Shown here piece by piece: positions 1-64,000 of a stretch of DNA of 64,000 bases. Source of the DNA: Faecalibacterium sp. Its GTDB lineage: Bacteria; Bacillota; Clostridia; Oscillospirales; Ruminococcaceae. The position numbers were made by a program, and so were the translations under genes. The stretch covers positions 1 through 64,000 of the forward strand of contig JARHYC010000021.1 of assembly GCA_029264955.1 (NCBI GenBank). Reading direction: 5' to 3'. The notes beneath the pieces were generated by a model. That model saw only the letters and a list, made by a program, of their open reading frames with translations. It ran no database searches and had not been told where the DNA came from. How positions within the stretch are numbered: the stretch's first letter is position 1; each line of letters starts with the position of its first letter.

Positions 1-663
1 GTGGTCGTGATGATGGGCGTGCTCGTTGGCTTCTTCTGCCAGCTTGCGCAGCTCTGCCACAAAGTCGTCACGGCTTTCCATTGCGGTAACGATCTGTGCG
101 CCATCCAGAGAATCCCACGGAGTGGTAATGATGGTAGCGTCCGGGTTCTTCTCCTTAATCATCTCAACCGCCTTTGTGACCTTCTCCTCAGAGATGGACT
201 GAGTACGGCTCAGGATGATACAGCTTGCATGGCTGATCTGGTCGTCGTAGAACTCACCAAAGTTCTTCATATACATCTTGACCTTGCCGGCGTCTGCAAC
301 GGTGACAAAGCTGTTCAGCTGCAGGGGCAGTTCATCTGCCACAGCCTCAACGGCACGGGTAACATCGCTCAGCTTACCAACGCCCGAGGGCTCAATCAGG
401 ACACGGTCAGGATGATACTGTTCGATGACCTGCTTCAGTGCCTCACGGAAATCACCCACCAGACTGCAGCAAATGCAGCCGGAGTTCAGCTCATTGATCT
501 GCACGCCAGCCTCCTTCAGGAAACCGCCGTCGATACCGATTTCGCCGAACTCGTTTTCAATCAGAACGATCTGCTGCCCTGCGAACGCCTCGCGAATCAG
601 CTTCTTAATCAGCGTAGTCTTACCTGCACCGAGAAATCCGGAAAAAATATCAATCTTCGTCAT
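1..663 (-). CDS. COG0523/CobW-family GTPase (putative metallochaperone), 3' end truncated by the window
   Basis: Reverse strand from the ATG at 663 reads MTKIDIFSGFLGAGKTTLIKKL (P-loop), an internal GCICC (CxCC) motif, and a His-rich tail ANEHAHHHDH at the window edge. Frame is open to base 1. Confidence 0.9.
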   Translation of the reverse strand, partial: MTKIDIFSGFLGAGKTTLIKKLIREAFAGQQIVLIENEFGEIGIDGGFLKEAGVQINELNSGCICCSLVGDFREALKQVIEQYHPDRVLIEPSGVGKLSDVTRAVEAVADELPLQLNSFVTVADAGKVKMYMKNFGEFYDDQISHASCIILSRTQSISEEKVTKAVEMIKEKNPDATIITTPWDSLDGAQIVTAMESRDDFVAELRKLAEEANEHAHHHDH

Positions 664-965
664 ATCTTTCAGCCTTTCTGTTTTTTTGCTGTTGTATTGT
701 TTGTCCCAAGCCGTAAATGACGGCTCTAACATAAAATTATAGCACAATTTGCCGTACATTTGCCAGCATTTCCGCAGTTTTCCCTGCTAAGAAGAGTATA
801 ACCGGGTTTTATCATAAAATAAAAAACTTTCTGTAACTTTTTCTTGGTTTGTACACGTTTGCAATCCCGCGCTGGGAATGCTAAAATAAACTGTAATATT
901 GTACCTATCCGATACAATTTAATTTCCTGTATCTTCATCCAAATCATAATAAAGGAGCGTATTTT

Positions 966-2753
966 ATGAAACCTGTTTTGGAACGTCTGGCAGACCTGCG
1001 TGCCGCTATGGCACAGGCTGGCTGCGATGCTTACATCATGCCTAGCAGCGACCCCCACTCCAGCGAATATGCACCCGCACACTACACCGCATGGGAATAT
1101 TTTTCTGGTTTTTCTTGTGAGAACTCCAATCTGGTTGTGACTGCAAACGAAGCTGCCATGTGGGTGGATGGTCGTTTCTTTGGCGCAGCGGACGCAGCAC
1201 TGGCTGGCACTGGTATCGCTTCCATGCACATGGGCGTCAAGGGCGTACCCACAGTAGATGCATGGCTGGCTGAAAAGCTGACTGCTGGTAAGGTCCTGGG
1301 CTATGCTGCCGAGACCATGCCGGTTGCACAGTATCGTGCACTGGCTGCTGTTTGTGAAAAGGTAGGCGCAACATTGTCCGACCTACCCCTGGTGGATCAG
1401 GCATGGACTGAAGGCCGCCCCGCACTGCCCACCAGCCCGGCATGGATTCTCAACACCGTTTACGCTGGCAAGGCTCCCGCAGAAAAGCTGGCTCAGCTGC
1501 GTGCCTCTCTGAACGAGCAGGGCTGCACCGCAATTCTGGTCACTAAGCTGGACAGCGTTGCATGGCTGCTGAACCTACGCGCTGCCGATGTGGATAACAC
1601 CCCTTACGCACTGGCATTCTGCTATGTAGACCAGAACAACGCCGTACTGTTCACGGATACAAGCCGTCTGTCTCCGGACGCAATGGCACAGCTGGCACAA
1701 GCTGGCGTTGCTGTAGATGCATACACCCGTATGCCTGCTTATCTGGCAGCCGGTACTACCGCACAGACGGTTCTGGTTGACCCTGTCAGCCTGAATGCTG
1801 CACTGAACAATGCACTGCGCGGCAACGCACTGTATACGGTTGTTGAGGGTGCAGATCCTATCGCTATGATGAAGGCAGTGAAGAATGAAACCGAGCTGAA
1901 CTGCACCCGTACTGCGCACCTGGTGGACGGTGCTGCTATGGTTCGTTCTCAGATAGAGATGGAACAGCGTGTGGCTGCCGGTGAAACCCTGCGTGAAACC
2001 GACATCGACGCCATCCTGCACAAATACCGCAGCAGCGCAGAAAAATTCATCACTGAGAGCTTCCCCACCATCGCCGCTTGGGGTTCCAACGCTGCTATGA
2101 TGCACTATGCACCGCAAGTGGGCGCAGACGCCGCACTGGACAAAAACGGGTTCCTGCTGGTAGATAGCGGCGCTACCTACTATGACGGTACCACCGACAT
2201 TACCCGTACCTTTGCTTTTGGTCATCTGACTGAGGCAGAAAAACTAGCTTACACGCGTGTACTGCGCTGCCATATCGACATTGCAATGGCAGTTTGGCGC
2301 GAGGGCGCAACCGGCGGCGAGCTGGATATGCTTTCTCGCCAACCGCTGTGGCGTCATATGCTGGACTACCGCTGCGGTACCGGTCACGGTGTTTCTCACG
2401 TCGGTGCTGTACACGAAGGCCCCCAGAGCCTGCGTCCCCACAATAACATCGTGTTTGTACCCGGCATGGTCATCACCGATGAACCCGGCATCTACGAAGA
2501 AGGTCACATGGGCATCCGTATCGAAAACGAACTGATCTGTGTTGAGGCTGGCGAAAGCGAATACGGTAAATTCCTGCGCTTTGAGCCGCTGACCTATGTC
2601 CCCATCGACACCTCCTGCGTACTGATCGACGAATTGACCCGTGAGGAAAAGCAGTGGCTGAACGACTACCACGCACAGGTTTTGGCAAAGCTGCGCCCCT
2701 TGCTGAACGAGAGCGAAGCTGCATGGCTGGCTGCTAAGTGCGCTGCAATTTAA
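966..2753 (+). CDS. Xaa-Pro aminopeptidase, M24B family
   Basis: Creatinase N-domain plus M24 motifs (LLVDSGATYYDGTTDITRTF, GTGHGVSHVGAVHEGPQ, ITDEPGIYEEGHMGIRIEN); RBS aaaggag upstream. Confidence 0.93.
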   Translation: MKPVLERLADLRAAMAQAGCDAYIMPSSDPHSSEYAPAHYTAWEYFSGFSCENSNLVVTANEAAMWVDGRFFGAADAALAGTGIASMHMGVKGVPTVDAWLAEKLTAGKVLGYAAETMPVAQYRALAAVCEKVGATLSDLPLVDQAWTEGRPALPTSPAWILNTVYAGKAPAEKLAQLRASLNEQGCTAILVTKLDSVAWLLNLRAADVDNTPYALAFCYVDQNNAVLFTDTSRLSPDAMAQLAQAGVAVDAYTRMPAYLAAGTTAQTVLVDPVSLNAALNNALRGNALYTVVEGADPIAMMKAVKNETELNCTRTAHLVDGAAMVRSQIEMEQRVAAGETLRETDIDAILHKYRSSAEKFITESFPTIAAWGSNAAMMHYAPQVGADAALDKNGFLLVDSGATYYDGTTDITRTFAFGHLTEAEKLAYTRVLRCHIDIAMAVWREGATGGELDMLSRQPLWRHMLDYRCGTGHGVSHVGAVHEGPQSLRPHNNIVFVPGMVITDEPGIYEEGHMGIRIENELICVEAGESEYGKFLRFEPLTYVPIDTSCVLIDELTREEKQWLNDYHAQVLAKLRPLLNESEAAWLAAKCAAI

Positions 2754-2774
2754 TCTAAAATCCTCACCTGCAAT

Positions 2775-4172
2775 ATGGGAAAGGAGCTCTCTATGGAGCG
2801 CATCCGATATCTTCTGGTACCAGTCATCATCCCGCTGATACCGCTTTTGGGATTATTCTTTATCCCACAAACACAGCGCCGCCGCCGTTTTATCACCGGC
2901 GGGCTGTTATTTACGATTGTTTTCGCTTTTTTAGGGATGGGGCTGCAAGGCTCTGTAAATGCGGCTTCGCTTGGCTGGCTGGAATTTAGTTTACAGGGCA
3001 CACCGCTGGGGGGAGTATTTTCCCTCTCCATGGCTGTTCTGCTTTGTCTGACCGGAATCTTCGGTTTTGAAGTACTGGACAGCAAAGAGCGTAACTACTA
3101 CATTGCTTTTCTGACAGTATATATTGCTGTGCAGGCAGCTGCCTGCATGGGAAGTCTGCCTCTGTTTTTGGCGGCATGGCTGGTCGGCGCAATCGCTTGC
3201 GATGCATTGGTAAAGCGCAATCCCAAAGGACTGCGCTTTTACCGCATTGGAACAGCAATCAGCGTTGTATTATTGGCAGCCGGTACCGTACTGGCTGCCA
3301 GCCAACGTGCCGCTCTCACATTCCTGCCGCACACAGTAAAAACAGACGCAGCCTTACCGGCCGCTTTACTCATTGCGGGCTTTGCACTGCACACATTGAT
3401 TTGTCAGCTGACCCCTGCGGCTGCTCCCACTTCTGTTGTACTATATGTGGGTATGGGCAGTGTAGGACTGTTTGGCGTGATTCAGACCACCTACTATCTG
3501 TTTGGTGTTTCAGCGTTGGAAAATACCTTCCTACAACGCTGGTTTCCTCCTGTATTTTTGCTGATTGCCTTTGCTGCGGGGTTGCTGGCGCTCCGCTGCC
3601 AGAATTTGACCCAGCGGCTTGGGTGCCTTGCTGCAAGCCAAAGCGGTATCATTCTGTTCGGCTTGTGTGCCTTGCAAAAGGATTTATTTACCGGTGCTGC
3701 ACTGCTGTTTGTACTGGGGGATATTTGTCTGACGGCTTTGCTTTTGTGCAGCAGTGCATTCCGCTACACCCAGGGTAAAACGCTGGTTTCGCAGTTGGAG
3801 GGCATTGGCCGACAAATGCCGCTTGCTTTGTTCTGCTTCGGCTGTGCCGCATTTGGTTTGGTCGGTCTGCCGCCTTTTGCCGGCAGCGTTTCCCGCTGGC
3901 ATCTGGCACGCGGTGCATTGTCCAGTCTGAATTGGGGTATCCTTGCCGTATTGATACTGTTGCTTCTGGCTGCACTGACTGCCTTGGCTCTGCTGAAGCC
4001 TTTGAATCAGGGATTCTTCCCAGGCCGAGAATACGAAACCGACACGAAACTACACTACGGTGCCTGTGTTGGTGTTCCGGTTGCCATTCTTGCTGTTGTT
4101 CTGCTGTTTATGGGGCTTTTCCCCATTCACCTGCTGCAAATGGTGCAAACGGCAGCCTGCCTATTCAACTAA
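2775..4172 (+). CDS. Divergent NuoL/M/N (Mrp antiporter)-like membrane protein
   Basis: Polytopic; motif-like LTQRLGCLAASQSGIILFGL and GIGRQMPLALFCFGCAAFGLVGLPPFAGSVSRW resemble Proton_antipo_M signatures. The start could be the internal MERIRYLL. Confidence 0.7.
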   Translation: MGKELSMERIRYLLVPVIIPLIPLLGLFFIPQTQRRRRFITGGLLFTIVFAFLGMGLQGSVNAASLGWLEFSLQGTPLGGVFSLSMAVLLCLTGIFGFEVLDSKERNYYIAFLTVYIAVQAAACMGSLPLFLAAWLVGAIACDALVKRNPKGLRFYRIGTAISVVLLAAGTVLAASQRAALTFLPHTVKTDAALPAALLIAGFALHTLICQLTPAAAPTSVVLYVGMGSVGLFGVIQTTYYLFGVSALENTFLQRWFPPVFLLIAFAAGLLALRCQNLTQRLGCLAASQSGIILFGLCALQKDLFTGAALLFVLGDICLTALLLCSSAFRYTQGKTLVSQLEGIGRQMPLALFCFGCAAFGLVGLPPFAGSVSRWHLARGALSSLNWGILAVLILLLLAALTALALLKPLNQGFFPGREYETDTKLHYGACVGVPVAILAVVLLFMGLFPIHLLQMVQTAACLFN

Positions 4173-4184
4173 GGAGGTGCCACT

Positions 4185-5906
4185 TTGGATTTTATCAAAA
4201 CACTGAGCGGCACCCCCGGCGCCGCAAAACTGCTTCTGCTGCTTTTACTGGTCCCCCTGATCGGCAGCCTGTGTGTCTGGGGCATTAGTCTGTACGGCCA
4301 GACCATTCCCGGAAATGGCTGGCGTGACCGCCGGGATGCTATCATTTGGACCTGCTGCAGCCTGACCCTTTTGGGGGTACTGGCTTTGCGCCCATACTGG
4401 GGCACGGAATTCATCTTACTTGCTTCCGGCGGCGTGGGCTACAGTTTTGGCATCGACGGACTGCGCTATGTGCTGGCTGCGCTGGTTTCTACGCTATGGC
4501 TGCTTTCCAGTCTGTTCAGTCGCTGGTATCTTGCGCAGTCCAGCCACAAGATGCGTTATTATTTCTTCTTTTTGCTGGGCGAAAACGGCATCCTGTGTGT
4601 GCTGTTCTCTGCCGATTTGTACACATTGCTGACCGGCTTTGTTGTACTGAATCTGGCGTGCTGGGTCCTTACCGGCCATCGGGAAAGCGAAGCCGCTCGT
4701 ATGGCTGGTACACGCGCCTTGACTGGCGCCGTCTTTGGCGGCTTATGCGCGCTGTTGGGCATCCTGCTTCTGACCAATCTTCTGGGCACGGTACGATTTT
4801 CCGCTCTGCGGGTATTGGGCTACACCTGCCAAAACCGTGAGCTGCTGTATTTGGGCGGTGGCTTGGTGCTGATTGGTATTTCTATCAGCTGCGCTGTTTG
4901 GCCGCTGCCAAAACGAATGCCCAGCGCCAGCTTTGCCCCCGGCCCCGCCGCTGCACTGATTGCCGGTGCAGTTACCGTAGCTTGGATGTTCTCCGCCATG
5001 GTCCTCAGCGGACTTTTGTTCTGGTGGAATTACCCCTGGGGCATTTTCCTATCGGTACTGGGTATTGCTATGGCGGTGATTGGTGCAGTTGCCGCTTCGT
5101 TCCGCCCACATCTCAAACAGGCATTAACGATGCTTTCGGTCAGTCAAACCGGGCTGATTTTGCTCACACTGGGTCTGAACTGTCTTTTGGCAGATAAAAA
5201 CCATCTTGCTGCGGAGGCCGTTGTGTTGCAATGCCTGCACCACGGCTTATGCCAGATGGTGCTGTTCCTGTGTGCCGGTACGATTTGCCTCCATCAGTCC
5301 GACCTTTCTCTTTCCGCCTTGTGCGGCTTTGGTCGTGGCAAAAAGGCACTATTCGCCGGCTTTGCACTTGCAAGTGCATCGTTATGCGGAATGCCGTTTT
5401 TCTTCGGCTCCATCAATCTGACTCTACTACAAAAAGCGCTGCATAGCTTTATTTCCACCTTACCCGCAGGCGGCCGTGACATCCAACTGTTCCAGCTGAT
5501 TTCCTGGCTGGTGATTTTCAGTTGCGGTGCAAGTGTTGCCGCTGTGATCAAGCTTCTGGTTTTCCTGTTTGGCAAGCGGAATACAGACCCTGCTTTACAG
5601 GCACGATATGATGCACTGAACGAGCGTGATCTGTCCCCTCTGGTGCAAATTTTGTTGGTATGCTCCGGTGCGGTATTGCTGCTGGCCGGTCTGACTGCAC
5701 CTTATACGCTGCGGCATATTGCTTATAACTGTGTTGGCTTCTTCAGCACGTTACTGCGTGGACCTCTTACCGCATTCGAAAAACAACCCTTTGTACTGGC
5801 TGCTTTGTATCTGGGCATTGGCGGAATTTTGTACCTGCTGTTTTTATGCAAGCCACTGAAAAAGTTGGCAAATGGCAATTCCAAACCAGATGAATCCTCT
5901 TGCTGA
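4185..5906 (+). CDS. Divergent NuoL/M/N (Mrp antiporter)-like membrane protein, second copy
   Basis: Polytopic; HLKQALTMLSVSQTGLILLTLGL and GYSFGIDGLRYVLAALVSTLWLLSSLFS resemble NuoL/M motifs. Start at 4185 is TTG in the track, with RBS aaggaggtg upstream. Confidence 0.72.
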   Translation: MDFIKTLSGTPGAAKLLLLLLLVPLIGSLCVWGISLYGQTIPGNGWRDRRDAIIWTCCSLTLLGVLALRPYWGTEFILLASGGVGYSFGIDGLRYVLAALVSTLWLLSSLFSRWYLAQSSHKMRYYFFFLLGENGILCVLFSADLYTLLTGFVVLNLACWVLTGHRESEAARMAGTRALTGAVFGGLCALLGILLLTNLLGTVRFSALRVLGYTCQNRELLYLGGGLVLIGISISCAVWPLPKRMPSASFAPGPAAALIAGAVTVAWMFSAMVLSGLLFWWNYPWGIFLSVLGIAMAVIGAVAASFRPHLKQALTMLSVSQTGLILLTLGLNCLLADKNHLAAEAVVLQCLHHGLCQMVLFLCAGTICLHQSDLSLSALCGFGRGKKALFAGFALASASLCGMPFFFGSINLTLLQKALHSFISTLPAGGRDIQLFQLISWLVIFSCGASVAAVIKLLVFLFGKRNTDPALQARYDALNERDLSPLVQILLVCSGAVLLLAGLTAPYTLRHIAYNCVGFFSTLLRGPLTAFEKQPFVLAALYLGIGGILYLLFLCKPLKKLANGNSKPDESSC

Positions 5907-5923
5907 TCTAATCCTTCGTCCAT

Positions 5924-5956
5924 AAAAACGCACGGTGCCAGCCGTGCGTTTTTTAC
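5924..5956 (+). terminator. Intrinsic terminator after the NuoL/M-like pair
   Basis: aaaACGCACGGtgccagCCGTGCGTttttta stem-loop with T-run. Confidence 0.8.
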
Positions 5957-6066
5957 TTTTTAGGGAATCGCGCCTCTGCTGCTCTCTTAACGCACCAGTA
6001 AAACACTGAGCAGATGCCTGCCGCCCCGACAATCCTAACCATACCAGCGTTGCAGATTTGAAGGAG

Positions 6067-6095
6067 TTGTTCCGCAGACTGATGTAAAATATAAT
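6067..6095 (+). promoter_or_regulatory. Putative sigma-A promoter for the TetM-like gene leader
   Basis: TTGTTC (6067-6072), 17-nt spacer, TATAAT (6090-6095). Confidence 0.55.
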
Positions 6096-6383
6096 CTTAT
6101 GGTACACATGCCATAATGAATGAATCAAAAAATCTAATTTTGCACTGTTTTTCACACCCACTTTTTTGTGGAATGTTGAAAACTCTGTGGAAAGAGTGGA
6201 AACCTTCTACATTTAGTGGTTAGCCGTCGCTTACCCTCGCAAATATTGGTTTCGTTTTTCTGTGTCACTTGTGGAAAAGCGTGCATTCTGTCGGTTCCTC
6301 TTGTCTTTTTACACAGAACACGGTAGGATAAAAGCAAATCACGACTAAAATGGGTGAGGTTCTTCACCCGGTAAGGAATAAGA

Positions 6384-8954
6384 ATGAAACGACTTGTAAT
6401 CGGCATACTGGCTCATGTAGACGCCGGAAAAACCACCCTTTCGGAGGCTTTTCTCTACCAGTCGGGCGCGCTGCGCAGTCTGGGGCGTGTGGATAAAGGC
6501 AGCACCTTTTTGGACACTGATGCCCGCGAGCGTGCCCGCGGTATTACGATTTTTTCCCAGCCCGCTGTGTTGGAATGTCCCAATGTAAAACTGACTTTGT
6601 TGGATACCCCCGGTCATGTGGACTTTTCTGCTGAAATGGAACGAACACTGCAAGTACTGGACTATGCAGTATTGGTCATCAGCGGTGTCGATGGCGTTCA
6701 GCCCCACACCGAAACCCTGTGGACACTGCTGCAACGTTACAATGTACCTACTTTTATTTTTGTCAACAAGATGGACCTGCCCGGTCCCGGTCGAGAAGCT
6801 ATTTTGGAGGATTTGCACAAGCGACTCAGCCCCGCCTGCGTAGATGTTTCGGAGGATATTTCTGCGGATGCACACAGCGAAGCTTTTGCGCTGTGTGATG
6901 AAGCCTTAATGGATGGTTATCTGGAAACCGGTTCTGTATCAGACAATGCCATTGCGGATGCGGTACACCGCCGGGGTGTGTTTCCTTGCTGGTTTGGTTC
7001 TGCGCTGCGTTTACAGGGCGTAGATGCCATTCTGGATGGACTGAATCGCTATACGCAGGCTCCTGCTGTCTGCGAAGAATTTGCCGCATCAGTCTATAAA
7101 ATCAGTGCAGGCGAAAACGGCCAGCGACTAACCTGGATGAAAATTACCGGCGGCAGCCTGAAAAGCAAAACCACGCTGCGTTCCCGCCCGAAAGATGCAG
7201 CCCAGTGGGAAGAGAAAGCCGACCAGCTGCGGCTGTATTCCGGTGCAAAGTTCACGCCTATTCCAGAGGCTTTCCCCGGTCAGGTAGTGGCTGTAACTGG
7301 TCTGACGAAAACCTTTGCCGGCCAAGCGCTTGGTGCACAGGCAGACCTCATCAGTCCTAGTCTGGAACCCGTACTCACCTATCGGGTAGATTTACCCATT
7401 GGAACAGATGCGCATACTGCTCTGACCCAATTGCGCACTCTGGCAGAAGAAGACCCCCAGCTTCATGTTCTATGGGACGAAAATCTGGGCGAGATTCATA
7501 TTCAGCTTATGGGTGAAGTACAGCTGGAAATTCTGGAAAACCTGATTGCCGAGCGATTCGGTCTGGCGGTACAGTTCAGCCAAGGTGGTATCTTATACAA
7601 AGAAACCATCGCAGCTCCTATGGAAGGTGTGGGGCACTATGAACCACTGCGCCACTACGCAGAAGTGCATTTGCTTTTGGAGCCGGGTGAACGCGGCAGC
7701 GGTCTGGTATTTGGCACCAAATGCCGTGAGGATGCGTTGGACCGAAACTGGCAGCGATTGATTCTGACCCATCTGGCAGAAAAACAGCACCGCGGCGTTT
7801 TGATTGGTGCTCCGCTGACCGATGTAAAAATCACCCTTCTGGGCGGTCGTGCGCACGCAAAACACACTGACGGCGGCGACTTTCGCCAGGCTACCTATCG
7901 TGCAGTACGTCAAGGCTTACGCAGCACAGAAAGTGTCCTTCTGGAACCTTGGTATCATTTCCGTCTGGAAGTTCCTGCCGACAATGTAGGTCGTGCTATG
8001 ACCGACATTCAGCGCATGGGCGGTAATTTTGAACCGCCGATCCCTTTGCAAGATATGGTACTCCTGACCGGGTCTGCACCGGTCAGTGAGATGCGCCCCT
8101 ATCAAAAAGAGGTCACCAGCTACACCCGTGGTCGTGGGCGACTGTCCTGTGCGGTATCTGGTTATCAGCCCTGCCACGATGCAGATGCTGTGATTGCTGC
8201 GGTAGATTATGACCCCGACCGGGATTTGTCTGACCCTGCCGATTCTGTTTTTTGCGGTCACGGCGCAGGCTATACCGTCAAATGGAATCAAGTGCGGGAG
8301 CATATGCATGTGGATACCGGCTGGGGTAAACCCGAACCGGAGTTAGATCCCATGGATGTTCCTGCCCGCCGGGTACAGCGTTATGCTGGTACGTTAGCGG
8401 AAGATAAAGAGCTTTTGGCGCTGTTTGAGCAAACTTATGGTCCTATTAAGCGCGATCCCCGCAAAGCATTCCGCAAACCACCGGAACCCGCCGTCAGTGC
8501 GAAACCTGCTGAACCCATCCCGCAGGGACCGGAATACCTTTTAGTGGACGGTTACAACGTACTGCACGCATGGCCGGAATTTGCGGACATGCTGGAGGAG
8601 AATCTGGACGGCGCACGACATCGCCTGATGGATATTTTGTGCAATTATCAGGGCTACCGCAAATGTCAGGTCATTCTGGTCTTTGACGCCTACCGGGTAA
8701 AAAACAATCCCGGCAAGGTGGAGCAGTACCACAACATCAGTGTGGTATACACCAAGGAAGCCGAGACTGCGGATATGTATATCGAAAAGGTGACCCACCA
8801 AATCGGTCGCAAGTACCGGGTGCGTGTGGTCACCAGCGATGGGATGGAACAGCTCATCATTCTGGGTCAGGGCGGTCTGCGCGTATCCTGCCGTATGTTC
8901 AAAGAGGAAGTGGACGCTGTAGAAAAAGCCATTCGTGCTTATCTGGAACAGTGA
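6384..8954 (+). CDS. TetM/EF-G-like ribosomal-protection-type GTPase fused to a C-terminal YacP/Rae1-type NYN endoribonuclease domain
   Basis: N-terminal GTPase motifs AHVDAGKTT, DTPGH, NKMD; TetM-like domains IV/V (LLEPWYHFRLEVPADNVGRAMTDIQRMGG); Pro-rich linker; from about codon 716 YLLVDGYNVLHAWPEF...VILVFDAYRVKNNPGK...VVYTKEAETADMYIEK...VVTSDGMEQLIILGQGGLRVS, which closely resembles Bacillus YacP/Rae1. Confidence 0.92.
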   Translation: MKRLVIGILAHVDAGKTTLSEAFLYQSGALRSLGRVDKGSTFLDTDARERARGITIFSQPAVLECPNVKLTLLDTPGHVDFSAEMERTLQVLDYAVLVISGVDGVQPHTETLWTLLQRYNVPTFIFVNKMDLPGPGREAILEDLHKRLSPACVDVSEDISADAHSEAFALCDEALMDGYLETGSVSDNAIADAVHRRGVFPCWFGSALRLQGVDAILDGLNRYTQAPAVCEEFAASVYKISAGENGQRLTWMKITGGSLKSKTTLRSRPKDAAQWEEKADQLRLYSGAKFTPIPEAFPGQVVAVTGLTKTFAGQALGAQADLISPSLEPVLTYRVDLPIGTDAHTALTQLRTLAEEDPQLHVLWDENLGEIHIQLMGEVQLEILENLIAERFGLAVQFSQGGILYKETIAAPMEGVGHYEPLRHYAEVHLLLEPGERGSGLVFGTKCREDALDRNWQRLILTHLAEKQHRGVLIGAPLTDVKITLLGGRAHAKHTDGGDFRQATYRAVRQGLRSTESVLLEPWYHFRLEVPADNVGRAMTDIQRMGGNFEPPIPLQDMVLLTGSAPVSEMRPYQKEVTSYTRGRGRLSCAVSGYQPCHDADAVIAAVDYDPDRDLSDPADSVFCGHGAGYTVKWNQVREHMHVDTGWGKPEPELDPMDVPARRVQRYAGTLAEDKELLALFEQTYGPIKRDPRKAFRKPPEPAVSAKPAEPIPQGPEYLLVDGYNVLHAWPEFADMLEENLDGARHRLMDILCNYQGYRKCQVILVFDAYRVKNNPGKVEQYHNISVVYTKEAETADMYIEKVTHQIGRKYRVRVVTSDGMEQLIILGQGGLRVSCRMFKEEVDAVEKAIRAYLEQ

Positions 8955-8955
8955 T

Positions 8956-9120
8956 TCACTGCATATCGTCTGTATCGTTTTTTTCTAGATACAGCGGCGG
9001 TTCATCTTCCGCTAAATAGGCAGCTTCTGCCTCCTGCTGAGCAATTTCCAGCAAACGTCGCGCTTGCTCCGCGCGGCGAAACAGCTGATAGTACAGACTT
9101 TTATAATCCGGCACAGGCAC
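8956..9120 (-). CDS. Small hypothetical protein (54 aa)
   Basis: Reverse GTG-start frame (V)PVPDYKSLYYQLFRRAEQARRLLEIAQQEAEAAYLAEDEPPLYLEKNDTDDMQ*, preceded by GAAAGGGG; fills the gap between neighbouring genes. Below the ORF-track length cutoff. Confidence 0.5.
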   Translation of the reverse strand: MPVPDYKSLYYQLFRRAEQARRLLEIAQQEAEAAYLAEDEPPLYLEKNDTDDMQ

Positions 9121-9197
9121 TGCACCCCTTTCTCATTTTGTTTTCAGTGTGCCCCATTGGCGGCGAATTTATCCCGCCACGGGCAGAAAGGATTTTT

Positions 9198-9443
9198 ATG
9201 GATATTCCTCGTCAAACACTCGCCGGGCTGATTTTAGGCGGCGTAGGGTTGTTGTTTGTATTTCTGGGCGGCGCACCAATCAGTGTGGCTCTGAGTGCCG
9301 TGGGTGTCATCCTGACCTTTCAGGGCTGGCAGTCCGGCGGCGGAAAGCTATGGTGTATGCTCAGCTTTGGTCTGAACGGCGTTTGTCTTGTACTGGGCTT
9401 GCTGTTCAGCCTGATTGGCGGATTGTTCCACTGGATTTTCTAA
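9198..9443 (+). CDS. Small hydrophobic membrane protein
   Basis: ATG with agaaagga RBS; MDIPRQTLAGLILGGVGLLFVFLGG..., followed by a terminator. Confidence 0.65.
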   Translation: MDIPRQTLAGLILGGVGLLFVFLGGAPISVALSAVGVILTFQGWQSGGGKLWCMLSFGLNGVCLVLGLLFSLIGGLFHWIF

Positions 9444-9449
9444 ACAAAA

Positions 9450-9487
9450 AAGCACCGCGGAAGCATTAGCTCTCGCGGTGCTTTTCA
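9450..9487. terminator. Bidirectional intrinsic terminator
   Basis: aaAGCACCGCGgaagcattagctctCGCGGTGCTtttc. Confidence 0.8.
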
Positions 9488-9504
9488 TTTTTGGATATGT
9501 GCCG

Positions 9505-10194
9505 TTAACTTTCCACCATTTTTACTTCCACAGTGTAAAACTCTGTCTGTCTTTCTCTGCGGCCAAATCGCGTCCAGCGAGTGACGTACCACATCAAAAC
9601 CGCCAGTGCAAGCCCCATCACCACATCAATGATGGAATGCTGGTCCAGCAGCACCGTAGAGCAGCAAATCGCCACTGCCAGCGTACCATTCAAAATACGC
9701 CCTGTTATGCCCAGTTTACTCCACAAGGTGCAGAGCAGCACGACCGTAACAAACACATGGAGTGAAGGACATACATTGGTGGGGGTATCCATTTGATAAA
9801 TCATCCGCACCAGTTCATTACATAACCCGGTATCCGGCACAGAACCGCGCAAATTCAGCCCGGTAGGCCATACCGTATACAGAATCAAGGTCACAACAAT
9901 ACCGCCCACCATAGCAGAGAACCCCCGCCAGAAGCGTGTGCGATCGGTATACATCAGGTAAAAAAGTACCGCCGGCACCCAGGCGAACCAAGCAACATAG
10001 GGAATAACCGCACTGCTGACAAAGGGTATGTACGCATCCAAAGCACACTCCACCAGATGAATCTGACGGGGTATCCGCTCCAGCAGATTAAAGCATACCA
10101 GATAGACCATACCAAACAGAATCATAACAAGCACCGGATGTCGATACAACCGGCGGCGCACTTTCGCAAACATTGTTTGTTTCATTGCTCTCAC
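9505..10194 (-). CDS. PAP2 superfamily membrane phosphatase-like protein
   Basis: Polytopic; DTPTNVCPSLHVFVTVV...DQHSIIDVVMG matches the PAP2-type PSLH/H..D arrangement. Actual start may be MKQTMFAK. Confidence 0.8.
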   Translation of the reverse strand: MRAMKQTMFAKVRRRLYRHPVLVMILFGMVYLVCFNLLERIPRQIHLVECALDAYIPFVSSAVIPYVAWFAWVPAVLFYLMYTDRTRFWRGFSAMVGGIVVTLILYTVWPTGLNLRGSVPDTGLCNELVRMIYQMDTPTNVCPSLHVFVTVVLLCTLWSKLGITGRILNGTLAVAICCSTVLLDQHSIIDVVMGLALAVLMWYVTRWTRFGRRERQTEFYTVEVKMVES

Positions 10195-10272
10195 CTCGTT
10201 TTTGCGTTATACTATTTCTGATACCAAACGGTATCCTTACGATCAAAATAACGAACCCCGGAGGGATTTACT

Positions 10273-11190
10273 ATGGAATGGACCGATATCCGCATCACCG
10301 TACCCAAGCCTCAGGCCGAAGAAGCCGAAGCCATCGCAACTGTGCTGGCAGATGCCGGTATTTATATTGAAGATTACAGCGATATTGAAACGCAGGTGGA
10401 AGAAATCGCTCATGTAGACCTAATCGAGCAGGAACTCCTGGACAAGCCTCGTGACCAGGTCATTATTCATATGTATCTGGAGCCGGGCGCTTCCCCTGCA
10501 GAAATGCTGGCAATGCTGCACGCCCGTATGGAGGCTGCTAACATTTCCTGCACCATCGACACCGCAGGCGTCGAACAGGAAGACTGGCAGAACGGCTGGA
10601 AGAAGTACTACCACCCGCTGGAAATCGGCAACCGCCTTGCCATTGTACCCAGCTGGGAAGACGAAGAAACCGACCGTGTCAAACTGATTCTTGACCCGGG
10701 CCTGGCTTTCGGTACTGGCAGCCACGAGACCACCTCTCTGTGCTTGGAAGTGTTGGATTCCGTCGTCAAGGGCGGCGAGCGTGTGCTGGATATCGGTACT
10801 GGCAGCGGCATTCTGGCAATCGCAGCTTTGAAGCTGGGTGCAGCCTCCGCTGATGGCGTGGATATTGACCCGGTCGCTGTCCGCACTGCCGGCGAAAATG
10901 CCGCGCGCAACGGCGTTACCAATCAGCTGAAAGTTTTGGTCGGCGACCTGAGCGATCAGGCAAGCGGCAAATACCAAATCATTACTGCCAATATCGTCGC
11001 CAATGCGATTTTGAGCCTGGCTCCGGCTGTGCCTGCTTTGCTGGCAGAAAACGGTGTATTCATTGCCAGCGGTATCATTGACACCCGCAAGGACGAAGTC
11101 ATTGCCGGTTTGCAGGCTGCCGGTCTGGACGTGACCGCTGTACACGAAAAGCGCGGCTGGGAATGCATTGTCTGCCGTGCCGCTCAGTAA
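10273..11190 (+). CDS. prmA: Ribosomal protein L11 methyltransferase
   Basis: WKKYYHPLEIGNRLAIVPSW, DPGLAFGTGSHETTSLCLE, VLDIGTGSGILAIAALKLGA. Confidence 0.95.
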   Translation: MEWTDIRITVPKPQAEEAEAIATVLADAGIYIEDYSDIETQVEEIAHVDLIEQELLDKPRDQVIIHMYLEPGASPAEMLAMLHARMEAANISCTIDTAGVEQEDWQNGWKKYYHPLEIGNRLAIVPSWEDEETDRVKLILDPGLAFGTGSHETTSLCLEVLDSVVKGGERVLDIGTGSGILAIAALKLGAASADGVDIDPVAVRTAGENAARNGVTNQLKVLVGDLSDQASGKYQIITANIVANAILSLAPAVPALLAENGVFIASGIIDTRKDEVIAGLQAAGLDVTAVHEKRGWECIVCRAAQ

Positions 11191-11202
11191 AGGAGATCCG
11201 TT

Positions 11203-11955
11203 ATGCCTCACCGCTATTTTACAGATCAAATCAGCGAGAACTCTGCACAGCTGACTGGTGCGGATGCGCACCATCTGGCACGCGTCATGCGCGCCAAACT
11301 GGGCGAAAGCGTTGTGCTTTGCGATGGCCACGGCATGGAATATAACGGTATCATCACCGGGATTTCTTCAGATGCAGTAGATTTTTCCATTTCGGATGCC
11401 CGCCCCACCGCTGCAGAACCCGGTGTAGATGTAACGCTGTTCATGGGTTATGCCAAGCAGGACAAGCTGGAGGAGGAAATCCGCCACGGTACCGAGCTGG
11501 GTATTTCCCACTTTGTGCCTTTTTTCAGTCGTTATTGTGTGGTCACACCCAAAAAGGAAGAGCAGAAGCATGTACGCTATGCCCGCATTGCCTTTGAAGC
11601 AGCAAAGCAATCCGGTCGTGGTATCCTTCCGGATGTTGCCATGCCCATGGCAAACTTTGGTGAAGTCTGCCGCAGCTTTGCCGATTACGACCTGGTTTTA
11701 TTCTTCTACGAGTGCGGCGGCGAACCTTTGACCCAGCTACTGGCACCCTATGCAAATGCAAAACCCGGTATGGAGCATAAGCCTCGTATCGCTCTGGTCA
11801 CCGGAGCCGAAGGCGGCTTTTCGGAAAAGGAGGCCGCAGATGCTGTATCAGCCGGCGCAAAACAGGTTGGGCTTGGTCCCCGTATTTTGCGCTGCGAAAC
11901 TGCACCGCTGGCTGCTGCCGCTGCGGTTATGACGCTGACCGGAAATCTGGAATAA
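11203..11955 (+). CDS. rsmE: 16S rRNA m3U1498 methyltransferase
   Basis: HHLARVMRAKLGE, KQDKLEEEIRHGTELGI, IALVTGAEGGFSEKEA; follows prmA as in many Firmicutes. Confidence 0.93.
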   Translation: MPHRYFTDQISENSAQLTGADAHHLARVMRAKLGESVVLCDGHGMEYNGIITGISSDAVDFSISDARPTAAEPGVDVTLFMGYAKQDKLEEEIRHGTELGISHFVPFFSRYCVVTPKKEEQKHVRYARIAFEAAKQSGRGILPDVAMPMANFGEVCRSFADYDLVLFFYECGGEPLTQLLAPYANAKPGMEHKPRIALVTGAEGGFSEKEAADAVSAGAKQVGLGPRILRCETAPLAAAAAVMTLTGNLE

Positions 11956-12033
11956 TCCCCATAGCACCGTTTCAGTATAGCAGACTATTTCGGAACAAGT
12001 AAGAGTTTTCCCCTTTAAGATTTTCTTAAATTG

Positions 12034-12079
12034 AAAAGCACCTGTCTCCTGTGTAATGCGTGGGACAGGTGCTTTTTTA
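12034..12079 (+). terminator. Intrinsic terminator after rsmE
   Basis: aaAAGCACCTGTCtcctgtgtaatgcgtgGGACAGGTGCTTtttt. Confidence 0.85.
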
Positions 12080-13354
12080 CAGCTCTGTGGATTTGTTTTC
12101 CGGTAGCTGGAAGGGGCTTTCTGCCGAAATCGCCTTGCGGTTCTCCTTCTCATCATTCGCAAACAATTCCCACCAAGGGTCCGGGTCGCTTGCTTCATCC
12201 AGAACATCCCACTGATCCGGCGCAAACTGGGGTGCCCACGCGCGATAGGCAACCGCGGCCACCAACTCCTGCGGATCGGTAATACCACGCAGAATATCCA
12301 ATCCATCTGGTCCGTCCGGGTCGAACAAGCCGTCCAGACGGCGGAACTTTTCCGGATCGTATGCTTTCAAAAATGCCTGTGCCAGTTCTTCCACGGTATA
12401 AATTGGAGTAGGGTCTACTTGTGCCGCCTTGGCGGCACATTCCAAAAATGCCAACGGTTTATCTTCCGCACGGAACAAGGTCAAAGCCGCTTTCCCCGTC
12501 AATTCCAGCGCAAGGGTTTCATCTGCCAAACGGCGCATACAGGCATTGAACGGCTTCCTCAGCGCGGCAAGCTGCGCTCTGGCATGTTCAGGACGAATAG
12601 CGTATGCAGTACCACGCAGTTTGCCAAATGCACGGAACGTGTCATTATAGCCCAACTCCATATTGCGCTGTGCCTGCTGTCGGTTCACGGCAAACAAATC
12701 GCCCAGCTCCCAGTAGCAATGCACTGCAACAGTAGGCAGCCCGGTCAAATTAGGCTTGGTAATACCAATACCGTTGATGTCCACTGTGACCAACTCGGTT
12801 GCACCCATTCGCTTTGCCAGATTAAAGGGCATATTGTCCCGATAACCACCGTCAATGAACTTTTTGCCGTCAATGGTACGGGGGCGCAACGCCGGGAAAC
12901 AGGCTGCCGATGCCAGCAGATACTCTGACAGCCGACCTTCCGGAATTTCATCCAGCGCCATCTCACAGGCTTTCAACTTTTTCTGCTCTACGGTGACCAG
13001 ACCGAATTTCACCCTGCCGTGACGCAGTTTGTTTTCATTCACAAAGCGCATCACTATTTTTTCCAGCGGCGCTACATCCATACCGCCGCTTCGGATTGCA
13101 TCCTTTACAAAGGCGGAAATTTCCGGCAGTGTGTTGTCCGCCGGCAGCGAAAGAATGTCTTCCTCATGCAGCGTCAGCCACATGGCACGGGCTGTTTCAT
13201 AATCTCCTTGCGCCAGAAGCGCACCATTCAGGCTACCGATACTGGTACCTGTAATGATTTCCGGTACCCAGTTCAGCTCGGCCAGCGCTTTCCACACGCC
13301 GATCTGATAACTGCCCTTTGCTCCGCCACCTGCTAAAACCAATCCTTTTGCCAC
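12077..13354 (-). CDS. Patatin-like phospholipase family protein
   Basis: LVLAGGGAKGSYQIGVW, GTSIGSLNGAL, DGGYRDNMPF. Likely GTG start at 13354 behind AAGGAGGG. Confidence 0.9.
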   Translation of the reverse strand: MAKGLVLAGGGAKGSYQIGVWKALAELNWVPEIITGTSIGSLNGALLAQGDYETARAMWLTLHEEDILSLPADNTLPEISAFVKDAIRSGGMDVAPLEKIVMRFVNENKLRHGRVKFGLVTVEQKKLKACEMALDEIPEGRLSEYLLASAACFPALRPRTIDGKKFIDGGYRDNMPFNLAKRMGATELVTVDINGIGITKPNLTGLPTVAVHCYWELGDLFAVNRQQAQRNMELGYNDTFRAFGKLRGTAYAIRPEHARAQLAALRKPFNACMRRLADETLALELTGKAALTLFRAEDKPLAFLECAAKAAQVDPTPIYTVEELAQAFLKAYDPEKFRRLDGLFDPDGPDGLDILRGITDPQELVAAVAYRAWAPQFAPDQWDVLDEASDPDPWWELFANDEKENRKAISAESPFQLPENKSTEL

Positions 13355-13481
13355 GTTTCTACCCTCCTTACGATGTACTTTTACATCTCCTTCTTTTGCC
13401 AAGTATATCATGCTAGTTCAGCGCTTTCCAGCGAACCTTGCCGCCCAAACTGTAAAAACTTTATGAAACCTTTCCCAATAA

Positions 13482-13523
13482 ACAAAATCGGGAGCGCATA
13501 AAGCACGCTCCCGATTTTGTTTA
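13482..13523. terminator. Bidirectional terminator
   Basis: aaACAAAATCGGGAGCGcataaagCACGCTCCCGATTTTGTtt. Confidence 0.8.
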
Positions 13524-14252
13524 TTCAAACGATACGTCGTTTTCCTTAGATTCTTTTGCAAATAGCTGCAGGAATATCTCCCGCGCTTCGGCAACACGCC
13601 CGCGAGGGACCGGAACCTGTGCGCCGCTCTCCATAATAAATTCACTGTCTGTCAGCTGGTTCACCGCATCCAGATTGATCACATAACTGCGGTGCGGCTG
13701 GTAAAACCGCCCTTTTGCCATCAAATCCGTCAACGCTTCTTTCAGCGGAACCCGCAGCGTGATACTGCGCACAAGACTGCCATCCCGCAAATGAAAATGC
13801 AGAATGTGGTCGGTACATTCCACATACTCCACATCTCGATGCGCTACACGCACCAACCCCTCACGCGTGGAAACCACAAAATATGGTCCCCGCCGGGTGA
13901 GCAAAAGCTGGTCCAGCATAGCAAACAACTGATTTCGGGATACCGGTGGAATAAAATACTGGGTTGCAAATACCCCAAAGGCATCCATCGCATACTCCGG
14001 ACCTGCCGCCAGGAAAACAATCGCTCCGGCACCGCCTACGCTGCGGATTGCCTGTGCAGTATCTAAACCATTGGGTCGGGGACCTTCCACAGACAAAAAG
14101 ACCAAGTCACTTTTGACCAGACTGTCCAGCTTTTTTTCCGTCACAGAATGGATCTGCAATTCTTCTGACCTGCGGGTAAAATAGTCTTGGCATAACGTCT
14201 GGATGGCGCGCCGCTGTGCGGCACTGGGCAGACATAAGGTGATGCGAAACAC
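13521..14252 (-). CDS. LytTR-type DNA-binding regulator with degenerate receiver-like N-terminus
   Basis: C-terminal LytTR domain (YVECTDHILHFHLRDGSLVRSITLRVPLKEAL...GRFYQPHRSYVINLDAV); N-terminus resembles REC but lacks the acidic residues. Confidence 0.88.
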   Translation of the reverse strand: MFRITLCLPSAAQRRAIQTLCQDYFTRRSEELQIHSVTEKKLDSLVKSDLVFLSVEGPRPNGLDTAQAIRSVGGAGAIVFLAAGPEYAMDAFGVFATQYFIPPVSRNQLFAMLDQLLLTRRGPYFVVSTREGLVRVAHRDVEYVECTDHILHFHLRDGSLVRSITLRVPLKEALTDLMAKGRFYQPHRSYVINLDAVNQLTDSEFIMESGAQVPVPRGRVAEAREIFLQLFAKESKENDVSFE

Positions 14253-14277
14253 GAGCGGTAGTCTCCTTCCTGTCTAT

Positions 14278-16167
14278 TTAGCGCAATTTCTTTTCCAAAT
14301 CTTTGGTATACAAAGCGCGGGTTGCGTTCAGCACAGCAAGCACCATAATGCCCACATCAGCAAAAATGGCCACCCACATATTGGCATAACCCAATGCAAT
14401 CAGTACTAGGCAGAGCACCTTCACCAACAGCGAAAGAACAATATTCTGGTATACGATTCGAGTTGTGCGGCGAGAAATCGCCATTGCCAGGCTGAGCTTT
14501 GCCGGGTCATCGTCCATCAAAACGATGTCGGCAGCTTCAATGGCTGCATCGCTGCCCAGCGCACCCATAGCAACACCAATATCTGCCCGGCTCAAAACAG
14601 GCGCATCGTTGACACCGTCACCCACGAAGACCAGATTTTCATCCTTGCGCTTTTCCGCCAGTAATGCCTCCACACGGTCGACCTTATCCCCTGGCATCAG
14701 CTGGGCACAAACCTCGTCCAGACCCAAATGATTTGCCACTTCTTTTGCCGCAGCTTCGCTGTCGCCGGTCAGCATAACCGTTTTATGCACACCGGCCTTT
14801 TTCAGGCTGCGAATTGCCTGTTCCGCATGCGGCTTGATCATATCCTTGATAGAGATACAACCCGCGTATACACCATCTATTGCCACATATACCACTGTAC
14901 CAATCGGCTGTCTGCTTTCCGGCAGTTGGATGTTTTCGCTTGCCATCAGACGAGCATTTCCCACCGCAACGGATTTTCCATCCACCAGTGCAGTAACACC
15001 GTGGCCACCCTGCTCTTTTACTTCTGCCACACGGGACAGATCCAGCTTTGCCGGGCAGGCTGCACACAAACTGCGGCTGATGGGGTGGTTCGAATACTGT
15101 TCCGCCAAGGCTGCTGTTTCCAGCAGATTTGCTTCGGTAAAGCCCTCTGCCGGATGGACCTGCGACACCGAGAACTTACCTTCAGTCAGCGTACCGGTCT
15201 TATCAAAGACTACTACGCCAGCATGTGCCAAGGCCTCCAGATAATTGGAACCTTTGATCAGGATCCCTCGCGCACTTGCGCCGCCGATACCGCCAAAAAA
15301 GCTCAAAGGAATCGAAATCACCAGCGCACAGGGACAGCTGACAACCAAGAAGGACAGCGCACGGTATACCCAGCTGCCAACGGCAGGATCTCTGCCCATA
15401 ATCGCCAATACCAGCGGGGGTACAATCGCCAAGGCCAACGCAGAATAGCACACAATCGGCGTATACACGCGGGCAAAGCGCGTAATAAAGTTTTCACTGC
15501 GCGCCTTCTTCATGCTGGAATTTTCCACCAGATCCAAAATCTTTGCAACGGTGGATTCCCCAAACTCTTTCGTTGTGCGCACTTCCAGCACACCCGTCAG
15601 GTTAACGCAGCCACTGATCACATCATCCCCGATATGCACATCCTTGGGCAGACTTTCACCCGTCAATGCAGCGGTATTCAGGGTAGATTCACCCGTCAAA
15701 ACCACACCGTCAATAGGTACACGCTCACCGGGCTGCACCAAAATTACGCTGCCGACCGGAACATCATCCGGGTCGGTTTCTTCCCAGGAGCCATCCTCCT
15801 GACGCATCCGGGCACTGTCCGGGCGAATATCCATCAAATCGGAAATGCTCTTGCGGCTCTTACCCACCGCGTAGCTTTCAAATAGCTCACCAATTTGATA
15901 GAACAGCATAACAGCCACAGCTTCGGTATATTCGCCCAGCAGCCATGCGCCAACCGTAGCGACTGCCATCAGAAAACATTCGTCAAACGGCTGACGGTTT
16001 CGTACGCCTTTCCATGCTTTTTTCAAAGTTCCCCAGCCGACCGCCAGATACGGCAGCAGGTATGCCGCCATCCTCATTTCTTCCGGCAGTGGCAGCAGCG
16101 TAATCATCAGAATCAGTGCCACAGCGGTCAAAATGTTACGCAGGGAACGCTTTTGTTTTTTCGTCAT
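14278..16167 (-). CDS. Heavy-metal translocating P1B-type ATPase (Zn/Cd/Pb class)
   Basis: SCPCALVISIPLSFFGG, FDKTGTLTEG, MLTGDSEAAAKEVA, VGDGVNDAPVLSRADIGVAMG; no N-terminal HMA domain. Confidence 0.95.
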   Translation of the reverse strand: MTKKQKRSLRNILTAVALILMITLLPLPEEMRMAAYLLPYLAVGWGTLKKAWKGVRNRQPFDECFLMAVATVGAWLLGEYTEAVAVMLFYQIGELFESYAVGKSRKSISDLMDIRPDSARMRQEDGSWEETDPDDVPVGSVILVQPGERVPIDGVVLTGESTLNTAALTGESLPKDVHIGDDVISGCVNLTGVLEVRTTKEFGESTVAKILDLVENSSMKKARSENFITRFARVYTPIVCYSALALAIVPPLVLAIMGRDPAVGSWVYRALSFLVVSCPCALVISIPLSFFGGIGGASARGILIKGSNYLEALAHAGVVVFDKTGTLTEGKFSVSQVHPAEGFTEANLLETAALAEQYSNHPISRSLCAACPAKLDLSRVAEVKEQGGHGVTALVDGKSVAVGNARLMASENIQLPESRQPIGTVVYVAIDGVYAGCISIKDMIKPHAEQAIRSLKKAGVHKTVMLTGDSEAAAKEVANHLGLDEVCAQLMPGDKVDRVEALLAEKRKDENLVFVGDGVNDAPVLSRADIGVAMGALGSDAAIEAADIVLMDDDPAKLSLAMAISRRTTRIVYQNIVLSLLVKVLCLVLIALGYANMWVAIFADVGIMVLAVLNATRALYTKDLEKKLR

Positions 16168-16200
16168 AACGCGCCTCCTTTTGATTCTGCCTTGTTTTTC

Positions 16201-16422
16201 TTAGATGTCATAGATTTCGAAGTCATCCTCGACCTTTTTGCAGGCTTTCAACACCTCCTGCATTACAGCGTGCGGCTCTGCACCTTCTGCAAAGGTGACC
16301 TGTATCTTCTGGGTCATATAACTGACGGTTGCCTTTTCTACACCTGAAATCTGGCTAGCCACCTGTTCCATCTTTGCTGCACAGTTTGCACAGTCTACTT
16401 CGATCTTGTAAGTCTTTTTCAT
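16201..16422 (-). CDS. Stand-alone HMA heavy-metal-binding protein
   Basis: MKKTYKIEVDCANCAAKMEQVASQISGVEKATVSYMTQKIQV (CxxC HMA fold); RBS AAGGAG. Confidence 0.88.
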   Translation of the reverse strand: MKKTYKIEVDCANCAAKMEQVASQISGVEKATVSYMTQKIQVTFAEGAEPHAVMQEVLKACKKVEDDFEIYDI

Positions 16423-16435
16423 CGTAAAATCTCCT

Positions 16436-16789
16436 TTATCCGTTTGTATGGGGAATATTTTCTTCAACGTGTTCCATGCCAAGAGCTAAAATCGAACGCA
16501 CATGGTCATCATCTAAGGTGTAGAACACCGATTTGCCCGCACGGCGGGAACGCACCAAACGCGCATTCTTTAATACACGCAGCTGATGGCTGACCGCACT
16601 CTGCGTCATGCCCAGCGCCTCGGCAAGCTGCTGTACACACAGCTCACCGCCGGACATCCGATACAAAAGACGCAGCCGCGTTTCATCGCCGAAAATGTGG
16701 AACGCATCCGCCAGCGCGCGTAGGGCTTCGTCTCCGGGCATCGCCGGATTTTTTTCTTTGTGCATTACGGACATCCTTCCTTTTTTCAT
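16436..16789 (-). CDS. ArsR/SmtB-family metalloregulator
   Basis: ALADAFHIFGDETRLRLLYRMSGGELCVQQLAEALGMTQSAVSHQLRVLKNARLVRSRRAGKSVFYTLDDDHV. Start probably MSVMHKEK or MHKEK. Confidence 0.92.
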   Translation of the reverse strand: MKKGRMSVMHKEKNPAMPGDEALRALADAFHIFGDETRLRLLYRMSGGELCVQQLAEALGMTQSAVSHQLRVLKNARLVRSRRAGKSVFYTLDDDHVRSILALGMEHVEENIPHTNG

Positions 16790-16812
16790 TTGAACATTTG
16801 TTCATACGTTCA
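16788..16812. promoter_or_regulatory. Candidate ArsR/SmtB operator
   Basis: TGAACA-tt-TGTTCA inverted repeat at 16791-16804, immediately upstream of the arsR-like gene, with the flanking partial repeat 'acgttcat'. Confidence 0.65.
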
Positions 16813-17027
16813 TTATATGCCGGTGCTTTTTCTCTGTCAACGGATTTCAAAAATTGCCACCAGCTTGCATTTCCATTCATCCAGGAAAATCCCCTGTGTA
16901 CAAAGGTTTCATGTCGTAAAATGCTTGTTTCTGCGGGTGAAATAGCGTATACTAGAAGAAGTCCTGTGTTGCAGTATATTTGCTGGGGCCGTGCCCCATA
17001 ACAGGAACGAACGGGAGGTTATGTTCC

Positions 17028-17762
17028 ATGCTGGAATTACAACATGTTGGTTTTGTTGCGGAGGATCAGAAGGAAATCCTGCACGACGTTAACTTAAAAA
17101 TTGATGACCGTTTTGTGGCTGTTACCGGCCCGAACGGCGGCGGTAAATCCACACTTGCCAAATTGATTATGGGCATCGAAAAGCCTACCTCTGGCCGTAT
17201 CCTGCTGGACGGTGAGGATATTACCAATCTTTCTATCACCGAACGTGCAAATAAGGGCATCACCTATGCTTTTCAGCAGCCCGTCCGCTTTAAGGGTCTG
17301 CGCGTAAAGGATCTGCTTAAGCTGGCCGGTGGCAAGACCACCACCATGGCAGAAGCCTGCAATATGCTGAGCGAAGTAGGCCTGTGCGCACGCGACTATA
17401 TCGACCGCGAGCTGAATGACACCCTATCCGGCGGTGAATTGAAGCGTATTGAAATCGCTATGGCTCTGGCACGCGGCACCAAGCTGACCGTGTTTGATGA
17501 GCCGGAAGCCGGCATTGACCTGTGGAGCTTCCAGAACCTGATTCGCGTATTCGAAAAGATGCACGAGCAGACCCAGGGCACAATTTTGATTATCAGCCAT
17601 CAGGAGCGCATCCTGAACATTGCCGACAAGATCATTTACGTTAAGGCAGGCAATGTGGATAAGTATGGTCCTCGCGAGGAAATCCTTCCCGGTCTGCTGG
17701 GTAATGGTCGCCCCTGTAAGGGCATGGAGCGCAGCATGGACTGCGCAAAGGAGGTGCATTGA
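17028..17762 (+). CDS. SufC-like (SmsC-type) ABC ATPase
   Basis: LKIDDRFVAVTGPNGGGKSTLAKLIMG, LSGGELKRIEIAMALARG, VFDEPEAGIDLWSF; ATG at 17028 behind gggagg. Confidence 0.9.
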   Translation: MLELQHVGFVAEDQKEILHDVNLKIDDRFVAVTGPNGGGKSTLAKLIMGIEKPTSGRILLDGEDITNLSITERANKGITYAFQQPVRFKGLRVKDLLKLAGGKTTTMAEACNMLSEVGLCARDYIDRELNDTLSGGELKRIEIAMALARGTKLTVFDEPEAGIDLWSFQNLIRVFEKMHEQTQGTILIISHQERILNIADKIIYVKAGNVDKYGPREEILPGLLGNGRPCKGMERSMDCAKEVH

Positions 17763-17763
17763 T

Positions 17764-18690
17764 ATGGTAGATCTGTTCAAGACTGACCTGCTGCATCAGG
17801 TTGCTGATTTAGACGCACTGCCGGTAGGTGCTTACAGCATCCGTGCCAACGGCCAGAGCGCCAAGCTGAACTCCACTGCACACATCCAGATTACCCCCAA
17901 AACCGACAAGCCCGGCATCGACATCCATGTTGCACCCGGCACCAAAAACGAAAGTATGCACATTCCGGTCATTATCAGCGAAACCGGTATCAAGGACTGT
18001 GTCTATAATGATTTCTTTATCGGCCCTGACTGCGACATTACCATCATCGCAGGCTGCGGTATCCACAACTGCGGCAATCAAGACAGCGCACACGACGGCA
18101 TCCATGCTTTCTTCATCGGTGAAAACAGCAAGGTTCGCTATGTAGAAAAGCACTACGGCGAGCGTGATGCAGACGTATCGGGCAAGCAGCTGATGAACCC
18201 CACTACCATCATCAATCTGGGCAAGAACGCTTCCATGGATATGGAAACCACCCAAATTTCCGGTATTGATGATACCACTCGCCGCACCTCCGCAGTGTTG
18301 GCAGAGGGGGCTGCGCTGGTTGTACATGAGAAAATCATGACCACCGGTGATCAGCGTGCCATCACAGATTTCGTGGCAGATTTGAACGGTGCAAACAGCA
18401 GCTGCAACATTGTCAGCCGCAGTGTCGCCAAGGATCACAGCCATCAGGACTTTATCAGCCGCCTGAACGGCAACGCGCCTTGCGCAGGCCACACCGAATG
18501 TGACGCCATTATTATGGACAAGGCAAGCGTTCTGGCAAGCCCCCAGCTAACTGCAAACAATGTGGATGCAAGCCTGATCCACGAAGCCGCCATCGGCAAA
18601 ATTGCAGGCGAGCAGCTCATCAAGCTGATGAGCCTGGGTCTGACCGAGCAGGAAGCAGAAGAGCAGATCGTCAACGGTTTCCTGAAATAA
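17764..18690 (+). CDS. SufB/SufD-like (SmsB-type) Fe-S scaffold protein
   Basis: SufBD core: TTQISGIDDTTRRTSAVLAEGAALVVHEKI, GHTECDAIIMDKASVLASPQL, SLIHEAAIGKIAGEQLIKLMSLGLTEQEAEEQIVNGFL; 309 aa. Confidence 0.9.
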   Translation: MVDLFKTDLLHQVADLDALPVGAYSIRANGQSAKLNSTAHIQITPKTDKPGIDIHVAPGTKNESMHIPVIISETGIKDCVYNDFFIGPDCDITIIAGCGIHNCGNQDSAHDGIHAFFIGENSKVRYVEKHYGERDADVSGKQLMNPTTIINLGKNASMDMETTQISGIDDTTRRTSAVLAEGAALVVHEKIMTTGDQRAITDFVADLNGANSSCNIVSRSVAKDHSHQDFISRLNGNAPCAGHTECDAIIMDKASVLASPQLTANNVDASLIHEAAIGKIAGEQLIKLMSLGLTEQEAEEQIVNGFLK

Positions 18691-18705
18691 GCAAACTAGT
18701 ATATA

Positions 18706-18748
18706 TAAAAATCCGCAGACCGTATCAAACGGACTGCGGATTTTTTAT
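18706..18748. terminator. Intrinsic terminator
   Basis: aaaaATCCGCAGaccgtatcaaacggaCTGCGGATtttttatt. Confidence 0.8.
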
Positions 18749-18754
18749 TTCAAA

Positions 18755-19048
18755 TTAGTAGAGCATCATCAGATTCGTCTGCACCAGCAGCACAAATCCT
18801 ACGATTTCCGCCACCAGAATGGCGGGAACGCCCCACATAAACTTCTTTTTCTTGGTCTTATGATGGAACATCAGCATACCCAAAAGCGCACCTGCGCCGC
18901 CGCCCAGCACTGCTGCCAGCAGCAGACGGCTTTCCGGGATACGCCATTCATTGCGCTTTGCGCGTCGCTTATCCACACCGTACAAACCAAAGGCATACAG
19001 GTTCAGCAACAGCAAAACCTTCCACAACAGACTCACGCTCAAATGCAT
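18755..19048 (-). CDS. DUF1294-family small membrane protein
   Basis: NLYAFGLYGVDKRRAKRNEWRIPESRLLLAAVLGGGAGALLGMLMFHHKTKKKKF is typical DUF1294. Confidence 0.85.
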   Translation of the reverse strand: MHLSVSLLWKVLLLLNLYAFGLYGVDKRRAKRNEWRIPESRLLLAAVLGGGAGALLGMLMFHHKTKKKKFMWGVPAILVAEIVGFVLLVQTNLMMLY

Positions 19049-19689
19049 TCTACTCGCTCCTTCTTTCGGAAATAAAAAATGAAGTACCAGGGAATGACCA
19101 TTGCCAACCCCCACGCCACATCAATAATGGAATGCTGCTTTGTAAACACTGTAGAGGCACAAATCAGCAGTGCCCAACCCCAGGCCAGCCATTTCAGCCA
19201 GGGGCGATCCTGTGCCAGCTTGCTATTGCTGATGCATAATGCCATACAACCGCTGGACTGGCAGTGAATCGACGGGCATACATTGGTGGGCGAATCGGCA
19301 CGCCATAGCAACGACATCACAAAGGTCCCCAGATTTTCTCGTCCCAGCGTAGACAAATCCGGGCGCAGTGCCAAGCCATTGGGGAACAGCATATACCAAA
19401 TCAGGCAGAAGGTCATACCGGAAAACATACATAGACACAACCGCCGATAGTTGGGGGTATCGTTCCACCACAACAGCGCAAGCACGCCCGCAAGCAACAA
19501 AAACCAGCTGCAATAGGGCAAAAAGAACCATTCACAAAACGGGATCTTATCATCCAGCGGTGACCAAATAATATATTTCGGCGTAGTAATCAAATGGTCA
19601 ATTGTAAAGAACCAAACCAGATACACGACCCAATACAGCTGGTACCACAAATACGGTCGCAGCTGTACACGATGTTGTTTCGTCAACAT
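19039..19689 (-). CDS. PAP2 superfamily membrane phosphatase-like protein, second paralog
   Basis: RADSPTNVCPSIHCQSSGCMA...TKQHSIIDVAWGLAMVIPWYFIFYF; same architecture as 9505-10194. Confidence 0.82.
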   Translation of the reverse strand: MLTKQHRVQLRPYLWYQLYWVVYLVWFFTIDHLITTPKYIIWSPLDDKIPFCEWFFLPYCSWFLLLAGVLALLWWNDTPNYRRLCLCMFSGMTFCLIWYMLFPNGLALRPDLSTLGRENLGTFVMSLLWRADSPTNVCPSIHCQSSGCMALCISNSKLAQDRPWLKWLAWGWALLICASTVFTKQHSIIDVAWGLAMVIPWYFIFYFRKKERVECI

Positions 19690-19847
19690 AAAACCTTTTT
19701 CCTTTCCCGGCAAAACTGCCTTTCGCCGGGGTAGTTCCCGGTGACATTAAAAAGTATTGTAGCACAGAACCCACCTCTTGCACAAGCTGTGCACGGCGTG
19801 TACAATAGAGAAACACCCCAACCCGCAACACAGAAAGGACCATCGAT

Positions 19848-20747
19848 ATGTCAAAATCTCCAATCCGTCTAATTGCTTATGATCTGGACGGCACGATGTT
19901 AAATAATGATAAAAAGATCTCTGAAGCCAACCTTGCCGCATTGGCCGAAGCCCGTGCCAAAGGCTGCGTTTTACTGCCGGCAACCGGACGTCCGCTGTGT
20001 ATGCTGTACGGCCCCATTATCGAAGTGCCGGGTGTACGTTATGTATTGACCTCTAACGGCGCCGCTATCTGGGATATGGGCAGCGACCCTTACGCAACCG
20101 TGCGCAGCTGCCGCGGTGATTTGATGAACACTCCGGAGGGCGAACTCCCCCCGGACGCACGTTGCATTGCGCTGTCTCCCCTGCCGGCGAAAACCGCCAT
20201 TACGGTAGTGGAGGCCCTACGCCCCTTCCTACCTGGTGTTTTGAAGGTATTCGTTTCCGGCAAAATGCTGTATGAACCCGCAAGCTTTCAATGGGAACAG
20301 GAAAATGGCAAAGTAGGTTTCCGCCACGAACCGGGTCTTGCCGCCATAGTACCCAACCTGAGCGAAGTACTTCCTGTATGGGACGGACAGATCGAAAAGG
20401 TTTGTATGTTCTTTGAAACCGATGAAAAGCTCCAGCAGGCACGCAAAGCTCTGGATCAGTTACCCAATATTGAAGTGGTACAGGGTGCGCCGGACAATCT
20501 GGAGGTCACTTCTCCCGGTGTAGATAAAGGTCTGGGTCTGGAAAAAGCCTGTGAAGCGTTGGGCATTGACCCTGCTTGTGCGCTTGCTCTAGGTGACAGC
20601 GAGAACGATTTTGCGATGCTGCGCCGTGCCGGTTTTGCCGGTGTGGTAGCCAACGGCTTCCCAGAAGCGAAAACACTGGCAGATTATGTTTCGCAGGCAG
20701 ACAACGACCATGACGGCGCTGCTGAAATTATCCATCACTATATCTGA
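19848..20747 (+). CDS. HAD-superfamily hydrolase, Cof type
   Basis: IAYDLDGTMLNNDKKIS, LPATGRP, LALGDSENDFAMLRRAGFAGVVANGFPEAK. Confidence 0.9.
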   Translation: MSKSPIRLIAYDLDGTMLNNDKKISEANLAALAEARAKGCVLLPATGRPLCMLYGPIIEVPGVRYVLTSNGAAIWDMGSDPYATVRSCRGDLMNTPEGELPPDARCIALSPLPAKTAITVVEALRPFLPGVLKVFVSGKMLYEPASFQWEQENGKVGFRHEPGLAAIVPNLSEVLPVWDGQIEKVCMFFETDEKLQQARKALDQLPNIEVVQGAPDNLEVTSPGVDKGLGLEKACEALGIDPACALALGDSENDFAMLRRAGFAGVVANGFPEAKTLADYVSQADNDHDGAAEIIHHYI

Positions 20748-20753
20748 ATCCAA

Positions 20754-20797
20754 TAAAAGCGGCACACAGAAAAACTTCTGTGTGCCGCTTTTATTGT
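20754..20797. terminator. Bidirectional terminator between the HAD gene and dnaJ
   Basis: aatAAAAGCGGCACACAGAAaaacTTCTGTGTGCCGCTTTTatt. Confidence 0.85.
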
Positions 20798-20813
20798 CGT
20801 TTTATGGACGGAA

Positions 20814-21974
20814 TCAGCCACCAAAATGACTCTTCAGGTTCTTGAAGAATCCCTTGCGCTTTTCATAATTGTCGTCCTTCATCGTTCCGTCGAACTTCTC
20901 CAGTGCTTCACGCTGGTGGCGGTTCAGCTTCTTTGGGATTTCAACTTCACACTTAACGTACATATCACCACGGCCGCGACCATTCACATACTGAATGCCC
21001 TTACCGCGCAGACGGAATGTAGTTCCGCTCTGGGTACCTTCAGGGATGGAATATTCCACCTTGCCATCCACGGTAGGTACTTCTACCTTTGCGCCCAAAA
21101 CAGCCTGACTGTAGGTAATGGGCAGGTTGACCCAAATGTCGTAGCCGTCGCGCTGGAACAGGTTGTCCGGACGAACCGTAACCATTACAATTACATCGCC
21201 GTTTGGCCCGCCATTCTGGCCTGCATCACCCATGCCGCGCAGCGCAATGCTCTGATCATCATCGATACCCGCAGGGATCGTGACCTCCAGACGCTTCTTC
21301 ACGCCGACTTTACCGCCGCCATGGCACTTCTTACAGGGCGTTTTGATAATCTTGCCTTTACCGCCACAGCGCGGGCAGGGCTGCTGGCTCTGCATCACAC
21401 CAAAGGGGGTACGCTGCTGGCGCACGGTGTACCCGCGACCGCCGCAGTCCGGGCAGGTCTCGGGCGAAGTACCCTTTTCTGCGCCGGTACCATTACATTC
21501 GGGGCAGGTATCCTGACGAGTGATTTCCACGTTCTTCTTGCAGCCATGAACGGCTTCCTCGAAGCTCAGAACCACACGCACACGGATGTCGGCACCCTTA
21601 CGGGGTGCGTTAGGGTTCGAGCGGCCACCGCCGCCAAAACCGCCGCCGAAGCCGCCGCCAAAGATATCGCCGAAGATATCGCCCAAATCTCCAAAGCCAC
21701 CAAAGCCGCCGCCAAAACCGCCGCCCTGACCGGCACCATAGTTGGGGTCTACTCCGGCAAAGCCGAACTGATCATACCGCTGCCGCTTTTCCGGGTCGCT
21801 AAGCACCTCATTTGCTTCGTTGATCTCCTTGAACTTTTCCTCAGCTTCTTTATCGCCGGGGTTATAGTCCGGGTGATACTTCAGTGCCAGCTTACGGTAT
21901 GCCTTTTTGATTTCATCGGCACTAGCGCCCTTCGCAATGCCCAGCACCTCATAGTAATCACGTTTTTCTGCCAT
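20814..21974 (-). CDS. dnaJ: Chaperone DnaJ
   Basis: J domain ([34 protein letters not shown]), Gly/Phe linker, CxxCxGxG zinc-finger repeats. Confidence 0.97.
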
Positions 21975-22081
21975 ACACTCTCACCTTATAACCTGCAAAT
22001 GCCGCCCCGGGTTCCGGAGCGGCCTTGCACTATCGGGCAGCCTGCCCCATTAAGGGCCGCCGCGCTTTCTTTGTTCAGTTA

Positions 22082-23941
22082 TTAGACTTCCTTAAAGTCT
22101 GCATCCACAACGCCGTCATCTGCAGGGCCATTGTTCTGCGTGCCCGCATCAGGGCCGGGCTGCTGTGCGCCTGCTGCCTGCTGTGCAGCAGCTGCAGCCT
22201 GGTACATACGCTCGAACACCTTGCTCAACTCTTCCTGCTTTGCCTTGATGTCCTCAACAGTGCCGCTCTGAACAGCGGTCTTCAGGTCAGCCAGCTTTGC
22301 CTCAGCTTCGCTCTTCACGTCAGCGGGCATCTTGTCGCCGTTCTCCTTCAGCATCTTCTCAGTCTGGAAGACCATCTGGTCAGCGCCATTACGCAGGTCG
22401 ATTTCTTCGCGCTTCTTCTTGTCGTCTTCGGCATACTGCTCAGCCTCGTGAACAGCCTTTTCGATGTCGTCCTTGGACATATTGGTGGAAGCAGTAATGG
22501 TGATACTCTGTTCCTTGCCGGTGCCCAGATCCTTAGCGCTTACATGCACAATGCCGTTTGCGTCGATATCGAAGGTAACTTCGATCTGAGGCACACCACG
22601 GGGAGCCGGAGCGATGCCGTCCAGATGGAAGGTTCCCAGGCTCTTGTTGTCCTTAGCAAACTCACGCTCGCCCTGCAGAACATTGACCTCAACAGAAGGC
22701 TGGTTGTCCACAGCAGTGGAGAACACCTGGCTCTTCTTGGTGGGGATAGTGGTGTTACGGTCGATGATCTTGGTGCAAACGCCGCCCAGGGTCTCAATGC
22801 CCAGGCTCAGCGGGGTAACGTCCAGCAGCAGCAGGCCCTTCACGTCGCCCTGCAGAACACCGCCCTGAATAGCAGCGCCAACTGCAACGCACTCGTCAGG
22901 GTTAATGCCCTTGAAGGGCTCGCAGTTCAGTTCCTTCTTAACAGCCTCAGCAACTGCGGGGATACGGGTAGAACCGCCAACCAGCAGAACCTTCTTCAGG
23001 TCAGAAGCCTTCAGGCCAGCATCTGCCAGAGCCTGACGCACGGGGCGCATGGTGCGATCGACCAGGTCTGCGGTCAGTTCGTTGAACTTTGCACGGCTCA
23101 GGGTCATATCCAGGTGCTTGGGGCCGGTTGCATCCGCAGTGATGAAGGGCAGGTTAATCTGGCTGCTCATTGCGCTGGACAGCTCGATCTTAGCCTTTTC
23201 AGCAGCTTCCTTCAGGCGCTGTGCAGCCATCTTGTCCTGACGCAGGTCGATGTTGTTCTCAGCCTGGAATGCGTCAGCCATCCAGTCGATGATGCGCTGG
23301 TCGAAGTCATCGCCGCCCAGACGGGTATCGCCGTTGGTAGCCAGAACTTCGGTAACACCGTCGCCCATCTCAATGATGGAAACGTCGAACGTACCGCCGC
23401 CCAGGTCGTAAACCATAATCTTCTGATCATCTTCCTTGTCGACACCGTATGCCAGAGAAGCAGCGGTGGGCTCGTTGATGATACGCTTAACGTTCAGACC
23501 GGCGATGGTACCTGCGTCCTTAGTTGCCTGACGCTGGCTGTCGTTGAAGTATGCGGGAACCGTAATAACAGCTTCGGTGACAGGCTCGCCCAGGTAAGCC
23601 TCAGCGTCAGCCTTCAGCTTTTGCAGAATCATAGCGCTGATCTGCTGGGGAGTGTAATCAGCCTCGCCGATGGAACCGTCAGCCAGCTTTGCCTGGGTGA
23701 CGTGAACCTTGTTGCTGGTACCCATATCACGCTTGACGGAAGAAACGGTGTTCTCCGGATTAGTGATAGCCTGACGCTTTGCAACCTGACCTACCAGACG
23801 ATCGCCCGTCTTGGTGAAGCCGACAACGGAAGGCGTTGTACGCGCGCCCTCCGCGTTAGCGATAACAACAGGCTCGCCGCCTTCGATAACAGCAACACAG
23901 CTGTTTGTAGTACCCAAGTCAATACCAATGATTTTACTCAT
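22082..23941 (-). CDS. dnaK: Chaperone DnaK
   Basis: [42 protein letters not shown] through the [25 protein letters not shown]-terminus. Confidence 0.98.
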
Positions 23942-24036
23942 AATAAATTTCTCCTCTCTAAATGGTTGGAAGTTGTTTTTTATATTGGGATGTTGAAAAA
24001 TCTTTTTATTCAAAAACGCGATAGGCGTTTGAAGCT

Positions 24037-24654
24037 TTATTCTGCTACGATAACAGTAGCGTGGCGAATGATGCGATCCCCGATGCGGTAGCCCTTTTGG
24101 TAAACCGTTATGACGCAGCCACTTTCGACACCTTCGGGTGCGGGCATCTGGGATACAGCGTTCATCACATTGGGGTCAAAAGGCAAGCCCATTGCCTCGA
24201 TTTCAGTGATGTTCATCTTTTCCAGTGCCTGTGCAGCCTTGTCCAGTGTCATCACAACGCCCTTCTTGTAGGCTTCGTCGGTGGTGGGAGCGCTCGCTGC
24301 CATCTCCAGTGTATCCAGAATCGGTAAGATGTGATTAACTGCGAAACTCACACCATCGTTGAACTTCTGGTCTGCTTCGCGTGCGCTGCGCTTACGGAAG
24401 TTTTCATATTCCGCAGCGGTACGCAACAGCTGCTCTTTTGTATCCGCCGCAGTTGTTTCTGCGGTTTCCAGCTTTGCTTTCAGCGATTCAATCTCTTTGG
24501 TTTTCTTGCCGAACAGATCTTTCTTTTCCTTGGCAGCGGGTGTACCTTCTGCCTTTTCCTCAGCAGGAGCCTGCTGCGTTTCCTCAGCAGCTGCCTCGGT
24601 CTCCTTGACCGTTGCTTCGGCAGCTTCCTGCTCGCGCTTGGCTTCTTCGCTCAT
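24037..24654 (-). CDS. grpE: Nucleotide exchange factor GrpE
   Basis: [60 protein letters not shown]. Confidence 0.95.
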
Positions 24655-24690
24655 CTTCTATATCCTCCTTTAATGCAGGTAAAATCTAAG

Positions 24691-25713
24691 CTATTCTTCA
24701 TTTCCTGTCCGGCCAGACATTCCCTCACCCAACTCTTGGGCAAAAGCTTCCAGCACCGGAATCAAACGGGAGAACGGCATTCTCGCCGGACCAACCAGTG
24801 CAATCGCACCGGTCAAACCGCCGCCGACCATGTATCGTTTTGCAACGATGCACAGCCCCGGCATTGCCGGTTTCATATCCTCCCCCAGGAAAACTGTGGT
24901 GCGTCCGGTAGAAGGTGTAATCATGGCACCTGCTCGCTCATCGTCATTGAGGTGTGTTACCAGCAGCGGCAGATAGGGCTGCAATTCCGGCCACTGGAGC
25001 AAGTACTGCTCACCGCCCAGAAATACATGCGGCTTAGAGGAATCCTCCAAAATACCTGCGGCTGCCATAATCACCGGAACCAGTGCCGAACCGGCTTGCT
25101 GGCACAACGCATTCAGCATCGCCTGATTCAGATCAACCGGCGCCACAAATGTCATATTGCTGTTCAGCAACGCCGCCAGATTTGCGGCATCGCCGCGGGT
25201 CAAGCCACGCGTCACATGTGCCACACGAGTACGTACACCGCCCGCCGAAGTTACGGCAAGCACCGCTGCCGCATAGCGGCCAACCTGTACCACTTCATAA
25301 TGTGCAATGCACAAGTCATCTGCCCGCGGAGTTGTAACCGCTGCTGTGCAGCCGGTCATCTTGGCAAGTGCCTTTGCAGCGCCCTGTGCCAGCTTATCCG
25401 GCTCCTGATCCAGCGAAGCAAACGCTCTGCGAATCTCCTGTACATCCTGCGGGTCTAATTTCATGTCGTCGTCCAGCAGATTGTCCAGATAAAAGCGGTA
25501 ACCCTTCGCGCTGGGAATTCGTCCCGCACTGGTATGGGGCTGTTCCAGCAAACCCAACTTGGTCAGTGCCGCCATTTCGTTACGCAATGTCGCACTAGAC
25601 ACCGCGCAGTCGAAGTAGTTGGCAAGCACGCCACTGCCGATTGGTTCGCCCTCCAACCCATAAAGCTGCACGATGGCCTGCATGATCTGTCGTTTTCTAT
25701 CATCCATCGGCAT
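24691..25713 (-). CDS. hrcA: Heat-inducible transcription repressor HrcA
   Basis: SSATLRNEMAALTKLGLLEQPHTSAGRIPSAKGYRFYLD; start of the hrcA-grpE-dnaK-dnaJ cluster; CIRCE just upstream. Confidence 0.97.
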   Translation of the reverse strand: MPMDDRKRQIMQAIVQLYGLEGEPIGSGVLANYFDCAVSSATLRNEMAALTKLGLLEQPHTSAGRIPSAKGYRFYLDNLLDDDMKLDPQDVQEIRRAFASLDQEPDKLAQGAAKALAKMTGCTAAVTTPRADDLCIAHYEVVQVGRYAAAVLAVTSAGGVRTRVAHVTRGLTRGDAANLAALLNSNMTFVAPVDLNQAMLNALCQQAGSALVPVIMAAAGILEDSSKPHVFLGGEQYLLQWPELQPYLPLLVTHLNDDERAGAMITPSTGRTTVFLGEDMKPAMPGLCIVAKRYMVGGGLTGAIALVGPARMPFSRLIPVLEAFAQELGEGMSGRTGNEE

Positions 25714-25736
25714 CGTGGTCGCCTCTCTTTCTCATT

Positions 25737-25763
25737 TTAGCACTCGTTCTCTTTGAGTGCTAA
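25737..25763. promoter_or_regulatory. CIRCE element (HrcA operator)
   Basis: Perfect TTAGCACTC-N9-GAGTGCTAA. Confidence 0.97.
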
Positions 25764-26011
25764 AACTATTATATGCAATTCCTGCAATCTGTCAACCCCT
25801 ATAAATACAAGTTTGAAAAACATTCATAATTCTGACATAATCGGGCTGACTTTTCTGGAGTAAAACCGCTATTTCCCGTGCAAAGGACTTTATTTCAGTT
25901 GATTTCTGGCCGTCCGCACAATGTTTTGCATCCTTCTTATTTTCTGTTCTTTTTATGAGCAAAGATGAAAAAAGAGAGACCATTCTCCGGTCTCTCCATT
26001 ATTATGGCAGT

Positions 26012-26551
26012 TCACTCATCCATCTGCTTTGCCAAAAGTTCTGCACTCAGCTCCACAGCAAGCACCTGCTCTGCGGTAGGGCTCACCATGCCGTCCGCTG
26101 CCAAAATTCCCACCGCACCGATTACATCTCCTGCTGTTAACACAGGGGTTGCTGCCAAAATTGCGCGGCTGCACCCCTCGCAAGGCATCAGCTGTTCCCC
26201 TTGGCGGCTGGCTGTGTAAGTTCTGCGCCGTTCCATGATGCGCTCCAACGGTCGAGCCACCCGCATTTCATGGAGTTCTTTTTTTCCGCTGCCGCCAGCT
26301 GCCACAATGTCATCTCGATCACAGACAAATGCTGTCACGCCCAATCGCTTGGATAAAACTGCCGCGTGCTGTTCCGCAGCCGTAGAAATCTCCGCTACCG
26401 GAGAATATTTTTTGAAGATAACCTCGCCATCTCCGGTTGTAAAAATTTCCAGCGGATCGCCCCGGCGAATTCTCTGTGTGCGGCGAATCTCCTTGGGGAT
26501 CACAATTCGCCCCAGTTCGTCAATACGGCGCACGATTCCGGTTGCTTTCAT
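26012..26551 (-). CDS. spoVT: SpoVT-like regulator (AbrB DNA-binding + GAF-like domain)
   Basis: MKATGIVRRIDELGRIVIPKEIRRTQRIRRGDPLEIFTTGDGEVIFKKY is a classic SpoVT/AbrB N-terminus. Confidence 0.88.
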   Translation of the reverse strand: MKATGIVRRIDELGRIVIPKEIRRTQRIRRGDPLEIFTTGDGEVIFKKYSPVAEISTAAEQHAAVLSKRLGVTAFVCDRDDIVAAGGSGKKELHEMRVARPLERIMERRRTYTASRQGEQLMPCEGCSRAILAATPVLTAGDVIGAVGILAADGMVSPTAEQVLAVELSAELLAKQMDE

Positions 26552-26709
26552 AAAAAATTCCTCCTTAACAGGTTTTCCTTTAGTATCTGCCAAAACTGGA
26601 ATTTTATTCTTTTTTGTTCTCACAAAAAAGAGCAGGCGCTTTTCAGCACCCGCTCTTTTTCAGATACGTTAGAAACAGGAAATTTCGTTATGTAACAGAT
26701 TGCTTTGTT

Positions 26710-28038
26710 TTATGCTTCCGCTTCCACTTCTACCAGCGGGTTGGCCATACGGTCAGCCAGCAGGCCTACCAGTAACATCGCCACTGCCACACTTACCCAG
26801 CCAAAGCCAGTTTTGAACATGGGCAGCTTTCCAAATACAGTACCTACTACACCCAGCGGCAGCTTTGCGTTATGCATTGCGTACACAACGCTGACAACGC
26901 CCGTGCCTGCCACTACACAAGGATATACAAACCGGCTGTTCTTCCACAGCTTGTCAGTCAGCCCCATCAGAATCAGAACAATCGCTACCGGATAGATTGC
27001 ATCCAGAACCGGAACAGAAATGCTCAAAATTGCAGTCAGACCCATGTTGCACACCAAGAAAGAGAAACCGACAATGCCACACACCCACTGACGATAAGAA
27101 ATCTTGCTAAACAGTGTGGAAAAATATCGAGAAATGGAGTTGATCAATCCAACACAAGTAGTCAAGCAAGCCAACGTAAAGATTGCCGCCAACAGCACAG
27201 CGCCACCATTGCCGAACAACTGATACACAATGCAGCGCAGTGTCCATGCGCCGTTATCCTGAATAGGATACACGCCAGAACTGCACATACCCATATACGC
27301 CAGCATTGCATAAACCAGAACCAAAACACTACCGGCGATAGTGCCAGCCACCACCGTATAATGAATCGTAGATTTTTTTTCTTTGATGCCAAAGGATGCC
27401 AACGTCATACTGATGACCAAGCCAAAGTTTAGTGCTGCGATAGTGTCCATCGTCTGATAGCCATCCGTAAAGCCCTGCATAACTGCCGTGCTTTCATAAG
27501 CAGCCTGAGGTACCGCTACCTGTACATCGCCGCGGAATACGAAGCTCAGGAACAAAAAGCCCAAGCAGCCCAGCGTCAGCGGGGTCAGCACTTTACCGAT
27601 ACGATCAACCAGCTTGGTGGGATTCAGGCCCAGCCACAAAGCCAGCAGGAAGAATACCAGCGAGTACAGTACCATGCATAAGGTCAGGTTCGTGCCTTCG
27701 GGCAGATACGGTGCAACTGCCATCTCAAACGGCACAGATGCCGCACGAGGAATTCCCAGACCAGGGCCAATGGACAAATAAATCAGAATGGTAAAAATCA
27801 GCGCAAAGCGTTTGCCTACCTTACGCCCCAGCTTTTCCAGTCCATCAAACTCTGCCACCACAATGACTCCCAGAATCGGTAGAACAACTGCCGTGACAAA
27901 AAATCCAACGAATGCACTTACGGTATGGCTACCAGCATTCTGTCCCAGAAAAGGCGGAAAAATCAAGTTGCCCGCACCAAAAAACAGGGAAAACAGCATA
28001 AAGCTGACCACTACCAGATTTTTCTTGCTTAGTTTCAT
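26710..28038 (-). CDS. brnQ: Branched-chain amino acid transport carrier
   Basis: SFMLFSLFFGAGNLIFPPFLGQNAG, LYLSIGPGLGIPRAASVPFEMAV; ATG at 28038. Confidence 0.93.
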   Translation of the reverse strand: MKLSKKNLVVVSFMLFSLFFGAGNLIFPPFLGQNAGSHTVSAFVGFFVTAVVLPILGVIVVAEFDGLEKLGRKVGKRFALIFTILIYLSIGPGLGIPRAASVPFEMAVAPYLPEGTNLTLCMVLYSLVFFLLALWLGLNPTKLVDRIGKVLTPLTLGCLGFLFLSFVFRGDVQVAVPQAAYESTAVMQGFTDGYQTMDTIAALNFGLVISMTLASFGIKEKKSTIHYTVVAGTIAGSVLVLVYAMLAYMGMCSSGVYPIQDNGAWTLRCIVYQLFGNGGAVLLAAIFTLACLTTCVGLINSISRYFSTLFSKISYRQWVCGIVGFSFLVCNMGLTAILSISVPVLDAIYPVAIVLILMGLTDKLWKNSRFVYPCVVAGTGVVSVVYAMHNAKLPLGVVGTVFGKLPMFKTGFGWVSVAVAMLLVGLLADRMANPLVEVEAEA

Positions 28039-28114
28039 AACGATTCTCCTTTTTCCTTTTTTTCCTACTTTCCTTACTCTCATTCCCCAATTTTTATCCG
28101 GCTCTTAAACGGAA

Positions 28115-28400
28115 AAAATAAAAGGCTCGTCTCAAATTTCTTTGAGACGAGCCTTGTCAAAAACAATACCCGCGGTACCACTCAAATTGTGCGACTTTCG
28201 CCGCACCACTTTCAGGCTCTAACAAGCCCTATGCACTAACGTAGCATTCACGAAAAACCCTACTGACAATTTTGTTTTAAGGTTTTCAGCTCGGAAGGGA
28301 TAGGATGTTTTAGCTGCTGTTTGCCTGGCTCGCACCAACGCCTGACTCTCTGGAAAACGCTTTGCTAAATCCGTCTTCGTCATCGCTTTTCATATGAAGT
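28115..28400 (-). promoter_or_regulatory. T-box leader upstream of brnQ
   Basis: On the minus strand: stem-I-like GCGATGACGAAGA...CCAGAGAGTCAGGCGTTGGTGCGAGCC, T-box sequence GAGTGGTACCGCGGGTA (about 28167-28184), then terminator GGCTCGTCTCAAAgaaaTTTGAGACGAGCC (28124-28153) + T-rich tail. Confidence 0.93.
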
Positions 28401-28528
28401 TATTGGGTGCATTTTAACACCGAATCCTATGCCTTGTCAAGCAAATCATTAACTTTTTTTGAATTTATTTTTCTGTATTCCATTACACGAACGAGATAAC
28501 GCAAAAGCAACCATTTCTTTTCGAACTT

Positions 28529-30007
28529 TTATGGGTTTACCATTTCATCCTCTGGTGTTTCCGGGGTAACAGGTGCTTCTGGTGTTGTCGGTGTTTCCGG
28601 CACAACAGGCGTTTCGGGTGCTGGCGGTGTTTCCGGCACGACAGGCGTTTCGGCTTCCGGTGATGTTTCCGGCGCGACAGGCGTTTCGGTTTCCGGCGGA
28701 GTTGCCGTTGGTTCTGCGGTGGGGACCGCAGTGGGTTCTACTGTGGGAGTAGCCGTAGCTTGATCCTGCACGAAGTGCGCAACTACTGTGATAGAGGTTT
28801 CCCCTCCCATACTTCCCGGCACCGTAAAGGACAGCTTTTCCCATCCTATTGCATCCGCGTCAATGTGACCAATGGTGCAGCTCCACTTTTCAAAGGTATA
28901 TCCTTCGTTCGGGACTGCCACCACTGTTTCGCAGGTCCCACCATAGGGAACATTCTGCTCCTTCACGCCCTGAATCGTTCCGCCTTCGCTAGCTTTGAAA
29001 ACGACCTGAACAACGGCGGGGGTTGCCGTTGGGGTTGCCGTCGGGGTTGCGTGTGGGCCATCGTGCTTTACCGGGTCTTTCATAATCAAATCCGGCGGGG
29101 TTTCGCCGCGCTCTGCCTTTGCCTTCAGCGGCTTGGGGCGGCGGTCCTCTGCTTCATACGCATGGGTACGGACATAGTTAAACACTTCCTCCACACCCTC
29201 TTTCGACAGGTGCAGGCCATCATATATTGTATAATCCGTCTTGCCAAAGCCGGTCTCCTCGTCTTTCAGCACTTCCGTCGTGTTCAGGAACTTCCAGCCG
29301 TTTTTCTCACACATCCCTACCAGCGCGGCGTTGAATTTATCTACATTCTGCATGGAGATATAAGTGTAATCTCGGTAGCGATCAACCGGCGGAATAGCAG
29401 AAACAATGACATCGAAATACGGGTAGGCATCATAACATTTTTTGATGGCCTTTTCATAGGTTTCGATATAGGTTTCAGGCTTGCTGGTCAAATCGTTTGT
29501 GCCAAATGCAAAAATCACGCGCTGCGGCTGAATCTCCGGGATTGCCTTATCGATTGTGACCAAACTCTTATTCCCCTTAAACTTGACGCTAGGCAGCGTA
29601 GTAATCTGCCCCGCATTCATTCCAATTACACCGATACCATTATCCAACGTGACAAAGCCGTAGTTCATATAACGCGCTGTATTGGAATCGCCAACGAACA
29701 AGGTATTATCCACATATTCTTGCCCTGCATCTTCGGTTTCCGGCAGAATTGTACCAGTAAACTGATTCACATTCAGCATATCCGCCTGTGCATCATATGT
29801 GGAATCATCGGCATCTTCTGGGGTTTCCGTAGCGGTTACCACATCCATCGGCTTATCATCGCCAAATACTACATGGGAAATGCCAATTCCCAGAACAATA
29901 CATACTGTGAGTACAGCCGCTACAGCAATTGCAATGCCACGCGGTTTGGACAGAAATTTCTTGAGTTGTGCAATCCAGTCTTGGAGCTTTTTGTCTTTAG
30001 GCTGCAT
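28529..30007 (-). CDS. Membrane-anchored SGNH/GDSL-type hydrolase with bacterial-repeat domain and Thr/Pro-rich repeat tail
   Basis: N-terminal TM helix; TLFVGDSNTARYMNYG, VIFAFGTNDLTS, YDGLHLSKEGVEEV; GGTIQGVKEQNVPYGGTCETVVAVPNEGYTFEKWSC; TPTATPTATP and PETPVVPETP repeats. Confidence 0.88.
   Translation of the reverse strand: MQPKDKKLQDWIAQLKKFLSKPRGIAIAVAAVLTVCIVLGIGISHVVFGDDKPMDVVTATETPEDADDSTYDAQADMLNVNQFTGTILPETEDAGQEYVDNTLFVGDSNTARYMNYGFVTLDNGIGVIGMNAGQITTLPSVKFKGNKSLVTIDKAIPEIQPQRVIFAFGTNDLTSKPETYIETYEKAIKKCYDAYPYFDVIVSAIPPVDRYRDYTYISMQNVDKFNAALVGMCEKNGWKFLNTTEVLKDEETGFGKTDYTIYDGLHLSKEGVEEVFNYVRTHAYEAEDRRPKPLKAKAERGETPPDLIMKDPVKHDGPHATPTATPTATPAVVQVVFKASEGGTIQGVKEQNVPYGGTCETVVAVPNEGYTFEKWSCTIGHIDADAIGWEKLSFTVPGSMGGETSITVVAHFVQDQATATPTVEPTAVPTAEPTATPPETETPVAPETSPEAETPVVPETPPAPETPVVPETPTTPEAPVTPETPEDEMVNP
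28555..28698. repeat. 36-bp in-frame minisatellite (about 4 units)
   Basis: Near-repeats starting at 28555, 28591, 28627 and 28663 (gtgtttccgg..acaggcgtttcgg..) encoding 12-residue PETPxxPE-like units. Confidence 0.75.
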
Positions 30008-30134
30008 ATTGATACCTCTACTGTCGAATTCTATCTCGTAATGCTTTCAATCACACTTCTTTTTATTTTACATCAACTTTGCAAATAATTCCAGTCAATC
30101 CGCATTTTTTTACAATTTATCGACTCATTTTCGC

Positions 30135-30173
30135 AAGAAAAAGCCCGTTGCTACGTCGCACCGGGCTTTTTAC
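30135..30173. terminator. Intrinsic terminator downstream of the ECF S-component gene
   Basis: aaaAAGCCCGttgctacgtcgcacCGGGCTTttta. Confidence 0.75.
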
Positions 30174-30181
30174 TCTAACTT

Positions 30182-30850
30182 TTACACGTTTTCTTTTTTC
30201 TGATCTGGCAGCAAATGTGCCTTTTTCAAAGCTGGATAAATTGCCAAAAACAGCACTACACAACACACACCGGACACAATACTGTTCACCAGTGTCACGC
30301 CCGAAGCAATCTTGGCAAATGCTGTGGTCAAATTCGCATCCATGCCAAAAATAAACCGATTGCGGAAATATCCCAGCAATGGGTCTGTGAACACATTCAC
30401 CAACAAACCAGAGAATGCCGCTGCACTCACAAGACCTACATAATGCATTTTTTTCATCGCATTAGGATCTTTATCCTTCAAATGCAGAATTTTGTGTGCA
30501 ACCAAGCCACAAACCAGACCAATGATGAATTTCAAAATGAACGTGGTGACTGCATAGCCCGGATCTCCGGCAACAATATCCGCAATCGACAAACCGATTG
30601 CACCTGCCAGACCACCGGATACGCCATCCAGCAAAAGCGCTGTCAGCGCTGTAAAGGTGTTGCCCAAGTGAAAGGAAGACCCACTGCCCATAAACGGTAC
30701 ACGGAACAAATATGCCACATAACTCAGTGCAGCCATCAAGCCAATCATCGAAATCTCTCTTGTCGAAAACTTTTTGTGACAAGCCAGCGAGAACAGCAAC
30801 ACAATTCCAACTGCCGCACCAAACATCAACCACATTTCTGTTGTTGTCAT
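30182..30850 (-). CDS. ECF transporter S-component family protein (substrate unassigned)
   Basis: Six-TM hydrophobic protein; FHLGNTFTALTALLLDGVSGGLAGAIGLSIADIV and FILKFIIGLVCGLVAHK are typical of S components. Confidence 0.8.
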   Translation of the reverse strand: MTTTEMWLMFGAAVGIVLLFSLACHKKFSTREISMIGLMAALSYVAYLFRVPFMGSGSSFHLGNTFTALTALLLDGVSGGLAGAIGLSIADIVAGDPGYAVTTFILKFIIGLVCGLVAHKILHLKDKDPNAMKKMHYVGLVSAAAFSGLLVNVFTDPLLGYFRNRFIFGMDANLTTAFAKIASGVTLVNSIVSGVCCVVLFLAIYPALKKAHLLPDQKKENV

Positions 30851-31000
30851 CTTACATTTCCTCTTTTCTCTCTATGTGTATCCGATGTGCTTGACTTTTT
30901 CTTCCGCGCAGCGGATACTTCTAGTATATGCATCTCTGATACCATTAAAATACCCAGTATATTTATTTTTTATAGGTTCAGTTTTGAAAAGAGGACTTCT

Positions 31001-32428
31001 ATGCTGCAATTTCCTTTGTTGCTCGACCAATCCGATGGTCCATTGTATCAGCGGCTGTATCGCGCACTGGTACAGCAAATTCGCTGCGGTACGCTATCTG
31101 CCGGGACACGTCTGCCGGGTAAACGCACCCTTTCCAGTGAACTGGGCATCTCGGTCAATACCGTAGACACTGCTTATCAAATGCTTGCTGCCGAGGGCTA
31201 TGTGGAAAGTCGCCCCCGCAGCGGTTTTGTCGTGCTGCCCTTTATCCAGGAATTTCCTACCACACGCACATCCTCTGTGCCTGATGCTGCACCGCAGCCC
31301 GCGCCGGAAAAAAACTGGAAATTCGACCTTCGCACCGGCAGCGTCGATGCTGATTTGTTTCCTTTTCGTACTTGGGGACGCATCCAAAAAGAGCTTTTGT
31401 ACTCTTCTCCCCAGCTGTTAACTTATGGTGCTCCGCAGGGTGACGAAAATCTGCGTGCAGCACTGGCACACTATTTGGCAGCGTATCGCGGCGTACAATG
31501 TGTCCCTGACCAAATTGTTGTAGGTGCTGGATTGGAATATCTGTTAGGTCTGCTTGCACCGCTCTTAAGCGGCGTGTGCGCCGTAGAGGACCCCGGTTAT
31601 AGTTCCACTCGTCATATTTTGGAAAATAGCGGCCTGCCCTGCTGTGCCGTTCCTGTGGATAAATATGGTCTTTCCGCACAGGCTTTGGAGCAAAGCGGCG
31701 CAAATCTTTGCTATATTACACCCAGCCACCAGTTCCCCACCGGTGTTACCATGAGTGCGCCGCGGCGCGCCGCTTTGCTGGCGTGGGCAGCACAAAAGCC
31801 AGACCGCTATCTTTTAGAGGATGACTTTGATGCGGAGTTCCGCTTCGACCAAAAGCCATTGCCTAGCTTGCAGGGTATGGCTGGGGCAGATGGGGCTGTG
31901 GTTTATTTGTCCACAGTCTCCCGCAGTCTGGCCCCCAGCATCCGACTGGCCTATATGGTTTTGCCCCAAAAGCTGCTGCCTCGGTGGAAAAGTCGTTACG
32001 GTAATTATGCCAATACTGTCAGCCGCTTTGAGCAGCAAACTTTCTGTCGCTTTATCAAGGACGGTTATTTCACCCGACATCTGGCACGCACCCGCAACAC
32101 CTGCAAACATCGCCGCGATGCACTGGTATCTGCGTTGCAAACTGCCTTTGGAAAAAACACCATTCAGCTCAACGGCATCCATACCGGCCTGCATCTGCTG
32201 CTCACCTTGCCCAACGGTCCGGATGAAAAAACGATGGTCTGTACTGCTGCTGCTGCCGGTGTGCGGTTAGCGGGTCTTGCTTCTTACTATCACACCACCC
32301 CCGCCCAGTGCCCTGCACATACCGTCGTATTAGGTTACGGCTCTTTGTCGGAATCTGCTGCTCCTGCGCTGGCTGCACTCTTAAAAGAAGCCTGGAGCCA
32401 ACCCAGTGTTTCCTCATTGAATTCGTAA
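31001..32428 (+). CDS. MocR/PdxR-family regulator (GntR HTH + aminotransferase-like domain)
   Basis: PLYQRLYRALVQQIRCGTLSAGTRLPGKRTLSSELGISVNTVDTAYQMLAAEGYVESRPRSGFVV then a fold-type-I PLP domain (YLLEDDFDAEFRF, VYLSTVSRSLAPSIRLAYMVLP). Confidence 0.93.
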   Translation: MLQFPLLLDQSDGPLYQRLYRALVQQIRCGTLSAGTRLPGKRTLSSELGISVNTVDTAYQMLAAEGYVESRPRSGFVVLPFIQEFPTTRTSSVPDAAPQPAPEKNWKFDLRTGSVDADLFPFRTWGRIQKELLYSSPQLLTYGAPQGDENLRAALAHYLAAYRGVQCVPDQIVVGAGLEYLLGLLAPLLSGVCAVEDPGYSSTRHILENSGLPCCAVPVDKYGLSAQALEQSGANLCYITPSHQFPTGVTMSAPRRAALLAWAAQKPDRYLLEDDFDAEFRFDQKPLPSLQGMAGADGAVVYLSTVSRSLAPSIRLAYMVLPQKLLPRWKSRYGNYANTVSRFEQQTFCRFIKDGYFTRHLARTRNTCKHRRDALVSALQTAFGKNTIQLNGIHTGLHLLLTLPNGPDEKTMVCTAAAAGVRLAGLASYYHTTPAQCPAHTVVLGYGSLSESAAPALAALLKEAWSQPSVSSLNS

Positions 32429-33255
32429 CGGTGCGTTTCTCCATTCCATCTCCCAGGCAATACACCAGCTTCGGGCTGCATCTCGCTGTTGGATAAGAAT
32501 TCCAGATTTTGCTCCAGTGAAATCAATTCCGTACCCGTCAAGTCGGTGAGTAATTTACTGCTGTATCGCTTCAACCCTTCCGGCAAAAGTGCGGGTAAAC
32601 GATCCAATTTTTGTCTCGCCCAGCCCTGCCATAAGGTAGCACGCGCCAATGCCACGGTCGGCGGTGGCAGAAGAGCCGAATTCCTTTGCGTCAAATGCTG
32701 TAAAAAGCGATGGGCTCCCGTCACCGTCCAGCTTTCCGCATCTTCTGCCAAACCAGTTTCTTTACGCTGTGCTTCAGTCAAAGCTCCATTCAATCCAACC
32801 CGCACTGTGCCAGCGTCTTCCAGAATATCCTGCCAGGTATCCGGGGTTGCTGCCACATAACGATCAATGGGAATCCCTAGCGTATCGGTCAGAAGTCGCG
32901 TTACACGCGCCGGACCCGCTGCGGCATAACATTCCCCTACGGTTTGGTTTTCTGCGCCGGCACGCACCACGCTTTCTGCTGGGATCGCTCCTAAGAAAAA
33001 CGCTTCGTTTACCGCATCCAGACGCACCAGCATGAATGCCGGAGCTTCATCCACCACTACCGCCAATATCGTTGTTTGGTGGTTTTCATCCGGCAATCGA
33101 ATGGGGATTCCTCTTTTCGATTCGGCGGCTGGCTCCTTATTCATACTGGATGCCGCCCATACCGCTGCCATTCCCGGCACCATCACTAGAATGGTAAGCC
33201 CAAATGCGACCCAGAAACTGCGCCAGTTTTCCTGTTTCCAAAACTTTTGTTTCAT
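32335..33255 (-). CDS. LytR-CpsA-Psr (LCP)-like protein, degenerate
   Basis: N-terminal TM; TTILAVVVDEAPAFMLVRLDAVNEAFFLGAIPAESVV...TDTLGIPIDRYV follows LCP domain order. RBS aggaggacag near 33255. Confidence 0.6.
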   Translation of the reverse strand: MKQKFWKQENWRSFWVAFGLTILVMVPGMAAVWAASSMNKEPAAESKRGIPIRLPDENHQTTILAVVVDEAPAFMLVRLDAVNEAFFLGAIPAESVVRAGAENQTVGECYAAAGPARVTRLLTDTLGIPIDRYVAATPDTWQDILEDAGTVRVGLNGALTEAQRKETGLAEDAESWTVTGAHRFLQHLTQRNSALLPPPTVALARATLWQGWARQKLDRLPALLPEGLKRYSSKLLTDLTGTELISLEQNLEFLSNSEMQPEAGVLPGRWNGETHRYEFNEETLGWLQASFKSAASAGAADSDKEP

Positions 33256-33337
33256 CGTCTGTCCTCCTGTTTTGCATAAAGCATGGGCAATCCGGAGATG
33301 CTGTATGCAGAATCCATTGGAAAGGCAGGTATTTTGT

Positions 33338-33556
33338 ATGCAGCATTCGCCACATCCCGAACCCAACGATTTTTGGGTAAAGTTATCCCCCACAAATTGG
33401 GACGATCCCACTTTCCGTGCTGCCGCCATGGGTACGATTTACCGTCCCATGCCGGATTGGCCGGATGACTGGCGCTCAGATGTGCCGTCCGAAAAGCCGA
33501 AAAATCTCCCACAGGAAGATCCCCCGATCCCACCGGAAACCTGGCCCGGCCTGTAA
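33338..33556 (+). CDS. Small Pro/Trp-rich hypothetical protein (72 aa)
   Basis: ATG at 33338 with upstream aaaggcagg; MQHSPHPEPNDFWVKLSPTNWDDPTFRAAAMGTIYRPMPDWPDDWRSDVPSEKPKNLPQEDPPIPPETWPGL. Confidence 0.6.
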   Translation: MQHSPHPEPNDFWVKLSPTNWDDPTFRAAAMGTIYRPMPDWPDDWRSDVPSEKPKNLPQEDPPIPPETWPGL

Positions 33557-33569
33557 CGCTTTGGCAATG

Positions 33570-33614
33570 ACAAAAGCGGCGTGTACCGAAATTCGGTACA
33601 CGCCGCTTTTTATA
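33570..33614. terminator. Bidirectional terminator
   Basis: caaAAGCGGCGTGTACCGAAattCGGTACACGCCGCTTttta. Confidence 0.85.
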
Positions 33615-34452
33615 CTTTTTTGAGCACCAAAAAATCAAAGCAAATTTCAGTAGTCAGCTGGGGCAGCTGACGCAGACGCGCTGCACCGTCTGCCGGAGTT
33701 TTCCAGTAGTAGGGGGTCATCGCAAACAGGTTTTCCAGCATATCTGCAGGTACTGTGATCGTATCCTCTACCCGGCAGCGATCCACCTGCTCAAATCCAG
33801 CATAGTCAATCTCCTGTTCCGAATTTTCGTAAGGTGTCCGGTACAGTGCTTCTTTCATGCCGAACAAATGCCGGGGACCTGGCACCGCATACAGCACAAC
33901 GCCACCCGGACGCAATACACGAAGAAATTCTTCCCGTGCCATGGGGGAAAAGATATTCCACACCACATCTGCCCAGCCATCCGCCACTGGCTGATGGAAA
34001 CTGGATGCTACTGCATATCGTCCGCTGTGCAAGGCTCTTGCTGCGAGCCGCACCGCAGTTTTGGAAATATCAAAACCAGCCAGCTCCAGTGCCACATTCT
34101 GTGCCTGTGCGGTTTCTGCCAAAGCACGGTCATACCAGCCTTCGCCGCAGCCTGCATCCAAAAGATGTAATGGTTGACTTGGCTTTGCCTGCTGTAAGGT
34201 CAGCTGCGCCAGTGCTTTTCCGAAGGCATCGTAATAGCCTGCCTGCAAAAAAGCACGACGCGCCGCAACCATTTCTTTACTGTCACCGGGCACTTTGGAG
34301 TGCATTCCCTGCACCGGCAATAAGTGCCAGTACCCTTCCTTGGCGCGGTCAAAGCAGTGATTCTCTTCGCAACGCAGTGCGCCGTTTTCACGCTGCGCCA
34401 ATCGGCTGCCGCAAATCGGGCAAATCCAGGGCGCAGCCCACTGCTCATTCAT
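33610..34452 (-). CDS. 23S rRNA (guanine-N1)-methyltransferase RlmA-like
   Basis: N-terminal zinc-binding [10 protein letters not shown]...[20 protein letters not shown], then SAM MTase [15 protein letters not shown]. Confidence 0.88.
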
Positions 34453-36331
34453 CTGCGTAGTCCTCAACCGGAGCGGTCACACCGCCGCGTGCCTCCATAT
34501 ACTCCTCAAAGCTGGCATATTTCTGCTGGGGCGGACGGCGGGAAATCAGCATCAAACCAGGATTCTCCTCTCGGTTTGCGTTTGCACGCTGACGATTGCG
34601 CTCCATCTTCGGCTGGGTCTTTTTAGGCTCCTGCCGCTCTGCTTTGAGCTGAGCGGCATTCTTTTCCCGGCGCGGCGGATTCTTGGGCTGGTTCTTCGCA
34701 TGGGTCTGTGCATTGCGTGCAGGCTTTTCTGCACGCTGCTGACCATTGCGAGGCTGCTTTTCATTCTTCTGCGCAGGCTTGGGCGCCGGACGCTCTGCCT
34801 TCGGTTGTGCAACACCTCTCACCTGATCTGCCGCAGCGGCACTCAAAAAGTGCGGGTCAAACTTCGGCTGTGCTTGAGCAGCCTTTTCCCGACGGGGCTG
34901 CGCCTTGGGTGGGTTCTTTGCCTTGTTCTGCTTCGGCTGCTGGGTTGCTTTTTCTGCTGTGGGCTGCTGCGCTGCGGCAGCAGTCTTGTTGCGGCGGCGA
35001 CGGCGACGCTTTGCGCTTGCAGACAGCTTTTCGCTCTGCTGCACCTGTTGCGGCTGCTTTTCCTCCATAGTATGTTCCTCGATTCTCTCCTCTGCCAGAG
35101 TTGTTTTACCGCTGCGCTTACTGCCGCGGTCTTTTTTCAGCAAAGCTTTTTCAGCGCGGGGTTCTGCCGGTTGCTTGACCGGTGCGGGCACGCCATCCCA
35201 CGGGTGTCCGCTGATTACCGGGATCTTTTTCCGATTCAGTTTTTCGATGCCTGCCAAATACTCCGTTTCTTCCGGGCTGCAAAAACTTACCGCACAGCCT
35301 TCTGCACCGGCACGAGCGGTACGTCCAATGCGATGTACATAAGTTTCTGGCACTTCCGGTAGGTCATAGTTGAACACATATGCAAGCTCGCTGATATCAA
35401 TACCGCGGGCAGCAATATCTGTTGCCACCAAAACACGGGTCTTGCCATTCTTGAAATCTTCCAGCGCAGTCACACGGGCGGTCTGGCTCTTGTTTCCATG
35501 AATCGCCGCAGCGGGAATCCCGCGCTTGGTCAAATCCTTTGCAATTTTGTCTGCACCATACTTTGTGCGGCTGAACACCAGCGCATTGGTTACGGGCGGG
35601 GCCAGCTTCTGAATCAAATATGGCAGCAACTGCTTTTTGTTGCCCTTTTCCACATAATACAGGGTCTGCGCAATGCGGTCTACTGTACTGGAAACCGGGT
35701 CTACTTTCACAAACACCGGTTCGGTCAGCAAATCTTCTGCCAGCTGCTCGATTTCCTTGGGCATCGTCGCACTAAACAGCAGCGTCTGTCGTGCCGTTTT
35801 GGGCGGCAGCTGCTTTATTACCTTGCGCACGTCATGGATAAACCCCATATCCAGCATACGGTCGGCTTCATCCAGCACAAAGATTTCCACCTGCGACAAA
35901 TCCACATATCCCTGACTGATCAAATCATTCAGTCGGCCTGGGCAGGCAATCAGAACATCGACACCGTGCTTCAGCGCCGCAATCTGCGGTTGCTGCCCCA
36001 CACCGCCAAAGATAACCGTATGACGCAGTTTCATATACTTGCCATATGCTGAGAAGCTCTCACCAATTTGCAAAGCCAGCTCACGGGTCGGGGTCAAAAT
36101 CAGTGCGCGTACAGCGCCTTTCTGCCGCACCGGAGTTTCCGCCAAGCGATGCAGCATGGGCAGTGCAAAAGCCGCCGTCTTGCCGGTACCTGTCTGGGCA
36201 CAACCCAGCAGGTCGTGACCTTCCAGCACCGGAGGGATTGCCTTTGCCTGAATGGGCGAAGGCTCCGTATAGCCTGCCTTTTCCACTGCACGCAGCAGCG
36301 GAGCAGCCAGTTTCAGTTGTTCAAAAGTCAT
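34445..36331 (-). CDS. DEAD-box RNA helicase with long basic low-complexity C-terminal tail
   Basis: [82 protein letters not shown]-rich tail. Confidence 0.95.
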
Positions 36332-36379
36332 GCAGATTCCTTTACATTTTCATTTTTCGGGCTCCCGCCTGCGGGATCA

Positions 36380-37522
36380 TTAGGGCTGGGGCAGTACTTG
36401 GCCGCTTACACCATCACGAACGGCAATACTCTCCACACCACCTGCACGCAGGGCGGCAAATACCTGCTCCTGCGTAACCGACACTTCATCGTCTTGCGCA
36501 TCTTCGTCGGGTTCCACGGAAGTCACTGCGACCATCAGTTTCTTCATACCCAGTTCGCCGGGCAGCACTGCACCCAACGTAGAGGATGGTGTTACACAGC
36601 TCTCATAGGGAACTTCATACACCAGCGTGCAACTATCGGCAAAACGTTCTTCCCATGCGGCAATGTCCGCACGCAGCTGCGCGGCACGATCCCGTCCACC
36701 GGTATCGCCAAAGTCCTGCTTGGGGCTTTCCTGACGAGGGAACTGTACACCGGACAATACTACGATATCGAAGCCCATATCCTTGGCTTCCTGAATCAAA
36801 TCGCCGATATACTGTACCGCAGCAGGATTATACGGGTTTGTCCAGCGTTTGCCGCCAGCTTCTGCCTTATTGTCCAGCCAAGTATAATCCTGACCTACAT
36901 ACTGAATCCCCATCGCGCGGTCCACCATCGGGTCCTTAAATACTGCAATAGAGGCAACTGGCTGTACCCCCTTTGCGCGCAGTGCGGCTGCCACAGCCGC
37001 TGGGTCGATCGTAGTAGCTGCGATGCTGGCAGCTGCCTGCGGTACCGCGCTATTATAGTACAGATAACCGCTCTCATCCTTTAGGGGGACAATCCCATAA
37101 TTCACACCCTGATCATGCAGTTCCTGTGCGGTTGCTTCCATGGATTCCGGGCTCTGCAATGCCGACAAGCTCAGCATTTTCAAACTGCCTGCCGTATACC
37201 CGGATGATTCCGGTACGGCAGGTTCTACAGTCGGTTCTACCGACTCACCCTGCACTTCCGACTGTGCATCCTGATCCGGCGTTTGGCTTTCTGCCGAAGG
37301 CGTAGGCTGCACCGTGTTGTGTTCTTCCTGTTTGATGGTATCATACCAGAAGCTCGTACCCCAATCCAGCACACCCGGTGCTACAACAAACCCCAGCACA
37401 AAGACCAGTGCAACGACCAAAAGGCCAGTCAAGATTCGCTTTACCCAATAGGTTCGGCCACTGCGGTAAAAATTATGATTATACCGTTTGACACGCCCTA
37501 TATTTTTTCTTCTTTTTGCCAT
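36380..37522 (-). CDS. Membrane-anchored putative glycoside-hydrolase-like protein (DUF4015-like TIM barrel)
   Basis: MAKRRKNIGRVKRYNHNFYRSGRTYWVKRILTGLLVVALVFVLGF signal anchor; ...VAALRAKGVQPVASIAVFKDP...WTNPYNPAAVQYIGDLIQEAKDMGFDIVVLSGVQFP. Confidence 0.65.
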   Translation of the reverse strand: MAKRRKNIGRVKRYNHNFYRSGRTYWVKRILTGLLVVALVFVLGFVVAPGVLDWGTSFWYDTIKQEEHNTVQPTPSAESQTPDQDAQSEVQGESVEPTVEPAVPESSGYTAGSLKMLSLSALQSPESMEATAQELHDQGVNYGIVPLKDESGYLYYNSAVPQAAASIAATTIDPAAVAAALRAKGVQPVASIAVFKDPMVDRAMGIQYVGQDYTWLDNKAEAGGKRWTNPYNPAAVQYIGDLIQEAKDMGFDIVVLSGVQFPRQESPKQDFGDTGGRDRAAQLRADIAAWEERFADSCTLVYEVPYESCVTPSSTLGAVLPGELGMKKLMVAVTSVEPDEDAQDDEVSVTQEQVFAALRAGGVESIAVRDGVSGQVLPQP

Positions 37523-37547
37523 AGAACGCTCGCTCCTTACCGAATCA

Positions 37548-38159
37548 TTAAATTGCCACGGTATGACCGGTGAAACCATACACCGCCATTGCCAGAATAC
37601 CAATATAGATCATGACAATCGGCAAACCACGAAATGGTCCGGGCACTGCACTGCTGCGCAGACGGCGGCGCGCCTCCGCCACCATCAAAACTGCAATCAG
37701 GTAACCCACGCCACTACCCAGGCTGTAACCGATGGTCTGCGCCAGCGTGAAACGCTGCACTGTAGTAACCAGCATTGCGCCCACCACACAGGTATTAAAA
37801 CCCGCATTGGGCAGCATTTTCAAAAGCCGGTCTTTATACGGGAAGTTCTGTACACAAGTCAGTACCAGCCACAATAGACCGCACACCGCAAAGGTACATG
37901 CCACAAAAACCAGCGGACGCAGCATTGCGCGCAGCTCCAGCTTGTTCAGCTGCGTACCAATCAACCAAGAAAGCGGTGCATTCAGTACGCAGATCACGCT
38001 CAGAAGCAAACCAAACAGCAGGCTAGATGTATCATCATCACCCACCAGCTGTACCAGACGAGATACGCCTGTACCGCGCGCCAGCACGGTATTCTGCGCA
38101 AAAAGTGCCATCAATGCGTATACAAAAAAGGTCGATACCGCCGAAATCACTGCATTCAT
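37548..38159 (-). CDS. RnfA-like membrane subunit
   Basis: VYALMALFAQNTVLARGTGVSRLV...YSLGSGVGYLIAVLMVAEARRRLRSSAVPGPFRGLPIVMIYIGILAMAVYGFTG resembles RnfA/RsxA throughout. Confidence 0.85.
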   Translation of the reverse strand: MNAVISAVSTFFVYALMALFAQNTVLARGTGVSRLVQLVGDDDTSSLLFGLLLSVICVLNAPLSWLIGTQLNKLELRAMLRPLVFVACTFAVCGLLWLVLTCVQNFPYKDRLLKMLPNAGFNTCVVGAMLVTTVQRFTLAQTIGYSLGSGVGYLIAVLMVAEARRRLRSSAVPGPFRGLPIVMIYIGILAMAVYGFTGHTVAI

Positions 38160-38806
38160 GCTTTCTTCTTCGCCTCCTGTTCCAAATAGTGGCGCCAAGC
38201 ACTGCCAATGCTGCGCCAAACGGCAAACAGCACACCCACCAGCATAAAGCCACCCGCCGGGGTAGCTGCCAGCGACAGCATGGTTCGGTCTGTAATCGGA
38301 TGTTCGAAAATCGTTCCCAATGACAGCAATTCACGCAGACAGCCCGTCAGCATCAAAACCAACGCATAGCCCAGCGTAATGCGCAGCCCTTTCGAGAATG
38401 CCTTATGCACCGGCTCCGGCACACGACCACTGCGGTAAACCACCAGCGGGTCTACCACCAGCAGCGGCAAATACAGACCTAACGTCAGGATATCATTACC
38501 AAAAATATTACGCATCGCCAGCCATACAAAACAATATACCACCGCGGAAATGGCACAGTAACTGGCTGTACGCAGCAACTGCTGGCGCACGTTGCGCAGC
38601 AGCAAACTGCACAGCACACGGGTAGGTGTCAGTAGAAGCGCAACCGCCACAGCCAGCAGCATTGCCTTACGGCCTGTGGTAGCCATAACGACCAGCGGTG
38701 CCAAACCCATACCCTGCATAACTGCTGGGTTATTCAAAAAGATTCGATCATGGTGAAAGTAATGCTCTTCTTCCGCCAGAATCATTTGTGCGCGCTCACT
38801 TCGCAT
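38156..38806 (-). CDS. RnfE-like membrane subunit
   Basis: NNPAVMQGMGLAPLVVMATT...ILTLGLYLPLLVVDPLVV...LGYALVLMLTGCLRELLSLGTIF...PAGGFMLVG resembles RnfE. Confidence 0.83.
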   Translation of the reverse strand: MRSERAQMILAEEEHYFHHDRIFLNNPAVMQGMGLAPLVVMATTGRKAMLLAVAVALLLTPTRVLCSLLLRNVRQQLLRTASYCAISAVVYCFVWLAMRNIFGNDILTLGLYLPLLVVDPLVVYRSGRVPEPVHKAFSKGLRITLGYALVLMLTGCLRELLSLGTIFEHPITDRTMLSLAATPAGGFMLVGVLFAVWRSIGSAWRHYLEQEAKKKA

Positions 38807-39809
38807 TTGCCGCGCCCCCCTTCTTCTGAATCATTGCCAGAACTTCATAGCCTTTTTCCGTCAGGCGATCCAGCCACTGGGACACACTGCCCACAACCAG
38901 CGTCGCAAAGCAAATACCGGTATCATAAACGCCAAAATAACGGAACGCCATTGTCAGCAAGCCCAGCAGCACACCGTACAAGATCTGACCGCCGCGATGA
39001 CGCTGCGGAGTTGTGAACGGCTCGGTTGCCAAAAACAATGCACCGAACAAAATCGCGCCGGACACCAACTCGTAGGTAGCCAGAAGTACACGGCCGGTCG
39101 TGGTTTGTGCAATCACGGCATTTTCCACGATGGCGTCGCGGGGGTGCAAAAATGCAACCGCGCCGCAGGTCAGCAAAAATGCAAGCGGTGTATAGATCTT
39201 AATATCCCTGCGTGCCAGCAAAAATACGCCGCAGGCAATCAAAACCAGAATCGCAGTGGTACCCATCGGACCTGCATAGTTGCCTAACAGCATGTGCAGC
39301 ATATCCGTCGTGGGAATACCGCCGTTGCGCAGCATATTGGACATACCGCCGGACAAAATCACCTCTCCGTTTGAGGTAAAGGGCACCATCGTACCCGGCG
39401 CTGGGTATCGCATCACCTGTTCCGGCCAGGATACCGCAACTACTACATAACCAACCGCAGCCGGATTAAAGGGGTAACTTCCATAACCGCCGAAGGCTTC
39501 TTTGCCAATCAGGATACCGGAAAGCACTGCCACAGTCAAAATTGGCCAAGGGCAGCTGGCGGGCATCAGCAGTGCAATGATCAAACTGAAGCACTCGCTG
39601 GACCAATCACTGCGCTCATAGGGGCGTTTCCGCAGAAAGCACACCAGTCGATCGCACAAATTTCCCAGCACTGTGGCATACAGGCACATCCAAACCGGAC
39701 GCGCGCCGTAATAAAAGAATGCCATACTGACCAGTGGCAACCCCAGCAGGCAAACATCCCAATAATAGTGCCGATCACTCCCGGCCTGGATTTTTAGTTT
39801 TTCGGACAT
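38796..39809 (-). CDS. RnfD-like membrane subunit
   Basis: SLIIALLMPASCPWPILTVAVLSGILIGKEAFGGYGSYPFNPAAVGYVV, GNYAGPMGTTAILVLIACGVFLLARRDIKIYTPLAFLLTC, SGAILFGALFLATEPFTTP. Confidence 0.87.
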   Translation of the reverse strand: MSEKLKIQAGSDRHYYWDVCLLGLPLVSMAFFYYGARPVWMCLYATVLGNLCDRLVCFLRKRPYERSDWSSECFSLIIALLMPASCPWPILTVAVLSGILIGKEAFGGYGSYPFNPAAVGYVVVAVSWPEQVMRYPAPGTMVPFTSNGEVILSGGMSNMLRNGGIPTTDMLHMLLGNYAGPMGTTAILVLIACGVFLLARRDIKIYTPLAFLLTCGAVAFLHPRDAIVENAVIAQTTTGRVLLATYELVSGAILFGALFLATEPFTTPQRHRGGQILYGVLLGLLTMAFRYFGVYDTGICFATLVVGSVSQWLDRLTEKGYEVLAMIQKKGGAANAK

Positions 39810-39841
39810 TTTGAACGCTCCTTATTCTGCTTGCTGATTCA

Positions 39842-40492
39842 TCACAGGGCTGCCAGCGTTTTTACGGCCTGTTCCGGGTCTTTGGCAGCAAATACTGCGC
39901 TGCCCGCCACCAAAACATCTGCGCCTGCTTCTACACAAGCCGGACCCGTCGTTGCGTCCACGCCGCCGTCCACTTCCAGCAGGAAAGACAGGCCGCGCTT
40001 TTCCCGTTCTTCTTTCAGCCAACGCAGCTTATCCAGTGCAGAAGGCATAAACTTCTGACCGCCAAAGCCAGGCTCTACGCTCATAACCAGAACCAGATCC
40101 AGCTGATCCAGCCAGGGAGCCAGTGCTTCTGCGGGGGTTCCGGGCTTGATGGTCAAACCGGTCTTGCAACCTGCTGCACGAATGGCAGCCAGCGTTTCTG
40201 CCACATCATCTTCACTCTCCAAATGAAAGTTGATCAATGTTGCGCCTGCTTCTGCAAAGGCCTTAACATATTCCAGAGGATGGGAGATCATCAGGTGTGC
40301 ATCATAAAACGCATCGGGCAAATTCTTATGCAGGCTCTTCAGAACCGGCACGCCAAAACTAATATTCGGTACAAAATGACCATCCATAACATCATAGTGC
40401 AGCATTGCTGCGCCGGCATCCAGCACCATACGGCAATCTGCCGCCAGGTGACCGAAATCTGCCGACAAAATCGAAGGGCTAACCATCGACAT
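39842..40492 (-). CDS. rpe: Ribulose-phosphate 3-epimerase
   Basis: SPSILSADFGHLAADCRMVLDAGAAMLHYDVMDGHFVPNISFG, VMSVEPGFGGQKF, LEVDGGVDATT. Confidence 0.96.
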   Translation of the reverse strand: MSMVSPSILSADFGHLAADCRMVLDAGAAMLHYDVMDGHFVPNISFGVPVLKSLHKNLPDAFYDAHLMISHPLEYVKAFAEAGATLINFHLESEDDVAETLAAIRAAGCKTGLTIKPGTPAEALAPWLDQLDLVLVMSVEPGFGGQKFMPSALDKLRWLKEEREKRGLSFLLEVDGGVDATTGPACVEAGADVLVAGSAVFAAKDPEQAVKTLAAL

Positions 40493-40732
40493 ATCGAAAC
40501 ACTTCCTTTAGTTCAGAATAGACTGTACCCGGCTGCTGCTGGGAAGGCGCACAAAATCCATAGTACATCATTGTATATTGTACCGTATCGGCTGGTAAAA
40601 ATCAAACGATGAAGCGGTATCTCCACAAATCTTTTACACCTGTTTGCCGTATTTTTTTGCAGCCCCTGTTTTTCTTGCAGCAGCTGTCCTGTTATGCGTG
40701 AAAAAGGATACTCCATCCCTGCATCTACAATA

Positions 40733-40764
40733 AAAACCCGAACAGGATTTCTGTCCGGGTTTTT
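40733..40764. terminator. Intrinsic terminator
   Basis: aaAACCCGaacaggatttctgtCCGGGTTtttt. Confidence 0.65.
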
Positions 40765-40815
40765 TGCATTCATTGTGCTCCGTATTTCGCTGAACTGCAA
40801 ATCTGTACAGCCAAA

Positions 40816-42321
40816 TTATACGTGTTTCTTTTCGTTTTTCTGATTTTTGCTTTCTTCAGTCTGGTCCGATAGCTTCAGCAAATCTTTTTTATTGGGCAGC
40901 TCTGCGGGCAGTGTAAAAGCAAATTTGCACCACTCGCCTTGTTTGCTTTCTACCCAAATCCGACCGCCGGACAGATTCACCAGAACTTTGCAGATATGCA
41001 AGCCCAGACCGCTGCCTCTTGCGTGCAAACCACGAGACTGGTCTTCTTTATAGAAACGCTCAAACACAAAAGGCAGTGCTTGCGCACTGATCCCCTGGCC
41101 GCTGTTCCAAACAGAAATCTCCACTTCAGGTCCAAGCCGCTGCGCCGACAAGCGAATCGTACCATTTTCGGGCGTGAACTTAATCGCATTATCCAGTAGG
41201 TTATACGCCACCTGATGAATCAAATCCGGATCTGCATAAACCAGCGTCTGTCCCATTTCTTCCAATCCTTCCAGATTGATTTTGCCGTTGGTAATGCGCT
41301 GTTCCGCACTGATTGCCGCACCCGCCAAGGTTTCCCATACATTATATAGGCGAGCATGTACCTGATATTCGCCGGATTCCAGTTTTGTGATATCCAGCAT
41401 ATTTTGTACCAGACGTGCCAGACGCCCCACTTCCTGAGATACGATATTCAGGTAATGATTTTGCAACTCCGGCGGAATCGTGCCGTCCAACATACCGTCA
41501 ATGAAACCCTTGATAGTGGTCATTGGGGTACGCAGCTCATGGGCGATATTGCCTGTAAACTGTGCACGAGAGCGGTCCATTGCTTCCAGATTTGCTGCCA
41601 TCGTATTAAAATCAGCTGCCAACTGACCTACTTCGTCTTCGCTGTTTACATTTTCCACACGGACTGTCATATCTCCGCCGCCAAATTTGCGCGCTACCTG
41701 ACTGATTTCGTGCAGCGGTGCTGTCAGACGATTGCTCAGATAGATTGTCAAAATCATGGCGCACAGCAGCATCAGGCTGGCGGACAGCAGAAAATTGGAA
41801 AACATTTGCCCCAAAAAGTCGTTAAAGGCTTCCACCGGTGTATACACGAACAAATAACCATTATCGGCCAGCGTTGCCGTCACATAGCTGCGATAGGGCA
41901 AAAATCCACCCAAATCGGTCAGACCATGGTACCGTGCCTCTTTCGTATCGATTTTTTTTGAAATCTTTTCCAAGCAGCCCGCAGAAAGCGGTTTATCCGT
42001 ATCTACCGCCGGATCCAACTCTAACAGAACATTGCCCGACTGGTCCGTAACCAGCAGATTCATACCGGAGCTTTCCCAAATCAGCTCCAGCGTTTTGCGT
42101 GCTGCTTCGTTGCCATCATCCTGCCGGACTTCATCTCGGTCCGTATAAGCCTGCTCTACCACACGAATTGCCAAAGACACCATCTGATCGCCGGTGGCAT
42201 AGTGTTCTTCTGCAAAATACTTGGCGAACAATGTCATCTGGGAAAGGCCCATCACCAGAGTACCTACCACCAGCAACGTGGACACCATGGAAAAGAAGGA
42301 AACCGAAATACTTTTCCGCAT
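40816..42321 (-). CDS. HAMP-containing sensor histidine kinase
   Basis: HAMP region, FTGNIAHELRTPMTTIKGFIDG H-box, NLLDNAIKFTPENGTI N-box, RGSGLGLHICKVLVNLSGG. Confidence 0.95.
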   Translation of the reverse strand: MRKSISVSFFSMVSTLLVVGTLVMGLSQMTLFAKYFAEEHYATGDQMVSLAIRVVEQAYTDRDEVRQDDGNEAARKTLELIWESSGMNLLVTDQSGNVLLELDPAVDTDKPLSAGCLEKISKKIDTKEARYHGLTDLGGFLPYRSYVTATLADNGYLFVYTPVEAFNDFLGQMFSNFLLSASLMLLCAMILTIYLSNRLTAPLHEISQVARKFGGGDMTVRVENVNSEDEVGQLAADFNTMAANLEAMDRSRAQFTGNIAHELRTPMTTIKGFIDGMLDGTIPPELQNHYLNIVSQEVGRLARLVQNMLDITKLESGEYQVHARLYNVWETLAGAAISAEQRITNGKINLEGLEEMGQTLVYADPDLIHQVAYNLLDNAIKFTPENGTIRLSAQRLGPEVEISVWNSGQGISAQALPFVFERFYKEDQSRGLHARGSGLGLHICKVLVNLSGGRIWVESKQGEWCKFAFTLPAELPNKKDLLKLSDQTEESKNQKNEKKHV

Positions 42322-42324
42322 AAT

Positions 42325-43023
42325 TTACTGATGCACCTCGAATTTATAGCCGACGCCCCAAACGGTCTTCAGTTCCCATTGATCTGAGGCACCAGCCAGC
42401 TTTTCACGCAGACGCTTTACATGTACGTCAATGGTACGGGAATCGCCGTAGTATTCAAAGCCCCACACCTCGTCCAGCAACTGGTCACGGGTATATACTC
42501 GGTTTGGGTGACCTGCCAGGCAGTTCAGCAGTTCCAGCTCCTTGGGGGGTGCTTCCACAACTTTGCCGTTGACACGCAGCTCGTAGCTGTTCATATCCAG
42601 ACGCAGATTTTCAAATTCCAGCACGCCGTCCTGCTTTTCTTCTTCCTTGCAGCTACAGCCGCAGCGACGCAGTACAGCCTTGATGCGTGCCACAACCTCT
42701 TTTGCGTCAAAGGGCTTGACCATGTAGTCATCTGCCCCCAACTCCAGGCCCAACACCTTATCAAAGGTATCTCCCTTTGCCGTCAGCATAATGACGGGTG
42801 TATTGCCCTGCTGGCGAATGCGGCGGCAAGTTTCCCATCCGTCCATACGCGGCATCATAACATCCAAAAGCACCATATTGGGCTTTTCTTTTTCAAATAA
42901 ATCCAGTGCCTGAATACCATCGTTTGCCACAATCACTGCATAGCCTTCCTTGACCAAATACAGTCGCAGTACTTCGCAGATGTTCTGGTCATCGTCTACG
43001 ACCAGGATTTTTTCGTTTGCCAT
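42325..43023 (-). CDS. OmpR/PhoB-family response regulator
   Basis: MANEKILVVDDDQNICEVLRLYL, VLLDVMMPRMDGWETCRRIR, winged-helix DEVWGFEYYGDSRTIDVHVKRLREKL. Confidence 0.95.
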   Translation of the reverse strand: MANEKILVVDDDQNICEVLRLYLVKEGYAVIVANDGIQALDLFEKEKPNMVLLDVMMPRMDGWETCRRIRQQGNTPVIMLTAKGDTFDKVLGLELGADDYMVKPFDAKEVVARIKAVLRRCGCSCKEEEKQDGVLEFENLRLDMNSYELRVNGKVVEAPPKELELLNCLAGHPNRVYTRDQLLDEVWGFEYYGDSRTIDVHVKRLREKLAGASDQWELKTVWGVGYKFEVHQ

Positions 43024-43254
43024 GTGATCCACTCCTTTTATGTCAATCCCAAGCAGTTACAAATTATCATCTTGCCTTCATTATATAAGATACTTGTGGA
43101 TAAATAAAGAACAATCTATGCACATTCCGCACACTTTCCCGCTGAAAAAGGGCATGGGTGCGTTGCGCCGCACCGCACTTTCTGTTAAAATAGTAAAGAT
43201 TACAGTACATAACCGGACTATCGTTCGGCCGGATACAAAAGGAGACACCACATT

Positions 43255-44385
43255 ATGAAATTAGGTATCGTCGGCTTGCCCAACGTAGGCAAATCCACGC
43301 TGTTCAACGCCATTACTTCCACCAAGAACGCAGAAGCTGCCAACTATCCCTTCTGCACTATCGAACCCAACAGTGGCATCGTCGCTGTGCCGGACGCACG
43401 TCTGGACAAGCTGGCTGAGCTGTGGGAAACCAACAAGAAAACCCCCGCCATCGTGGAGTTCGTTGATATTGCCGGTCTGGTCAAGGGCGCTGCAAACGGC
43501 GCCGGGCTTGGCAACAAGTTTCTGGGCAATATCCGCGAGTGTGACGCGATCGTTCACGTTGTGCGCTGCTTCGACGATGACAACATCGTTCATGTGATCG
43601 AAGATGTAAACAAACCCGTCGGCGTTGACCCCATTGCCGATATCGACGCCATCGACTATGAGCTGATTTTGAGCGACCTGGAAGTTGTCACCAACCGTGC
43701 CGGCCGTCAGGAAAAGGCTGCCAAGACCGGCAACAAGGCTGCTGCTGCCGAGGCTGTTTGGCTGCGTGAACTGGCTGCTCATCTGGAAGCAGGCAACCCT
43801 GCCCGCAGCTTCGACTTCGATGAAGGCGACAAGGACCAGGCACTGGCTGTGCGTGAAATGGGTCTGCTGAGCGCAAAGCCCGTTCTGTATGCTTGCAACG
43901 TGGGCGAAGATGACCTGATGGAAGGTATCGAGAACAATAAGTACGTCCCTCTGGTAGCTGAGCGTGCTGCCAAGGAAGGCGCAAAGGTCATCCCCATCTG
44001 CGCAAAGACAGAAGAGGACATTGCCGACTACTCTCCCGAAGAAAAGAAGGAATTCCTGTCTGAAATGGGCGTTACTTCCAGCGGTCTGGACAACCTGATC
44101 ACTGCCAGCTACGATCTGCTGGGTCTGATTTCTTTCCTGACGGACGGCAAAAAAGAATGCCGCGCATGGACCATTCGTCGTGGCACCAAGGCTCCGCAGG
44201 CTGCCGGTAAAATCCACTCTGACTTCGAGCGAGGCTTTATCCGTGCACAGGTCATCGGCTACAACGATTTGGCCGACCACGACTTCGACTACGCTGCTGT
44301 AAAGAGCAAAGGTCTGCAGCGCACCGAAGGCAAGGAATATGTGGTACAGGACGGTGATATCATCGAGTTCCTGTTCAACGTCTAA
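43255..44385 (+). CDS. ychF: Redox-regulated ATPase / GTPase YchF
   Basis: MKLGIVGLPNVGKSTLFNAIT, VEFVDIAGLVKGAANGAGLGNKFLGNIRECDAI, C-terminal TGS. Confidence 0.97.
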   Translation: MKLGIVGLPNVGKSTLFNAITSTKNAEAANYPFCTIEPNSGIVAVPDARLDKLAELWETNKKTPAIVEFVDIAGLVKGAANGAGLGNKFLGNIRECDAIVHVVRCFDDDNIVHVIEDVNKPVGVDPIADIDAIDYELILSDLEVVTNRAGRQEKAAKTGNKAAAAEAVWLRELAAHLEAGNPARSFDFDEGDKDQALAVREMGLLSAKPVLYACNVGEDDLMEGIENNKYVPLVAERAAKEGAKVIPICAKTEEDIADYSPEEKKEFLSEMGVTSSGLDNLITASYDLLGLISFLTDGKKECRAWTIRRGTKAPQAAGKIHSDFERGFIRAQVIGYNDLADHDFDYAAVKSKGLQRTEGKEYVVQDGDIIEFLFNV

Positions 44386-44407
44386 TTAAAATACAGGAGA
44401 AGTTTCC

Positions 44408-45091
44408 ATGGTATACGGAATTATGGGCGCAATGCCCGACGAAGTCGATCAGCTGTGTGCAAAGCTGACGGATGTTTCCCGCGAAACCTACGGCGGTGTG
44501 GAGTATCATCTGGGTCATCTGGGTGATAAGCAGGTTGTTGTTTGCTGCGCCGGTATGGGCAAGGCAAATGCGGCTGCTACCACGCAGGTACTCATCACCA
44601 AGTACGGCGCAGGCTGCATCATTTTCTCCGGCATTGCCGGCAATATGACCTCCAAAATCGGCATTGGCGATGTGGTCATCGGCAAGACCGTTTTGTATCA
44701 TGACGCACAGCTGGACATGATTTGCCAGAATCCCCCGTTCCTCACCGAATATACCGGTGACCCTGCTCTGATTGCCGCAGCACAGGCTGCCTGCGAAGCT
44801 CAGGGCGTGAAGGCTCTGGTGGGCAAGATTGCTACCGGCGATTTGTTTGTTGGCGACTCCGAAACCAAGAATGCCATCGCTGCCAAGTGCGCTCCCGACT
44901 GTGTCGAGATGGAAGGCGCAGCTGTCAGCCAGATTGCTGCTAAGAACGAGATCCCCTGCGTCATCCTGCGCGCAATGAGCGACAACGCAGACGAAGCAGG
45001 ACATGAGGTTCTGGTGGTGAAGAAGTTCAGCATCAGCGAGTATGTAAAAACTGCCACAAACATCGTAGCAGATATGCTCACCCGCCTGTAA
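44408..45091 (+). CDS. mtnN: 5'-methylthioadenosine/S-adenosylhomocysteine nucleosidase
   Basis: YGIMGAMPDEVDQL, FSGIAGNM, CVEMEGAAVSQIA, ILRAMSDNAD. Confidence 0.94.
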   Translation: MVYGIMGAMPDEVDQLCAKLTDVSRETYGGVEYHLGHLGDKQVVVCCAGMGKANAAATTQVLITKYGAGCIIFSGIAGNMTSKIGIGDVVIGKTVLYHDAQLDMICQNPPFLTEYTGDPALIAAAQAACEAQGVKALVGKIATGDLFVGDSETKNAIAAKCAPDCVEMEGAAVSQIAAKNEIPCVILRAMSDNADEAGHEVLVVKKFSISEYVKTATNIVADMLTRL

Positions 45092-45113
45092 GCCACAAAT
45101 TACGTTTACATTG

Positions 45114-45152
45114 AAAAGCCGCTGTGTGTAATACACACAGCGGCTTTTTGCT
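45114..45152. terminator. Bidirectional terminator
   Basis: aaAAGCCGCTGTGTGtaataCACACAGCGGCTTtttg. Confidence 0.85.
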
Positions 45153-45188
45153 TGTATTCCAAAGAAAACCGTCAGATTTCCACTCGTT

Positions 45189-45647
45189 TTACAGATACTG
45201 CTCCAATCGCTGGCAGTTATCCTCCTGGAAGGCCTCCAGCTCACGCAGCATCTTTTTTGCACCCGGTGTGGCACTGGGAAAATCCGTCTCGCACTTGTGG
45301 CAGTCCAAAACGCCCTGATAGTTTCCTTCCGATAGCATTTCGGCTAGATTGCGGGTGGATTTATCGGTCATGGTTTTCATCTTGATCCCCAGCTGGGTAT
45401 TCATTTTGGCAAAAGCAGACTGGCCCTTCGGCGTTGCGCCCGAAGCCGTCAGACAAAGCTCTGCCTGACTTGCCATCTCGTGATATACATTTCTCTGACG
45501 CTGCAATTCTGCCTTGAACAAGCCTTCTTCAGCCATGGGAATCAGCTGGTCCAGTGCCTTCTCGCCCATTTCGGTGTTTTCATAAATGGCTTCCAGCATT
45601 CCGGTATTATCGCCGTTCTGCTGGGTCTGTGCGCGTTCCTGTGACAT
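45189..45647 (-). CDS. Hypothetical protein (152 aa, helical)
   Basis: ORF with GGGGGCG-type upstream region and plausible codon use; no family recognised with confidence. Confidence 0.7.
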   Translation of the reverse strand: MSQERAQTQQNGDNTGMLEAIYENTEMGEKALDQLIPMAEEGLFKAELQRQRNVYHEMASQAELCLTASGATPKGQSAFAKMNTQLGIKMKTMTDKSTRNLAEMLSEGNYQGVLDCHKCETDFPSATPGAKKMLRELEAFQEDNCQRLEQYL

Positions 45648-45701
45648 AAAAACGCCCCCCTTTCGACACCAGTATGCGCCGATTGGAGGCCGTTTATACG
45701 A

Positions 45702-47333
45702 TTATCTCTTATGCTTTTTGTGCTTTTTCTGTTTGCTTGTGCGCAGGGTCGGCTGCTTTTGTTCCTCCATGGCTTTTGCACTTTCCGGCTGTGGTCTGTG
45801 TTGTGCTTGCGGCACTTCGGCGGGTGCTGAAGTGCGTCCATATACCCAGCAGCGGCTGCGAATATAATATGCCAGCGCATCCGTTGCTGCACCATCCAGC
45901 ATACGCCAGCTCCAGTTTCCGTCTGTGCGTCCAGGAGAATTCAACCGTGCTTCTCCCCCCAGACCCAGCCAGTCGAACATGGGTACGATTGCTGTATCCG
46001 ACACGCTGGAAAGTACGGCATCCAGCAAAGCCGGTACGGCATCCTCGTCAGATTTCAGATTCAGATAAACGCGCGCAAAGCCCTTTTCCTGTTCGCTGGC
46101 GGCATTCTCCCACCAGTCGGTAAGGGTGGTGTTATCATGGGTACCAGGATATACCACAGTATTTCGCGTATAGCTGTACGGCAAAAATTCATTGCCGCCT
46201 CCAAAACCGAATTGTAGAACTTTCATACCCGGATAACCGCTCTCCCGCAGAAGCTCTCGCACGCTGTCGAACAGCTCTCCCAAATCTTCTGCCACAATGG
46301 GCAGCGGATACCCAATGGCAGATTCCATTGCGCGGAACAGTTCCATGCCAGGTCCTTTTTCCCATTTGCCGTTGATGGCGGTTTCGCTGCCGGCAGGGAT
46401 TGCCCAATAGGTATCGAATCCACGGAAGTGATCGATACGCACCACATCGTACAGCTCCAGGCTGCGGCGCATACGCTGCACCCACCAGGCAAAGCCGGTC
46501 TGCCGATGGTATTCCCAGTCATAAACCGGATTTCCCCACAGCTGACCCGTTGCGGAAAAGAAATCCGGCGGGCAGCCTGCCACACGGGAAAAGCCTCTAT
46601 CTCTATTGCGCTCGAACAGGTTACCACCTGTCCATGCATCTGCAGAATCCGCTGCCGCATAGATGGGCATATCGCCCAGAATCCGCACACCTTTCTGGTT
46701 GGCATGCTGTTTCAGCGCCGTCCACTGTTTATCGAACTCGTACTGCAAGAACGTCCAAAAGCCCACTTCATCGGCGTTTTCTTCTGCAAATTCTTTCAGT
46801 GCTTCGGGCTGACGGTCCCGCAGTTCTTCCGGCCACTGCTGCCAGCTTTGCATTTTGAATGCTTTTTTACCTGCCATGTACAGGGCATAATCCGGCAACC
46901 AGTTTTCATTTTTCAGGGTAAAGGCATACCAGTCATCCGGCAGGTATTGCTCCATACCGTGAACCCCATGGCATTTTTCCAGAAATGTCTGATAGGCTTT
47001 GCGCAGCACCATAAAACGGCTGTTATACAGCTTACCATAATCGACATGCGCTGCATCCTCGCCCCAATCCCATTTGGTAATATCGGAGGCCTCCAACAGT
47101 CCCTCGTCCACCAGCGTTTCCAAATCAATAAAGTATGGATTGCCCGCAAAGGCAGAGCAACTCTGGTATGGGCTGTCACCGTAACCGGTAGGGCTCAAGG
47201 GCAGAATCTGCCAGAGCTGCTGCCCTGCACGATTCAGAAAATCCACAAACGCGTATGCCTGCTTACCAAAACAGCCGATTCCTCCAGGACCTGGCAGGCT
47301 GGAAACCGGCATCAAAATACCACATTGCCGCAT
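45702..47333 (-). CDS. malQ: 4-alpha-glucanotransferase
   Basis: RQCGILMPVSSLPGPGGIGCFG, LPLSPTGYGDSPYQSCSAFAGNPYFIDLE, VRIDHFRGFDTYWAIP, PGTHDNTTL; Lys/Gln-rich C-terminal extension. Confidence 0.95.
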   Translation of the reverse strand: MRQCGILMPVSSLPGPGGIGCFGKQAYAFVDFLNRAGQQLWQILPLSPTGYGDSPYQSCSAFAGNPYFIDLETLVDEGLLEASDITKWDWGEDAAHVDYGKLYNSRFMVLRKAYQTFLEKCHGVHGMEQYLPDDWYAFTLKNENWLPDYALYMAGKKAFKMQSWQQWPEELRDRQPEALKEFAEENADEVGFWTFLQYEFDKQWTALKQHANQKGVRILGDMPIYAAADSADAWTGGNLFERNRDRGFSRVAGCPPDFFSATGQLWGNPVYDWEYHRQTGFAWWVQRMRRSLELYDVVRIDHFRGFDTYWAIPAGSETAINGKWEKGPGMELFRAMESAIGYPLPIVAEDLGELFDSVRELLRESGYPGMKVLQFGFGGGNEFLPYSYTRNTVVYPGTHDNTTLTDWWENAASEQEKGFARVYLNLKSDEDAVPALLDAVLSSVSDTAIVPMFDWLGLGGEARLNSPGRTDGNWSWRMLDGAATDALAYYIRSRCWVYGRTSAPAEVPQAQHRPQPESAKAMEEQKQPTLRTSKQKKHKKHKR

Positions 47334-47562
47334 AACTCGTTCCCTCGCTTTATTTTGAAATGCCGACCCACGGCATTTTTCTTAAACCCCATTATACACA
47401 CTTTGCCGACTGTTTTCTACTCACTTGGAACGTGCTATAATAATCCTATGCAAATTCTGTTCTTTTTCATGCCGAAACGCTGTCAAATGCAGCAAAAGGG
47501 GTATCACATCACCGGTGCTTCGTGGTATGATAGGGAAAGACTAAATTCCAAGGAGTTGTTTC

Positions 47563-48744
47563 ATGCAACCGACACAAAAACAATATGAGCAGGACGCTTT
47601 CCTGCAGGAAATGGATACCACACTGGCGGCGATTGATTCTGGCAAAAGCCGACTGGCACTGGCCGCCACGGTATTTTATCCCGAAGGCGGCGGTCAGCCT
47701 GCTGACGAGGGTTTACTGACCCTCGCCGGGGAAACCGTTGCTGTCACGGATGTACAAATTCAGGACGGCATCGTATGGCACACGGTAGAGCACATCCCCG
47801 CTAAAGCAGCAGAAGGCTGTGCTGTTCACGGAAAAATCGACTGGGAACGCCGCTTTGACCATATGCAGCAGCACACCGGCGAGCACATCTTGTCCGGCAC
47901 ACTGCATCGGCTGTTTGGTGCGGAAAATGTGGGTTTTCACTTGGGCGCACAGGTAGTGCGCATGGATACCAGTATCCATCTGACCGACGAACAGCTGCGT
48001 CAAGCGGAAACCGAAGCCAATGCCTGCATCTGGGCAGACGCTCCGGTTCAGGTCTTGTATCCTACCCCTGAAGAGTTGCCCCACATTGCATACCGCAGCA
48101 AAAAAGAGCTGACCGGTCAGGTCCGTATTGTGGATATTCCGGGCGGCGATGTATGCGCTTGCTGCGGCACCCATGTACGTACCGCCGGGCAGGTTGGTCT
48201 GATTAAAATCATTGCATCCGAACATTACAAAATCGGCGAACGGCTGACGGTGCTGTGTGGCAAACGTGCCCTTTTGGAAATGCAGCAGATGCACAGCCGT
48301 CAGCGGAAAATCGGCGCACTACTCAGCGCACAGAGCGACCAGACCGCCATTGCTGCACAGCGGTTGTTTGATGATTACACTTCTTTGAAGTTTGCCCATT
48401 TCGGCATGGCAAACCAGCTGTTTGCCGCATTGGCACAACAGACCGAACCCGGCAAACCTGCCATTCATATTGTCCCCGGCTTGACCCCGGACGAACTGCA
48501 TCGCTTGACCGAAGCATTGTGCAAACAAACCGACAGCCTATGCGCTGCACTGACCGAAACCGAAAAGGGTATTGGTTACTGCATCGGCAAACAAAACGGC
48601 GATGTGCGCCCACTGGTAAAAACATTGAATGCATCCTTTGCCGGGCGCGGCGGCGGAAAGCCGATTTTGTGTCAGGGCAGTTGTACCGAGACTGACCTGA
48701 AAACGCTGGCAGACTGGCTGGCGCTGCAAGCCGAAAACGACTAA
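47563..48744 (+). CDS. AlaX-type alanyl-tRNA editing protein with DHHA1-like C-terminus
   Basis: TVFYPEGGGQPADEG, HMQQHTGEHILSG, CACCGTHVRTAGQVGLIKI, FAGRGGGKPILCQGS. Confidence 0.93.
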   Translation: MQPTQKQYEQDAFLQEMDTTLAAIDSGKSRLALAATVFYPEGGGQPADEGLLTLAGETVAVTDVQIQDGIVWHTVEHIPAKAAEGCAVHGKIDWERRFDHMQQHTGEHILSGTLHRLFGAENVGFHLGAQVVRMDTSIHLTDEQLRQAETEANACIWADAPVQVLYPTPEELPHIAYRSKKELTGQVRIVDIPGGDVCACCGTHVRTAGQVGLIKIIASEHYKIGERLTVLCGKRALLEMQQMHSRQRKIGALLSAQSDQTAIAAQRLFDDYTSLKFAHFGMANQLFAALAQQTEPGKPAIHIVPGLTPDELHRLTEALCKQTDSLCAALTETEKGIGYCIGKQNGDVRPLVKTLNASFAGRGGGKPILCQGSCTETDLKTLADWLALQAEND

Positions 48745-48791
48745 ATTACCCGACTACACATTGTAATAAGATACAGAGGAGATCTCCAATT

Positions 48792-49544
48792 ATGAGAATG
48801 CGTTTCAAACCCTATGCCCGTCCCGAGCTGCTGGCTTGTGATTTCCACGCACACGATCCGTTCCACTGCGCAGGTCACTGGAAAGAGCGTTTCGCACGCC
48901 CCGAACAGCCTTTGATGCTGGAGCTGGGCTGCGGCAAGGGCGGCTTTTTGAGCCAGCTGGCCAGCGCACACCCGGAAAATAATTATATGGGCTTTGATAT
49001 TACCGATAAGGTCCTGATTCTGGCAAAGCGCAAAATCGAAGCTGCTTATGCTGAAAAGAATCTGACCCCCGATAACGTGTGCATCCTGTCTGCTGACATC
49101 GAGCGCATTTTGAAGGTAATGAACGAGCAGGACACCGTTTCCCGCATTTACATCAACTTCTGCAACCCTTGGAGCAAAAACGCAGGCAGCAACAAGCACC
49201 GCCTGACCCATCCCCGCCAGCTGATTCAGTACCGCACTTTCCTGGAGGACGGCGCTGAGATTTACTTCAAGACCGACGATGATGATTTGTTCCGCGACAG
49301 TCTGAACTACTTCCCCGCTGCTGGATTTGAAATCGAATGGAAGACCTTCGATCTGCACGAAAACGAGCCGGAATGGAACATCCGTACCGAACATGAGGGT
49401 ATGTTCACCGAGCAGGGCATTAAGATCAAGGCACTGATTGCTCGCAAGCTGCCCGGCGATGAGAGCGTTACCTGGGTCGAGCCGAAGGCTCTGGCAAAAG
49501 AGCTGGAAGCCGACGAAGCGGAGGCAAATGATGCCCAGGTGTGA
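48792..49544 (+). CDS. trmB: tRNA (guanine-N7-)-methyltransferase
   Basis: MLELGCGKGGFLSQLASAHPENNYMGFDI, INFCNPWSKNAGSNKHRLTHPRQL, YFKTDDDDLF. Confidence 0.95.
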   Translation: MRMRFKPYARPELLACDFHAHDPFHCAGHWKERFARPEQPLMLELGCGKGGFLSQLASAHPENNYMGFDITDKVLILAKRKIEAAYAEKNLTPDNVCILSADIERILKVMNEQDTVSRIYINFCNPWSKNAGSNKHRLTHPRQLIQYRTFLEDGAEIYFKTDDDDLFRDSLNYFPAAGFEIEWKTFDLHENEPEWNIRTEHEGMFTEQGIKIKALIARKLPGDESVTWVEPKALAKELEADEAEANDAQV

Positions 49545-49707
49545 TTTGTGTTTGAATAATCAGACCGACGAATACGGCGAAAGTTATTGCAATTTTGCGG
49601 ACAGTTTGGACGAAGACGAATATGTCCGTCTGATGGCGCACCCCAATGATACCTGCCCTTTCTTTGAGGGTGGTGACGAATACAAAATCGTCCGCAAGCA
49701 AAATTGA
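49528..49707 (+). CDS. Small Cys-containing protein overlapping the trmB 3' end
   Basis: MMPRCDLCLNNQTDEYGESYCNFADSLDEDEYVRLMAHPNDTCPFFEGGDEYKIVRKQN; four Cys, possible metal site; followed by a terminator. Confidence 0.7.
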   Translation: MMPRCDLCLNNQTDEYGESYCNFADSLDEDEYVRLMAHPNDTCPFFEGGDEYKIVRKQN

Positions 49708-49715
49708 TTTTCTAA

Positions 49716-49759
49716 CCATAAAAAAGGGCTGCACTCTGTACAGATGCAGCCCTTTTTGC
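49716..49759. terminator. Intrinsic terminator
   Basis: aaaAAGGGCTGCActctgtacagaTGCAGCCCTTttt. Confidence 0.85.
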
Positions 49760-49835
49760 GAATTTCATGCATTCTGAATCGGGTTCGATGTATAATCACA
49801 GCAAGAAAAATTTTCTTCTGCTCAGGAGGTTCTGT

Positions 49836-50171
49836 ATGGCTTGGATTGGATTTTTGGCTTGGTCTGCCGTAGGGCTATTTTTTATCGGTCTGGGATTCTA
49901 TCTGATTTACGGAACACATAAAACCATCTTCGGTTTCTGGGCCAACGTGGAAGCGTTCCCTGTAGGCGATGTAAAAGGATACAATCAGGCACTGGGCAAA
50001 CTCTGGTGCGGTTATGGCATCGTTTTTATTTTGCTGGGGCTGCCGCTTTTTGCTGGACAAAATTCAGCTTGGGCACTGCTTTCCATTCTGGGTACCGTAT
50101 TTAGTACACTAGGTCTGATGCTGATTTATGTACTGTGCATCGAACCAAAATATAAAAAGAAATCGCAGTAA
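49836..50171 (+). CDS. Small membrane protein (DUF3784-like)
   Basis: ATG at 49836 behind aggagg; two to three TM segments with WANVEAFPVGDVKGYNQALGKLWCGYGIVFILLG. Confidence 0.7.
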   Translation: MAWIGFLAWSAVGLFFIGLGFYLIYGTHKTIFGFWANVEAFPVGDVKGYNQALGKLWCGYGIVFILLGLPLFAGQNSAWALLSILGTVFSTLGLMLIYVLCIEPKYKKKSQ

Positions 50172-50193
50172 CTCGCCTTCAAGTTTTCCACGA

Positions 50194-50237
50194 AAAATAC
50201 CGGCACGGTGGAAAACCGTGTCGGTATTTTTCATCCT
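50194..50237. terminator. Bidirectional terminator
   Basis: aaAAATACCGgCACGGTggaaaACCGTGtCGGTATTTttc. Confidence 0.8.
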
Positions 50238-50238
50238 G

Positions 50239-51552
50239 CTATTTCCTGCCCAGAGGGCCTTTTGTTATCTGGCGGCCGGAACCATCATCATTGCGTTCCC
50301 ATTCGGCATCGCTTTCTGCCATCGACAGAGAGGCTAGTCCGATTTCATTGTTCAAAACATAGGCACCCGCGATCGCGTGTTTGCCGTACTTGCCCCGAAT
50401 TTGGTCCAGACTTTTTTCCAGCGCTTCCCGTTTAGGGCTGCGTTTTGGCGTGTCCTCTGCGAAGAAACTTTGCTGCACTGCCAGTGGCGTATCCGTTAAG
50501 CATAATGCTGTCACGCCCAAAAGTCGTACTGGGCGGGATAGATCCCAATTTCTCTGCAAAAGCTCCCAGGCTGCTGCTTCTAAATCTTTTGCCAGATGGG
50601 TCGAAGTCGGCAGCTGCTTTTGCCGCTGAATGCTTTTTAGCTGATTGTCTTTGATTGTGATTTGTATGGTTCCCGCATACAAACCATGGCGGCGCAGCCG
50701 CCCAGCCACTTCATCCGCCAAAGCCGCAATCCCTGCACGCAAATCTGCCGAACCTCTTAAATCTCTTTTATAGGTCGTGCTGTTGCCCACGCTCTTAATG
50801 GGTTCACTTTCTCCCCAACGGTGTACCGGAGCATTATCCTCCCCACGGGCATTACGGGATAGTTCCGCCCCGGATTTGCCCAGCATCTGTACCAGATACA
50901 GCGGGTCTGCTGCTGCAACCTCGCCAATGGTACGCAGTTGCATAGATGCCAGTTTTTCTGCCAGCCGCCTGCCCACAAACAGCATCGCGCCTACTGGCAT
51001 CGGCCACACAATCTCCTTATAGTTTTCTTTGCTGATTAAGGTCGTAGCGTCCGGCTTTTTGTAATCGGAACCCATCTTGGCGAATACCTTATTAAAGCTG
51101 ACCCCTACCGAAATGGTCAGCCCGGTTTCTGCATGAACCCGGTTGCGAATCTGGTCCCCCAAGGCTTTGGGGCTTTCCGCATACAGCTGCCAGGTATTGG
51201 TTACGTCCAGCCAGCTTTCATCCACTGAAAACGGTTCGACCCGAGTGGTGTACTCCTGGTAAATTGCGTTGATGACCTGATAATAATGCTGATACTTTTC
51301 CCGATGAGACGGCAAAAGCACCAAATCGGGACATTTCTGTTTTGCCTGCCAAATCACCTCTGCGGTCTGGATGCCGTACTGTTTGGCCGGTTCATTTTTC
51401 GCCAGAATAATACCATGCCGCCCATTCGGGTCACCGCATACCGCCACCGGAAGATGTTTCAGTTCCGGATGTTCCAAAAGCTCCACACTCGCAAAAAAAC
51501 TGTTACAGTCGCAATGCAAAATCCAGCGTGGCTTTTCCTGTTTGGTTTCCAT
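50239..51552 (-). CDS. Y-family DNA polymerase (Pol IV/DinB-UmuC type)
   Basis: ILHCDCNSFFASVE, VEPFSVDESWLDVT, TISVGVSFNKVFAKMGSDYKKPDATT, VGRRLAEKLASMQLRTIGEVA. Confidence 0.94.
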   Translation of the reverse strand: METKQEKPRWILHCDCNSFFASVELLEHPELKHLPVAVCGDPNGRHGIILAKNEPAKQYGIQTAEVIWQAKQKCPDLVLLPSHREKYQHYYQVINAIYQEYTTRVEPFSVDESWLDVTNTWQLYAESPKALGDQIRNRVHAETGLTISVGVSFNKVFAKMGSDYKKPDATTLISKENYKEIVWPMPVGAMLFVGRRLAEKLASMQLRTIGEVAAADPLYLVQMLGKSGAELSRNARGEDNAPVHRWGESEPIKSVGNSTTYKRDLRGSADLRAGIAALADEVAGRLRRHGLYAGTIQITIKDNQLKSIQRQKQLPTSTHLAKDLEAAAWELLQRNWDLSRPVRLLGVTALCLTDTPLAVQQSFFAEDTPKRSPKREALEKSLDQIRGKYGKHAIAGAYVLNNEIGLASLSMAESDAEWERNDDGSGRQITKGPLGRK

Positions 51553-51687
51553 CGAACATCTCTCCTTTCCGGTATTTTTTGCACAAATTCAGCGTTTTGC
51601 CCCATGCCAAGTGATGCATGGTCTGTTATACTGATTCTATCAAAATTCATCTGAGTTTGTCGAGTAAAATAAAATGGGAGGCCTTTT

Positions 51688-52578
51688 ATGTTTGATACAT
51701 ATACCTTATACCAGCTTCTCTGGTATTTTCTGACGTATGCGTTTCTGGGCTGGTGCATGGAAGTGGTATTCTGCTCCATTACCGAGGGTCATGTTGTGAA
51801 CCGCGGTTTTTTGAATGGGCCTGTCTGTCCGATCTATGGCTTTGGAATGCTGGGCATTCTTCTCTTGCTGCGCCCTCTGCTTGCCGTTAACGATTTGGCA
51901 CACAACGTGACGCTGTATGTATGCGGTATGGTGCTGGCAAGTACTGTAGAATATTTGGTTGGTTGGGGAATGTTAAAACTATTCCATGCCCGCTGGTGGG
52001 ACTATCGGGATAAAAAATTCAATTGGAACGGTTTCATCTGTTTGAGCATCAGCCTGTGCTGGGGTTTGGGCACTTTGGTAGCCTGCCGCATCCTGCATCC
52101 GCTGGTACACACGGTGACCATTTCTCTACTGCCCAAGGGCCTTGGCATCTGGGTGCTTGCCGCCCTACTGATTTTATTTGCAATCGACACCATTGTATCG
52201 GTACGCACCGCCATCCATATGGATCGAGATCTGGCCGAGCTTGACCGCATCGCACACCGCATGGAAGCCCTGAGCGAAAAAATGAGCGCCGACATTGGTT
52301 CCCGCGCACTGGAAACCGACCAGCGCATGGATTACGCCCGTTTGCAGGCAAAGCTTGCCAGCTACGAGCTGCGGGATGCCGCCGACCAACTAGAAGATGC
52401 CGCTGCCGACCGTCGCGCTGCTTTGGAGCAGCGTTCGCAGGAATTGCGTACCCGCCTGATGCAGGAGCATTCCGGTACACGCCGTCTGCTGCGCGCTTTC
52501 CCCCACTTGGATGCAGACGAACGACACGATATATTCCAGCAGCTTCGTGAAGATTTAAGCGCATTGCGCCGTCGTTGA
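51688..52578 (+). CDS. Putative ABC-transporter type IV (CmpB-like) membrane protein
   Basis: YQLLWYFLTYAFLGWCMEVVFCSITEGHVVNRGFLNGPVCPIYGFGM is the characteristic N-terminus; coiled-coil C-terminus. Confidence 0.82.
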   Translation: MFDTYTLYQLLWYFLTYAFLGWCMEVVFCSITEGHVVNRGFLNGPVCPIYGFGMLGILLLLRPLLAVNDLAHNVTLYVCGMVLASTVEYLVGWGMLKLFHARWWDYRDKKFNWNGFICLSISLCWGLGTLVACRILHPLVHTVTISLLPKGLGIWVLAALLILFAIDTIVSVRTAIHMDRDLAELDRIAHRMEALSEKMSADIGSRALETDQRMDYARLQAKLASYELRDAADQLEDAAADRRAALEQRSQELRTRLMQEHSGTRRLLRAFPHLDADERHDIFQQLREDLSALRRR

Positions 52579-52597
52579 TCGTTTCACCGTAAACACA

Positions 52598-52638
52598 AAG
52601 CGGAGCCGGCCTGTAACAGGCTGGCTCCGCTTTTCCTT
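52598..52638. terminator. Bidirectional terminator
   Basis: aaAGCGGAGCCgGCCTGtaaCAGGCtGGCTCCGCTttt. Confidence 0.85.
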
Positions 52639-53159
52639 TATGCCAGAATCATTTCATAACAGAAAAATTCTTTGCCATATTCTTGGATGCGGCCTGCAAG
52701 GCGGAAGCCCATGGATTCATACAAATGATTTGCAATGGGATTCGTCGTTACCGCATGGAACCGGGCGCTGTCATAACCCATCTGTTTTGCCGTTTCCAAG
52801 GTTTTTTCCATCACACGGCGACCCAAACCTTGCCCCTGAAAATCCGGCGAAACGCAGAACCGCCCCAACCCACAGGGATTCTTCGTGGACGGATCCCAGC
52901 CTGTGATATCATCCACTTCTTCGCCCAGCTGAAAATCTGCCCAGGAGCGAATCTGCATGATCGAAGCGATTTTGCCATCGTGCGACACTTTATACAGAGT
53001 CTGGGTGGCAAGGTCGTTTGCCAGAATTTCACGAGTGGGATACTCTTCATCCCAGCCTGAGGTGGGAGTAGAAACCGCCACATGGTGGCACAGTGCATAA
53101 ATTTCGTCCAAGTCAGATTCCGGTGCCTGCACCAGATTGATTTCAAAGATATCCTTCAT
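52638..53159 (-). CDS. GNAT-family N-acetyltransferase
   Basis: GLGRFCVSPDFQGQGLGRRVMEKTLETAKQMGYDSARFHAVTTNPIANHLYESMGFRLAG. Confidence 0.9.
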   Translation of the reverse strand: MKDIFEINLVQAPESDLDEIYALCHHVAVSTPTSGWDEEYPTREILANDLATQTLYKVSHDGKIASIMQIRSWADFQLGEEVDDITGWDPSTKNPCGLGRFCVSPDFQGQGLGRRVMEKTLETAKQMGYDSARFHAVTTNPIANHLYESMGFRLAGRIQEYGKEFFCYEMILA

Positions 53160-53172
53160 GATAGAAATTCCT

Positions 53173-54660
53173 TTACTTTTTTCCAACGCCTTCCATCTTT
53201 GCTACCAGTGCTCGACCCCGGCGCCCAAACAACTTCGGCAGAATCAGGCGAACCATCCCCCACACGCTGTCCCACTGATAGAAAATCATTGCAGCGGTCA
53301 GCAGTGTTGTAATGATCTGCCAGCCAACAATGCCCCGCAGCATCACAAAGGCTTCTACCGTCAGCATCACCAGCGAAACTAGCATCCGACCCGGCGCAAA
53401 ATGCACCTTCAAGAAGCGTCGGGTATCTACAGCACGCAATATAAACACTAGGCTCAGGCTGAGCGCAGAAGCCAGCGCTGCACCAACAGGGCCCCACTGA
53501 CGGATAAACAGCCAGTTCAGCGCAAGGTTTGCCACTGCGCCTGCCAGCATGGTGAAGAGTGCATTGGTGCTTCGGGTATACACCACATAAATACTGCTGA
53601 AAAACTGATTAAAGCAGGTAAAGATTGCGGCTATCGTCAGGAACGGTACAAACTCCCAAGACTGGAAGAAATTTGCACGGAACACACGCATCAGCGGCTG
53701 GCTCAGCCAGATAATGCCAGCGGCGCAGCAGAACAAAATGCCGGCGTAAAGCCGGAAAATCTTGGAGAAAAATGCCTCGCGGCCTTCCGCTTCTGTAACG
53801 GCAGAAACCTGCCATGCTTCGTAGAAAATAATGCCCAGTGTATTCAAAATCGTGGGCATCCAGTAACCACTGGACAACAGACCTGCCCACTCGTCACCGG
53901 TCATACCCTGATAACCATTACACATCCCCTTGACGAAGAACAAATCGGAAGCGTTGATGATCCAGAAGCTGATCTGTGCCGGAATCATAGGCAGTGCATA
54001 GCACAGCATCTTCTTCCACAGCTTGACATTGATGCGGGAGAAATCCAGATAGCGGTACAGCTTTGCGCTGAAGAACAAGAACACTGCCGAGCAGAAGTCC
54101 CCGCAAATGATTGCCATCAGGTATCCGGCTGCGCCCATGTTCAGGCCCAGCAAGAACAAGGTGTAAAATCCCATGGTCAGGAAAGTACACAATACACCAT
54201 CAATGGCAACCAATCGGTTCAACTCCTGGCTGCGGACAAACTGGGTACACAGCGTGCGGAAGCAACTGGTCAAAACATAAATGTAAATATACACGCCGTA
54301 ATCGGCAATGGTGGGCACCATGGTAACCACCGGCCACAACAGCAGCAGCACACCATAGCCCGCCAGAATAGAAAGCAGGCTGTTGGTGAATACCTGTTTT
54401 TCATCGTTGTTATGATCCAAACCAAAGCGAATGACCGCATTGGAAATACCCAGCGAAACCACAGGAATCAGCAGGTTGGCACACTGGCTTGCCAGATTGC
54501 TGACGCCCATGATGCTGGTTTCTTTCATTACATGACTCAAAAAAGGCTTAACCAGGAAGCTGAGCAGCTTCGAGGAAAAGCTTGAAATTGCAAAAATCAG
54601 TGTATTGCCCGCCAGCTTGGAATACTTATCGCCTTTGGGTGCAGAGTTTGTTTTGGACAT
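53173..54660 (-). CDS. Polysaccharide biosynthesis flippase-like (MOP/Wzx superfamily)
   Basis: Twelve or more TM segments; KYSKLAGNTLIFAISSFSSKLLSFLVKPFLSHVM; start MSKTNSAPKG. Confidence 0.88.
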   Translation of the reverse strand: MSKTNSAPKGDKYSKLAGNTLIFAISSFSSKLLSFLVKPFLSHVMKETSIMGVSNLASQCANLLIPVVSLGISNAVIRFGLDHNNDEKQVFTNSLLSILAGYGVLLLLWPVVTMVPTIADYGVYIYIYVLTSCFRTLCTQFVRSQELNRLVAIDGVLCTFLTMGFYTLFLLGLNMGAAGYLMAIICGDFCSAVFLFFSAKLYRYLDFSRINVKLWKKMLCYALPMIPAQISFWIINASDLFFVKGMCNGYQGMTGDEWAGLLSSGYWMPTILNTLGIIFYEAWQVSAVTEAEGREAFFSKIFRLYAGILFCCAAGIIWLSQPLMRVFRANFFQSWEFVPFLTIAAIFTCFNQFFSSIYVVYTRSTNALFTMLAGAVANLALNWLFIRQWGPVGAALASALSLSLVFILRAVDTRRFLKVHFAPGRMLVSLVMLTVEAFVMLRGIVGWQIITTLLTAAMIFYQWDSVWGMVRLILPKLFGRRGRALVAKMEGVGKK

Positions 54661-54717
54661 AGGCAAGTTCTCACTTTCGATTGGAAACACCATGAAACTG
54701 GCTTTCTCTGGATAGCA

Positions 54718-55272
54718 TCATTTTTCTCGCAGTAAATCCCGCCGGGCTTTCCAGTCCGGCAGAATCTGTGCCACCTGCGCCCAGAATTCCGGGCTGTGAT
54801 TCGGCACTAAAAAGTGGCAGTACTCATGTACTACCACATAAATCTGCGCAGCCGGTGGCATCTGATACAGCCGCAGCGCAAAGGTCAACTGCTTTTTGGT
54901 CAAATGGCAAACGCCCCAGCGGCTGGTCATATCCCGCACTTTGATGACGGGCTTTTCACCGCCCAGCGCTTTTTCAAACGCGGGAAACACCTGGTCACTC
55001 ATGGCAGTAAATGCCGCCAATGCCTGGGCTTTGTCCGGCAAAGGCTGCGCTTCGCGCGCAGCACGAACCGCCGCGCTTTTGCAGGCTTTTTCCAGCCAGC
55101 GGGCATGGTCATCCACAAATTGATCGATTGCTGCCGCAGCAGCTCGCGGTGGTGCACTGACCTGAGGCACTCCCGTTTTGTCCAAATGCAGATTATAATT
55201 TTTGACTTTCTTGCGGGTCAGCTGGTAGGCAATGCCACCCGGCGTCACACGCAATTCGGATTTTTGGCTCAT
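54718..55272 (-). CDS. YgjP/SprT-like zinc metallopeptidase (DUF45)
   Basis: RWGVCHLTKKQLTFALRLYQMPPAAQIYVVVHEYCHFLVPNHSPEFWAQVAQILPDW. Confidence 0.9.
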   Translation of the reverse strand: MSQKSELRVTPGGIAYQLTRKKVKNYNLHLDKTGVPQVSAPPRAAAAAIDQFVDDHARWLEKACKSAAVRAAREAQPLPDKAQALAAFTAMSDQVFPAFEKALGGEKPVIKVRDMTSRWGVCHLTKKQLTFALRLYQMPPAAQIYVVVHEYCHFLVPNHSPEFWAQVAQILPDWKARRDLLREK

Positions 55273-55790
55273 GCCGCTGCGGCTGCGCCGTCCACGCGCA
55301 TCTGACCATAGATATAATAGCCGTATGCATCATAGGACAAAACCATGCGATACTGCGCAGCAGGGTCTAGGTCGCTAATTGTATAGGTGTGCATATCACC
55401 GTTGGTGTAGTAGTAGATGGTGCTGTCGTCTACATACTCAGCGCCCCCTTCTACCTTTTTCCACAAGTTGATTTTGAAACTCTTCATGCCGGTTGCTTCG
55501 CCTGTCGCACTCGACATAATCGTCAGCGAACCATTGGGTGCGGTAAAGTAATCCGTTTCTCTCTTATTGATGCCATTGAACACGATATACATTCCAGTAT
55601 CGGTTATCTGGGTGGCAAAGCCTGCGCTTGCATCCATACCCTCCGGCAGCGTAATCACTTCTTCCGTTGCTTCTGCACGGGTCAGCGGATCACGCTGTTC
55701 TACCGGTTCTTTTTCACCACAGCCAGTCAGCATCAGCGCTGCTAAAATCGCAGCCGTTGCCAGTGCCAGCAGTTTTACAGCTTTTTTCAT
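55269..55790 (-). CDS. Putative secreted lipoprotein
   Basis: MKKAVKLLALATAAILAALMLTGCGEKEP lipobox; 4-bp overlap with the downstream gene. Confidence 0.78.
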   Translation of the reverse strand: MKKAVKLLALATAAILAALMLTGCGEKEPVEQRDPLTRAEATEEVITLPEGMDASAGFATQITDTGMYIVFNGINKRETDYFTAPNGSLTIMSSATGEATGMKSFKINLWKKVEGGAEYVDDSTIYYYTNGDMHTYTISDLDPAAQYRMVLSYDAYGYYIYGQMRVDGAAAAA

Positions 55791-55855
55791 ATATGCTCCT
55801 TTCGCCCGGTTCCCACCGGGTGTTTTTATCAGAATCGTTTTCGCATCGGACTGTG

Positions 55856-57142
55856 TCAGTCCTGCTGCGTATCGATTTCTCGGTTTTTCTCCGCCAGTGC
55901 GCTGCACTCAGCGTCTGCCAATTCGGGATACTGTGAAGCCACTGCAAATTCGTAGCGGAACAAACTATATCCGTCTGCGCCGCTTTGGGTCAAATCGGCT
56001 ACCATATCTGCTAACTGGTGACCGGACTGCCACTGGGTTTCACTGTCCGGGTTGGCACCGCCATCGCCCTTACCGATGCGATACATACCCAAGCCAAAAT
56101 ACAAATCGCAAGCTTCGTGGCGGGGCATTTCCAGCCATTCCTTCGTGATGTTCTCATACGCAAAGCGGGTACTGCCACTCTTCAGCTGGTAGCCGTAACC
56201 CCAGTAAACCTGCGGGCAGATGTAGTCCACCAGCGGCCTGTCTTCACCATTCATCCAAGCAGATACGTCACTGTACTGCTGCTGGTAGTTATTATCCGGG
56301 TTACCCTGTGGGCTGATGCCAAAGCGCAAAGTTGGGTCTTTTGCCTTGATGGCATCTCTGGTTTTGCGTACCAGCTCTGTAACATTGCTTCGCCGCCACT
56401 CTTCCAGCGAAGAGGACGAGCTGTTTGCCTCGTACTGTGCTTCATCAATCCAAGGCTCTGTCGTAGGATAGAAATAGTCGTCGAAATGAATTCCGTCCAC
56501 GGCATAATGCTCCAGAATTTCTGTGACACCCTGCACCACATAATCTGCCGCAGCAGCCTGTGCCGGATTCAGATACACGCCGCCTTCTACAGTAACACAC
56601 CAGTCAGGGTTGGTATTTGCCAAATCATTTTCGGCAAATTCTGCCGGGGTATTGCTGTTCAGCCTCAGTCGATACGGGTTAATCCATGCTTCCAAGCTGA
56701 TGCCACGTTCGTGGCAGAGCCGCACCATGCAATCCAGCGGGTCAAAGCCGGGATCTTTCCCTCGGGTACCCGTGCAGATATGACTCCAAGGGAAAAGCGC
56801 ACTCTTATAAAGCGCATCGCCAAAGGGCCGTACCTGCGCAATCAGAGTATTCAGCCCCATAGACTGACACTTTTCCAGCACCGCTTCAAAGGATGCTTCA
56901 AATGCAGACCGGCTCGAAAAATCCACCAGATGCCAATCCAGATAGCTAAGCCACATTGCGCGATACTGCTCCGCCACAGCCTTGTGCTCACTTGGGGCCT
57001 GATATTCGCCGGGGGTATCCGTTGCTGACATATCAGCCGGTGTATTCGGCTGTGTACAGGCGGATAAAAGCCCTGCCATGGCAGCAGTGCCCATGCCATA
57101 CAGCACTTGACGGCGGGAAACCGATTTCTCGAATCCTTCCAT
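55856..57142 (-). CDS. GHL10 (DUF187)-family glycosyl-hydrolase-like lipoprotein
   Basis: MEGFEKSVSRRQVLYGMGTAAMAGLLSACT (RR motif + lipobox); AMWLSYLDWH, GLNTLIAQVRPFGDALYKSALFPWS, VDGIHFDDYFYPT. Confidence 0.9.
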   Translation of the reverse strand: MEGFEKSVSRRQVLYGMGTAAMAGLLSACTQPNTPADMSATDTPGEYQAPSEHKAVAEQYRAMWLSYLDWHLVDFSSRSAFEASFEAVLEKCQSMGLNTLIAQVRPFGDALYKSALFPWSHICTGTRGKDPGFDPLDCMVRLCHERGISLEAWINPYRLRLNSNTPAEFAENDLANTNPDWCVTVEGGVYLNPAQAAAADYVVQGVTEILEHYAVDGIHFDDYFYPTTEPWIDEAQYEANSSSSSLEEWRRSNVTELVRKTRDAIKAKDPTLRFGISPQGNPDNNYQQQYSDVSAWMNGEDRPLVDYICPQVYWGYGYQLKSGSTRFAYENITKEWLEMPRHEACDLYFGLGMYRIGKGDGGANPDSETQWQSGHQLADMVADLTQSGADGYSLFRYEFAVASQYPELADAECSALAEKNREIDTQQD

Positions 57143-57146
57143 ACAG

Positions 57147-57656
57147 TTACTCCTTGCTCGCTTTATACAGCGTAACACCCAGCCAGCCGCGTGTGATGCA
57201 TACCAACACCCACAGGATCCTTGCCGTCCAACCAATACCCGTTTGCATTTGTGCCAGCAGCAGACCCATCTGAATCACTTCGGAGAAACACAGCAGTTTC
57301 ATCTGAGCTCCAACATTCATGCCGCGCTTGTATTCTACCCAAGCCAGTACCGGCCAGAACAATGTCATGCGTGCAGCCATTTTTGCGCCAAACAGCACAT
57401 AGCTTACAAGCAACGCAAAAAATGCAATCATGTACTTTCCGCTAAACGGATTTGCTGTCTTGCCGGGGCGACCGTCAGGACCAAGCTCCTTCTGGGCGGC
57501 CAGAAACAAAACCGCCATGCCTGCCGCAGCAAACGCCAGCTGGGACAAAAATCCCATGCTCTCGCCGAACAACCAGCCGAGCGCTTCTGCCAAGCTGAAC
57601 GCTGCTGACACGATCAGTAGAAAATACCAGGTTTTACGGGTAAAGCGAAATTTCAT
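57147..57656 (-). CDS. Hypothetical polytopic membrane protein
   Basis: MKFRFTRKTWYFLLIVSAAFSLAEALGWLFGES..., immediately upstream of the GHL10 gene. Confidence 0.7.
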   Translation of the reverse strand: MKFRFTRKTWYFLLIVSAAFSLAEALGWLFGESMGFLSQLAFAAAGMAVLFLAAQKELGPDGRPGKTANPFSGKYMIAFFALLVSYVLFGAKMAARMTLFWPVLAWVEYKRGMNVGAQMKLLCFSEVIQMGLLLAQMQTGIGWTARILWVLVCITRGWLGVTLYKASKE

Positions 57657-57846
57657 AAAAATGCCTCCGGGCATAATTTTCCAGTATACTATCCTATCAA
57701 ATGATAATTCAGGTACAGTATAGCACAAAACGATGGATTTTTCTGCTTGTCCTTTATAATTTCACGGATTTGTAGCATTTCTACGCCGGGATATGATACA
57801 ATACTTTATGTTCTATTTTATATATAATAAGTAAGGGGTTTTCGGT

Positions 57847-58266
57847 ATGCATGCTGCTATTTCTTCCGTGCTGCTTTTGTGTGCGATTGCACTGGTATTT
57901 CTGGTTCTGCGCCGACAGGATAATCATCAGCACAGCGAGTACGGCCCCTGCGGCATGAGCGAATTTCGCACCGATCTAGCGATTGATGAATGTATGGACC
58001 GCCTCAATCACCCAGAAGGATCCGACGAGTTCGCTTATACGATTCGTCGGGAAACCGATGGTGGATGGACGCTGCATTTTACCCTGCACCAGCCCACTGC
58101 ACAACCCTTGGATACCCTGTACACTCTACGGTTAGACCCGGGCAAACAGACCGTTGCTACATTGATTTTTCGCAGAGAAGCTTTTGGCTATAAGGAGCCT
58201 GTATTTCAGCCGGAGCTGCTGGATCGCTTTATGGCACAGAAACTAAACGCTGTGCGCACAAAATAA
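57847..58266 (+). CDS. Hypothetical membrane-anchored protein
   Basis: One N-terminal TM (AAISSVLLLCAIALVFLVLRRQ); 139 aa; aaggggt-like RBS. Confidence 0.65.
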   Translation: MHAAISSVLLLCAIALVFLVLRRQDNHQHSEYGPCGMSEFRTDLAIDECMDRLNHPEGSDEFAYTIRRETDGGWTLHFTLHQPTAQPLDTLYTLRLDPGKQTVATLIFRREAFGYKEPVFQPELLDRFMAQKLNAVRTK

Positions 58267-58346
58267 GATTGTAAAATTCTTTATTTTCTGTTATACTTTC
58301 TAGTGTAGTGTCGTTGTCTGCAAAGTATGCCTGCAACGATTTTTTC

Positions 58347-58423
58347 GGGCCAGTAGCTCAGCTGGTCAGAGCTGGCGGCTCATAACCGCTTGGTCGCGGG
58401 TTCAAGTCCTGCCTGGCCCACCA
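58347..58423 (+). tRNA. tRNA with CAU anticodon (elongator Met, or Ile2 if lysidinylated)
   Basis: GGGCCAG acceptor pairs with CTGGCCC; GCTCAGCTGGTCAGAGC D-arm; GGCGGCTCATAACCGCT anticodon arm; GCGGGTTCAAGTCCTGC T-arm; encoded CCA. Confidence 0.95.
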
Positions 58424-58468
58424 AAAAACGATAGACGACGCCTCTTACATCGTCTATCGCAAATGAAT

Positions 58469-58503
58469 TTTACGCTTTGCGCTTGCGCAGAGCGTTTTTT
58501 TAT
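58469..58503. terminator. Terminator hairpin after tRNA / end of the araC-like gene
   Basis: tACGCTtTGCGCttGCGCAgAGCGTtttttt; preceded by a second hairpin CGATAGACGA...TCGTCTATCG at 58429-58459. Confidence 0.8.
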
Positions 58504-59564
58504 TTCATTGTGCTGTGTACATTGCGGTAATTACTAGGAGTCATGCGGTATTCTTTTTCAAACGCTTTGTAAAAGTAATTCCGATTGGTAAAGCCTAGCT
58601 TATCACAAATCGTCACAACGCTCCAGCGGGTGCTGCGCAGCATTTGCGCCGCATAATTCAACCGCACCGAAAGGCAGTATTCGGTAAATGTCTTACCAAA
58701 GTTTTGTTTAATAAAACGGCACAGATACGCTGCGTTGTAATTCAGCTGCTGCGCTAGTTCCTGCTTGGTAATAACGCCTTGCCGTGCCTCTACCCGCAAA
58801 CGGATCTCTCTGGCCAACTCGCTTTTATTATCGTTTCCTTTATATACCAGTGCACTGTGATATAATTCCGGCGATTCCAGCAAGCCCAGCAATCGGCGCA
58901 GATGTCCCTGCATCAGCAGCCAGAAACCAGTTTCCTTATGAAGCATTTCTTCCATAACCGAATTGATTTCCTGCTCCACTGGAAGCAGTGGACCTGTGCG
59001 GGACAATGCGGTGAAATGACAATAAGCCTTTAGAAAATCACTGTTGGGATCAAGATGATTCAAAAAGAACTGCATCACTGTTTTACCTTCAGAAAAAGGC
59101 GGCTCATTCGCCAGCAAATTTTGGATGCATTTTGTATCCAAACTCAAGAACACACAATTCGCAAACGCCCCATATTGTTCTGCATGACGCACATTTTTAT
59201 CCAAAAGAATTGCGTCGCCCCGGTGCAGGCTGAGACATTCATCTTCGATCCATTCGTTTACCTCACCGTCCATCACATATAACAGCTCGTAATAGTCGTG
59301 CGTATGATATTGCTTTTCCAGCGGATATTTTTTCAAAAGCTCACGCAACTCATCGCAGGTGTATTTTACATTATGCAGCCCGTCCCAATCTGCCATCAGA
59401 TACATGGCCCCTTCATGCGGTGCCACAGTCCACATACTGATTGTCAGCGAAGAAATCCAGCGTCGATATCGCCCTAGCGGCTTGGGCGCAGGAACCTCCT
59501 GTGCGCGGTTGAGCATTGTCAAAACAAAAGAAAAATCAGAACCTATCTTTTCGCACTTCGGCAT
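58500..59564 (-). CDS. AraC-family regulator with N-terminal cupin
   Basis: YHTHDYYELLYVMDGEVNEWIEDECLSLHRGDAILLDKNVRHAEQ cupin; C-terminal LAQQLNYNAAYLCRFIKQNFGKTFTEYCLSVRLNYAAQMLRSTRWSVVTICDKLGFTNRNYFYKAFEKEYRMTPSNYR. Confidence 0.94.
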   Translation of the reverse strand: MPKCEKIGSDFSFVLTMLNRAQEVPAPKPLGRYRRWISSLTISMWTVAPHEGAMYLMADWDGLHNVKYTCDELRELLKKYPLEKQYHTHDYYELLYVMDGEVNEWIEDECLSLHRGDAILLDKNVRHAEQYGAFANCVFLSLDTKCIQNLLANEPPFSEGKTVMQFFLNHLDPNSDFLKAYCHFTALSRTGPLLPVEQEINSVMEEMLHKETGFWLLMQGHLRRLLGLLESPELYHSALVYKGNDNKSELAREIRLRVEARQGVITKQELAQQLNYNAAYLCRFIKQNFGKTFTEYCLSVRLNYAAQMLRSTRWSVVTICDKLGFTNRNYFYKAFEKEYRMTPSNYRNVHSTMK

Positions 59565-59715
59565 AGTACAACCTCTCAAAAATATAAAATTTGACACACT
59601 TTTCTATTTTCGATAGGAAGAGTGCCATTGTTTTTTCGTACAAAAGATTGTACGCTATGAGCAAAGAATTTGTCAACAAAGGTCCGAAAATTTAAAACTC
59701 TAAGGAGTGTGTATT

Positions 59716-61086
59716 ATGAAAGATCAGTCCGTACGACAACAAAAACAGTTGCAAAAGAAACAAAAAGAGCTGGAAAAATGGAAGCGCCAGCTTGCGAAAA
59801 AGCCATATTTTGGCTACAGTGCAATGTTAATTGTTATGATTTCGCTGGTTCATCTGCTGGATGAATACGCCAGCAGCTCCTCTGGTGCAATCCAGTCTTC
59901 CATTATCAATGATCTGTTCGTGAATCAGATGGGCATGGACTACACCGCCGGTCTTTCCCTGATGTCTGTTGTGTCATTGCTGACACTATTAGCTTCGCTC
60001 GCTGCAACATTTTACAAAACTTTGGCGGATCGCTATGGCCGCCGTATTTTCTTTATTCTAAGTGCGCTTGGTATGGGCGGCGGTATGTTGATCTGTGCCT
60101 GTGCAGAAAACGCATTCTTCTATTTTTTGGGTCGCACCGTAATCGGCTTTTTCACCGCCACGGACTTTCAGGTGTTGTATGCAATGGAAGTTTCGCCCTC
60201 CGATAAGCGCGGCACCTTCTTCTCTGTTACCAAGAGTATTGGTACAATCGGCATTGTGCTGATTGCCGTTGTTCGCGGTATGTTCATGGGTGCTGACGGC
60301 AGCAACTGGCGTTTTGTTTATCTGATCCCGGCTATTGCAGGTATCGGCCTGTCTATCATCGCCTTGTTTGCTTGTCGCGAAACTGACGTATTTATGCGTC
60401 GCCGCATCGAAACACTGGAGCGCGAGCTGTCCGGTGAGGCAACCGAAAAGGACCAGAAAGATGAAAAGGTCGGTCTGCTGCCGGCTTTCCGCATGATCAT
60501 TCACAACAAGCAGCTGCGTATGCAAATGATTTCTATGGCACTGTTTATGTGCGCTATGATGCCGTTCACCGGATTCTACGAATCTCTGATGACTATGAGC
60601 GGCATGAGCACCGAAGCCGTTACTACCGCATTGTTTGCATATCCCATCTCTTGGGCCGTGCTGCTGTTCATCAGCGGCTTCATTAGCGATAAGAAGGGCC
60701 GTAAATTTACTGTTATCCTATTTGGTGTTCTGGCGATGCTCTGCCAGGCCGGTTACATTATCGGTGCCGGCGCCGGTATGCACCCGATGCTGGTTGGTCT
60801 GCTGCTGGGTGGCGCCATCGGCAGCTACTGGACTTCCAACAACTCAATCAGCCTGATGTCCGCCGAAGTTGCCCCCACCCGCCTGCGTGCTTCTATCGCC
60901 AGCGTTTTCGGTATGGTATCCCTAATTGTTTCGCTGTTTGCAACCGCACTGTTTGCATGGCTGGTTACGATTGTTCCTCTAAAGAGCCTGTGCCTCGTAG
61001 GCGGTGTTGCAGCACTTGGTTTGTCAATGCTCTTCTTGGTCTGCACCACAAAAGAAACCGCAGGTATGGCATTGGATGCTGAGTAA
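59716..61086 (+). CDS. MFS transporter
   Basis: About 12 TM; TLADRYGRRIFFILSALGMGGGM, VSPSDKRGTFFSV, FISDKKGRKFTVILFGVLAM; cytoplasmic basic N-terminus. Confidence 0.9.
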   Translation: MKDQSVRQQKQLQKKQKELEKWKRQLAKKPYFGYSAMLIVMISLVHLLDEYASSSSGAIQSSIINDLFVNQMGMDYTAGLSLMSVVSLLTLLASLAATFYKTLADRYGRRIFFILSALGMGGGMLICACAENAFFYFLGRTVIGFFTATDFQVLYAMEVSPSDKRGTFFSVTKSIGTIGIVLIAVVRGMFMGADGSNWRFVYLIPAIAGIGLSIIALFACRETDVFMRRRIETLERELSGEATEKDQKDEKVGLLPAFRMIIHNKQLRMQMISMALFMCAMMPFTGFYESLMTMSGMSTEAVTTALFAYPISWAVLLFISGFISDKKGRKFTVILFGVLAMLCQAGYIIGAGAGMHPMLVGLLLGGAIGSYWTSNNSISLMSAEVAPTRLRASIASVFGMVSLIVSLFATALFAWLVTIVPLKSLCLVGGVAALGLSMLFLVCTTKETAGMALDAE

Positions 61087-61103
61087 TCGGAGGTGACACA
61101 AGC

Positions 61104-63536
61104 ATGGAACGTAAAACCTTATTTAATGACAACTGGCAATTTCACTTAGGTGAATTAGAACAAAAACCCGATTCTGCACGCAGCAAATCCGGCGTGTGTG
61201 GTGGTGCCTCAAACCTAACCAATGCCGAAGGTGGATTCTATCCACTTCCGCAGCGTTACTGGACTTTGTTTGGCACCCAAGGGCCGGAGGTCGGCAATCA
61301 GGCGGTTCATATGGTTCCTGCGCTGACCGACACTTGGGAACCCGTTACGCTCCCTCATGACTGGCACAGCCGCCAGGACTATATCGTACCGGACGCAACC
61401 AACAACTCTGGTACAGGGATGACGAATGTAGGCAGTGATTGTTTGCCCAACGGCATTGGCTACTACCGCAAGGTATTCTCTTTGCCCGCCGAGGCAAAGG
61501 GACAGCGTCTCTTTTTGGAGTTTGAAGGCGTCATGCACAATGCATCCATTTGGATGAACGGCTTTTTGATTGCACAGCATTTCTCCGGCTATTCCGGATT
61601 TGCTGTAGATATTTCCGAGTATGCCAACTATGGCGAAGAAGGCAAGAATGCACTACTGGTCCGTACCGATTCTTTCGATCTGGAAGGCTGGTGGAGCGAC
61701 GGTGCCGGCATTTATCGCAACGTTTGGTTGACTTGTGTACCCATGGTACACATTGCACGCGACGGTATTTTTGCACATACTTCTCTTTTGCAAAACAATC
61801 ACGCCGAAGTTTGTGTATCTGCCGAAATCGAAAACAGCGGGGCAGCCTCCTGGAGCGGGAATGCCTGCTTCCGCCTGTATGATCCCAACGGTGCGCTGGT
61901 TGCACAGGAAACAGCCTGTGCTTGCGCCAACGCATTTGCCAACGGCAGTGCCGAAGTGACATTCCATCTGGAACAGCCTGCTCTGTGGGATTTGGAACAT
62001 CCAAATCTGTACCGTGCAGAAGTAGCACTGACCGATGATGCCAGTGATGCCGATTCTGTGTGCTTTGGTGTACGCACCGCAGAATACACCCAGAAGGGTC
62101 TGCTGTTGAATGGTCAGCTGGTGGAATTAAAGGGCGTATGTGCTCATCAGGATTTTGCTGGTGTTGGCACTGCCATGAGCCGCGATATTCTGCGTTACCG
62201 CTTGCAGCGTATTAAGGATATGGGGGGCAATGCTTACCGGTCTTCACACCATGCTGCCACCCGCACGCTGCTGGAAGAATGCGACCGTATGGGCATTTTG
62301 GTTCTGAATGAGGTTCGTCATTTTGATGTGCAGGCCGAAAGCATTGCCGATTTGCAGGACATGATTCGCGGTTCCCGCAACCACCCCTGCGTATTTATGT
62401 ATTGCCTGGAAAACGAAGAATTTATCGAATGTATGCCGCAGGGCCGCCGCATTTTGAAGCGACTGCTTGATGTGGGGCATACATTAGATGATACTCGTGC
62501 ATTTACGACTGCCACTCAGTTTGGCCGAGACGATGTCAACTATGTAGCATTAACAGATGTAGCCGGTTACAACTATGATAATGGCCAGGCAGACACATTC
62601 CTGAACGCTTACCCCGAAGGCCGTGTTATGGCGACCGAAGATGTAAGCTTCCTGTCTACCCGTGGGGTGTACGAGGATTCTCCCGAACACGGCTGGTGCG
62701 ATTGCTATGAAGGCGAAAATTACTATTGCAAGCTCATGCGCCGCAACGGCATCGACCCCGGCACCATGGGTGGTGCGGTGTCTGCCCTGGGGCTGACACG
62801 CACGTATTTTAATAACTGCATCAAAACTCCCCAGTTGGGCGGTATGTTCGTTTGGACCGCATTTGACTATCGTGGCGAAACCTTCCCTTGGAACTGGCCC
62901 GCTGTTGTCAGCAGCTACGGTGCTATGGATTACTGCGGCTTTGAAAAGGATGTCTTTTACTATTGGCGCAGCCTGTGGACGTCGGAACCCATGGTCCACT
63001 GCCTGCCCGGCTGGGATCTGTCCGGTCAGGAAAATCAGAACGTACTGATCGAGCTGTACTCCAACTGTCAGGAAGTGGAATTGTTTGTCAATGATATAAG
63101 CGTTGGCCGCAAATCTCATACACTGGGTCGTGTTACTTCCTGGGAGGTAACGTATCAGCCCGGCACCCTGCGTGCGGTCGGTTATAACGATGGTATTCCG
63201 GTCGCAGAGCAGGTTCATCATACCCCCGGTACTCCTGCTATGCTCAAACTGGAGCCGGTGTATGCCGGTGAACAGGATGTTCTGGTTAAGGTATCCGTCA
63301 CCGATGATGCGGGTCTGACCTGCCTGCGCGCGTGCCTGCCTGTGTCCTTTACCGCCGAAGGCGGCACCGTAATTGGTGTAGGCAACGGCGACCCCGCCTG
63401 CCATGAATCGGATGTAACCCATACTCGCACCACCTTTAACGGCTTGGGTCTGGCTATCATTCGACGCAACGGTACCGAACCTCTGACCGTAACCGCAGAA
63501 ACCTCCGGCTTGCCGCAGGCTGTCTGCACGCTGTAA
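61104..63536 (+). CDS. Glycoside hydrolase family 2 (beta-galactosidase/glucuronidase-like)
   Basis: WEPVTLPHDWH, SYGYYRK-like GIGYYRKVFSLP, FEGVMHNASIWMNGFLI, MYCLENEEF (acid/base region), VMATEDVSFLSTRGVYED (nucleophile region), GGMFVWTAFDYRGE. Confidence 0.93.
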   Translation: MERKTLFNDNWQFHLGELEQKPDSARSKSGVCGGASNLTNAEGGFYPLPQRYWTLFGTQGPEVGNQAVHMVPALTDTWEPVTLPHDWHSRQDYIVPDATNNSGTGMTNVGSDCLPNGIGYYRKVFSLPAEAKGQRLFLEFEGVMHNASIWMNGFLIAQHFSGYSGFAVDISEYANYGEEGKNALLVRTDSFDLEGWWSDGAGIYRNVWLTCVPMVHIARDGIFAHTSLLQNNHAEVCVSAEIENSGAASWSGNACFRLYDPNGALVAQETACACANAFANGSAEVTFHLEQPALWDLEHPNLYRAEVALTDDASDADSVCFGVRTAEYTQKGLLLNGQLVELKGVCAHQDFAGVGTAMSRDILRYRLQRIKDMGGNAYRSSHHAATRTLLEECDRMGILVLNEVRHFDVQAESIADLQDMIRGSRNHPCVFMYCLENEEFIECMPQGRRILKRLLDVGHTLDDTRAFTTATQFGRDDVNYVALTDVAGYNYDNGQADTFLNAYPEGRVMATEDVSFLSTRGVYEDSPEHGWCDCYEGENYYCKLMRRNGIDPGTMGGAVSALGLTRTYFNNCIKTPQLGGMFVWTAFDYRGETFPWNWPAVVSSYGAMDYCGFEKDVFYYWRSLWTSEPMVHCLPGWDLSGQENQNVLIELYSNCQEVELFVNDISVGRKSHTLGRVTSWEVTYQPGTLRAVGYNDGIPVAEQVHHTPGTPAMLKLEPVYAGEQDVLVKVSVTDDAGLTCLRACLPVSFTAEGGTVIGVGNGDPACHESDVTHTRTTFNGLGLAIIRRNGTEPLTVTAETSGLPQAVCTL

Positions 63537-63627
63537 ATTTTATTTGCTCCCCCTTTCTGGTTCTCCCTGAAGTAAAACATACCGTCTCTGTGTTTTCTTT
63601 TGGGAGAACCATTTATTATTTATCGCA

Positions 63628-63676
63628 TAAAAGAAAAGCCCATTGGCACAATTTGTGCCGATGGGCTTTTCTTTTT
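63628..63676. terminator. Bidirectional terminator
   Basis: aaaAGAAAAGCCCATtGGCACAAtTTGTGCCgATGGGCTTTTCTttt. Confidence 0.85.
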
Positions 63677-64000
63677 ACTCTGCTTCCGCACACAGAAGCG
63701 CTTTCTGGCCATTTACCTTGTTTGCCAAATAGGACGGTAGATAGAACAGTGCCGGCCCAATCAAATACAGGAAATATAAAATGCAGGTAACCATACGCGG
63801 ATCTCTTGCGCCCAGCACCATTTGCACCAAAAAATGCTGACCGCGGAAATACATATAGTCTGCCTGAATGGGCGAATAATTGATGATGTTTGCCGGAATG
63901 GAAACAATCAAACCCGGCAGACTGGCGAGGAACATCTCCCACCATTTTGTAATACCGGTATAGCTGTGGTAGCCCGACAGCAGCATAACCAAGCAGGTGA
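63675..64000 (-). CDS. Hypothetical polytopic membrane protein, 5' end beyond the window
   Basis: Reverse frame open to the window edge: ...LVMLLSGYHSYTGITKWWEMFLASLPGLIVSIPANIINYSPIQADYMYFRGQHFLVQMVLG..., ends EAE* at 63675. Confidence 0.65.
   Translation of the reverse strand, partial: TCLVMLLSGYHSYTGITKWWEMFLASLPGLIVSIPANIINYSPIQADYMYFRGQHFLVQMVLGARDPRMVTCILYFLYLIGPALFYLPSYLANKVNGQKALLCAEAE

Follow-up and report, generated by a model that had tools for sequence, protein, structure and literature searches.

A translational GTPase fused to a Rae1-type nuclease in Faecalibacterium and other Clostridia

Translational GTPases of the EF-G type occupy the factor site of the ribosome, with domain IV inserted in the A site. 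In TetM, Pro509 clashes with bound tetracycline (PMC7456112). The endoribonuclease Rae1 acts at the ribosomal A site, and its access may increase on stalled ribosomes (PMC6613710, PMC8266666). A GTPase and a nuclease of these kinds have been seen in one protein before: Atkinson 2015 (BMC Genomics 16:78, PMC4342817) describes NYN-bearing 'Tet' proteins in ten Clostridiales, with a suggested role in resistance. No experimental follow-up or biochemistry on any member of the fusion family was found in the literature searched.

The DNA analyzed here, referred to as the window, is a stretch of 64,000 nucleotides from Faecalibacterium sp. that encodes such a fusion. An earlier note on this DNA had allowed that the fusion might already be in the literature, and PMC4342817 indeed contains both the architecture and a speculative resistance role. 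As in the Tet-NYN proteins described there, an EF-G-type GTPase and a C-terminal NYN_YacP domain share one frame in a clostridial genome, and the window fusion and those proteins are almost certainly one family; one relative carries the NCBI name 'translation factor GTPase family protein'. The architecture itself is known, and the fusion is real, widespread and functionally suggestive. The new findings are that the fusion replaces free Rae1, that it probably arose once and was split once, that its GTPase forms a subfamily of its own and that most of the fusions compared have lost the Rae1 tail; these comparisons turn the idea of the earlier note into a specific, testable hypothesis.

The fusion gene and its domains

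The fusion is encoded by a single uninterrupted frame that starts with ATG. Its features are listed below, with residues numbered along the window protein.

5924..5953, + strand: terminator-like hairpin past the upstream gene (consensus match only)
6373..6378, + strand: Shine-Dalgarno-like AAGGAA, 5 nt ahead of the ATG (read from the sequence)
6384..8954, + strand: whole ORF, translational GTPase fused to an NYN_YacP/Rae1 nuclease, 856 aa
6393..7058, + strand: G domain, GTP_EFTU, residues 4-225 (Pfam E 5e-48)
7080..7328, + strand: domain II, EF-G_D2, residues 233-315 (Pfam)
7365..7580, + strand: domain III, EFG_III, residues 328-399 (Pfam)
7590..7925, + strand: domain IV, EFG_IV, residues 403-514 (Pfam E 2e-18), the most conserved domain of the family
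7629..7670, + strand: domain IV tip loop I, VGHYEPLRHYAEVH, residues 416-429, family-specific
7845..7889, + strand: domain IV tip loop III, GRAHAKHTDGGDFRQ, residues 488-502, with K493 at the place of TetM Pro509
7935..8180, + strand: domain V, EFG_C, residues 518-599 (Pfam E 5e-19)
8181..8333, + strand: GTPase C-terminal cap, residues 600-650, SVFCxHGAGxxVxW, where unfused relatives end
8334..8534, + strand: linker, residues 651-717, a conserved predicted helix (659-685) followed by a disordered Pro-rich part
8538..8939, + strand: NYN_YacP/Rae1 nuclease domain, residues 719-852 (Pfam E 1e-47)

The continuous GTPase and NYN frame described in the earlier note is borne out by the intact ORF, with complete domains G to V and a complete NYN_YacP domain, and the motifs it had named lie where it had read them. 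The profile architecture it had put forward (GTP_EFTU, EFG_C and NYN_YacP) is matched in full by Pfam, and its spread is charted below. A protein scan of genome contigs gave at least 588 relatives, of which the best 80 were kept, among them proteins of Faecalibacterium prausnitzii, Ruminococcus bromii, R. flavefaciens, Monoglobus and Lachnospiraceae. A frameshift or assembly artefact is excluded, as 79 of these best 80 relatives, from other species, are full-length single-frame fusions. The gene is probably its own transcription unit, with the hairpin at 5924-5953 preceding it; four such terminator-like hairpins were matched, by consensus only, over both strands compared to 0.4 expected.

In the GTPase module the motifs AHVDAGKTT, RGITIF, DTPGH and NKMD are all intact, so that G1, switch I, G3, G4 and the catalytic histidine of DTPGH have the form expected of a translational GTPase of the EF2 family. 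In VIA-align, whose rows span residues 1-622, EF-G structures match the fold of residues 1-613 at Z scores as high as 36. The nuclease module scores 162 bits against the NYN_YacP profile, whose curated cut-off is 24.6, and has acidic residues at D722, D768, E794, D797 and D819. A phmmer alignment to the crystal structure of B. subtilis YacP/Rae1 (5mq8) runs through VDGYN, VFDA, ETAD and TSD and upholds the Bacillus-like order of acidic motifs that had been read from the sequence.

AlphaFold2 with 80 homologues predicts both modules with high confidence (mean pLDDT 82.9) but leaves their relative placement undefined (pTM 0.58), with disorder at 650-663 and 693-711 and the helix 659-685 between. 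The linker had been described as Pro-rich; the Pro-rich stretch is present, but it is preceded by this helix, which contains a conserved E-L-x-x-I-F-x-x-T-Y-G motif (residues 673-686, window 8400-8441).

Fused and free Rae1 in Clostridia

In a class sample of 393 genomes, each at least 90% complete, the fusion was found in 136 and a free YacP, mostly of 160-230 aa, in 114; 27 of these 250 assignments rest on the GTPase result and not on NYN frame length, and a few of the fusions counted are truncated at the end of a contig. Only one genome (G284) has both forms compared to about 39.5 expected (p = 2e-24 by Fisher's exact test, n = 393, kinship ignored). Fused and free Rae1 are mutually exclusive, the counts being of non-independent events. 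The exchange can also be seen over short distances: one genome has only a free yacP while its seven congeners have only the fusion (G051 in genus g36), and similar swaps occur within another genus (G206 in g31) and within a family (G094 in f22). The window genome follows the same pattern, as its sole NYN_YacP domain, at an estimated completeness of 99.6%, is that of the fusion. Fused copies also occur beyond the class, inside the phylum. Four genomes of the window's own family have neither the fusion nor a free Rae1, and the function is therefore dispensable.

Phylogenies of the two modules give a consistent picture. In a quick-search tree of the GTPase part, all 45 sampled fused proteins form one clade (SH-aLRT 100) that contains none of the subfamily's unfused GTPases, and four more fused sequences stay inside the clade in a larger FastTree run. 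All 66 fused NYN domains likewise fall in one clade (100/99, with bootstrap values incompletely settled), and this clade includes one free member, from genome G209. This is a free NYN protein of 173 aa with a fused-type tail (L211:3287-3808), and the same genome encodes an unfused-type GTPase on another contig (G209:C2:817201-817926). G209 is a natural fission of the fusion and is useful for judging whether tethering matters. Both trees, together with G209, point to one origin of the fusion as the most likely history, followed by at least one reversal.

The unfused GTPases of the subfamily were found in 29 genomes. They are about 640-725 aa long and stop just past the MHC motif, where the linker of the fusion starts, and none of the 29 genomes contains a fused copy as well. 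Of these genomes, 22 have a free YacP, compared to 91 of the 228 other genomes that lack the fusion (odds ratio 4.7, p = 3e-4, kinship ignored). This is a Rosetta-stone pattern, in which two proteins of a single process became one chain. An unfused GTPase gene adjoining a free yacP, as in a pre-fusion operon, was not seen among the genomes examined (for example, G106 and G320).

It is possible that the joining was a matter of chance, with the GTPase acting in translation or in ribosome assembly, the NYN domain doing the work of Rae1, and the tether providing no mechanistic coupling. The 22 genomes with the modules as separate genes, the fission in G209 and the mostly disordered linker would agree with such independence. 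We nevertheless regard it as unlikely, as a single fusion has been retained over dozens of families, the linker harbors a conserved helix motif, fused-copy genomes never hold an unfused GTPase, and the nuclease lost its tail after the fusion.

This tail loss is a change in the nuclease module. All 30 free Rae1 proteins compared have a C-terminal tail of 65-72 residues from TSD on, nearly always with a LEKxRR-like helix end, which is an observed common feature of Rae1 and not an accepted defining criterion. This tail is absent (at most 50 residues from TSD on) in 72 of 104 fusions, a proportion that is no census, since the fused set was drawn largely from a scan favoring near relatives of the window protein. 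The window protein is one of the 72, with 41 residues from VTSD on. By alignment, the tail of B. subtilis Rae1 includes R166, and both the R166P mutant and a frameshift in the tail behave as loss of function (PMC6613710). It is a natural inference that the GTPase module may have taken over the job of the tail, most simply docking on the ribosome. The acidic residues remained: D722, D768 and D797 are present in 105 of 105 fused NYN domains and D819 in 104 of 105, and the E794 position is E or Q.

The GTPase module and its genomic context

The earlier note had called the GTPase TetM-like, a label that does not hold: identity to TetM and TetO is about 28%, Pro509 is absent, and the protein lies outside these families in the tree. 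In a tree whose Tet comparators were TetM, TetO, TetS, TetW and an OtrA-like protein, the fused and unfused subfamily members group together, apart from all of these (SH-aLRT 97 and 100), and the window GTPase belongs to this separate clade. The sequences place the GTPase as a sister group of TetM/TetO, not as a member.

The tip of domain IV differs as well. The TetM tip reads YYSPVSTPADFRM, with Pro509 numbered from the 3j9y sequence, and the family loop III is RAHxKHTEGGDFRQ. Lys or Arg takes the place of Pro509 in all 25 unfused proteins and in all but one of the 105 fused ones, and the residue beside it is His in all 130 family sequences. Among the fusions, 50% of the columns of domain IV have at least 95% identity, compared to 18-32% elsewhere. 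Since domain IV is conserved while Pro509 is replaced, the tip is under strong constraint, for a purpose other than the TetM solution. Every one of the 104 fused sequences spanning the DTPGH site keeps its histidine. Four divergent fused proteins (L199, L231, L232 and L233, of family f6, in genomes G001, G198 and G336) have ASADTGKTT or ANVDSGKTT as G1 and an altered loop III while keeping the NYN acidic residues, which suggests a weakened role of the GTPase in these proteins.

These comparisons bear on the proposal of Atkinson 2015 (PMC4342817) that the fusion is a ribosomal protection protein of the tetracycline type with the RNase as a second resistance mechanism. The domain order is that of TetM, and tet_protect is the best NCBIfam match of the window protein (408.9 bits, compared to 284 for EF-G), but the score falls well short of the curated threshold, 775, and the missing TetM-type tip would make drug displacement less likely. 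Moreover, roughly one in three genomes of the class sample has the gene, which is chromosomal and spread by descent rather than on mobile elements, consistent with the lack of mobile-element context remarked on in the earlier note. Tetracycline resistance is unlikely to be the main role as judged from these sequence data, and the proposal as a whole seems to us very improbable. The earlier note's preference for a role wider than tetracycline resistance, a general one in translation, is supported as the likelier. These findings warn that the tetracycline-resistance label suggested for the fusion genes is probably wrong. In another instance, PDB entries 7uvp and 8dmf have a chain named tetracycline resistance protein TetQ in a structure titled B. 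thetaiotaomicron EF-G2, that is, another EF-G paralogue under a Tet label.

A mobile or phage gene was considered and rejected: the only full-length matches lay in entries like a Monoglobus 'plasmid' of 518 kb and two faecal 'phage' records without annotation. The latter, human-faecal 'Bacteriophage sp.' records with a full-length fusion at MT835563.1 5421-8012 (63% identity) and MT835514.1 15276-17774 (50%), are probably bacterial contigs filed as phage. A conserved operon partner was rejected as well, the commonest neighbor family being shared by 12 of the 80 loci. Among the window genes with Pfam matches, those closest to the fusion code upstream for an antiporter-like membrane protein, adjoined by a 465-aa ORF with no Pfam match (2775-4172, +), and downstream for a PAP2 protein, PrmA and an RsmE-like RNA methyltransferase. 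No Rfam element was found near the gene that could be a regulated leader as in tet(M), and there is no match to a sigma-70-like promoter in 5880-6420. Elsewhere in the window, a T-box leader (28140-28392, -) scores barely above the Rfam gathering score.

Free yacP genes occur in the order mrnC-rlmB-yacP-sigma factor, which in B. subtilis is the mrnC/yacO/rae1/sigH neighborhood; in the window genome, mrnC adjoins an Obg-type GTPase gene, with neither rlmB nor yacP at that site. Maturation of rRNA or tRNA by the NYN domain on assembling or cycling ribosomes, which would agree with an early prediction for NYN domains (Anantharaman and Aravind 2006, cited by PMC4342817) and with the rRNA processing and modification genes mrnC and rlmB beside free yacP, can be largely discounted, because B. 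subtilis Rae1 targets translated mRNAs and the fusion has moved out of that neighborhood to sites with no conserved neighbor.

Proposed role and comparison with known systems

We propose, with a probability of roughly 0.6, that the fusion is the Rae1 of these organisms and that the translational GTPase joined to it takes it to ribosomes, where it would cut mRNA in or close to the A site. Because Rae1 acts in the A site and EF-G-type GTPases place domain IV there, the most probable effect of the fusion is to tether Rae1 to ribosomes whose A site is free, and the mutual exclusivity, single origin and loss of the tail after fusion all fit the delivery of a nuclease to the ribosome. Ribosome binding and RNase activity of the fusion are expected by analogy with its relatives. 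Tethering is not essential, since G209 and families such as f38 run both functions as separate proteins.

In the scheme that we envisage, paused or stalled ribosomes would take up the GTPase module at their factor site, and the tip of domain IV would probe the decoding center. The NYN domain, on its linker of about 70 residues, could then reach the mRNA in or beside the A site and cut it there, leaving tmRNA, which the window genome encodes, and exonucleases to complete the clearance of the truncated message. Domain IV and the Rae1 domain cannot occupy the decoding center simultaneously, which requires either that the steps follow one another or that the cut be made elsewhere. In the first case, docking of the GTPase and inspection by the tip would be followed by movement upon GTP hydrolysis and then by entry of the NYN domain and the cut; alternatively, the NYN domain might cut the mRNA just outside the A site. 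We infer that GTP hydrolysis may gate cleavage and that stalled ribosomes may be the substrate. It is a more tentative notion, and one we would rather doubt than assert, that the separate GTPase subfamily is a dedicated ribosome-quality-control factor whose domain IV tip senses paused ribosomes and whose GTP hydrolysis times the cut by the tethered nuclease in the A site.

If delivery of Rae1 by its own GTPase is correct, about a third of the sampled Clostridia species, including gut Faecalibacterium and Ruminococcus, possess an EF-G-like message cutter that enters the ribosome. It would represent a route for clearing stuck ribosomes that differs from the known ones of E. coli, and would offer a handle on the path of Rae1 to the A site. 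We know of no bacterial factor that joins GTPase-driven ribosome entry and mRNA cutting in one chain.

Among known systems, TetM and TetO (PDB 3j9y, 4v6v) share with the fusion domains G and II-V in the same order, at about 28% identity over 595 residues. They differ from it in loop I, in the C-terminus and in loop III, where TetM SPVSTPADFRM corresponds to KHTEGGDFRQ, and the fusion has the extra NYN domain. EF-G shares the fold of residues 1-613, and loop III of the fusion retains the EF-G histidine position (GxxH), but loop I is four residues shorter, the NYN domain is added and, unlike EF-G, the fusion is not present in every genome. B. subtilis Rae1/YacP (PDB 5mq8, 5mq9) has the full NYN domain with all acidic motifs and can be aligned to about its residue 136, whereas the window protein is fused to a GTPase, lies outside the mrnC-rlmB-yacP-sigH order and lacks the C-terminal LEKxRR tail. 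The closest likeness is to the Tet-NYN proteins, which in Atkinson 2015 are EF-G-like GTPases with a C-terminal YacP-like NYN domain in Clostridia. That account has ten species and a resistance role; here the fusion extends to roughly a third of the genomes sampled from the class, belongs to a clade other than that of TetM, TetO, TetS, TetW and OtrA, and replaces free Rae1.

Follow-up and report, generated by a model that had tools for sequence, protein, structure and literature searches.

Rnf (RnfABCDGE) is a ferredoxin:NAD+ oxidoreductase which pumps Na+ or H+ in a redox-driven manner. In Rnf and Nqr an FMN is linked to a threonine of RnfD/NqrB, and an intramembrane [2Fe-2S] cluster is held by two cysteines each from RnfA and RnfE. 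A complete Rnf has the six subunits C, D, G, E, A and B in one operon, among them an RnfC with an FMN/NADH site and two 4Fe-4S clusters. The locus described here is located in a window of 64,000 nucleotides, i.e., the whole stretch of Faecalibacterium DNA that was analysed. It encodes only three of the six, a D, an E and an A protein, and contains no RnfC. We propose that these proteins, designated D', E' and A', are the old membrane core of an Rnf which is devoid of transmembrane electron transfer and is maintained for a task other than redox chemistry; we assign this reading a probability of about 55%. No earlier account of such a module was found in the open-access literature.

The three genes are on the minus strand in the order D-E-A. 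D', an RnfD/NqrB-family membrane protein of 337 aa, is encoded at 38796..39809 (PF03116, 4e-60), E', of the RnfE/NqrD family (216 aa), at 38156..38806 (PF02508, 7e-26) and A', of the RnfA/NqrE family (203 aa), at 37548..38159 (PF02508, 2e-16). Adjoining genes overlap by 4-11 nt. The conserved upstream neighbour is rpe, coding for ribulose-phosphate 3-epimerase (39842..40492; PF00834, 3e-69, and synteny). On the other side a DUF4015 gene (36380..37522; PF13200, 4e-17, and synteny) specifies a putative glycosidase-like, membrane-anchored extracytoplasmic TIM-barrel protein. Farther upstream a sensor histidine kinase (40816..42321), which is kept in the genus and in some relatives, is paired with a response regulator (42325..43032; an open reading frame with orthologues of >80% identity) as a two-component system. 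All of these neighbours are on the minus strand as well. The original prediction, made from the sequence of the window, was correct in its coordinates, the overlap of D, E and A and the residue readings. It also stated correctly that rnfC, rnfG and rnfB do not adjoin and that rpe and a GH-like gene, here identified as DUF4015, are the flanks.

D', E' and A' are true homologues of RnfD, RnfE and RnfA. All three pass the Pfam cut-offs for PF03116 or PF02508, and PF03116 is the sole Pfam match of D'. They are far under the NCBIfam cut-offs for rnfD, rnfE and rnfA (D' scores 153 vs 207 bits). The AF2 model of D' (pLDDT 88.7) displays the RnfD fold, and its best PDB matches in Foldseek are the RnfD chains 8ahx_D, 9eri_D and 7zc6_D (TM 0.75-0.78, E 1e-14).

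The cofactor ligands are missing. Codons 153-156 of D' read SGGM, which places G155 in the column of the canonical T156, and the FMN-site residues (T, R, E, D) are gone. The cluster cysteines are replaced in E' (C25 by A36, C108 by P120) and in A' (C25 by S33, C113 by T123). The cysteine in the FNTCVVG stretch of A', which had been singled out in the original prediction, is present (C124), yet it is positioned one residue beyond the ligand column and is not one of the four ligands. For a systematic comparison 36 degenerate members and 28 canonical clusters were aligned by MAFFT and HMM, including the solved RnfD, RnfA and RnfE. Neither alignment recovers ligands at shifted positions; such a recovery is what the original prediction had named as speaking against it, and the ligand losses hold. 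The SxAT motif exists in 0/36 degenerate members, and a threonine alone occupies that column in 14%. No member has more than two of the four cluster cysteines; the window has none. The individual retentions are 11% for C25 and 0% for C108 of E, and 0% for C25 and 32% for C113 of A. The 28 canonical clusters possess the threonine and the four cysteines wherever the respective subunit is present. The losses exceed chance because they are the same in all 36 members compared and occur in none of the 28 canonical clusters. The degenerate proteins have also diverged broadly: median retention over the 151 columns which are invariant in canonical D, E and A is 39%. Against this broader divergence the loss of ligands is selective. 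In the FMN pocket of D retention is 0% for R133, 0% for D155 and 3% for E187 (numbering of the canonical operon L007 of the same genome, see below). By alignment, two of these columns match Arg130 and Glu185 near the FMN in the Clostridium tetanomorphum structure (PMC9588780). Taken together, the alignments support the core of the original prediction, a cofactor-poor membrane module derived from Rnf.

Other residues were preserved. Polar buried columns are kept in 92-100% of the degenerate members, i.e., K115, D75 and R277 of D, R155-E156 and N22 of E, and N19 and N116 of A (L007 numbering). In window numbering, A N122 is retained in 100%, E N26 in 97%, D R290, E R158 and A N23 in 94% each, and D K103, D D68 and E E159 in 92% each. 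N122 of A' corresponds by alignment to N112 of Acetobacterium woodii RnfA (N116 in L007), the side chain of which was reported to contact Na+ (PMC11889175). Concerning the known gate residues, with roles carried over from other species by alignment as for all residues discussed here, E88 of A is kept in 6% and E115 of E is half lost. Thus, the known Na+ path is not intact.

An order-wide search comprised 396 genomes, many of them MAGs and with families given as codes; some 60 loci were compared. The same locus with its losses is present in families f1, f5, f7, f9, f15 and f24 of the order. Beyond the genus the layout is rpe, often a mecA-like gene on the opposite strand (the name is a guess), an optional C', then D', E', A' and usually DUF4015. 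C' is an RnfC-like gene which many relatives have beside the triplet. The original prediction would have counted genes with the same substitutions next to rnfB, rnfC or rnfG as evidence against it. In relatives, genes with substitutions of the same kind do adjoin the RnfC-like gene, which itself has lost the FMN/NADH loop; RnfG and RnfB were never found in the 36 degenerate copies compared. In every C' the eight Fe-S cysteines of the two 4Fe-4S motifs are intact. The canonical FMN/NADH loop GGA(G/T/A)FP is replaced by a GIVDExDGxPLY-like sequence and, in most copies, ECEP by DDEP or EDEP. The C' proteins of L056, L090, L093 and others share a new conserved GIVDExDGxPLY / DDEPY signature at this loop.

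NqrB hands electrons to quinone, and by analogy one may envisage a partial redox half-circuit in which a cytosolic donor reduces the 4Fe-4S clusters of C', these reduce the riboflavin of D', and electrons perhaps continue to a membrane-soluble acceptor. The form consisting of D, E and A only would then use another donor or have lost this capacity. We consider such a circuit unlikely, if worth keeping in mind. The eight cysteines in all C' proteins, with the GGAxFP loop gone, are in line with it, as is an intact N/D riboflavin pair in 11/15 C'-bearing vs 5/16 C'-less members (Fisher p 0.03). However, this correlation derives from just two independent C' losses and is without significance once the tree is considered. 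Further, no transmembrane cofactor chain is left, and Faecalibacterium is without C', its sole RnfC being part of the canonical operon. In C'-bearing members some redox role may survive because C' keeps two 4Fe-4S motifs and D' often the N/D pair.

At the class level 392 genomes were searched and the best 22 loci inspected. One is a known f1 member; the others are canonical-type with RnfC, D and G. In nearly all of these the D motif and the first RnfE cysteine (GxCP) are canonical by simple pattern, with two D and one or two E motifs unread. Within this sample the degenerate form is limited to the order. Two f14 loci, L114 (G349) and L115 (G193), have an odd rnf with C and with a D which kept the threonine; E and B were not recognised, and in A of L114 C25 is replaced by G. 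Possibly, the f14 loci are an independent partial degeneration. In f7 (L131, L253-L256) the open frame of E' is extended at the N-terminus by about 250 aa of Ala/Glu-rich, low-complexity sequence, and in f24 the E' proteins end in charged tails of about 150 aa. An RnfG-E fusion as the origin of the long E' frames (L131, f24) was rejected; the extra sequences are of low complexity and contain no FMN_bind domain.

The phylogeny asked for in the original prediction unites the cysteine-poor copies. In a D+E+A tree of 51 rows with ligand columns removed and with long branches, they form one clade, supported by 100/100 for 30 rows without f7 and by 79/99.6 when the f7 copy L131 is included. This clade nests among the canonical rnf of the order. 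In f4 (L126, L129) and f25 (L146) the locus of the triplet is taken up by an intact rnfCDGEAB operon, flanked by DUF4015 and, at the opposite end, by rpe or the mecA-like gene. A separate branch comprises the canonical operons of f1, f5 and f24 (100 SH-aLRT in a quick tree with long branches). A recent duplication of, or descent from, the genome's own canonical rnf was rejected (p-AU 0.02). The simplest reading is that CDGEAB at the old locus was reduced to CDEA, with loss of G, B and the membrane cofactors, and then to DEA in Faecalibacterium; C' was probably lost at least twice, independently.

The genome (1.88 Mb, 39 contigs, 99.6% complete) was inspected for a second, complete rnfCDGEAB cluster, and contig 3 has one (G000:C3, L007). 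This operon has all of rnfC-D-G-E-A-B, among them the other PF03116 gene and the other two PF02508 genes of the genome, and its proteins contain the SAT motif, VNC, TNC and both GxCP motifs. It includes the only RnfC of the genome. Presumably, this second Rnf does the redox work.

All genera of family f1 which were tested and have the triplet also carry a canonical Rnf. This would be compatible with subunit exchange, i.e., D', E' and A' might join canonical C, G and B in an alternative or inhibitory Rnf with lowered or retuned pumping. We regard this as improbable. Lacking the ligands, a mixed complex would not pass electrons via A'/E' or D', and an origin from the own canonical operon was rejected, as stated above. 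Four f7 genomes (G024, G048, G067, G113; 90-98% complete) have the degenerate cluster only, without canonical RnfA/E; hence a canonical partner is not required in these organisms. The idea in the original prediction of a partner for subunits elsewhere has become less likely on account of these four genomes and of the sole RnfC residing in its own complete operon.

The canonical RnfG of this genome (L007:6757-7776) carries FMN_bind twice in tandem, with SGAT in each domain; RnfG in the other Faecalibacterium loci looked at has about 184-211 aa. The genome has 15 FMN_bind matches (C2, C3, C10, C15, C18, C23, C26, C29, C31), none of them on contig C5. Many FMN_bind open frames have 570-700 aa, which suggests that flavinylated extracellular reductases are numerous.

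The cytosolic riboflavin site of RnfD might have been reused in D' for uptake or efflux of the vitamin. The partial retention of N123 and D249 (A. woodii numbering; 56% each) would agree with such a flavin facilitator, as would the relation of the D' fold to urea transporters. The idea is nonetheless a long shot. The pair is N/E in the window (N115, E263), H/E in most of the genus and N/D in many C'-bearing relatives, and in some lineages S/E/C, i.e., the site is erased. Riboflavin genes are absent among the immediate neighbours, and Rfam reports neither an FMN riboswitch nor another regulatory RNA at the triplet locus. A scan for promoters and terminators gave sites not above those in shuffled sequences. 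Elsewhere in the window, at 28140-28392 on the minus strand, a T-box leader (RF00230) scores barely over the gathering threshold.

Within the genus the triplet was present in 18/18 other Faecalibacterium genomes searched, with A' identities of 51-66%. Carriers are Faecalibacterium prausnitzii, F. longum, F. hattorii, F. gallinarum and others; further, Gemmiger, Fournierella massiliensis and Pygmaiobacter massiliensis. The order rpe-D-E-A-DUF4015 is constant across the genus, and D', E' and A' are without additional rnf genes in 19/19 Faecalibacterium loci. These substitutions are fixed: E' reads GLAP and V(E/D)P throughout, A' reads GVSR, and SxAT is missing from D'. Several rpe frames (L045-L047, L049-L053; several Faecalibacterium, partly chicken-derived) are about 22-42 aa longer, which may be start-site artefacts of mechanical ORF calling. 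In seven pairs of related species dN/dS, approximate because it is based on Nei-Gojobori counts, was 0.11-0.26 (D'), 0.10-0.35 (E') and 0.06-0.27 (A'), values like those of rpe and DUF4015. The triplet genes are under purifying selection. A decaying, functionless pseudo-operon, as the stepwise loss of genes and ligands and the long branches might suggest, is very hard to reconcile with dN/dS values of 0.06-0.35, which argue against pseudogenes, with frames open in all but very few copies, with a synteny fixed in the genus and six families, and with the intramembrane polar residues preserved as described.

The proposal of a non-redox membrane core can be outlined as follows. The data support a loss of rnfG and rnfB from the rnf operon at the rpe-DUF4015 locus; together with these genes went the FMN site on the extracellular side of RnfD and the iron-sulphur site shared by RnfA and RnfE. 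The remaining RnfC lost its FMN/NADH loop and, in several lineages including Faecalibacterium, the gene itself disappeared. In most of these genomes a second, distinct rnf operon carries the full canonical set. D', E' and A' probably retain their Rnf folds and come together as in the parent complex, and electrons would no longer gate the passage between A' and E'. The module might then serve as a redox-independent passage for Na+, H+ or a small solute under another gating signal, and we favour ion or solute passage as its function; the flavin or ion transporter suggested in the original prediction is possible. In A. woodii Na+ passage was proposed at the RnfA/E interface (PMC11889175). RnfD itself was argued to pass no Na+ in that organism, a point against the proposal (PMC11889175). 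There is a published precedent for an Rnf membrane complex which matters independently of electron flow: for the toxin Bte2 the Rnf proteins are required, their electron transport is not (PMC12718326).

A joint role of the triplet with the DUF4015 neighbour is possible, weakly supported. The model of this protein (pLDDT 80.8) matched the folds of Cthe_0052 and of the functional region of Cwp19 in Foldseek; the latter is a peptidoglycan lytic transglycosylase. DUF4015 is also located beside canonical rnf, so the linkage is older than the degeneration and does not imply a functional partnership.

How does the triplet compare with known systems? D' has a remote fold likeness to urea and ammonium transporters (dvUT 3k3g, AmtB; TM about 0.45, best 0.46). 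A likeness of RnfD/NqrB to the urea-transporter fold is known. However, D' has no sequence relation to these transporters and the Foldseek E is 0.02 or worse; D' is not one of them. The NQR/RNF-like flavinylated systems (Meheust et al. 2021, PMC8238504) likewise make partial use of NqrB/RnfD. Yet their RnfD is fused to an NqrF-type NAD domain (PF03116-PF00175) and stands beside FMN-binding and ApbE genes for redox purposes; none of these is present at the triplet locus.

With Rnf the triplet shares the families PF03116/PF02508, the D-E-A order within (C)D-E-A, the RnfD fold and the ancestral locus. It differs in that RnfG, RnfB and SxAT are lacking, the four [2Fe-2S] cysteines are never complete, and RnfC is absent or without the FMN/NADH loop. 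In Faecalibacterium prausnitzii and relatives annotation may count the triplet as an additional Rnf, a chemistry of which it is incapable.

Na+-NQR (NqrA-F) offers a parallel in history, as a neofunctionalised copy of an rnf operon minus rnfB in which NqrA, the relative of RnfC, was stripped of cofactors (PMC4014512). Nqr, however, kept the cofactors of D, E, A and G and recruited NqrF, whereas in the triplet the membrane cofactor sites are gone and no recruit was found. Here a respiratory complex was stripped stepwise, CDGEAB, CDEA, DEA, at one syntenic locus. It is conceivable, at somewhat less than even odds, that the triplet and its relatives constitute a third branch within the Rnf/Nqr superfamily. 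This branch would be a redox-silent transporter or channel found across the order and descended from a redox ion pump whose cofactors were shed; it is present in every Faecalibacterium genome examined and, in some lineages, stands without canonical Rnf. The Na+ route in Rnf and Nqr is disputed, with RnfA/E and RnfD/NqrB as contenders (PMC11889175, PMC9588780). A natural and selected D-E-A core without Fe-S cluster and covalent FMN is a ready test object for this question; should it conduct, ion passage would be separable from electron flow.
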